From a virus, in the IMG/VR virus record IMGVR_UViG_3300045119_000482, positions 1 to 23,761 of that record: a DNA stretch of 23,761 nt; one strand, 5' to 3'. Shown in pieces: positions 1 to 23,761 of the stretch (within the stretch, counting starts at the first letter, position 1; the number at the start of each line of letters is the position of its first letter). The position numbers and the translations under genes were made by a program. The notes beneath the pieces are model-generated. The model saw only the letters and a program-made list of their open reading frames with translations. It was not told the DNA's origin and did no database searches.

Positions 1-827
1 TGCCGGACCTGCAGCTCCAGATCGCGGCCTTCGCGCCCGACCTCCTGTTCGTCGTCCACGGGCGCAAGTTCTGCGCGCGCTTCCCGAACCTGAAGGGCTT
101 CGGCATCCCGCAGACGGCGATCTGGCTGCTCGACGAGCCGTACGAAGTCGACGACACGGCCACCTTCTCGGCCCGGTTCGACCACGTGTTCCTGAACGAT
201 CCGGCCACGCTCGACCGGCATCCGCGATCCGCGTCCCTGCCGGTCTGCTACGACCCATACGTGCATCGACCGCCCATCTACACCGACGCCGAGCTGGTCG
301 ATCTGGGCGACCCGCGGACCCGCGCCGTCGGGTTCATTGGCGGCGGCAACCCGACGCGGGACCGCGTCCTGGGCGCGCTGGCGCAAGCGGGGCTCCTGAG
401 CTATGTCGTCGGCGGGGCGTGGGCCGATCCCGGCGTCAACGCGCTGTGTCTCGCCCCCAACATCACGCCGGTCACGACGGCGGCGCTCTACGGCCAGACG
501 CAGATCGTGGTCAACATCTTCCGCCAGGTGCATCACTTCAACGCGCGCGCGACGGCGGCGACGGCGATGAACCCGCGCGTCTACGAGGCGACGGCCTGCG
601 GGGCGCTCGTGGTCAGCGAGTGGCGGCCGGAGATCGATGAGGTCGTGCCGGAGTTGCCGACCTTCCGCTACGCGCATGAATGCGTCGACCTGGTGCAGTA
701 CTTGTTCGCGCATCCCGTCGACGCTGACGATATCCGCGAGCGGTGCGCGGCGCGGTTGCGGGCCCACACCTACGCGGCGCGCCTGCAGACGGTCCTGACG
801 ACGATCGGATCGGCGGTGTCCGCATGA
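1..827 (+). CDS. CgeB-like glycosyltransferase, 5' end cut by window
   Basis: The reading frame is open from base 3, so the true start lies outside the window; 274 C-terminal residues are visible. The visible part opens with a segment about a place 'from which to look up' followed by IWLLDEPYEVDD, then HVFLNDPATLDRH, and later PRVYEATACGALVVSEW. This last block is the typical nucleotide-sugar-binding C-terminal motif of GT-B (GT4 / CgeB, 'glycosyl transferases group 1') enzymes. The family transfers a sugar from an activated donor; the acceptor cannot be told from sequence. It overlaps the next glycosyltransferase by 4 bases (ATGA), so the three sugar-transfer genes are translated as a block just before the neck genes. 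I infer modification of virion proteins rather than of the host surface, from position only. An internal GTG at 186 is not needed as a start, because coding similarity extends upstream of it. Confidence 0.8.
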   Translation, partial: PDLQLQIAAFAPDLLFVVHGRKFCARFPNLKGFGIPQTAIWLLDEPYEVDDTATFSARFDHVFLNDPATLDRHPRSASLPVCYDPYVHRPPIYTDAELVDLGDPRTRAVGFIGGGNPTRDRVLGALAQAGLLSYVVGGAWADPGVNALCLAPNITPVTTAALYGQTQIVVNIFRQVHHFNARATAATAMNPRVYEATACGALVVSEWRPEIDEVVPELPTFRYAHECVDLVQYLFAHPVDADDIRERCAARLRAHTYAARLQTVLTTIGSAVSA

Positions 828-1435
828 CCCCGCGGGTCACGATCGTGAGCACCGTCTACGATCGCGTCGCGTGTCTTGCGCGCTGCCTGCGATCCGTGGA
901 GCACCTCGCGTACGCCGACCTCGAGCAGATTGTCGTGTCCGACGCGCCGCCGGCGCCGGTGGTCGCCGCGATTGCCGGCCTGGTCACCGCCGCGCCGCGC
1001 GTGACCCGCTACATCAACCTGCCGGCGCGCACGAACAACTGGGGCATCGCGCCGGCGTGGGCGGGCCTCCAGGCGGCCACCGGTGAGTACGTGTGCTTCC
1101 TGAGCGACGACAACGCGTATCTCCCGGACCACTTCGGCGCGCTGGTCGCGGCGCTGGACGCGGACCCCGATCTCGGGTTCGTCTACTCGAGCTGCCTGTA
1201 TGCGGGCCGCCGCGAGCTCCGCTACACGCCGCCGATCGGCGCAGGGATCGACCTCGGGCAGCCATTGTTCCGGCGATCCGTGTTGCCGGCGGACCCGCCC
1301 GCGGTGCAGCATGCCTGGGACTGGGCGCTGATTGCGTCCCTGATGGATCGCGGCGTGCGGTGGCAGCACGTCGATGCCGCGACGTTCGTGTTCAAGCTCG
1401 AGGCCTACCCGCAGCTCGTCGAGGCCCTCGCATGA
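824..1435 (+). CDS. Glycosyltransferase family 2 (GT-A fold), first copy
   Basis: A 203-residue protein. The N-terminus PRVTIVSTVYDR followed by LARCLRSVEHL is the classic GT2 nucleotide-binding start. The segment NNWGIAPAWAGLQAATGEY leads into FLSDDNAYLPDHF, whose SDDN is the DxD-type metal/nucleotide-sugar motif at about residue 97. The ATG at 824 overlaps the TGA of the upstream gene and is preferred over a GTG/ATG further 5', which would give a non-GT extension. The protein is short for GT2 and seems to be the catalytic domain alone, with no membrane segment. It would transfer a hexose from a UDP/GDP/dTDP sugar to an unknown acceptor. Its end overlaps the next glycosyltransferase by 4 bases. 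Confidence 0.82.
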   Translation: MTPRVTIVSTVYDRVACLARCLRSVEHLAYADLEQIVVSDAPPAPVVAAIAGLVTAAPRVTRYINLPARTNNWGIAPAWAGLQAATGEYVCFLSDDNAYLPDHFGALVAALDADPDLGFVYSSCLYAGRRELRYTPPIGAGIDLGQPLFRRSVLPADPPAVQHAWDWALIASLMDRGVRWQHVDAATFVFKLEAYPQLVEALA

Positions 1436-2028
1436 CGCCGACCTTCTCGTTCATCGTGCCGACGCTCGGCCGGCCGTCCCTGGCGCGCGCGCTGCAGTCG
1501 CTCGACACGCAGCCGCTCGAGCCGGGCGACGAGATCCTGGTGGTGGGGGCGTACGACGCGGCGCCGGTCGCCCTCGCGCACGGCGCGCGGTTCCTGCCGC
1601 ATCTGGCGGCGGGGGACGACGGCTACACCGAGCGGGCGTACGGGATGGCGCACGCCGTCGACACGCACCTCGCCTTCCTGGATGACGATGACGAGTATCT
1701 GCCGGGGGCCGTCGCCGCGATGCGCGCGCAGATCGCCGCCGCGCCGGACCGGCCGCATCTCTTCCGCATGATCGCGCCCTGGGGCGAGACGCTCTGGCGG
1801 CGCTTGGGCGTCTACCGGCGCGGGGACTTCGGCGGCGCGCAGTTCGTGACGCCGAACGATCCCGCGCGCCTCGGGACCTACTCCCAGGCCTACGAGGCGG
1901 ACTACGACTTCATCATGTCGACGCTCGAGCTCTATCCGCCGGGGGCGCTCGTCTGGTCAGACACCGTGACGTACCGCTGCGCGCCGGGCGTCGGGCGGGA
2001 CGTCTTATTGCGTGAGGCGCGCGGATGA
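1432..2028 (+). CDS. Glycosyltransferase family 2 (GT-A fold), second copy
   Basis: A 198-residue protein starting TFSFIVPTLGRPSLARAL, again the GT2 opening. HLAFLDDDDEYLPGAV near residue 82 supplies the acidic DxD motif. It is only distantly similar to the preceding copy, so this is not a recent duplication. The C-terminal YEADYDFIMSTLELYPPGALVWSD resembles acceptor-side sequence in short phage GT2 proteins. It starts on the ATG that overlaps the upstream TGA, and its own stop overlaps the head-tail connector gene by 4 bases. This ties the sugar-transfer genes to the structural operon. Acceptor and sugar are unknown; capsid or tail glycosylation is my inference. Confidence 0.8.
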   Translation: MTPTFSFIVPTLGRPSLARALQSLDTQPLEPGDEILVVGAYDAAPVALAHGARFLPHLAAGDDGYTERAYGMAHAVDTHLAFLDDDDEYLPGAVAAMRAQIAAAPDRPHLFRMIAPWGETLWRRLGVYRRGDFGGAQFVTPNDPARLGTYSQAYEADYDFIMSTLELYPPGALVWSDTVTYRCAPGVGRDVLLREARG

Positions 2029-2729
2029 CCGAGCTGACGCGCACCGACTCGCTCATTAGCACCGTCGCGGGCGGTTCGCCGCTGGTCCAGGCGCTCGACC
2101 TGGCATACGTCAAGCTCCACATACGGGCGCTGGGCGATGCCGACGACGCGCTGCTGCGGGTCTACATCGACGCCGCGGCGGCCTACTTCGAGGGGCAGAG
2201 CGGGCGGCAGCTCCTCACCGCGACGCGCGAAATGTGGCTCGATGCCTTTCCGTTTCTGGGCGCGAGCGGGATCGCGGCGCGCATCGAGCTGCCGCACCCG
2301 CCGCTCCAGCACGTCGTCTCCGTCGCGTATGTCGACGGGGCCGGCGTCGTCCAGACCCTCGGCGGCTCCCCGGCGGTCGTCCACGCGTCGGCGCCGGCCG
2401 GGCCCTATGCGACGCGCGGGAGCGTGGAACCGATCGCGGGAGGCAGCTGGCCGATCGCGCGGGTGGAAACCGGGGCGGTGCGGATCCGCTACACCTGCGG
2501 CTACGGCGACACGGCGGCCGCGATCCCGCCGCTGGTGCGTCAGATCCTCTGTTACCTCGTCGGCCACTTCGACACGTTCCGGTCGGCGGTGCATGAAGCC
2601 CGAAAGGGCCAGGTGCTCGAGTTGCCCTACGGCGTGCAGGCCCTGCTCGACGGGTTCAAGTACACCGCGCTCTCGTCCCAGGTGCTGCGCACCCAGGCCC
2701 TCCCCGATCCGGGGGTGGTATGGCCGTAA
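2025..2729 (+). CDS. Head-tail connector (gp6 / phiE125 gp8-like adaptor)
   Basis: A 234-residue protein. LDLAYVKLHIRALGDADDALLRVYIDAAAAYFEGQSGRQLL near residues 27-65 is the helical signature of the gp6-like / phiE125 gp8 head-tail adaptors, which form the ring below the portal. The middle has the usual beta-rich block (LPHPPLQHVVSVAYVDG) and a late helix VRQILCYLVGHFDTFR. The family joins the portal to the head-closure ring during neck assembly. It overlaps the last glycosyltransferase by 4 bases and the next gene by 10. Portal and capsid genes expected upstream are outside the window. Confidence 0.8.
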   Translation: MTELTRTDSLISTVAGGSPLVQALDLAYVKLHIRALGDADDALLRVYIDAAAAYFEGQSGRQLLTATREMWLDAFPFLGASGIAARIELPHPPLQHVVSVAYVDGAGVVQTLGGSPAVVHASAPAGPYATRGSVEPIAGGSWPIARVETGAVRIRYTCGYGDTAAAIPPLVRQILCYLVGHFDTFRSAVHEARKGQVLELPYGVQALLDGFKYTALSSQVLRTQALPDPGVVWP

Positions 2730-3082
2730 CGATCGACATCGGGTCGCTGCGCCAAGTGGTGACGCTGTCCGGCCCGGGCGCGCCGGTGGCCGACGGCGAT
2801 GGCGGCTACACGCAGACCTTCGCGCCGCTCGATCCCCCGACGTGGCGGGCGGCGATCGAAGCGGCGAGCGTACGGGCCAGCGAGGCACACTTCGCGGCGA
2901 CGATCACCGCGCACGCGTCGTACATCCTGACCGGCCGCTACCACCCGGGGATCACGACACAGACGCGGCTCGTCTGGACGGACCGATCGGGCGAGGTGCA
3001 CACCGCGAACGCCCTCGACGTCGACGATACCGAAGGCGCTGGCGTGGAGACGGTCGTGCTCGTCAGCGAGGTGGTGCCCTGA
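2720..3082 (+). CDS. Head closure / head-tail joining protein (SPP1 gp16-like)
   Basis: A 120-residue, beta-rich protein starting MAVTIDIGSLRQVVTLSGPG. Then come GDGGYTQTFAPL, WRAAIEAAS, HASYILTGRYHPGIT and MVWTD-like RLVWTDRSGEVHTANAL. This order (short N-terminal strand, 'D G G Y ... W A', 'H .. R Y . P .I', 'DRSG') matches the phage head-tail joining family, which closes the head channel after packaging. Size and position directly after the connector agree. It overlaps the connector gene by 10 bases and the next gene by 1. The assignment rests on motif order and synteny, not on an alignment. Confidence 0.72.
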   Translation: MAVTIDIGSLRQVVTLSGPGAPVADGDGGYTQTFAPLDPPTWRAAIEAASVRASEAHFAATITAHASYILTGRYHPGITTQTRLVWTDRSGEVHTANALDVDDTEGAGVETVVLVSEVVP

Positions 3083-3543
3083 TGCCGGTGCGCTTCGAGA
3101 TCGACGGGCTCGCAGACGTGAAGGCTGCCTTGGAACGGCTTCCGGCGGAACTGACCGACGAGGCGGCGGCGGCGATCTGGGCCGAAGCCGACGCCGCCGC
3201 TGAGGAGATCCGCGCCGCCTCGCCGGTCCGCACGACGGGCCTCCATCCGGGGATCGGCCGGAAGTCACCCTGGTTCGCGCCAGGGCGCTTGCGCGGCAGT
3301 GTCACGGTCGCCCGTTCGCGGGGGACGTTCTCCGTCGCGGCGAAGGTCAAGAACTCGGACCCGATCGCCTGGCTCTATGAACATGGATCCAACGCGCGCC
3401 ACTGGGACGGCGGCAAGTTCGTGGGCGCGATGCCGCCGCATCCGGTATTCGGCCGCGCGATGAGTCGCGGCCGCCGCGCCATGTGGACGGCGCTACGGGG
3501 GATCCTTGAGCGGCACGGCTTGCTCGTGAGTGAGGCCGCATGA
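3082..3543 (+). CDS. HK97 gp10-like neck/tail completion protein
   Basis: A 153-residue protein opening MPVRFEIDGLADVKAALERL, the standard start of the HK97 gp10 family. It then has helices rich in A/E with AAEEIRAASPVRTTG and GRLRGSVTV ('sPvrTG.Lr.Si.v'). Its end has WLYEHGSNARHW and PHPVFGRAMSRGR ('ye.Gt....a.PFl.pA'). These proteins act at the head-tail interface with the tail terminator. The ATG at 3082 overlaps the preceding stop (TGATG). The downstream gene overlaps by 4 bases. Confidence 0.8.
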   Translation: MPVRFEIDGLADVKAALERLPAELTDEAAAAIWAEADAAAEEIRAASPVRTTGLHPGIGRKSPWFAPGRLRGSVTVARSRGTFSVAAKVKNSDPIAWLYEHGSNARHWDGGKFVGAMPPHPVFGRAMSRGRRAMWTALRGILERHGLLVSEAA

Positions 3544-3986
3544 GCGTGGATTCTTCCGACATCGACGCGGCGCTGGTGGCGAAGCTGGGGAGCGACGCGG
3601 CGCTCCTGGCGCTCTGCCCGAACGGCGTCTACATGGACGAAGCGCCGCCCAACATGACGCGCTTCGTGATCGTGTCGCTGGTCGACGAGGTCGACGAACC
3701 GGTCTTCGGGCAGCGGGGCTACGAGGACGCACTATTCCTGGTCGAGGCGCGGATGCTCAGCACCGCCGGCGGGAACATCAGGGCCGCAGCGGCGCGGATC
3801 GATGCGCTGCTCGAAGATAAGCCCCTGCTCGCGCCAGGTTCGCCGGCGGCCCCGGTCGCCGGCTACACCTGGATGACGATGTTTCGCGAGTCGCGCGTGC
3901 GGATGACTGAGGTGGACGCGATCGATCCGAGTATCCGCTGGTATCGCCGCGGGGGGAACTATCGGGTGCAGATGTCCGTGACGTAA
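3540..3986 (+). CDS. Tail terminator / tail completion protein (DUF3168-like)
   Basis: A 148-residue protein at the position of the tail terminator. Features that fit: an N-terminal helix DIDAALVAKLGSDAALLALC, then GVYMDEAPPNMTRFVIVSL ('v....AP.....PyvV'), a helix AAAARIDALLED, and a terminal beta block IRWYRRGGNYRVQMSV. In the DUF3168/gpU-like group the protein caps the tail tube and contacts the neck. It overlaps HK97-gp10 by 4 bases. The 21-base gap after it precedes the tail tube gene. Confidence 0.68.
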   Translation: MSVDSSDIDAALVAKLGSDAALLALCPNGVYMDEAPPNMTRFVIVSLVDEVDEPVFGQRGYEDALFLVEARMLSTAGGNIRAAAARIDALLEDKPLLAPGSPAAPVAGYTWMTMFRESRVRMTEVDAIDPSIRWYRRGGNYRVQMSVT

Positions 3987-4007
3987 ACGAGTGAAAGGGC
4001 GTGTGGG

Positions 4008-4412
4008 ATGGCCATTCTGACGGGACGCTACGGCGTGGTGAAGTGGGATGCGACGGGGGCGCCGTCGCCGCCGACGCCGCTGACGGTGATCAGCCTCAAC
4101 GGCTGGAAGCTCTCCCTGAAAACGGACTACGAGGACGTGACCTGCTTCGGGGATCTGAACAAGGTCTACATCCAGGGGCTGCGCGATATCAGCGGGACCC
4201 TGACCGGGTTCTGGAACTCGGCAAGCAACGTGATCGTCGCGGCCACAGGCTCGAGCGTGCCCGGCTACATCGAACTGACGATGAACTCGAACGAGCCCTC
4301 GTACAAGTTCGGGGGCCTGGCCTACATGGACGCGGACATCGACTGCACCGTGAAGGGCGCGCCGAAGCTGTCGAGCACGTTCAAAGCGGCCGGGCCGTTC
4401 ACGACACCGTGA
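4008..4412 (+). CDS. Major tail (tube) protein candidate
   Basis: A 134-residue, beta-rich protein: AILTGRYGVVKW, VISLNGWKLSLKTDYEDVT, LRDISGTLTGFWN, GYIELTMNSNE, LAYMDADIDCTVKGAPKLSSTFKA. 'LRDISGTLTGFW' and 'VKGAPKLSSTFKA' match the general pattern of tube proteins and of small phage structural proteins with a 'sG.i.g..d' strand. It lies between the terminator and the tail chaperone, where siphoviruses encode the tube protein. It is short for a tube protein, so an accessory tail protein is the alternative. An upstream GTG at 4001 lies in another frame and is not used; AAAGGG at 3993-3998 is 9 bases before the ATG. Confidence 0.62.
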   Translation: MAILTGRYGVVKWDATGAPSPPTPLTVISLNGWKLSLKTDYEDVTCFGDLNKVYIQGLRDISGTLTGFWNSASNVIVAATGSSVPGYIELTMNSNEPSYKFGGLAYMDADIDCTVKGAPKLSSTFKAAGPFTTP

Positions 4413-4419
4413 CGGCCGG

Positions 4420-4701
4420 ATGTTCCAGTCGCTGACGCTGCGCGGCGGGCCGGCCTCGCTGGTGTGGGGCTACCGGCCCGTCGCGATCCTGACGACGTGG
4501 CGCATCACCGCCGCGCCGGGCGGCTGGCAGCTCACGGCGACGCTGGCCGGTCGCGATCGCTGGCAAGTCGAGCAGGCCGCGAAGCTGAAGGAGCTGCTGT
4601 TCACCGCGCCGCGGGATCGGGGGCGCTGGTGCTGGGAGCTCGTCGATGTGACGGTCGGGGCGACCGAACTCCGGGCGATCTTGGGCAACCCGCTGCAGTA
4701 G
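4420..4701 (+). CDS. Small conserved-looking tail-region protein, unknown function
   Basis: A 93-residue protein with mixed beta/alpha appearance (LRGGPASLVWGYRPVAIL, RITAAPGGWQLTATLAG, AKLKELLFTAPRD, WCWELVDVTV). I do not recognise a family. It sits 7 bases after the tube protein and 10 before the chaperone, and is on the late operon strand. Position suggests a virion or tail-assembly role. No signal peptide, membrane segment or cysteine pair is visible. Confidence 0.6.
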   Translation: MFQSLTLRGGPASLVWGYRPVAILTTWRITAAPGGWQLTATLAGRDRWQVEQAAKLKELLFTAPRDRGRWCWELVDVTVGATELRAILGNPLQ

Positions 4702-4711
4702 GAGACGAGTC

Positions 4712-5194
4712 ATGGGGACGTCGCGCGTCGTGGTGCCGCAGAGCAAGCAGATCCCGCTGTCGGGCGGCGACTGGATTCTGGTCCGGACGAAGCTGACCGT
4801 CGGCGAGCGGCACGATTCCTACGAGCAGATGTACCTGCGCCACCCCGACGGCACCTTCGTCGTCAACGCCGAGGGGCGGCTGGTCGTGGGGCCGGCCAAT
4901 ACCCGGATCGCGACGATCCTGGCGTACCTGCTCGACTGGTCGCTGACGGCGCCGGACGGCGAACCGCTCGCGATCCGGGGGGCGCCCGCCGACGAGATCC
5001 GCTCGATGCTCCGGTCGCTGGACGAGGCGAGCTTCGAGGAGATCGCCGACGCGATCGGCGCGCACGAGCGGGCGATCGCGAAAGAGCAGGCCGCGCAAAA
5101 AAAAACCCGCAGCGCGAAGCCCGCCTCCGATCCGACGTCGCCCTCGCTCTCCGCACCGGATGGACCGTCGACCAGGTCCGAGCCCTTGATGTAG
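4712..5194 (+). CDS. Tail assembly chaperone, short (G-like) product
   Basis: A 160-residue zero-frame product starting at ATG 4712 (GGAGACGAGTC upstream supplies GGAG). The body has beta strands (SKQIPLSGGDWILVRTKLTVGER), then RIATILAYLLDWSLTAPDGEPL and LRSLDEASFEEIADAIGAHE. This is the layout of the upstream domain of tail chaperones. After residue 131 the frame leaves helical coding sequence and becomes a low-complexity P/S/T tail, while a sensible peptide opens in the -1 frame. That is the usual picture for the non-shifted product of a G/GT pair. These proteins bind the tape measure and tube protein during tail assembly and are absent from mature virions. Confidence 0.78.
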   Translation: MGTSRVVVPQSKQIPLSGGDWILVRTKLTVGERHDSYEQMYLRHPDGTFVVNAEGRLVVGPANTRIATILAYLLDWSLTAPDGEPLAIRGAPADEIRSMLRSLDEASFEEIADAIGAHERAIAKEQAAQKKTRSAKPASDPTSPSLSAPDGPSTRSEPLM

Positions 5195-5256
5195 AGGATT
5201 ACGACGTGCTGTGCGAACTGTTAAAGGAGACCCCGGCCGAGACCCCGGCCGACTGA
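4712..5256 (+). CDS. Tail assembly chaperone, -1 frameshift (GT-like) fusion
   Basis: Ribosomes slipping back one base on the nine-A run at 5097-5105 would leave the short product after residue 131 and read a 50-residue extension ending at TGA 5254-5256. The extension starts NPQREARLRSDVALAL and continues GWTVDQVRALDVEDYDVLCE. This 'GW...V..LD..DYd.L' helix pair is typical of T-domains, which bind the tape measure. The shifted frame stops 3 bases before the tape-measure ATG at 5260, consistent with coupled translation. The total is 181 residues. Both the slip site and the extension are seen directly; efficiency is unknown. Confidence 0.82.
5098..5104 (+). promoter_or_regulatory. Programmed -1 frameshift slip site A AAA AAA
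   Basis: The zero-frame codons AAA AAA occupy 5099-5104 and are preceded by A at 5098, giving the ideal X XXY YYZ heptamer in a run of nine A bases (5097-5105). Such a long homopolymer is rare in this high-GC sequence. It sits inside the tail chaperone gene, where siphoviruses place this signal. Confidence 0.85.
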
Positions 5257-5259
5257 ACT

Positions 5260-7170
5260 ATGGCCCTGACCGGCACGCTCACTGCCAACTTCGACTCGTT
5301 CAACAATGCCGTGGACAACGCGGTGATCCAGTTGCGCGGGTTCGAGGCCTCGACCAATAAGGTTGAGGCCTCGCTGACGAAGATGACCGACCAGTTCAGC
5401 GGGCGGCTCATCATCACCGAAGCGACATTGATGGCGAAGGCGGTCGAGAACGTCGGGGGCGTCGCGAAGTTGACCGCGGAAGAGCTCGCGCGGGTGAGTG
5501 CGACGGCGTCCGAGGCAGCGGCCAAGCTGAAAGCGATGGGCCAGGAGGTGCCGGCGAACATTCAGACGCTGGCCGACGCCGTGACGAATGTCGGCGGCGC
5601 GGCCGAGGGCACTGCGACGCACGTGGGCACGCTGCATAGCGCGATGAACCAGTTCGACGGGATGCTGGGGGCGCTGGGTATTCATATTGGCCCGGAGGTG
5701 CGCGGCCTGTCGGAGCTCGGGGACGCGTCCGGCAAGAGCGCGAGCGAGATCGGGCTGCTCGGGGTGGCCGGCCTCGCATTCGGGGCGGCCGTCGGGGGCT
5801 GGAAGATCGGGCGCGCCGTCGCCGACTTCTTCGATCTCGACACCACCATCGGCAACGCGACGGCGAAGTTACTCGGCTGGGGCGATGTGGCGGCGCAGGT
5901 GGCCGGCTCGCAAGCCGACGTCCTGGCGCGCGCCAGTGCCCGCGTCGGCTTCGAGGTCCACAGTCTGACCGATGCGATGGCGATCAACGCCCAGTCGATG
6001 GTCCCGTGGCAGAGCAACATGGAGATCTCCGCGGCGGCCGTGGCGAAGTGGCACGCCGAGATCGCCACCGTCCGGACGGCCGGGGATCTGCCGTCGCTCA
6101 CGGCCGATCTCCAATCCCAGAATTTCTCGCTGCAGGAATTATCCCGCCGCTACGGCATCTCGGTCGAAGCCCTGCAGGTGTTCACCCGCGAAACGCACGC
6201 GGCGAGTGAGGCCGAGAAGGCGGCGGCGGCCGTCACGGAAGCCGCGAATCGGCGCAAGTTGAAGGAGATGGGCGAGGAGATCGCCGCCCACAAAGAACTC
6301 CAGAAGGCGCAGGAGGAGGCCGACCGGCTCGAAGCGAAACAGATCGACGACTCCAATGTGCGCTGGGCGCAGACGGCCGCCCTGAAAATGCAACTGAGCG
6401 GCACGACGACCGAGAAGCTCACCGCGAATCTCAACGTCTGGGTCGAAGAGGAGATCAAAGCGCACAAGCGGGCCCACACCGACACGGCCGACTTCTACAC
6501 GTGGCTCGACCAGCAGGCGGCGCTGCGCGCCCAGGTGGACGAGCAGCACCGGTTGCTCGGGGATACGCGCACGCGGGAGTCCTTCGCGAAGCGCAAGGAG
6601 GCGGCCGAGGATTGGTACCGCTTCGTCATGGAGCACACGGCCAGCTTCACCAACGCGGACATCGAGCAGGCCGCGCAGCGGATGGACGCCAGCACGAAAG
6701 AATGGGTGCACTGGGGCGAGGTCTCCGGGAAGGCGCTCGACGCGACGATCGCGAAAGAGCAAAAACTGGCGGAGGCGGCCGCGGCGGCGAATCGCGCGAT
6801 GGGGGGATCGTTTACCTATGATCTCACCTCACGCGAGGGCGTGGAGCAGTACCGGGCGATGAATACCGGCGAGACGATCTCCTGGTCCGACGAGCAGATC
6901 ATGGCCTTTGCCGCCAAGGGCGGCACGCTCGAGCAGCTGATGCAGATGGGCGTCATTCACATGAGGGCCTTCGCGCAGGGCGGGCCTGTGCTCGAGGACG
7001 GCCCCATCTACGCTCACGCCGGCGAATACGTGATGCCGCGGAACAGCGGCGCGGCGGCGATGGTGAACAACTTCTACCTCGTCGACAACACCGAGACCCT
7101 CGCGCGTAAGGTCAGCGACCTGATCACGCGGCAGATGCTGCGCGGCGGCGCCCGGCTGGGGACTGTCTGA
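5260..7170 (+). CDS. Tail tape measure protein
   Basis: A 636-residue protein directly after the chaperone pair. The N-terminal third is Ala/Thr/Glu-rich helix (FEASTNKVEASLTKM, AELARVSATASEAAAKLKAM). A hydrophobic Gly/Ala segment IGLLGVAGLAFGAAVGGWKI lies near residues 162-182. A charged coiled-coil region around 300-360 contains MGEEIAAHKELQKAQEEADR. The C-terminus has FAQGGPVLEDGPIYAHAGEY, a 'GG.v......ahaGEyV.' end seen in many short tape-measure proteins. Tape length sets tail length; at about 1.5 angstrom per residue this predicts a tail near 95 nm, which is an estimate. It shares its last base with the start of the hub gene. Confidence 0.82.
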   Translation: MALTGTLTANFDSFNNAVDNAVIQLRGFEASTNKVEASLTKMTDQFSGRLIITEATLMAKAVENVGGVAKLTAEELARVSATASEAAAKLKAMGQEVPANIQTLADAVTNVGGAAEGTATHVGTLHSAMNQFDGMLGALGIHIGPEVRGLSELGDASGKSASEIGLLGVAGLAFGAAVGGWKIGRAVADFFDLDTTIGNATAKLLGWGDVAAQVAGSQADVLARASARVGFEVHSLTDAMAINAQSMVPWQSNMEISAAAVAKWHAEIATVRTAGDLPSLTADLQSQNFSLQELSRRYGISVEALQVFTRETHAASEAEKAAAAVTEAANRRKLKEMGEEIAAHKELQKAQEEADRLEAKQIDDSNVRWAQTAALKMQLSGTTTEKLTANLNVWVEEEIKAHKRAHTDTADFYTWLDQQAALRAQVDEQHRLLGDTRTRESFAKRKEAAEDWYRFVMEHTASFTNADIEQAAQRMDASTKEWVHWGEVSGKALDATIAKEQKLAEAAAAANRAMGGSFTYDLTSREGVEQYRAMNTGETISWSDEQIMAFAAKGGTLEQLMQMGVIHMRAFAQGGPVLEDGPIYAHAGEYVMPRNSGAAAMVNNFYLVDNTETLARKVSDLITRQMLRGGARLGTV

Positions 7171-9554
7171 TGCCGATGCAACCGGCGGTCCTCGGCGCCG
7201 CCAGGCTGGCGAACTTCCGGCTCGGCTACACCGAAGTCGAGGCCGAGATCAATGCGACGCGCGTCAGCATTCTTCTCGCCGGTGTCGAGGTGCGGACGCG
7301 CGTGCGGCTCGAGGGCTTCACGATCCACCACGCGCTCGGCGACAGTCCGAGCACCTGCAGCCTGACGATCGACGGGGCGGCGCCCGTGGTCGAGTCGCGG
7401 CTCCGGGTGACGATCAACCGCACGACGCCGCGGCTCCTGTTCGCCGGCGCGCTCCAGACCGTCGATCAGACCTACGAAGGCCTACCGACGTCGCTGGCGT
7501 ATCCCTGCACCGCGATCGACGACACCGCGCGCGCGGAGCGGGTCCGGCCGTTCGGGATGTGGACGAATGTGTCGGCGACGACGGTCGCGCTCGCGGTGGC
7601 CGCCGCCTGTATGCCGGACTATTCCACGGCGGGGATCGTCGCCGGCCTCCCCAACGTCAGCGTTAACCTCGACAGCAGTGAAGGGGTCAGCGGCGCGCTG
7701 CAGCAACTCGCGACGCTGATTGGCGGCTACTGGCGGATCGACGATCTGACCGTGTACCTGTTCCAGACCGACACGAGCAGCGCGCCCGATCCGATCGACA
7801 GCAGCCATCGCTTCCTGGACGATCCGCCGATTCGCATGACGCGCGACGTCAGCCAGCTCCTGACGCGCGTCTACGGCAAAGGGGGCGGCGCGGGGGCGGC
7901 CACGGCGATCGCGGTGGGGCAGACGACGCTGCCGGTCGAGGATCTGTCGTTCTTCGAAACCGGCGGCGGCCTGGTCGTGGCGCCCGGGACGCAGCGGATC
8001 AGTTACACCGGCATCTCGGCAGGGAGCTCGACCACGCAGGGCGGCAGTACGACGGTCGCGGGCGGCAGCACCACGGTGGCGGCCCGGCCCTCGCCGGCGT
8101 CCGGCGCGTCGCTCGGCGTGACGAACGGGAGTGGCCCGATTCCGGAGAACGTGGGCCCCTGGGCCGTGAAATATACCTTCGCGTATGACGACGGGGTGGA
8201 GTCGATGGCCTCGCCCGCGTCGAACCAGGTCACCGCGAGTGACCCCAACAACGCGACGCTCAACGTGTCGAGTGTCGGGCTCGGCCCGTCGCATTGCTAC
8301 TCGCGTCGGTTTTATCTCAGCCTGGCCACGAACCCGTTCTACGGCAACGCGAGCCAGACAAACCCTGGCGATCCGTTCACGCCCGTGCACAACTTCATCA
8401 TCGCCGACAACTCGACCACGACCTTGAACTGCGGACTCGCGACGGCCGGCTCGACGCTGCAACCCCCGAGCACTAACGCCAACTACAGCGCCGGGGTGAA
8501 TTACCTGTTCGTGAACGACACATCGGTCTTCTTGGCTGGCGGCGGGTCGGCGCGCGTCGGGTCGCAGGTGTTCACCTACACCGGCCGATCGACCTCGAGC
8601 GGCGTCGGCGCGCTGACGGGCGTCTCCGGGATCACCTCGACGATCTCGATCGGCAACACGATCGAGCCGGTCGTCGCCATCGGCGCGGCGACCATCCCGG
8701 TCGCCGACACCGCGATGTTCTTCGCGGGCGGCGGCTCGGCCACGGCGGGCGGACAAACCGTGGCGTATACGGGCCGCTCGACCTCGAGCGGGGCCGGGAA
8801 CCTGACCGGGGTGACCGGGGTCGTGACGGTGATCGCCGGGGGGACCGTCATCGCGTCGGTGACCCTGGCTGGCTCGACCACGCTGCCGATCGTCAACACG
8901 GCGGCGTTCAGCGCCACGGGCGGCACGGCGCGCGTCGGCGGCACCACCTTCACCTACACCGGCCGCTCGACGACCAGCGGCGCGGGGAATCTGACCGGCA
9001 TCCCGGCCAGCGGCGCGGGCGCGCTCAGCGTCACCGTGGTCGGCGGGACAACGATCCTGGTGGGCGCCGGCGGCGCCGGATCCCTGACGGGGGTGCCGGC
9101 GTCGGGCGCGGGATCGGTCCTCTACGCGATCAACCAGGGCGATCCGATCAATATCTGGGTCCAGCGCGACGACGCCGCCGCGCAGACCGTGCAAGCGGCG
9201 ATCGACACCGCGAACGGCCGCACGCCGGCCGACGGGATCTATGAAGGGCCGCCGATCGTGGATGAGCGCCGCGGAACCGCCAGTCTGACCGCCTTGTGTG
9301 ACGCGACGCTGGCGCGCTTCTCGTCGCCGATCGTCACCGTCACCTACGCGACGCGGGACGTGAAGACCCAGATCGGCAAGACCGTGCACGTCGATCTGGC
9401 CTCGCCGGCGATCGGGCCGATCGACCTGGTGATTCAGGACGTGACGATCTCGGAGATCGACGTCGTCCCCCGGGTGGCGCCGAAGTTCACCGTCATGGCG
9501 TCGAGCGTGCGGTTCTCGTTGCCGGATCTGTTGCGGCGGCTGCTGGCCGCCTAG
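7170..9554 (+). CDS. Tail hub/baseplate protein with repeat-bearing insertion
   Basis: A 794-residue protein. Residues 1-245 (VEVRTRVRLEGFTIHHALGD, RLRVTINRTTPRLLFAGALQ, GALQQLATLIGGYWRIDD, DVSQLLTRVYGKG) look like the first half of a hub protein (gpD / Dit-Tal type). Residues about 650-794 (VQAAIDTANGRTPADG, LIVQDVTISEIDV-like VIQDVTISEIDV) look like its second half. Between them sits an insertion: a 'P.V.DLSFFETGGG...SYTG' module near 255-285, an FnIII-like stretch PWAVKYTFAYDDGVESMASP near 330, then three modules of exactly 189 bp / 63 residues with the core YTGRS(S/T)(S/T)SG. 'FpvsG.i.ig.e.isYtG' modules are common in phage host-contact proteins. It starts on the ATG overlapping the tape-measure stop. 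Hub identity is inferred from order and layout. Confidence 0.7.
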   Translation: MPMQPAVLGAARLANFRLGYTEVEAEINATRVSILLAGVEVRTRVRLEGFTIHHALGDSPSTCSLTIDGAAPVVESRLRVTINRTTPRLLFAGALQTVDQTYEGLPTSLAYPCTAIDDTARAERVRPFGMWTNVSATTVALAVAAACMPDYSTAGIVAGLPNVSVNLDSSEGVSGALQQLATLIGGYWRIDDLTVYLFQTDTSSAPDPIDSSHRFLDDPPIRMTRDVSQLLTRVYGKGGGAGAATAIAVGQTTLPVEDLSFFETGGGLVVAPGTQRISYTGISAGSSTTQGGSTTVAGGSTTVAARPSPASGASLGVTNGSGPIPENVGPWAVKYTFAYDDGVESMASPASNQVTASDPNNATLNVSSVGLGPSHCYSRRFYLSLATNPFYGNASQTNPGDPFTPVHNFIIADNSTTTLNCGLATAGSTLQPPSTNANYSAGVNYLFVNDTSVFLAGGGSARVGSQVFTYTGRSTSSGVGALTGVSGITSTISIGNTIEPVVAIGAATIPVADTAMFFAGGGSATAGGQTVAYTGRSTSSGAGNLTGVTGVVTVIAGGTVIASVTLAGSTTLPIVNTAAFSATGGTARVGGTTFTYTGRSTTSGAGNLTGIPASGAGALSVTVVGGTTILVGAGGAGSLTGVPASGAGSVLYAINQGDPINIWVQRDDAAAQTVQAAIDTANGRTPADGIYEGPPIVDERRGTASLTALCDATLARFSSPIVTVTYATRDVKTQIGKTVHVDLASPAIGPIDLVIQDVTISEIDVVPRVAPKFTVMASSVRFSLPDLLRRLLAA
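8490..9060 (+). repeat. Three 189-bp tandem modules inside the hub gene
   Basis: The sequence coding YTG-R-S recurs at 8582, 8771 and 8960, exactly 189 bases apart each time. The protein repeats run V.(V/I).(D/N)T..F...GG.A..G.....YTGRS(S/T).SG.G.LTG. A looser fourth copy lies earlier, near 7930-8020. Boundaries are approximate. Copies differ mostly at silent or conservative positions, so the array is not very recent. Confidence 0.8.
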
Positions 9555-9563
9555 AAAGTCTGC

Positions 9564-10328
9564 ATGGCCCTGACCCTCGATCGCACCGCCTACAACCTCC
9601 TCGTCGACGACGACGGGTCGAACCTCGTCGGCACGGTCTGGACGAAGAACCAGGTCAAGACGGTCCTGCTCGATCCGATCGACGCCGTGCTGGCGACGCT
9701 GGCGGATCCGGTCGGGGTCGCGCACGGCGGGACCGGGATCGCCAGCTACACGATCGGAGATCTGCTCTATGCGAGCGGGGCGACGACGCTGGCGAAGCGG
9801 GCGGCGGTCGCGGTGGGTCAGGTGCTCGTCTCGGGAGGTGTCGGCGTGGCTCCGGCGTGGAGCGCGACGCCGGTCGTCACGACGCTCACGGCAGAAGGCG
9901 TGACCGTCCAGAAGAACTTCAATGGGACCACGCTGTTTGCGGTCACCAACACCGATACGACGAATACCGTCTCTCGCGCGCAGTTGGCGTTGACGGCTGG
10001 TAATGTGACCGGGATCTTTCAAGCCGCGCATTCCTCCGGCTTCGCCTTCGGATCGGTGACGGTGCATTCCGTCGATGTGATCATCGGCAACAGCAGCGCG
10101 TGGCGGTTTGATACTGCCGGGAACCTGCTCGACCTCGCCGCGCACCTCCTCCTGGTCGGGGGCCCCATCCAAACGGCGGGGTACTACCAAGGCACCGAGA
10201 TGACGGCCCCGGCGGCGGGCGCCGTGAACACCGGGCGGATCTACTTCGAGGACAACGGCAGCGGCAAGACGCGCCTGATGTGTCTCTTCAACACCGGCGC
10301 GGCGCAGCAGATCGCGATTCAACCGTAA
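9564..10328 (+). CDS. Tail fibre / receptor-contact protein candidate
   Basis: A 254-residue protein. It contains AHGGTGIASYTIGDLLYAS followed by TTLAKRAAVAVGQVLVSGG and VAPAWSATP. This 'GGTG..sYt.GDLLYas..ttL..l..g..GqvL...gG..PaW' block (residues 52-103) is a recognised motif of phage and prophage tail fibre-like proteins. The rest is beta-rich, with NVTGIFQAAHSSGFAFGSV and GNSSAWRFDTAGNLL, and ends IYFEDNGSGKTRLMCLF. It lies 9 bases after the hub gene. The role in host contact is family-level inference; the receptor is unknown. Confidence 0.75.
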   Translation: MALTLDRTAYNLLVDDDGSNLVGTVWTKNQVKTVLLDPIDAVLATLADPVGVAHGGTGIASYTIGDLLYASGATTLAKRAAVAVGQVLVSGGVGVAPAWSATPVVTTLTAEGVTVQKNFNGTTLFAVTNTDTTNTVSRAQLALTAGNVTGIFQAAHSSGFAFGSVTVHSVDVIIGNSSAWRFDTAGNLLDLAAHLLLVGGPIQTAGYYQGTEMTAPAAGAVNTGRIYFEDNGSGKTRLMCLFNTGAAQQIAIQP

Positions 10329-10337
10329 GGAGGCGTG

Positions 10338-10655
10338 ATGGCGAACGAACAAATTCTCCTGACGGTGCCGGTCGTCCTCCCGACCTTGAGCGGGTTTCGC
10401 CGCGGGGGACTCTATCTCGTCGTGGAGCCCATCCCTCGCATCGCCGTGACGATCATCCGGAACGACAACAACCAGGCCGAAGTCTTCGAGTATCCGGCGG
10501 CCGGGACGTCCCTCGACACACCCGCGAAAGTGATCGCGATCCTCGACGCGCTGAACATCGCCAACCTCTCGACGCGCACGCTCTGGCAGCGGATCGCGGA
10601 CAAGCTCGTGGCGGACTTCCCCACGCGATTCCCGGGTGGAGCGACCGTCGCATGA
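10338..10655 (+). CDS. Small late protein of unknown function
   Basis: A 105-residue protein. Two start codons lie side by side (GTG 10335, ATG 10338). AAGGAGG at 10327-10333 sits 4 bases before the ATG but only 1 before the GTG, so the ATG is chosen. The sequence is mixed (ILLTVPVVLPTLSGFRRGG, AVTIIRNDNNQAEVFEYP, AKVIAILDALNIANLSTRTL). No family is recognised. It overlaps the next gene by 4 bases. Location after the fibre gene suggests an accessory tail or lysis-region role, with low certainty. Confidence 0.6.
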   Translation: MANEQILLTVPVVLPTLSGFRRGGLYLVVEPIPRIAVTIIRNDNNQAEVFEYPAAGTSLDTPAKVIAILDALNIANLSTRTLWQRIADKLVADFPTRFPGGATVA

Positions 10656-11029
10656 TCCCGACGACGCTCGGCGCGCTGGCGGTCGTGTTGGCGCTCGCGG
10701 CACCCGCCCGCGCGGAGGGCGGCTGGCCGCTGTCCCTCGCGCTCGGCGGCTACATGACGCTCAACGGGGCCGACACCGCGCAAACGCTCTACTGCCTCGG
10801 GCAAGCGAGTTGCCGTGAATCGAATCGCGTGCTGGCGGTCTTCGCCGATCATCCGGCCACCTTCGGCGCCGTGAAGATCGGCCTCAACAGCGCCGCGGTC
10901 TACGGCATCGTCCGGCTGCACCAGCAGCACCCCCGGCTCGCGTGGGTGCTCGTCTCAGTCGGCCTCGCGGTCGAAACCTACGCCACCGTGCACAACGCGC
11001 CGTACATTCACTCGGGGTCGCGGCGATGA
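10652..11029 (+). CDS. Exported or membrane small protein, unknown function
   Basis: A 125-residue protein with a signal-like N-terminus MIPTTLGALAVVLALAAPARA, with likely cleavage after ARA near residue 21. Two further hydrophobic stretches follow: TFGAVKIGLNSAAVYGIV and LAWVLVSVGLAVETYATV. The middle has NGADTAQTLYCLGQASCRES with two cysteines that could pair after export. The 'N..Dt..T.......e.N...' order resembles small DUF5658-type membrane proteins, but I am not sure. Overlaps by 4 bases on both sides place it in the lysis-region operon. A role in envelope disruption is conjecture. Confidence 0.6.
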   Translation: MIPTTLGALAVVLALAAPARAEGGWPLSLALGGYMTLNGADTAQTLYCLGQASCRESNRVLAVFADHPATFGAVKIGLNSAAVYGIVRLHQQHPRLAWVLVSVGLAVETYATVHNAPYIHSGSRR

Positions 11030-11442
11030 GCATCCCGACCACCCTCGGCGCACTCGTCCAGGCGGAACCGGCCCTCGGCCGCCTGCTCGAGCAGCGCGTG
11101 TCGATGCGGACCGCCTACCACCTGGCCAAGTTCGCCAAACTCGTGCGCGACGAGACCGCGGTCTATCACCAGCAGCGCGACGCGCTGATCCGGGAACTCG
11201 GCGCGCCGCGCGAGCCGACCGACGCCGAGCGCGCGACGGGGATCCAGGGCCCGGTGACCGAAGTCACGCCGGCGAACCGGACCGCGTTCTTCGCCCGCGA
11301 ACGGGAACTCGCCGCGGTCCCGGTGACCCTCGAGTGGACGCGCCTGAACCTGTCGACGCTCGACGGCATCCAGGTGTCGGGGGCGGACCTCCTGGCGCTC
11401 GAGCCTCTCCTCACCGATCCGCCACCGGAGCCGACGCCATGA
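11026..11442 (+). CDS. Helical late protein of unknown function
   Basis: A 138-residue protein, mostly helical at first (LGRLLEQRVSMRTAYHLAKF, AKLVRDETAVYHQQRDALIR). A TPANRTAFFARERELAAVPV segment follows, with an acidic/Pro end. The first residues, MSIPTTLGAL, share IPTTLGAL with the preceding gene, which starts MIPTTLGAL. No membrane segment is seen. It is placed between a membrane protein and the RlpA-like protein. Family not recognised. Confidence 0.6.
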   Translation: MSIPTTLGALVQAEPALGRLLEQRVSMRTAYHLAKFAKLVRDETAVYHQQRDALIRELGAPREPTDAERATGIQGPVTEVTPANRTAFFARERELAAVPVTLEWTRLNLSTLDGIQVSGADLLALEPLLTDPPPEPTP

Positions 11443-11795
11443 TCACCGTGAAAGCCACGCGCGAAGGCCTCCTCGGCGGCAAGACGAGCTCCGGCTATCT
11501 CGTCGACGCCCTCGTGCCGTTCGTCGCGCTCCCTAGTGCCGCGGCGTTGCGCCAGTGGGTGCGGGTCCGCAATCCCGCGAACGGCAAGAGCATCCGCGCG
11601 CTGGTGTTGGACGTCGGCCCCTGGAACATCAACGACAACGCGTACGTGTTCGGCGGCGCCCGGCCCGCCGCCGAACGCGGCCTGAGCCTGTCGCACACCG
11701 GCCACACCAACGGCGCCGGGATCGACCTCGGCGAAGCGGTCTGGACCGCGCTGGGCATGACCGACAACGCGGACGTCGAGTGGGAGTTCGATTGA
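11439..11795 (+). CDS. RlpA-like double-psi beta-barrel protein, possible cell-wall lytic enzyme
   Basis: A 118-residue protein that is essentially one domain. WVRVRNPANGKSIRALVLDV leads into GPWNINDNAYVFGGARPA, followed by NGAGIDLGEAVWTALG and DVEWEF. 'V.V.n..NGks..v.v.DvGPwn..D...' plus 'gidLs..a...lG' is the double-psi barrel signature of RlpA/expansin proteins; RlpA is a lytic transglycosylase of denuded glycan. There is no signal peptide, so a holin or another exporter would be needed. The next gene is a holin candidate overlapping by 4 bases. I infer a role in lysis or as a tail-borne wall enzyme. No other endolysin is recognised in the window. Confidence 0.68.
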   Translation: MITVKATREGLLGGKTSSGYLVDALVPFVALPSAAALRQWVRVRNPANGKSIRALVLDVGPWNINDNAYVFGGARPAAERGLSLSHTGHTNGAGIDLGEAVWTALGMTDNADVEWEFD

Positions 11796-12154
11796 CCGAC
11801 TGGTTCTACACGCAGCCAGGGATCATCTTGGCGACCGGGATCGTCGTGTCGATCCTCAAGCGCCTGCTCGGCAACGTCCGGGTCGCCAACGCGGTCCCGA
11901 CGTGGGCGTACGCCGTCGCCGTCGCGGGGATCCTGACCTGGCTCGCGGTGGCGGTCTGGCACACGCTGCCAGGCGCGCTGTGGCCCCTGATCTCGCAGGC
12001 CGCGGTGTCGGCCGGGGCCTCGAGCGGCTTCTATGAATGGTTGACGGTGCACCCGACGACGTCGCTGGCGAGCTCCGCGATCAGCGCCAACGTGCCGGTC
12101 GATCTGGTCAACCTGCCGGCGCGTGACCTGAACGTGGTGGGGCCGCGGCCATGA
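11792..12154 (+). CDS. Holin candidate with two membrane segments
   Basis: A 120-residue protein read from TTG 11792, which overlaps the preceding TGA. Two hydrophobic segments are visible: PGIILATGIVVSILKRLLG (residues 9-27) and TWAYAVAVAGILTWLAVAVW (about 37-56). An amphipathic segment LISQAAVSAGASSGFYEWL follows, and then a polar tail. Size and topology fit phage holins, and the neighbour is the RlpA-like candidate lysin. The start is uncertain: no in-frame ATG lies between the TTG and the first membrane segment, which supports the TTG. Confidence 0.6.
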   Translation: MTDWFYTQPGIILATGIVVSILKRLLGNVRVANAVPTWAYAVAVAGILTWLAVAVWHTLPGALWPLISQAAVSAGASSGFYEWLTVHPTTSLASSAISANVPVDLVNLPARDLNVVGPRP

Positions 12155-12969
12155 CGCCCGATCCCCACGAGACCGCGCGGCCGATCGCCGACCGGCGCGA
12201 TCTCCCCGACCGGCGCGATCTGTTGAACGTGCCGATTCCCGATCCGAGCCTGATGACGACGCGGCAGTTGATCCGCGAAGTGTCGACGCTGCGCGAGCTG
12301 CTCGAGGTCAAGCTGGCCCGCCTCGAGGAAACGACGACGCTCCATCGCCAGGTGCTCGACACCCGGATCGACGACATCGAGAAGTCCCGCGAAACCGTCC
12401 GCGCGATGCTCGACGAGCGGCTGCACACCCACGTGACGGGCCTGGAACACGCGGCGACCCTGACGCGCGACGTCCTGCAGACGCGCCTCGACGGGATGGA
12501 CAAAGCGATCCGGCTGCTCCAGGACACCGCCGACAAGTTCCCGGCGCGCATCGACGAGAAGATCGCCGCGCTGCGGGAAGTGCACGACGAGCGGTTTGCC
12601 TCGATTCAGAAGCAATTCGACGAACGCGACGTCCGCACGGAGCAGGCGGCGGGCGCGGTGAAGATCGCCGTGGACGCCGCGCTGCAAGCGCAAAAGGAAG
12701 CGGCGACCGAAACCAACAAGTCGAGCACGGCGGCGATCACGAAGAGCGAGACGGCCACGACCAAGCAGATCGACCAACTCGGCGCGCTGATTCAGCAGAT
12801 GTCCAAAGCCTTCGACGACAAAGTCGGCGATGTCAAAGATCGCTTGACGCGGATCGAGGGCGTCGGCGCGGGCGCGTCGGCGTTGTGGGGCTACGTGGCC
12901 GGAGCGATCGGGGTGATCGTCGGGATAGCGGGCCTCGCGTTCGCGATCCTGAAAGCGTTACGCGCCTGA
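12151..12969 (+). CDS. Long coiled-coil protein with C-terminal membrane anchor
   Basis: A 272-residue protein. An Arg/Asp-rich head contains DRRDL twice in tandem. Residues about 37-235 are nearly continuous charged helix (LRELLEVKLARLEETTTLHR, VRAMLDERLHTHVTGLEHA, ERFASIQKQFDERDVRTEQA, AAITKSETATTKQIDQL). The segment YVAGAIGVIVGIAGLAFAIL (about 247-268) is a single C-terminal membrane anchor. This layout, with the 'ERD.RTeqAa..A..A...Al.AqKEA' motif, is common in phage proteins of the lysis region of unknown function. It could span or tether envelope layers, as a spanin-like or signal-arrest element, but this is inference. It overlaps the holin candidate by 4 bases. Confidence 0.65.
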   Translation: MTPDPHETARPIADRRDLPDRRDLLNVPIPDPSLMTTRQLIREVSTLRELLEVKLARLEETTTLHRQVLDTRIDDIEKSRETVRAMLDERLHTHVTGLEHAATLTRDVLQTRLDGMDKAIRLLQDTADKFPARIDEKIAALREVHDERFASIQKQFDERDVRTEQAAGAVKIAVDAALQAQKEAATETNKSSTAAITKSETATTKQIDQLGALIQQMSKAFDDKVGDVKDRLTRIEGVGAGASALWGYVAGAIGVIVGIAGLAFAILKALRA

Positions 12970-12979
12970 GAGGAGTCCG

Positions 12980-13267
12980 ATGCCTACGTTGAATGTGTTC
13001 GTGAAGGACAAGACGACCGGCGCCCCGATCGGCAACGCCCGCGTCGTCAGCCTGACCAAGAATCAGATCATCGATCCCCCGACTCGGCAGACGTCAGGGG
13101 ACGGCGGCGCGAATCTGTACTTCCAGGGGCCGCCCTTTGTGCCGCCGGTCGCGGTGACGCTCGCGGTCGACGCCGCCGGCTACGCGCCCGGCAGCACCAA
13201 CGATCAGCCGATCCTGTTCGGGTCGGAGGACGTGACCTACACGATCGCCCTCGACCCTTTCGCGTAG
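12980..13267 (+). CDS. Ig-like / carboxypeptidase-regulatory-like small protein
   Basis: A 95-residue beta-sandwich candidate: PTLNVFVKDKTTGAPIGNAR, then TSGDGGANLYFQG, VAVTLAVDAAGYAPGS and VTYTIALDPFA. 'V.v.d..tg.pi.nA.V......T...G.a.f.......v.l.v.a.GY' is the prealbumin-like carboxypeptidase-regulatory fold. It has a good ribosome site (GAGAGGAG, ending 5 bases before the ATG). Such domains are often attached to carbohydrate-binding or hydrolytic modules in phage. The next gene, a glycosidase-like protein, could be joined to it by a -1 shift on C CCT TTC at 13255-13261 (see findings). Confidence 0.65.
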   Translation: MPTLNVFVKDKTTGAPIGNARVVSLTKNQIIDPPTRQTSGDGGANLYFQGPPFVPPVAVTLAVDAAGYAPGSTNDQPILFGSEDVTYTIALDPFA

Positions 13268-13311
13268 GCCCCTCGCTGTCGCTCGAAGAGCGAGCGCAGA
13301 TCCGGGGGGCG

Positions 13312-14238
13312 ATGTGGACGGCGCGGCTGGATCTTTCGCCCTGGGGGCCGCGGCCAGGGGAGCCGGACAACTGCATCTGTATCGACTACTTCGAGTGCTT
13401 TCCGGCGGCCGACCAGGACCGGATCATCGCCGCGTACGGGCCGACGTCGGGGCGGGGCTACACGTCGGCGCCGATGGGGCCGATCGTCGATGCCGGCTAT
13501 CACGGGCAGCTGCCCGCCGTCGACTGGCGCGGCGACATCACGCCGTACCTCAACGCGGCGGAGAAGCTCGAGCAGGCGGGGATCAAGGTCGTCCACTTCC
13601 TGCGGCCGGACCGCGGCTGCGTCGGTCTCGAGTGGACGGTCGCGGACCTGGACCGCGAGCTCGGGCCGCAGTTTGCGACGGCGCGCGCGCAGCGCCTGAT
13701 GCACACGGTCGTACTCGGCTGGGAACCGGGGCCGAAGTACTACTACAACAACGCGTGGTGGGTGGAGATGTGTCAGTGGATGGCGCGCACCTTCCCGCAC
13801 GCGCTCCGGCTGATCCACATGGTCGCGGATTGCGACGCGCCGGTCGGCCAGGACGACGACGTGAAGGGGATCACGAACGGGCAGGGCTGGATGAACGTGG
13901 CCGCCTTCATCCACGGCTACCTCGCGCAGTACGGAGGCTATGTCGGGATGGCGATGGACCAGGTCCCGCACGACTCGCCGGCATTCCGGTCGGGCTATCA
14001 GGCGTTCGCGCGCAACATGCCGGCGGCGGTCGCGGACATGAAAGACCGCTTCATCACCGGCCGCGGCGGCTGGCCGACCTCGAGCGCCTGGGGGGAGGGG
14101 CAGCGCGTGCGCGTCTACTACGGCGAAGGCGCGGCGTACGCCGACTACTGGAACAACTGGCCGGAGGCCGAGTCGATCGAGCTCGGGCGGCTCGCGATGG
14201 CGGCCGGGGCGGACGGCTTTCTCGATGGGGGATCGTGA
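13312..14238 (+). CDS. Glycosidase-like (TIM-barrel type?) phage protein
   Basis: A 308-residue protein from ATG 13312. The visible order is: a conserved start WTARLDLSPWGPRPGEPDN, DYFECFPAADQDRIIAAYG, GYHGQLPAVDWRGDITPYLN, HFLRPDRGC, QRLMHTVVLGWEPGPKYYYN, ALRLIHMVADCDAPVG, then AFIHGYLAQYGGYVGM. Alternating strand-helix with 'W E' and 'H . V .D.D.P' suggests a TIM-barrel hydrolase-like fold, with E in GWEPG and D in ADCDAP as catalytic candidates. I do not recognise a named family. Codons upstream of the ATG in the same frame, from about 13261, read as plausible protein (GPSLSLEERAQIRGA). The true product may therefore start earlier or be fused to the Ig-like gene by frameshift. Possible roles: polysaccharide-degrading tail or lysis enzyme. 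Confidence 0.6.
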   Translation: MWTARLDLSPWGPRPGEPDNCICIDYFECFPAADQDRIIAAYGPTSGRGYTSAPMGPIVDAGYHGQLPAVDWRGDITPYLNAAEKLEQAGIKVVHFLRPDRGCVGLEWTVADLDRELGPQFATARAQRLMHTVVLGWEPGPKYYYNNAWWVEMCQWMARTFPHALRLIHMVADCDAPVGQDDDVKGITNGQGWMNVAAFIHGYLAQYGGYVGMAMDQVPHDSPAFRSGYQAFARNMPAAVADMKDRFITGRGGWPTSSAWGEGQRVRVYYGEGAAYADYWNNWPEAESIELGRLAMAAGADGFLDGGS

Positions 14239-14666
14239 TGAGACACCTGATACCGATCGCGCTCGTGCTCCTGCTCGCGCCCGCGTGCGCCGGCAATATC
14301 AGCGTCAAGCAGAAGATCGATCAAGCGGACCGCGTCGCCTTCGAGTCGCTGCGCCTCTTCCAAACAATGGAGAGCGGCGCGTATCACGCCAACGCGCCCT
14401 GGCCGACGGCCGCGCAGCACCAGCAGATCGGCGCCAAGCTCTCGCAGGCCTACACGCTGGTGATCGACGTCGCGAACGCGGGTCTACACCTGCAGACGGG
14501 CGTGCCGGCCTCGCAACAACTGATCACCGAGATCGCGCTGCTCGGGCAACTCGTGGGCGACCTGGTGACGCTGGCGGCGTTGGCCCCGTCGCCGATCGCG
14601 GCGCAGGCGACGCAGGCCAAGAACGACACGCAGGCGCTGATCGCCGTCTCCACGGGAGGGAAATAG
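14238..14666 (+). CDS. Exported helical protein, possible lipoprotein
   Basis: A 142-residue protein. MRHLIPIALVLLLAPACAGN is an N-terminal signal; Cys17 lies in an imperfect lipobox (L-A-P-A-C), or cleavage could occur after ACA. The rest is helical (VKQKIDQADRVAFESLRLFQ, AAQHQQIGAKLSQAYTLVID, ITEIALLGQLVGDLVTLAAL). ATG 14238 overlaps the upstream TGA; a GTG three bases earlier is the alternative. Location after holin and membrane coiled-coil genes invites an outer-membrane spanin role, which is speculation. Homologues are common in environmental phage as unknowns. Confidence 0.62.
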   Translation: MRHLIPIALVLLLAPACAGNISVKQKIDQADRVAFESLRLFQTMESGAYHANAPWPTAAQHQQIGAKLSQAYTLVIDVANAGLHLQTGVPASQQLITEIALLGQLVGDLVTLAALAPSPIAAQATQAKNDTQALIAVSTGGK

Positions 14667-14668
14667 CC

Positions 14669-14878
14669 ATGCTCAACTTGCCGGTGATCTTGGGGCTGGT
14701 GCAGGCGCTCGCGCCGCTGGTCGTCGGCGGCGTGGTGGGCGTGCAGCACGTGGTCGCGGCGATCCAGGCCGTGCGGCCCGAGCTCGAGGTCGATGACGAC
14801 CTCCGCGCGCTGATCGTCGAGGCGCTCGCCGCGAAGGCGGAGGCCGATCGCGCGGCGTCGGGGACGGATCCGCGGTAA
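14669..14878 (+). CDS. Small hydrophobic late protein, unknown function
   Basis: A 69-residue protein. An N-terminal hydrophobic segment, VILGLVQALAPLVVGGVVGV, could cross the membrane. It is followed by a charged helix ELEVDDDLRALIVEALAAKA. GGGAGGG-like sequence (GGGAGGGAAAT) precedes the ATG. It is the last gene of the rightward late block; a long inverted repeat follows. It could be a second holin-like protein, but this is only position and size. Confidence 0.55.
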   Translation: MLNLPVILGLVQALAPLVVGGVVGVQHVVAAIQAVRPELEVDDDLRALIVEALAAKAEADRAASGTDPR

Positions 14879-14888
14879 CCCGGGTTCG

Positions 14889-14964
14889 CGCGGGTCGGCG
14901 AAGCTGGGACACCGCATCGCGACACGTTCAGCCGTGGCGGTGAGTAGCGCTTCGTCGACCCGCG
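14889..14964. terminator. Long stepped inverted repeat between convergent genes
   Basis: Outer arms 14889-14904 and 14949-14964 are complementary at 15 of 16 positions. A middle pair CACCGC (14910-14915) / GCGGTG (14937-14942) and an inner pair CACG (14923-14926) / CGTG (14933-14936) nest inside it. The whole 76-nt segment can fold as one stem with small internal loops. It lies between the last late gene (+) and a minus-strand gene. No T-run follows on either strand, so it may be a Rho-assisted or bidirectional terminator or a structured RNA. Confidence 0.5.
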
Positions 14965-14974
14965 TGGAAAAGCC

Positions 14975-15277
14975 TCAGCCGGTGCGTCGCTGGGACGGCG
15001 GGCGCACGGCGACGGGGCGTGTCCCGGTCGTCTGGATCGCGGGCACGTCGCGATGGCAATGCTTACACACGATCGCGTCCGCCTTGATCCATTCGGCGCA
15101 GTGCGGGCACTTCTTGTTGGCGTCCGAGCCTGAGACGCCGCTGATGAAGAACATCAGGAACGCCAGCGGGCCGAGCAACAGCCCGCCGATCACGCCGCCG
15201 ACCATCGAGAAACCTTTCTTCTGCGCCGCGGCGATGCCGATCAGCACACCAAAGAGCGCCCAGGTGATCATCATCAT
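14975..15277 (-). CDS. Membrane protein with C-terminal zinc ribbon
   Basis: A 100-residue protein. There are two hydrophobic segments: ITWALFGVLIGIAAA (residues 4-18) and GGVIGGLLLGPLAFLMFFI (about 27-45). Then comes a zinc ribbon KKCPHCAEWIKADAIVCKHC (CxxC-x10-CxxC). Three Met codons stand in a row at the start (15277, 15274, 15271). Related small 'two-helix plus zinc ribbon' membrane proteins occur in many bacteria and their phages. It is on the strand opposite to the late genes and next to the att site, the usual place for lysogeny cargo. Function unknown; membrane sensing or host-envelope modulation is conjecture. Confidence 0.68.
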   Translation of the reverse strand: MMMITWALFGVLIGIAAAQKKGFSMVGGVIGGLLLGPLAFLMFFISGVSGSDANKKCPHCAEWIKADAIVCKHCHRDVPAIQTTGTRPVAVRPPSQRRTG

Positions 15278-15304
15278 GTCGATCTCACTTTCCTTTTAAA
15301 TCAG

Positions 15305-15511
15305 TCACATTCTTTCGGGGAAGGGGTTCACGAGCTCGAGCTGCGCCGCGCACGCCGGGCAGAGGCCGTGCGTGATCTGTCCTGGGTATCGGCGCGAGAG
15401 CGCGTCGAGGTCCGCGCGCGACGTGTGCCACGCACAGACGAGCAGCAGCACGGGCTGGGTATCGGTGAGACGCGCGACGAGCTGTTCAAACGTCGGAACG
15501 GCGGGAACCAT
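15305..15511 (-). CDS. Small protein with 'HGLCPxC' metal-binding motif
   Basis: A 68-residue protein from ATG 15511 (GTG at 15514 is the alternative). It has VCAWHTSRADLDALSRRYP, then ITHGLCPACAAQLELV. The pattern C.WH ... (S/T)HG(L/I)CP.C is a small domain seen at the ends of sensor proteins and in short stand-alone proteins, probably binding a metal. It is transcribed in line with the zinc-ribbon gene downstream (27-base gap), so both may form a cargo pair. No clear ribosome site is visible. Confidence 0.55.
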   Translation of the reverse strand: MVPAVPTFEQLVARLTDTQPVLLLVCAWHTSRADLDALSRRYPGQITHGLCPACAAQLELVNPFPERM

Positions 15512-15700
15512 CACGGAGCCTGCTTTCGGCGGCGCGGCTCCCGTAGAATCGGTGGAGCCCGTCGGCCAACTTGGTCTTGGTTGCGGGTCAGGCGTCGTTC
15601 GGTGCTTCTAACACCGGGCGGCGCCGCTTCTGTCTCTAGCTACTTACTACTCTATCGTCTCGAGAACGTGCGGACGTGAGCTATTTGTATCCAAGGGCGA

Positions 15701-15724
15701 GTGTCTGGTAGCCGTGTCTGGTAG
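15701..15724. repeat. Att region direct repeat 1 (candidate integrase arm site)
   Basis: This 24-base segment contains GTGTCTGGTAG twice, 13 bases apart. The same 24-base unit occurs at 15929-15952 with one mismatch. The two copies flank the half-tRNA core, as arm-type binding sites of tyrosine integrases do. Confidence 0.6.
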
Positions 15725-15734
15725 CGCCTGTAAG

Positions 15735-15779
15735 TGGTGGGCGCTGCAGGAGTTGAACCTGCGACCTCGTGCGTGTGAA
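15735..15779 (-). other. attP: attP core: 3' half of a tRNA-Val(CAC) gene
   Basis: Read on the minus strand this 45-base segment is the 3' part of a tRNA. It holds an anticodon loop TTCACAC with anticodon CAC, the 3' anticodon stem GCACG, variable loop AGGTC, T stem GCAGG, T loop TTCAACT, CCTGC, acceptor AGCGCCC, discriminator A and an encoded CCA. The D arm and the 5' acceptor strand (expected GGGCGCT) are absent on the 5' side, so it is not a functional tRNA gene. Tyrosine integrases commonly cross over at the anticodon loop and carry the 3' half to restore the host gene. The integrase gene begins its 3' end 50 bases away. Confidence 0.85.
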
Positions 15780-15829
15780 GCCCGAAGATAGTCCAGCCTT
15801 TTACTCGTTTTCACCCAATGAATCCGGCC

Positions 15830-17098
15830 TTATTTCGCGATCCGGAGGCCGGATCGCCCCTGATTATGCCGTTTCGTATACTGCGATTTCCTTAACAATA
15901 TCGTCTGGTTTTCAGTCGTTTTCTGAAAGTGTCTGGTAGTCGTGTCTGGTAGTGGCGGTGTGGCGCGCGCGGCGAGGAACGCCGCGGCGGCGTCGGTCGC
16001 GGCCTGGAGATGCGCCGGCACGGCCGCGAGTCGATAGCGTTTCGTGGTGACCGGGTTCTTGTGGTCGAGCAGCTCGCCGGTGACCGCGTCGCTGCCGGTC
16101 AGTTGAAAGATCAGCGAGCCGAACGAGTGGCGCAGGTCGTAGGGCACCATGTCGGACAGGTCGACGTTGGGATTGACCTTGCGGAGCTCGGCCTGCGCCA
16201 GGTCGCGCGCGCGGATGAACGTCTTGCGCAGCGAGCCCCGGGTGAACGGCCCGAAGGCGTCCGCGGCGACGAAGTCGCGGAACGCCTCGACGGCCAGGGG
16301 GAGCAGGGGCTTTCGTTTGAAGCCGACGGCGCCGGGCTTGCCTTTCTTCCGTCCGCGGACGAGGAGGTTGGGCGGCGTGTCGTCCAGGTGGAGATCCTTC
16401 GGCTGGACGAGTTTCAACTGCGCCGGCGTGAGGGGCGCGTACGCCAGCACGCGCAGCCGGATGGCGCCCAGGCTCGGCAGGGGGCGCTTCTCGGGCAGGA
16501 GGCGGCTCGGCTGGCCCTTCGCGGAGCGCCGCCACTTCACCCGGAGGAAATACAGGATCGTGTCGACGATCGCGTAGTCGACGCCGCGCGGTTCGGCCTC
16601 GGGCTCGATCTCGCGATCGATCTCGCGGAACGGGTTCGGCGCGTTCTCGCCGTCAAGCACGGTGTAGACGTGGGCGAGGGCATCGCGGCACTTGTTCACC
16701 GTCGACGCCGCGTACCCGGCGGCGATCAGGGTGTTGAGCGCCCGCCGCAGCCGCGGCGCGTCGAGTGTGTGCCACGGCACGTCGCCGAGGCCGGCCTGGC
16801 CACACCACCACTCGAAGAAGCGGATCCGCTGGGTGCGGTTGTCGTCGGAGAGTTTGGCGGTCGCCAAGTACGTGACGATCTTGGCGCGTACGGTGCCGCG
16901 CGTGACGCCGGCGCCGCGGGCCTTCCGCAGCTTCAACTTTTCGGTGTCGCGCCAGATGATCATGTCCTCGAGCCGCGCCGACGGCGGGAAGCGCTCGGTG
17001 GTCTCGAGCAGTTCGGTCTTCTTCGAGCCGAGGCAGGCCCGGACCTCGTAGCCGCTTGCGTCTTGGTAGATGCCGGTCGCGATGCGTTTCTTGGTCAT
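15830..17098 (-). CDS. int: Tyrosine-type site-specific integrase, with unusual catalytic residues
   Basis: A 422-residue protein. The N-terminal arm-binding part has GIYQDASGYEVRACLGSKKT. The core-binding helices lie around residues 65-150. The catalytic part has APLTPAQLKL (221-230), a basic hairpin GRKKGKPGAVGFKRKP, YDLRHSF (320-326), LLDHKNPVTTKRY with His346 and nucleophile Tyr355. At the place of the first catalytic Arg (usually T-G-L-R-..-E-L) there is Thr224. The usual His of HxLRH is Tyr320. The second Arg, the late His and the Tyr are present. Start ATG 17098 has AGGA 7 bases upstream. Next to a half-tRNA att site on the same strand as the tRNA, it catalyses integration. Its 3' end overlaps the second arm-type repeat. 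Confidence 0.88.
   Translation of the reverse strand: MTKKRIATGIYQDASGYEVRACLGSKKTELLETTERFPPSARLEDMIIWRDTEKLKLRKARGAGVTRGTVRAKIVTYLATAKLSDDNRTQRIRFFEWWCGQAGLGDVPWHTLDAPRLRRALNTLIAAGYAASTVNKCRDALAHVYTVLDGENAPNPFREIDREIEPEAEPRGVDYAIVDTILYFLRVKWRRSAKGQPSRLLPEKRPLPSLGAIRLRVLAYAPLTPAQLKLVQPKDLHLDDTPPNLLVRGRKKGKPGAVGFKRKPLLPLAVEAFRDFVAADAFGPFTRGSLRKTFIRARDLAQAELRKVNPNVDLSDMVPYDLRHSFGSLIFQLTGSDAVTGELLDHKNPVTTKRYRLAAVPAHLQAATDAAAAFLAARATPPLPDTTTRHFQKTTENQTILLRKSQYTKRHNQGRSGLRIAK
15837..15857. other. Hairpin at the 3' end of the integrase gene
   Basis: GCGATCCGG and CCGGATCGC are perfectly complementary around the loop AGG. It overlaps the last codons of the integrase and has no T-run after it. By position it recalls the retroregulatory sib hairpin after lambda int, but the role is inferred. 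Confidence 0.45.
15929..15952. repeat. Att region direct repeat 2 (candidate integrase arm site)
   Basis: Second copy of the 24-base unit (23 of 24 identical to 15701-15724), again two GTGTCTGGTAG elements 13 bases apart. A shorter relative, GTCTGGT, lies at 15903-15909. It falls inside the integrase coding sequence, where it encodes the stretch around LPDTTTRH. Confidence 0.6.
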
Positions 17099-17113
17099 GG
17101 GACGTTCCTGTGT

Positions 17114-17362
17114 TCACGGATGCGGCTGCCCGACGCCGAAGGCCCGGATCTGATTCTCCGCGAGGTCCGCCCAGGCGTGGATTAAGGCGATCGCGGTCGC
17201 CTCGGTCGGTGCGAGGGTCGCGGCCATGCTCGTGAGTTCGTAGAGGAGCGCGATCGCGAGCGGCAGCGCGGGCGTCGTGGCGAAGTGCGTGCGCAGGACC
17301 GTCCGGAGCTGGATTGTCAACTGTTCCGCCGCGAGGATGGCCGCCGCCTGCTGCTGATCCAT
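17114..17362 (-). CDS. Small all-helical protein upstream of integrase
   Basis: An 82-residue Ala/Leu-rich helical protein (AAAILAAEQLTIQLRTVLRT, LPLAIALLYELTSMAATLAP, AIALIHAWADLAENQIRAFG). It ends 15 bases before the integrase start on the same strand, so the two are probably cotranscribed. No HTH is visible. It could be an accessory to integration or a lysogeny protein; family not recognised. No ribosome site is obvious before ATG 17362, and the leader may be short. Confidence 0.55.
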   Translation of the reverse strand: MDQQQAAAILAAEQLTIQLRTVLRTHFATTPALPLAIALLYELTSMAATLAPTEATAIALIHAWADLAENQIRAFGVGQPHP

Positions 17363-17675
17363 GCGTCGGATTTTACGTCAAGTGGGGGTAAACACATATA
17401 CCCTTTTCGCATAGTTGGCACGGGTGTCCCTTCCTGTCTGTCGTCGGCGCCGCCGGGCCGGTCATTCTTTCTGTGTAAGGTCGATTACAGTGGATCCGCC
17501 GTCCGAAAGGGGGTAGGGTGGGCGGTGGCTAGTGGTGCCCGGGGAAGAATGCGAGCTTCAGACATGGTTACCCATCGCGCGCGTCGCGTCCTCCCGCCGA
17601 TCTCTCGCGCGGAAACCCGGCTCGTCCTGCTGCTGCGGCGGCTGCCGGTCCAGGCCCGGCGCCTCCTGACGCGGG
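17363..17675. other. Gene-free segment between integrase operon and repressor
   Basis: About 310 bases without a credible gene. A short inverted repeat GGGTA / TACCC (17386-17403) lies about 25 bases before the minus-strand start at 17362. It overlaps a possible leftward -10 (TATATG), which may form the promoter/operator of the integrase operon. The remainder shows nothing I can name. Confidence 0.4.
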
Positions 17676-18053
17676 TTATCGGCGAGAGCGCCCGCGTCCG
17701 CGGGATCGCGCGCGACTCCAGTCCCGAAGCAGTTCCAGGGCCAGTTGCCGCGAGGCGGGCGAGAGCGCGCGATACGCGGCGGTAAGCGCCGCCTCTTCGG
17801 GATCCTTCGGGATGTCGAGCACGGCCGTGAGGGAATGGCCGAACACCGCCGCGATTTTCTGGAGGGTTTCCAGATCCGCATCGAACTCGGCCGCGAGGTA
17901 GCGGCTCGTCCACGCTTGGTTCCGCCCGATGCGTTCACTCAAGGCGGTCTGGGTCAAGCCGGTCGATTCAATCCACCGTTTAATCTGGCGACGGGCGAGC
18001 TGGTCTAACGTCTCTGGCGGCTGCGGCATGCCGTCTAGGTTAGGTAATTCCAT
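17676..18053 (-). CDS. XRE-family repressor (CI-like)
   Basis: A 125-residue protein. The HTH domain covers about residues 19-75: ARRQIKRWIESTGLTQTALS, ERIGRNQAWTSRYLAAEFDA and LETLQKIAAVFG, the five-helix lambda-repressor-like fold. The C-terminal part SPASRQLALELLRDW is a short helical segment of the kind used for dimerisation, followed by an Arg-rich end. It has no peptidase domain, so induction by RecA-driven self-cleavage is unlikely. It faces the Cro-like gene across 83 bases that hold inverted-repeat operators and opposed promoters. It most likely maintains lysogeny by repressing the rightward promoter. Confidence 0.82.
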   Translation of the reverse strand: MELPNLDGMPQPPETLDQLARRQIKRWIESTGLTQTALSERIGRNQAWTSRYLAAEFDADLETLQKIAAVFGHSLTAVLDIPKDPEEAALTAAYRALSPASRQLALELLRDWSRARSRGRGRSRR

Positions 18054-18068
18054 ACCGTTCTGCTAGGC

Positions 18069-18098
18069 ACCTTACTAGAACCGTAAGGCGCTTGACAA
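18069..18098 (-). promoter_or_regulatory. Weak leftward promoter for the repressor
   Basis: On the minus strand TTGTCA (18098-18093) and TAAGGT (near 18074-18069), 18 bp apart, face the repressor gene. The -35 overlaps the rightward -35, so binding by polymerase in the two directions would exclude each other. Weak match; assigned mainly by position. Confidence 0.35.
18070..18088. promoter_or_regulatory. Candidate operator O2 (CCTTAC-N7-GTAAGG)
   Basis: Perfect 6-bp inverted arms with a 7-base spacer, just upstream of the rightward -35 and within the leftward promoter region. Its half-site ACCGTAAG is shared with O1. Confidence 0.55.
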
Positions 18099-18121
18099 GG
18101 TGATTTCTGTAACCGTATATT
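18092..18121 (+). promoter_or_regulatory. Rightward early promoter (TTGACA-N18-TATATT)
   Basis: The -35 box TTGACA (18092-18097) is a perfect sigma70 consensus; the -10 box TATATT (18116-18121) matches 5 of 6, with an 18-bp spacer. Transcription would start near 18128, only about 9 bases before the Cro-like ATG at 18137, so the message would be nearly leaderless. Confidence 0.75.
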
Positions 18122-18130
18122 CTCTTACGG
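18113..18130. promoter_or_regulatory. Candidate operator O1 (CCGTA-N8-TACGG)
   Basis: An inverted repeat with perfect 5-bp arms covers the rightward -10 and start site. Binding here would block the early promoter. The half-site CCGTAAG (minus strand) is the one found in O2. Confidence 0.6.
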
Positions 18131-18136
18131 AAACGC

Positions 18137-18382
18137 ATGGGTACTTCACGCCGCGCGCCGGCCACCTACCCGGATCTCGCCAGCTATATCTCCGGCACCG
18201 GCGACACGCAGGCCAACATCGCCCGGCGCGTCGGGGCGACTCAGGCGCACATCTGCCGGATCGCGCGGGGCCAGGCCGTGCCGCGGGCGCTGCTGGCAGC
18301 GCGGATTGCCGCCTACGCGGGTATTCCGCTCGAGTCCTTTACCCGGCGGTATCTGGCGACGCACGCCGGGCGGGTCGCATGA
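18137..18382 (+). CDS. Cro-like small HTH protein
   Basis: An 81-residue protein. YPDLASYISGTGDTQANIAR followed by RVGATQAHICRIARGQAVPR is a lambda-repressor/Cro-type HTH (residues about 11-50). LLAARIAAYAGIPLESFTRR completes the fold. It is the first gene of the rightward early operon and is transcribed divergently from the repressor. It would bind the same operators and shut off lysogenic repression. The predicted mRNA leader is too short for a normal ribosome site. Confidence 0.75.
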   Translation: MGTSRRAPATYPDLASYISGTGDTQANIARRVGATQAHICRIARGQAVPRALLAARIAAYAGIPLESFTRRYLATHAGRVA

Positions 18383-18564
18383 AGAAGGCTTCCACGATCC
18401 GGCCCTTCGAGGGGCCGCGGCTCATGACGGAGGAGGCATTCCGGCGATGGGCGCTCGCGAACCAGATTCGGCCACTGTGGCCGCCGCCGTGTCGCCTCGT
18501 CGCGTGTGCCTGTAGCGATCTCAACTGCCACGGCTGGCGGTTCGTCGCGGAGCGGAGTAACTGA
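18379..18564 (+). CDS. Small early protein with cysteine cluster
   Basis: A 61-residue protein. An N-terminal segment MTEEAFRRWALANQIRPLW is followed by CRLVACACSDLNCHGW (Cys-x4-Cys-x-Cys-x4-Cys), which may bind a metal. It overlaps the Cro-like stop by 4 bases and the next ATG by 1, so translation is coupled. Family not recognised; early host-takeover functions are typical for such proteins. Confidence 0.58.
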   Translation: MKKASTIRPFEGPRLMTEEAFRRWALANQIRPLWPPPCRLVACACSDLNCHGWRFVAERSN

Positions 18565-18833
18565 TGGCCGAGTCGTCGCGCGGCCTGGCGGGTTACGTCG
18601 CCGGTGACCCGAAGCCGGAAGTCATGGTCCTCAAGGATCTCGAGCCGGTGTTGCACCTCGGGACCACTCGCCTGTGGCAGCTCGAGAAGGCCGGCGAGCT
18701 CGTGTTCCTCGAGATCCTGCCGCGCGTCGGGAACAAGGCGCGCTACTCCGGCAAAAAAGTCCAGGCGTGGATCGACGGGGAGCTGGCGGCGCCGGTGCCG
18801 GCGTTCCGATCCTTCGGGCGGGGCCGGCGATGA
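18564..18833 (+). CDS. Excisionase/MerR-type winged-helix protein
   Basis: An 89-residue protein. VMVLKDLEPVLHLGTTRLWQ, LEKAGELVFLEILPRVGNKA and RYSGKKVQAWIDGE (residues about 20-72) follow the AlpA/Xis helix-turn-helix order: helix, recognition helix, wing, and 'r.....V..wi'. It may be the excisionase for the integrase on the other strand, or an early regulator. It starts on an ATG overlapping the upstream TGA. Confidence 0.62.
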   Translation: MAESSRGLAGYVAGDPKPEVMVLKDLEPVLHLGTTRLWQLEKAGELVFLEILPRVGNKARYSGKKVQAWIDGELAAPVPAFRSFGRGRR

Positions 18834-19042
18834 TCGATCGGCCCGCCGCCTCCGACGCGCTGTTCGACACCTCCTCGCGCGCGATGGCCGCAAGATTCGG
18901 CGAGTTGGCGATCCGGCAACTGGCGACCGGCCGCGATCCGCGGGAAGCCGCCCGGCTGGCCGCGAGCTACGGCGCGCGGGTGCTCCTCGAAGAGGAGCCG
19001 ATCGTGTTGCCGTTCTACGCGCGGTTCGGAGGCGTGCGGTGA
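18830..19042 (+). CDS. Small helical early protein, unknown
   Basis: A 70-residue protein with helices SSRAMAARFGELAIRQLATG and PREAARLAASYGARVLLEEE. It overlaps both neighbours by 1-4 bases in the coupled early operon. No motif points to a function. Confidence 0.55.
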   Translation: MIDRPAASDALFDTSSRAMAARFGELAIRQLATGRDPREAARLAASYGARVLLEEEPIVLPFYARFGGVR

Positions 19043-19359
19043 TGCGAGGCGGTCAACTCGCGCGAGAGTTGCGGCTGATCGAACTGTTGCACACGGACGG
19101 GTGGCAGTCGTTGCACGCGTTGGCGAGCAAGACCGGCGTGACGGTCCGTACGGTGCGTCGCGATTTGGAGTCTTTGGAGGCGGCGCAGTTCGCGGTGGTG
19201 AACATAAAGAACGACGATGGCGTTCGACGGTGGAAGCTGCGGCGTGGCGTCGGGTGCCCGCTCTGTGGACGTCCGCTCTCGCTGACGCCCAACCGCGCAC
19301 GGCCACACGACGCGGTCCCTGATCGCCCAACGGCACGCCAGACGAGTCCGCGCGCATGA
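19042..19359 (+). CDS. Winged-helix (HTH_11/DeoR-like) regulator with CxxC
   Basis: A 105-residue protein. ARELRLIELLHTDGWQSLHA, LASKTGVTVRTVRRDLESLE and AAQFAVVNIKNDDGVRRWKL make a DeoR/HTH_11 winged helix with recognition helix around residues 31-48. CPLCGRPL follows, a possible half zinc ribbon. It probably regulates an early or host promoter. The start overlaps the preceding stop (GTGATG). Confidence 0.68.
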   Translation: MRGGQLARELRLIELLHTDGWQSLHALASKTGVTVRTVRRDLESLEAAQFAVVNIKNDDGVRRWKLRRGVGCPLCGRPLSLTPNRARPHDAVPDRPTARQTSPRA

Positions 19360-19565
19360 TCCGCGTTCTCCGCGTCCTTCGTCGGTGGTGCTTCGCCCTG
19401 GTCCATCGCCACGCCTACGACACCTTGCTTATTCACCCGGGTCTGATTCAGGTGGCCTGCTGGTGCGGCAAAACCTCATCGGGGATCAGTGAGGCACCGC
19501 GCCGCCCGCTGCGCGTCTGGACGGCGAAGCTGTTGCGGTTTCGCCGCCGCCTGGCGAAAGGCTGA
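19356..19565 (+). CDS. Small basic early protein, unknown
   Basis: A 69-residue, Arg-rich protein with a hydrophobic middle (LIHPGLIQVACWCGKTSSG) that holds a CWC pair. It overlaps the regulator by 4 bases. The basic tail LLRFRRRLAKG could bind nucleic acid. No family is recognised. Confidence 0.5.
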   Translation: MIRVLRVLRRWCFALVHRHAYDTLLIHPGLIQVACWCGKTSSGISEAPRRPLRVWTAKLLRFRRRLAKG

Positions 19566-19567
19566 TC

Positions 19568-19966
19568 GTGGCCGACCATCACAGCGACACCATCCCTGTT
19601 CTCGCGCGCCACGACCAGGTCCTCGAAATTCACTGGCGCTTCGCGGACGGGCGCGAACACGTCGAGCATCGGCAATGTGCGTACTACGTCGACTCCCGGC
19701 GCGCGGACGGGAAGCTCGATCGCATTCTCGCGCACCTGGAGGGCTTGATGGCGACACAGGCGGATCTGAAAAAAGAACTCGACACGATCAAGGACGGCGT
19801 CGCGAATCTACTGACGAAGGCGACCGCCAACGCGCAGACGATCGCGGAGCTGCAGGCGCAGGTCGCGGACGGCAGTCCGGTCACCCAGCAGCAGCTCGAC
19901 GATCTCAGCACCGAGGCGCAGGGCATCGTCGACACGTTGACGCCGCTGGCGCCGCCCGCGGTCTAG
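19568..19966 (+). CDS. Two-part early protein with coiled-coil C-terminal half
   Basis: A 132-residue protein from GTG 19568; AAAGG lies 7 bases upstream. Residues 1-60 are a small beta-rich part (LEIHWRFADGREHVEHRQ). Residues 61-132 are a coiled coil, LKKELDTIKDGVANLL, with SPVTQQQLDDLSTEAQ. The C-terminal part matches a widespread small phage protein, and an internal ATG at 19748 could express it alone. Its role is unknown. Confidence 0.58.
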   Translation: MADHHSDTIPVLARHDQVLEIHWRFADGREHVEHRQCAYYVDSRRADGKLDRILAHLEGLMATQADLKKELDTIKDGVANLLTKATANAQTIAELQAQVADGSPVTQQQLDDLSTEAQGIVDTLTPLAPPAV

Positions 19967-19980
19967 CACGGCCGACGCGG

Positions 19981-20024
19981 TCCCGGCGGCAACTTCTTTT
20001 AAAGGAGAGGAGAGGCCGCCGGGA
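19981..20024 (+). promoter_or_regulatory. RNA hairpin with a ribosome-site-like loop
   Basis: TCCCGGCGGC (19981-19990) pairs perfectly with GCCGCCGGGA (20015-20024). The 24-base loop has TTTTAAAGGAGAGGAGAG, rich in anti-rRNA sequence, yet no start codon lies at the right distance (next starts GTG 20033, ATG 20045). It may regulate translation of the DUF1376 gene. Confidence 0.5.
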
Positions 20025-20044
20025 TCGTCGAGGTGCGAATCGCG

Positions 20045-20395
20045 ATGGAGCACGCGCCCGCGTTTCAGTTTTACCCGAAGGACTTCCTGACCGACGGCCA
20101 TGTCGCCGGGATGAGCCTCGCGGAGCGCGGTGCGTACATCACGTTGCTCTGTCTCTGCTGGCAGGACGGGTCGTTGCCGGCCGATCTCGGTCGGTTGGCG
20201 CGGATGGTGGGGGAGCCGGATGCCGGCTTCCGGCGGCTCTGGCCGGCGCTGGAACCGTGCTTCCGGAAACAGGACGGCCGGTTCGTCCAGCCCCGGCTCG
20301 ACCAGGAACGCCAGAAGCAAGCGGCGCGGCGCGAGGCGGCGCGCAAGAGCGGGACGAAGGGCGCGGCGGTGCGATGGCCACGGCCAGCTAAATAA
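20045..20395 (+). CDS. DUF1376 (YdaU-like) replication-type protein
   Basis: A 116-residue protein from ATG 20045 (GTG 20033 is the alternative). APAFQFYPKDFLTDGHVAGM, SLAERGAYITLLCLCWQDGS and LRRLAR-like DLGRLARMVG are the DUF1376 signature. A 'RF.qprL...r' end (FVQPRLDQERQKQAARREAA) is followed by a basic Gly/Lys tail. In phages and prophages this domain occurs in replication-initiation-type proteins, usually followed by a longer variable tail. Here the protein stops soon after the domain; the sequence after the stop holds phased repeats and peptide-like fragments in another frame. Role in replication initiation or helicase loading is family-level inference. Confidence 0.75.
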   Translation: MEHAPAFQFYPKDFLTDGHVAGMSLAERGAYITLLCLCWQDGSLPADLGRLARMVGEPDAGFRRLWPALEPCFRKQDGRFVQPRLDQERQKQAARREAARKSGTKGAAVRWPRPAK

Positions 20396-20661
20396 CGTGG
20401 CGAACGGATAGCGAGCGAATCACCAACACGATAGCGAATCGATGGCGACCCTATAGCGAAGGCGGGCGCAACACGGTGGCGAGGCGATGACGAATCGACG
20501 AGCAAAACATGGCTCTCCAATCTCCAATCTGCGGATCGCTTCGCGATCCTGCTCCAATCTCCGATCTGACGAGATCGGGGTCGTTCGATCGACCGTGATC
20601 CGTACGTCCGTCCGCCTTAGATCGATCAATTAGAACTTCGCGCAGACGCGAGTTTTCACGA
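20396..20661. other. Gene-free repeat-rich segment, origin candidate
   Basis: A 266-base segment with no credible gene. TRGCGA recurs at 20398, 20409, 20432, 20443, 20454 and 20477 (spacings 11, 23, 11, 11, 23). Perfect short hairpins follow: GGATCGC-TTC-GCGATCC near 20534-20550, CCGATCT-GACG-AGATCGG near 20561-20578, and TCGCG-CAGA-CGCGA then GTTTT near 20639-20657. Origins in phages often lie in or next to the replication gene, so this may be the origin. Confidence 0.5.
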
Positions 20662-21153
20662 ATGGCTCAAGAAAACAACGCGACGCACGACATCGACCAC
20701 CGTGGCCGGCTGCTGGCGAAGCTGGTGTGGGCACTCTTGAAGACCGGCGACTGTGCGACGTTGCCGGATCTGACCGAGGCGCTCAAGTATCGCTGTGCGC
20801 AGCTCCGCATTCGGTGGACGAACGACGACATCAACAGCGCGTATCGCCTCATCAGCTCCAACACGCCGCTGCCCGGCGATCGCCCGCGTCCGCCCGTCCT
20901 GGTTGAGCGTCTGCCCGAGGCTGAGACGTTCACGCGCGTCGATGCCGCCCAGGTGCTGGCGACTGTGCAGGCGAAGCTCGGCACGATCCCGCTGAAACGG
21001 ATCCCGACCGTGCGGAAGGTGACCGCCTTCGATCGCGACCGCGTCAAGGCCGCGCAGATGCTGGCCGCCGAGATCGTCGCGTCGATCGCCCGGTGTGAGG
21101 CGCTCGAGGCGCGGCCGGCCGCCGAGGCGTCGGCGTCGGAGGGGTCCGCGTGA
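20662..21153 (+). CDS. Early/replication-region protein of unknown function
   Basis: A 163-residue protein, mostly helical at first (RGRLLAKLVWALLKTGDCAT, LPDLTEALKYRCAQLRI), then RLISSNTPLPGDRPRP. A helical C-terminal part and an Ala/Glu tail complete it. No ribosome site is clear before ATG 20662; a small stem followed by GTTTT lies directly upstream. The next gene overlaps by 4 bases. No family is recognised; a DNA-metabolism role is inferred only from the neighbours. Confidence 0.58.
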   Translation: MAQENNATHDIDHRGRLLAKLVWALLKTGDCATLPDLTEALKYRCAQLRIRWTNDDINSAYRLISSNTPLPGDRPRPPVLVERLPEAETFTRVDAAQVLATVQAKLGTIPLKRIPTVRKVTAFDRDRVKAAQMLAAEIVASIARCEALEARPAAEASASEGSA

Positions 21154-21422
21154 AGTTCTGGCGCACGATCCGCGCGTGGGTGGGGACGGCCCGCCCGGGT
21201 CGGTGTAAATGGTGCCACCACGCGATCATGTGGGTGATCACCGAGCAGGGGACGTATGTCCCGTTCGATCTCGGCTTCACCGTCCGGGAAGTGGTGACGC
21301 ATCCGGCGACCGGCGGCCGGTTTCTGGTCCTCGACAAAGCCGATCGACACGATTGCATCGAGCGGCGGCAGGGCAAAGGGCTCACCCGAGATCGCAGCAA
21401 GGAGAAAACATGGCGGGTGTGA
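21150..21422 (+). CDS. Small zinc-binding protein
   Basis: A 90-residue protein from GTG 21150, overlapping the previous TGA. CKWCHHAIMWVITEQGTYVP, FDLGFTV and RHDC give a C..C ... D ... H.C pattern. It is common in small phage and bacterial proteins of the form 'C..C.a.i.wa.T..G...P.d' and suggests one zinc site. It overlaps the next gene by 13 bases. Function is unknown. Confidence 0.62.
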   Translation: MKFWRTIRAWVGTARPGRCKWCHHAIMWVITEQGTYVPFDLGFTVREVVTHPATGGRFLVLDKADRHDCIERRQGKGLTRDRSKEKTWRV

Positions 21423-21766
21423 CGCTCGACACGATCGGCGGCGGCGCGCTGGCGGAACTCTTTGCGGTGGAGCTGGCCCGCATCCTCGCCAACATCGCGG
21501 ATCCCAACATGGACGCGAAGGCGAAGCGGTCCATGACCCTGACCGTCACGTTTAAGCCGAGCCGCGATCGCGACGTGGCCGACGTGGCGCTGACCTGCAC
21601 GTCCAAGCTCGCCGGGATTCAGACGGTGGCGGCGCAGGTGTTCCTCGGGAAGCACAAGGGGCAACTCATCGCGGTCGAAAGCGACCCGCGGCAGTCGACG
21701 CTCTTTGATCAACCGCCGGCGCGGCCGGTCGTCAACGGCAATTTTCCGCAGAAGGACGGTGTCTGA
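21410..21766 (+). CDS. Replication terminator-like protein
   Basis: A 118-residue protein from ATG 21410; AAGGAG at 21399-21404 is 5 bases upstream. LDTIGGGALAELFAVELARI and LANIADPNMDAKAKRSMTLT followed by VTFKPSRDRDVADVAL match the phage 'replication terminator protein' family (N-terminal 'l.tl..GAl.E.f...l..v..Ni.Dpnt..k.kR.itl...f.P...R.'). The name is inherited and function is not proved. Its ATG overlaps the end of the zinc-binding gene. It is adjacent to the conserved protein at 21766, which is often its partner. Confidence 0.72.
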   Translation: MAGVTLDTIGGGALAELFAVELARILANIADPNMDAKAKRSMTLTVTFKPSRDRDVADVALTCTSKLAGIQTVAAQVFLGKHKGQLIAVESDPRQSTLFDQPPARPVVNGNFPQKDGV

Positions 21767-22506
21767 TGGACGGCGACGCGATCAATAACCTGGTGGGGCT
21801 GACGAGTAGGCCGCAACTGGTCGGCGAGTTTCTCCTGCGGCGGAACGATTGGGTCGTGGAGGATCCGGCGGCGCTCGTCAAGCCTGGCCCGACCGCGAAA
21901 ACGCTCGGCGTGTCGACGCTTGGCGCGGTGCGCGACTATCTGACGGCGAACAAAGATACGCTCGATCTCGCCCGCCTGGTGGTCCATGTCGTCTCGCCCA
22001 ACGTCGTCCAGGTGCTCGGCCCGCTCGACACGCGCGCGCGCCAGCGCGAGGTGTATCTGACGGCGACAGTATCGGACCTGCTGCACAACTTTCTCGGCAC
22101 GTTCATGGCGCTCTCGGATTTCCTGATCGGCCTTCAGGTGCGGTTTGTCGACGGCGGCGACGATCGGGCGCGGGTGCTCGCGCTGCTGAGCACCGTCAAG
22201 GATGAGACCGTGAAGACCGCGCTCGACGACGGCATGACCCAAGTTGTCGAAGGGCGCGTGGGCGTGGCGCTCGTGCGCGACGTCGCCGTGCCGAACCCGG
22301 TCACCCTTACCGGCTTCCGGACGTTCCGCGACGTCGTGCATCCGGCGAGTCTCTTCGTGCTGCGCGTGCAGGCGGGGAAGCCGGGCGGGTTGCCCACGGT
22401 GGCGCTGTTCGAAGCCGATGGCGGCGCGTGGCAGCTCCAGGCGATCGCGCGCGTCCGCGACTGGCTGACCGAGGCGCTCCCGAAGGACGTCGCGATTCTG
22501 GCGTGA
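21766..22506 (+). CDS. Conserved phage protein paired with the terminator-like gene
   Basis: A 246-residue protein. LRDYLTAN-like VRDYLTANKDTLDLARLVVH, VVSPNVVQVLGPLDTRAR, DDGMTQVVEGRVGVAL, VPNPVTLTGFRTFRDVVHPA and VALFEADGGAWQL form a known order in a conserved phage family, found next to replication-terminator-like genes. The function is not known. It shares one base with the preceding stop. Beta/alpha composition and lack of membrane or signal segments suggest a soluble intracellular protein. Confidence 0.7.
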   Translation: MDGDAINNLVGLTSRPQLVGEFLLRRNDWVVEDPAALVKPGPTAKTLGVSTLGAVRDYLTANKDTLDLARLVVHVVSPNVVQVLGPLDTRARQREVYLTATVSDLLHNFLGTFMALSDFLIGLQVRFVDGGDDRARVLALLSTVKDETVKTALDDGMTQVVEGRVGVALVRDVAVPNPVTLTGFRTFRDVVHPASLFVLRVQAGKPGGLPTVALFEADGGAWQLQAIARVRDWLTEALPKDVAILA

Positions 22507-22509
22507 GTG

Positions 22510-22800
22510 ATGGCGAAGCGCGCCCCGATCCCGGAGCCGTCGGTCGAGGTGATCCGCGACGAAGCGGTCCACATCCCGACCGGCGACACGCGCTACACGA
22601 TCGACCTGGACGAGCTGACGGTCGAAGCGCTGGAGCGCGGGATCTGTCCCGAGGCGTTGGCGAACCGGATGCACGCCTTACTCTCGTGGCGACGGGAGGC
22701 GATCCGGGCGCTGACGAGCACCGAACACGACGAGAAGACTCTGGCGCGCGGCCACCAGCACGCAGACGCAGGTACCGCACCCGCCGCACGGGGGAAGTGA
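22510..22800 (+). CDS. Small protein of the right-hand early operon, unknown
   Basis: A 96-residue protein from ATG 22510 (GTG 22507 alternative). It has VIRDEAVHIPTGDTRYTIDL, DELTVEALERGICPEALANR, and a helix LLSWRREAIRALTSTEHDEK. The end is His/Ala-rich. No family is recognised. It overlaps the next gene by 1 base. Confidence 0.55.
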   Translation: MAKRAPIPEPSVEVIRDEAVHIPTGDTRYTIDLDELTVEALERGICPEALANRMHALLSWRREAIRALTSTEHDEKTLARGHQHADAGTAPAARGK

Positions 22801-23030
22801 TGGCTGACCTGACGGACCGCCTATTTCGACGCGTGAGACGTCCCGATCTCGCCGCGTTGGAGTATTTCAGCGACGCCGTTGACGCACACGACGCACACCA
22901 AGCGGCTCCGGACTGTCGCGCGACCATGCTGGCGCTGATCCTGTGTAGCTTCGACGCGGTGGAGGACTTCGAATCGGCGCTGACGGCTGCTCGGGTGAAA
23001 GCTCAACAAGCCGTCGACGCGGTAGGGTAA
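22800..23030 (+). CDS. Small helical protein, unknown
   Basis: A 76-residue protein, all helical in appearance (DLAALEYFSDAVDAHDAHQA, MLALILCSFDAVEDFESALT). It starts on the ATG overlapping the upstream TGA and ends 2 bases before the next gene. Nothing points to a function. Confidence 0.52.
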   Translation: MADLTDRLFRRVRRPDLAALEYFSDAVDAHDAHQAAPDCRATMLALILCSFDAVEDFESALTAARVKAQQAVDAVG

Positions 23031-23032
23031 CG

Positions 23033-23302
23033 ATGGCGACACACTGCCCGCCCCCGCGCGCCAACCCGTCCTTGTCGTCCTTGTCCTCGGGTGTTTCACG
23101 TGAAACGTGTGGAACAGGTCGTCCGTGTAGTAATCCGGACTGTCGCAATCCGCGTCGTCCTGGTCAACGCTACTGTCGGACCTGTCATGCCGCCACGATG
23201 AAGAACTACCGCGCGACCTGGAAACAGGATCGCCGCTCGGCGGCCTGGGCACGATCCACGTCTCGATTAGCGAACGAAACGCGGGCCTGGAGCGACCGAT
23301 GA
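23033..23302 (+). CDS. Small zinc-finger protein carrying a parS site in its coding sequence
   Basis: An 89-residue protein. A low-complexity Pro/Ser N-terminus (PPPRANPSLSSLSSG) leads to VSRET, encoded by the parS-like site. Then comes CSNPDCRNPRRPGQRYCRTC (C-x4-C-x9-C-x2-C), a small zinc finger of the type found beside phage HNH genes. A basic helix (RATWKQDRRSAAWARSTSRL) ends the protein. It overlaps the HNH gene by 4 bases. It may assist the endonuclease or terminase; the DNA-level parS function could be independent of the protein. Confidence 0.65.
   Translation: MATHCPPPRANPSLSSLSSGVSRETCGTGRPCSNPDCRNPRRPGQRYCRTCHAATMKNYRATWKQDRRSAAWARSTSRLANETRAWSDR
23092..23107. other. parS: parS-like ParB binding site
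   Basis: TGTTTCACGTGAAACG matches the conserved bacterial parS consensus TGTTTCACGTGAAACA at 15 of 16 positions. The inner 14 bases GTTTCACGTGAAAC are a perfect palindrome. I find no second copy in the window and no parA or parB. Confidence 0.82.
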
Positions 23303-23742
23303 GCGCCCTGCATCCGTGTGCTATGCCGCACTGTCCCGCCCTGTTGCCGCGCGGCGTGAGCCGGTGTCCGACGCATGCGCGTCAGCAGGAGCAGATCCGC
23401 GGGACGGCGCACGCGCGCGGCTACACCTCCCGCGACTGGCAGCCCTTCCGCCGGCGCTTCCTCGCCGCCCTGGTGCAGGCGGGGATCGGGCCGGTGTGTG
23501 GGGCCGCGCTGCCAGATGGACCGAGGCAGCGCGACAGCGCGTGCCGCGACGCGGGGCTCTTCACCTTCACGAGCGCCGATGGCTCGAGCTTGCATCTCGA
23601 TCATGAACCAGCGCTGCGGGACGACGAGCGATCGGATGTGCGCGCGGTCTGTGACCTGAATCGCATCGTGTTGAAATGTCAGGCGTGTCATGCCGCGAAA
23701 ACCGCGCGAGATGGCGGCAGGGGGGGGATTCAAAGTGTTTGA
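23299..23742 (+). CDS. HNH endonuclease (terminase-associated type)
   Basis: A 147-residue protein. The N-terminal CAMPHCPALLPRGVSRCPTH is a small metal-binding part. Then come GYTSRDWQPFRRRFLAAL, LHLDHEPALRDD (the HD of the HNH motif), and NRIVLKCQACHAAKTARDGG (N and H with CxxC). This order is the phage HNH type located beside terminase in cos phages, where it is needed for DNA cutting during packaging. The terminase genes are expected just right of the window. An eight-G run (23715-23722) lies in the last codons, where a slip would extend the frame. Confidence 0.8.
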   Translation: MSALHPCAMPHCPALLPRGVSRCPTHARQQEQIRGTAHARGYTSRDWQPFRRRFLAALVQAGIGPVCGAALPDGPRQRDSACRDAGLFTFTSADGSSLHLDHEPALRDDERSDVRAVCDLNRIVLKCQACHAAKTARDGGRGGIQSV

Positions 23743-23761
23743 CCGATCGGCCCTCCGAAAC

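Follow-up and report, generated by a model that had tools for sequence, protein, structure and literature searches.

Sites of integration within tRNA genes are catalogued in Islander, where a 3' tDNA fragment was found in 3760 of 3919 islands and the sites were centred on the anticodon in 2083 (PMC4383910). For the phage HK97, a 10-nt 3' overhang has been described, together with an HNH protein that stimulates cleavage (PMC11331095). Tyrosine integrases can differ in the place of the first catalytic arginine (Arg I): the CTnDOT integrase (IntDOT) uses another, downstream arginine (Smyshlyaev et al. 2021, PMC8138268). The IntDes integrases, reported only from Desulfovibrio and of a function described as unknown, have a shifted arginine and a tyrosine in place of the first histidine (PMC8138268).

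In this work, we analyzed a stretch of viral DNA of 23,761 nucleotides (the window) that carries an attP of the ordinary, standard tRNA type. As in the anticodon class of tRNA attP (site A in Islander, PMC4383910), the tRNA segment is a 3' fragment that starts at the anticodon, lies beside the integrase gene (int), and is gene-restoring. The locus shares with HK97-type cos packaging the order HNH, cos, TerS, TerL, a homologous TerL, and a similar overhang length, whereas its overhang is predicted to be 9 nt and its end sequence is its own. Its integrase resembles that of lambda in the three-domain fold and in the putative arm-type sites flanking the attP core, but it lacks Arg I, has tandem same-direction arm pairs, and is only 14% identical. 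Like IntDOT and IntDes, to which it is likened by description only, it lacks the first catalytic arginine at the usual place and has another conserved arginine; it also shares with IntDes the tyrosine for the first histidine. IntDOT represents CTnDOT-type conjugative elements, whereas the family of the window consists of soil-phage integrases with a tRNA attP (PMC8138268).

To the description of the attP, the analysis adds a cos end, a host at class level, the reversed orientation of the core, and a family of integrases in which an arginine has probably been relocated. We hold with high confidence that the window derives from cos-cut DNA of a temperate cos phage, probably of Vicinamibacteria, in which positions 15701-15952 would form the attP and Arg250 of the integrase would replace Arg I.

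Gene order and the predicted genome end

The initial annotation took the window for an unintegrated phage genome, with phage genes on both flanks of the core and with the missing head genes fitting between the right (HNH) and left edges. In the window, the lysis-side genes run without a break into the attP and the integrase gene; late and lysis-side genes lie to the left of the attP, and int, repressor, and replication genes to the right (Table 1). The same gene order and the same attP junction are found in IMG/VR record IMGVR_UViG_3300047408_000092 (31.5 kb; G001), which carries terS, terL, protease-capsid, portal, and methylase genes at the side that is truncated in the window, as the proposed placement had anticipated. 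The connector assigned to the left edge is present, but as the fourth gene; the leftmost genes (3-2028) encode glycosyltransferases, which stand amid structural genes, between a methylase (in G001) and the connector. On G001, the counterpart of window base 2 lies about 9.7 kb from the terS end, so a complete genome of about 33.5 kb is expected, and the window would represent about 70% of this temperate HK97-type cos phage genome. In the tail region, a 794-aa protein (7170-9554) has internal repeats at 8516-9006.

Table 1. Coordinates of the principal features of the window
Feature	Position	Strand	Basis
Head-tail connector	2025..2729	+	phrog_442, 5.2e-18; PF05135
Variable insert adjoining attP	14901..15683	-	missing from G001
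Distal (lysis-side) tandem pair, putative arm-type sites GTGTCTGGTAG	15701..15724	+	exact repeats; plan recurs in related loci
attP core, 47 bp, tRNA-Val(CAC) 3' half, anticodon stem/loop to CCA	15735..15781	-	
Inverted repeat across int stop codon, possible terminator	15822..15854	.	
Tyrosine integrase, 422 aa	15830..17098	-	phrog_1 integrase, 1.1e-13; alignments; fold
Int-side tandem pair, putative arm-type sites	15929..15952	+	exact repeats; plan recurs in related loci
Arg250 codon, proposed relocated catalytic arginine	16349..16351	-	conserved in Arg-I-less relatives
Thr224 codon, Arg I position	16427..16429	-	box I = APLTPAQL
HTH transcriptional regulator, probable lysogeny repressor	17676..18053	-	phrog_1373, 8.1e-9
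Divergent HTH regulator, Cro-like	18137..18382	+	phrog_6831, 2.2e-5
HNH endonuclease adjoining cos end	23299..23742	+	phrog_144, 6.1e-11
Predicted right cohesive end, terminus ...CCGAAAC	23743..23761	+	G001, L113, five read-through contigs

To the left of the arm sites, the window has an insert of about 780 bp, across which G001 joins cleanly. Its minus-strand ORFs encode, by domain matches, a zinc-ribbon membrane protein (14975-15277) and a 69-aa product (15305-15514). Host DNA captured through imprecise excision was dismissed as the origin of this insert, because neither the core nor the arms are damaged and the G001 join is clean.

At the right edge, the order is HNH, cos, terS (terS and terL being taken from G001), and window base 23761 is the same base as base 1 of G001. 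The HNH search yielded two loci only. The upstream length was usable in 76 contigs of the terL family; 18 of these terminate 420-600 bp before terL, and many of them begin with a similar motif. In a different dataset, a contig whose HNH protein is 70% identical to that of the window (IMGVR_UViG_3300005290_000037; L113) ends with GGCCGTCCCAAAC and then AGATCGGAAGAGC, at the base homologous to the predicted cos end. We take AGATCGGAAGAGC to be Illumina adapter, so library molecules ended at that base. Five other contigs (L009, L024, L064, L078, and G196 (L121)) read through the join, and in each of them ...AAAC is separated from the contig-start motif by exactly 9 nt; L064 and L078 count for less than L009, L024, and G196, because the motif was found partly by a pattern that fixes the 9-nt gap. 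In L024, the motif lies precisely where L023 and L025 begin. The TerL encoded in G001 is HK97-like (match to 6z6d, 1.2e-42); combined with the HK97 overhang and the 9-nt gap, this makes a 9-nt 3' HK97-like overhang the best prediction, with the 3' polarity presumed from the comparison. Upstream of cos, L009 also encodes a 292-aa zinc-ribbon-like ORF (174-1052), the N-terminus of which, MGGKGSGGARVGSG, resembles that of TerS.

The right edge of the window looks like a physical cos end, and unintegrated DNA that was packaged, or otherwise cut at cos, is the most likely source of the contig. A check for circularity or terminal repeats, as suggested initially, revealed no terminal overlap within the window; with a right edge that behaves as a cos end instead, such a test would mislead, as a complete virion genome would also look linear. 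The view of the window as an unintegrated phage genome is borne out by its contiguous lysis genes, attP, and int, by the same junction in G001, and by the cos-like edge. Since a tandem prophage would give the same junction, more weight falls on the cos end. Alternatively, the source could be a double lysogen with prophages in tandem, or a circle excised within the cell, either of which would have an identical lysis-attP-int junction, and the five read-through contigs point to uncut forms in some samples. We regard this origin as improbable, because uncut DNA is expected to be read through, but the window stops where homologous molecules end with adapter and related contigs pile up. A little less probable still is a mere assembly break in sequence common with G001, without a physical DNA end. 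It would be possible judging from these two records alone, since their terminal 157 bases are identical, but adapter follows the homologous base in L113, with its 70%-identical HNH protein and other dataset, and many other contigs begin at the corresponding left end. With a cos end as the preferred reading, the genome end of the phage is predicted to the base, and metagenomic contigs ending at HNH and cos become readable as packaged DNA, a lack of circularity giving no indication that a genome is incomplete.

The integrase family and its attachment-site plan

The AlphaFold model of the integrase (mean pLDDT 78, pTM 0.55) has the tyrosine recombinase fold and aligns to lambda Int (residues 6-362) and Tn1549 Int with Z of about 16. 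The lysine (Lys252), box II arginine (Arg323), histidine (His346), and nucleophilic tyrosine (Tyr355) are all present; in box I, Arg I is absent and Thr224 is found instead. In an alignment of relatives, from which two unreliable rows were set aside, the Arg I column holds R in 7 sequences and one of T, P, A, and S in the other 43. Arginine at window position 250, two residues before Lys252, is present in 43/43 relatives that lack Arg I versus 1/7 of those that have it, although these rows should not be counted as separate events, since about three switches in Arg I state account for the tree. The window falls within a well-supported clade of 11. Tyr320, in the place of the box II histidine, was kept out of the evidence because the search pattern demanded tyrosine there. 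On inspection, three Vicinamibacteria integrases from outside the aligned set follow the pattern: Arg I is missing from L092 and L094, which have GRRKG and PRRKG, and L093 has TGLR without such an arginine.

Judging from this covariation, Arg250, which is close to Lys252, most likely serves the integrase instead of the missing Arg I. The pattern fits a relocated first arginine of the kind known for IntDOT and IntDes, as far as their published description allows the two to be likened. In CTnDOT, the substitute arginine also lies two residues before the lysine. Among phage records, such a relocation is essentially absent: in a tblastn search of 50,697 records, the window integrase and L094 matched nothing, and L114 had three weak matches. 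In the phage records covered, no integrase is thus similar to that of this phage, which is a member of a poorly known family where an essential catalytic residue seems to have been relocated within the protein. This family offers many natural cases for asking whether a tyrosine recombinase can move Arg I, and it may point to a role for the active site of the IntDes type, for which the function is described as unknown (PMC8138268).

Around the core, the 11-bp repeat GTGTCTGGTAG occurs in four exact copies with a 13-bp period, arranged as two tandem pairs, one on each side (starts 15701/15714 and 15929/15942); we interpret the repeats as putative arm-type integrase sites. The int-side pair falls within the 3' coding end of int itself. 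Between the window and G001, int and att differ by 4.2%, and the 147 bp of 15696-15842 have zero differences (P of about 0.002 under a uniform rate). The arm plan, defined as four sites of the same word in two pairs with an 11-14-bp period and 172-251 bp between pairs, was found around the integrase 3' end in 24/44 related loci versus 4/200 control windows, with repeat words that vary from phage to phage. A tRNA 3' half lies near int in about 26 Arg-I-less loci (G001 included) and in some Arg-I-bearing ones, and the density of T-arm motifs is six times higher near int than elsewhere (0.51/kb versus 0.08/kb). These halves mostly have the anticodon CCU or CCG (Arg), and the CCA end usually faces int (a convergent core), whereas the half in the window is of the Val type and runs in the opposite direction, co-directional with int. 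Loci L129, L134, and L147, with full tRNA-Arg calls by ARAGORN, were rejected as integrated copies and taken as attP halves, because L128 and L129 have the region in common and the predicted 5' halves pair badly.

We consider it fairly likely that these integrases form a widespread clade of uncultivated soil phages in which Arg I has moved to the second position before the lysine, and that they are active and target tRNA genes, mostly tRNA-Arg, via a conserved attP plan with a tRNA 3' half between two tandem arm-site pairs. In the lineage of the window, the core would have been flipped between the arms and the target changed to tRNA-Val. Decay of the attP module, with an integrase that no longer works, is a distinctly unlikely explanation. 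With Thr224 at the Arg I position, the enzyme could be weak or dead, but the other catalytic residues and the arginine at 250 in every Arg-I-less relative are retained, the att region is unchanged over 147 bp between the window and G001, tRNA halves persist in about 26 such loci and the arm plan in 24 of 44, and IntDOT works with a substitute arginine (PMC8138268).

The tRNA half and its probable target and host

The minus strand from 15781 to 15735 reads GCTTCACACGCACGAGGTCGCAGGTTCAACTCCTGCAGCGCCCACCA, the 3' half of tRNA-Val(CAC), and comprises the anticodon loop (UU-CAC-AC), the 3' anticodon stem, variable loop, T-arm, 3' acceptor strand, and CCA; the int stop is about 50 bp away. The 45 bases first proposed as the core (15735-15779, the reverse complement of TTCACACGCACGAGGTCGCAGGTTCAACTCCTGCAGCGCCCACCA) are real, but the host tRNA genes share with the phage two further anticodon-stem bases (GC, to 15781), so the full core is 47 bp. 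No complete tRNA was called by ARAGORN in the window, the attP by itself giving none, and an Rfam tRNA search of the window, which misses the half tRNA, returned no match. When the phage core is joined in silico to a 5' half from the tRNA-Val genes of three Acidobacteriota, the hybrid folds as a complete tRNA-Val(cac) in all three cases; the converse hybrid of phage flank and host 3' half gives no tRNA fold. The core matches the nearest of these genes (L090) at 46/47 positions, as against a maximum of 32/47 in shuffled windows (n=200). The region is a tRNA-type attP, as was deduced initially from the missing 5' half. A decayed phage-encoded tRNA gene in place of an attachment site is highly implausible: tRNA genes can occur in phages, but this half begins at the anticodon, is intact to CCA, and lies beside int between arm repeats, and many relatives have tRNA halves at the same place.

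A search of GTDB species representatives for the exact core 42-mer gave no match, and a slightly degenerate pattern recovered three genome contigs only (L088, L089, and L090), all from Acidobacteriota MAGs and each with a full tRNA-Val(CAC). The L090 gene departs from the core by a single base (T-loop position 57, G where the phage has A), and those of L088 and L089 by two (45/47), so the initial suggestion of an intact host tRNA-Val(CAC) with the same bases holds to the level of near-matches. The three genomes were all found within one class search; from the title of L088 (Luteitalea sp.) and general taxonomy, we take this class to be Vicinamibacteria. With the nearest attB candidates one or two bases off and all in this class, the host probably belongs to the Vicinamibacteria (Acidobacteriota), a prediction for a soil temperate phage that applies at class level only. 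Close integrase relatives were absent from 193 Vicinamibacteria (best 31-35%), and, with no exact attB among the GTDB representatives either, no occupied attL/attR pair came to light, although both sets would miss an unsampled host; no integrated relative of the phage was found. TerL matches in Vicinamibacteria (32-38%) were dismissed as a host clue, being too distant to name one, and a literature search on acidobacterial phage attP returned nothing relevant.

After injection, the cohesive ends of the phage would anneal and the genome would circularise. The integrase would then bridge the arm sites, held by its N-terminal domain, and the core, held by the other domains, and recombination would presumably take place between the anticodon-loop region of attP and a host tRNA-Val(CAC) gene, which the phage copy would restore. 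Because the core is reversed and co-directional with int, the restored tRNA should stand at the lysis-gene end of the prophage, with the displaced fragment next to int. At a distant Arg-I-less integrase locus (L172:4599), the tRNA half is likewise of the tRNA-Val(CAC) type, so targeting of tRNA-Val(CAC) may have arisen more than once.

Follow-up and report, generated by a model that had tools for sequence, protein, structure and literature searches.

Origins of replication that lie inside the gene of their own initiator are already known, the lambda O gene and the RepA_N plasmid initiators being the closest described systems. In lambda, iterons and an AT-rich tract occupy the middle of O (PMC7466680, excerpted text). 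In plasmid pSK41, the first 120 residues of Rep bind four boxes central in the rep gene, Rep can do without the linker encoded there, and a host-specific C-terminal domain contacts the primase (PMC5703833, excerpted text). In the Rac prophage there is an origin, oriJ, that is active but kept under repression (PMC3945230, excerpted text). Within the excerpts of the open-licence literature searched, we found neither the position of oriJ relative to ydaU nor a description of an origin within a DUF1376/ydaU gene, and the class considered here, DUF1376 genes in which 11-bp iterons are joined by a heptamer/TCT tract, appears new relative to those excerpts.

The locus under study lies in a 23,761-base IMG/VR virus record, referred to below as the window, meaning the whole stretch of DNA that was analysed. 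A repeat array is found just 3' of the stop codon of a DUF1376 gene and is followed by a 7-bp pyrimidine repeat. Judging mainly from the linker DNA of relatives, together with its own sequence and the modelled fold of the DUF1376 product, this array is likely a putative iteron origin of the lambda-O/RepA_N kind, bound by a DUF1376 initiator and left outside the reading frame. A close relative, L002 (IMGVR_UViG_3300047408_000092), encodes a DUF1376 protein 89% identical to that of the window, with an early stop and an array in the matching place. The region comprises the following features:

20033-20395, plus strand: DUF1376 gene, 120 aa, with an alternative ATG at 20045; it consists of the domain alone and lacks the C-terminal domain seen in relatives.
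20396-20505, plus strand: putative iteron array, 110 bp, about 10 degenerate 11/12-bp units, with periods 11 and 34.
About 20407-20445, plus strand: peptide DSERITNTIANRW, with a stop at 20389-20391 in its frame, not joined to the DUF1376 frame.
20513-20531, plus strand: first block of the pyrimidine-rich 7-bp tandem repeat TCTCCAA (TRF: period 7, 20514-20530).
20533-20549, no strand: perfect hairpin with a 7-bp stem, absent from L002 (16-nt gap).
20552-20568, plus strand: second copy of the pyrimidine block, CTCCAATCTCCGATCTG (repeat family D5, 94% identical).
20559-20661, no strand: intergenic block, 98% identical to L002 (101/103).
20561-20578, no strand: perfect hairpin with a 7-bp stem, conserved in L002.
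20573-20590 and 20579-20594: hairpins with 5-bp stems.
20638-20651, no strand: 5-bp hairpin TCGCG-NAGA-CGCGA, shortly before the next gene and shared with L002.
20662-21153, plus strand: next gene, 163 aa, with relatives in L024 (98%), L028 (39%) and L025 (33%).

The product of 20033-20395 belongs to the DUF1376 family (PF07120; E 6e-11, 43 bits against a curated cut-off of 30.1), and its PHROG matches (phrog_9327, 3992 and 6451) are all labelled 'primosomal protein'. An AlphaFold2 model built from 61 sequences (pLDDT 95.3) shows helices with a wing of two strands and, at the C-terminus, a long helix, i.e., a predicted winged helix. Its best four VIA-align structural matches were 4pql (Z 7.1, rmsd 2.5 over 74), 5kbj (Z 6.5), 4pt7 (Z 6.3) and 4pta (Z 6.1), with the DnaD N-domain 2vn2 at Z 5.7, on a scale where, according to the tool's note, models lacking any clear relative commonly score 7-8. 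We take 4pql and 5kbj, whose own titles read DNA-binding protein and Rep-DNA complex, to be RepA_N initiator domains. 4pt7 and 4pta are given as RepA_N domains in the excerpted text of PMC7145576. Foldseek E-values for the model were all >0.05, none of the 61 DUF1376 members matched Pfam RepA_N (PF06970) at E up to 1, and the structural likeness of the modelled domain to RepA_N initiators is suggestive only. A sequence search of solved structures with DUF1376 gave three matches, all at E >0.5, and these were rejected. Based on the predicted fold, the protein is best described as a putative origin-binding winged-helix initiator.

The initial annotation of this DNA had reported six TRGCGA elements behind the DUF1376 gene at spacings of 11, 23, 11, 11 and 23, and these proved exact: on the plus strand they start at 20398, 20409, 20432, 20443, 20454 and 20477, spanning 20398-20482, and none of 5000 dinucleotide shuffles of 20396-20661 matched either the number of sites or their pairs at 11, 22 or 23 nt. 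TRGCGA is a common word across the window (34 occurrences on the plus strand, 11 on the minus strand), and the unusual part is its clustering and spacing, not the word itself. The period extends beyond this word, roughly in 11-12-nt units of about TRRCSAAYCGA, where both the unit count and the consensus are by-eye readings. Self-identity of 20396-20505 reaches 52% when the sequence is shifted by 11 nt and 58% when it is shifted by 34 nt, each attained in 0 of 2000 shuffles, and a scan of the whole window ranked this stretch as the top place for period 11. Peptides typical of DUF1376 tails had also been noted in one frame, and DSERITNTIANRW is indeed present there; it probably represents iterons read as codons. 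An Rfam search of 19900-20800 gave no match, a sigma-70 promoter search found none, and the terminator-like sites were two, both weak and on the minus strand. GC skew, suggested earlier as a check on an origin, shows no reversal near 20.4 kb in this window, which is a fragment.

The perfect hairpins said to follow the repeats were confirmed as an excess: five are present where mononucleotide shuffles average 0.69, none of 500 such shuffles having as many, and the single-strand DNA fold of 20505-20661 has a z of -2.8. G+C at 20501-20560 is 0.45-0.55, the stretch being pyrimidine-rich without a strong A+T dip, and its TCTCCAA block is likely the counterpart of the heptamer/TCT-serine tract of relatives, described below. 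The TCGCG-NAGA-CGCGA hairpin is also kept at L028:3004-3017 with one loop change, though the adjoining 163-aa gene is only 39% identical.

Identity between L002 and the window falls from 93% in the winged helix to 70% in the C-terminal helix and 59% in the array, then returns to 70% in the pyrimidine tract and 98-99% beyond it. The L002 array has stops in all frames and retains periods 11 and 34, each in 0 of 2000 shuffles. Hence the array changes fast yet keeps its period, unlike what simple decay would predict, in an argument drawn from this one close relative. Two further genes are truncated: in L028, which also has a related ORF downstream, period 11 is only weakly present (0.42), and in L064 the gene stops where the domain does, ahead of a period-11 stretch. 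The window and L002 records also end on identical last 27 bases (23735-23761 and L002:5460-5486), just after an HNH gene, as if this common end were a physical genome end, e.g., a cos site beside terminase genes.

The 163-aa product of the next gene had no Pfam or PHROG match and a poor AlphaFold2 model (pLDDT 60); it is a possible candidate partner of the truncated initiator, by position only. At L025:3161-3709, a relative of this gene stands behind a different, 182-aa protein, by eye another initiator type, a context suggesting an accessory role in replication for the 163-aa family. Pfam and PHROG scans of ten window ORFs picked out no helicase or loader. Elsewhere in the window, 15739-15785 beside the integrase gene resembles by eye the 3' half of a minus-strand tRNA, an ARAGORN scan of the window finding no complete tRNA, and two pairs of GTGTCTGGTAGYC direct repeats (15701-15725 and 15929-15953) are located nearby. 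Together they likely represent an attP core with integrase arm sites.

The same kind of DNA periodicity was examined in relatives, using the best 80 of 430 DUF1376 matches in viral contigs plus 2 loci from genomes. Most DUF1376 genes are 200-380 codons long, with a linker 3' of the domain. From these 82 loci (L026-L107), 13 were excluded from the linker tests, either as identical or near-identical copies from other contigs (L031, L043, L047, L055, L057, L082, L084, L088, L092 and L101), because they run off the contig (L040 and L085) or because the sequence is masked (L107). The linker period test covered 62 of 66 non-redundant genes, the tail being too short in the window, L028, L064 and L083. 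Each linker was compared with a null in which the protein is held fixed and synonymous codons from the same gene are shuffled. Since 11 is not a multiple of three, consecutive 11-nt units are each translated in another frame and so encode different residues.

Against this null, period 11 was enriched in 24 of the 62 linkers at p<0.05 and in 13 at p<0.01, including repeats such as GGTTCAACCAC in L030, AAGCAGACGGA in L027 and GTCAACAGACC in L061. Period 12 followed (19/62 and 10/62 at the same thresholds), then period 7 (15/62 and 5/62), while periods 10 and 13 were at background, with 3/62 each. Taking any of 11, 12, 22, 23 or 34 nt at p<0.01, 25 of 62 linkers carried a signal and the other 37 showed none, compared to 3/62 for any of the control periods of 10, 13, 20, 25 and 31 nt. 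A run on 65 linkers, from which only near-identical copies had been removed, gave concordant results. Other ORFs of the DUF1376 loci served as a control and reached p<0.05 for period 11 in 10 of 278 segments and p<0.01 in 1 of 278. Within the 51 long-enough genes, p<0.05 was reached by 19 linkers, 2 C-terminal parts and 8 N-terminal domains. The mild excess inside the N-terminal domain coding region (8/51 at p<0.05, 5/51 at p<0.01) lies above background. In lambda O, used as a positive control, the method returned periods 23 and 24 (p 0.006 and 0.008) over codons 112-182, a stretch for which the lambda record annotates iterons at 20/24/23-nt steps; two other stretches of O had best periods of 32 (p 0.03) and 40 (p 0.02), with no 23/24.

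One word, GTTCAAC, was counted 29 times in linkers where 4.9 were expected; 20 of the 66 linkers contain it, and its occurrences cluster in the first 90 nt beyond the domain. A universal iteron core was considered by comparing the phase-folded 11-nt consensus of 23 arrays with GGTTCAACCGA, and was rejected. The best matches were L036 (10/11), L030 (9/11), and L035 and L104 (8/11 each); the window and L002 matched at only 6/11, a value equalled or exceeded by chance about half the time for the window, and we therefore do not propose that the window shares this core.

A second module lies beyond the iterons in these linkers, where TTCATCTTC-type DNA words exceed the synonymous null. TCTTCA-type words peak 60-120 nt after the domain, with 1.95 vs. 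0.49 per gene in the first 30-nt bin (59 genes), and this peak coincides with a G+C dip of 9-10 points vs. 3 expected (58 genes). Serine is coded by TCT in 55% of cases at the word peak vs. 14% elsewhere. Tandem 7-nt repeats include GATCTCC (L033, L029), AGTCTTC (L105), GAAGCCA (phiLM21) and CGATCTC (L002); a 7-nt repeat of at least 70% identity over 28 nt was detected in 8 of 69 loci, the TCTCCAA of the window being weaker at 57%. In L033, L029, L105 and phiLM21 (L127:2882-2909), the 7-nt repeat is located in coding sequence behind the 11-nt array, where it may act as an unwinding element, as a site for single-strand binding or in some other way.

Several named phages and prophages carry such linkers. 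Period 11 was significant in Sinorhizobium phiLM21 (p 0.002, with TTCAACGGACG in tandem) and in Pseudomonas UFJF_PfDIW6 (p 0.002, four units at 11-nt steps), where the gene order is cII, DUF1376, DnaC, NinB-like, the lambda counterpart being cII-O-P. The YdaU linker of E. coli Rac is periodic at 23 nt (p 0.002), 33 nt (p 0.002) and 11 nt (p 0.006). The Paracoccus Pkon1 linker was marginal (p 0.06), the period test gave no signal for the Bradyrhizobium ppBeUSDA76-2 linker, and the Baldr DUF1376 gene is too short to hold a testable linker. Many neighbours are replication genes: among 20 genes scanned downstream of DUF1376 in relatives, nine encode a DnaB helicase, with one more below the cut-off, and two an IstB/DnaC-type ATPase, in a sample enriched for helicases because the first ten genes were picked for length.

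These observations are best explained by a model in which the DUF1376 winged-helix initiator would bind successive 11-bp units along one face of the DNA. The array would then form the initiator-binding half of a phage replication origin at which replication starts, and the pyrimidine-rich tract and hairpin region would be the site of strand opening and helicase loading. In most relatives, this origin would lie inside the initiator gene and be translated as a disordered linker. In the window phage and L002, the gene stops at the putative DNA-binding domain and the origin would be the non-coding DNA behind it, loss of the C-terminal part having left it outside the frame; the next gene (20662) may supply the lost helicase or primase contact.

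The most serious rival holds that the array is a decayed coding tail, i.e., a frameshifted, drifting remnant of a repetitive DUF1376 linker with no present role. DUF1376-tail-like peptides do occur in two frames (DSERITNTIANRW, and NNVANG with a SPISNLR-like peptide in the same frame), the C-terminal domain has been lost, and the array is the least conserved segment from the DUF1376 start to the next gene (59% vs. 93% for the winged helix). However, the 11- and 34-nt periods persist in L002 after this divergence, the truncation is common to L002 and is also seen in L028 with its related downstream ORF, the C-terminal domain is wholly gone, and L064 likewise stops at its domain with a periodic stretch behind. 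The DNA-level 11-nt repeats of intact genes also account for the tail-like peptides, and we consider decay unlikely. The initial annotation had left iterons and a decayed tail side by side: the iteron-like phasing gains support from the 11-nt DNA period of relatives' linkers and simple decay loses it, while the two ideas it had joined, iterons and a DUF1376-like tail, are compatible, the tail peptides probably being DNA repeats spelled as codons. Under the origin reading, which is the best-supported account, peptides and iterons would be one thing seen twice. Alignment with relatives had been proposed to see whether the tail is intact; it is intact in many more distant relatives, and the early stop recurs in the close relative L002. 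Relatives with a normal in-frame tail of unphased repeats had been named as the contrary case; many relatives are in-frame, but their DNA is phased at 11 nt in 24 of 62. The suggested overlap with an origin, as in lambda O, is well supported through relatives, whose intact genes carry the array inside, where lambda O has its origin.

Arrays of about 11-bp repeats are also found in ParR/parC systems, and a cooperative regulator would be equally well served by direct repeats of 11 bp that share one face of the helix, so that the array could instead be an operator or a parC-like centromere serving regulation or partition. This appears improbable given that the array of relatives sits inside the DUF1376 gene and adjoins helicase genes, and that no ParM/ParR-like gene was recognised by Pfam among the ten window ORFs scanned. 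That Ser/Pro/Gln-rich linkers yield DNA repeats by chance or slippage, as a by-product of low complexity at the protein level, would fit the low-complexity nature of these linkers and the enrichment of period 12, a multiple of three. Such an origin of the repeats is nevertheless very hard to credit: neither 11 nor 7 is a multiple of three, the null holds the protein fixed, periods 10 and 13 remain at background, and the array in the window is non-coding.

Extending the origin reading from this locus to the family, we lean towards the view that DUF1376/YdaU proteins are widespread, unrecognised phage initiators, that their linker codons hold a two-part origin (11-bp iterons, then 7-bp TCTYC-type repeats or TCT serines), and that some lineages, e.g., that of the window, have split the origin from the gene. 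If so, 'poly-serine' and 'VQPxGN/MAND' DUF1376 linkers would be by-products of selection on DNA sequence. This would provide a testable function for a domain of unknown function that occurs in many phages and prophages, among them Rac of E. coli K-12 (ydaU), and would predict the replication start sites of DUF1376 phages. The comparison of non-multiple-of-three DNA periods with a synonymous-codon null also offers a simple rule for intragenic origins, one which recovered that of lambda, and the window phage would represent a natural experiment in separating an origin from the gene of its initiator.

Compared to known systems, the likeness seen to lambda O is one of layout. In O, a DNA-binding N-terminal domain is followed in the gene by iterons (from codon about 116), then by an A+T-rich tract, and a helicase-loader gene comes next. 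The order of modules in DUF1376 linkers, putative iterons then a tract that would open easily, is the lambda origin order (PMC7466680, excerpted text), and a helicase or loader gene lies downstream in 12 of the 20 relatives scanned, one of these being a weak match. In lambda, 18-bp iterons are spaced 20-24 bp apart, whereas DUF1376 units are 11-12 bp, and the arrays of the window and L002 follow a stop codon, whereas intact DUF1376 relatives carry the repeats within the gene. RepA_N initiators of the pSK41 type are close in their linker layout, with a winged-helix N-terminal domain of about 120 residues and boxes central in the rep gene, as far as the excerpted sources describe them. They differ in belonging to Gram-positive plasmids rather than phages, in the C-terminal domain that the window gene lacks, and in their inverted-repeat boxes, which are longer than DUF1376 iterons (PMC7145576, excerpted text). 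A further counterpart is YdaU of the E. coli Rac prophage, an annotated DUF1376 protein that is followed by YdaV and has a linker periodic at 11, 23 and 33 nt.
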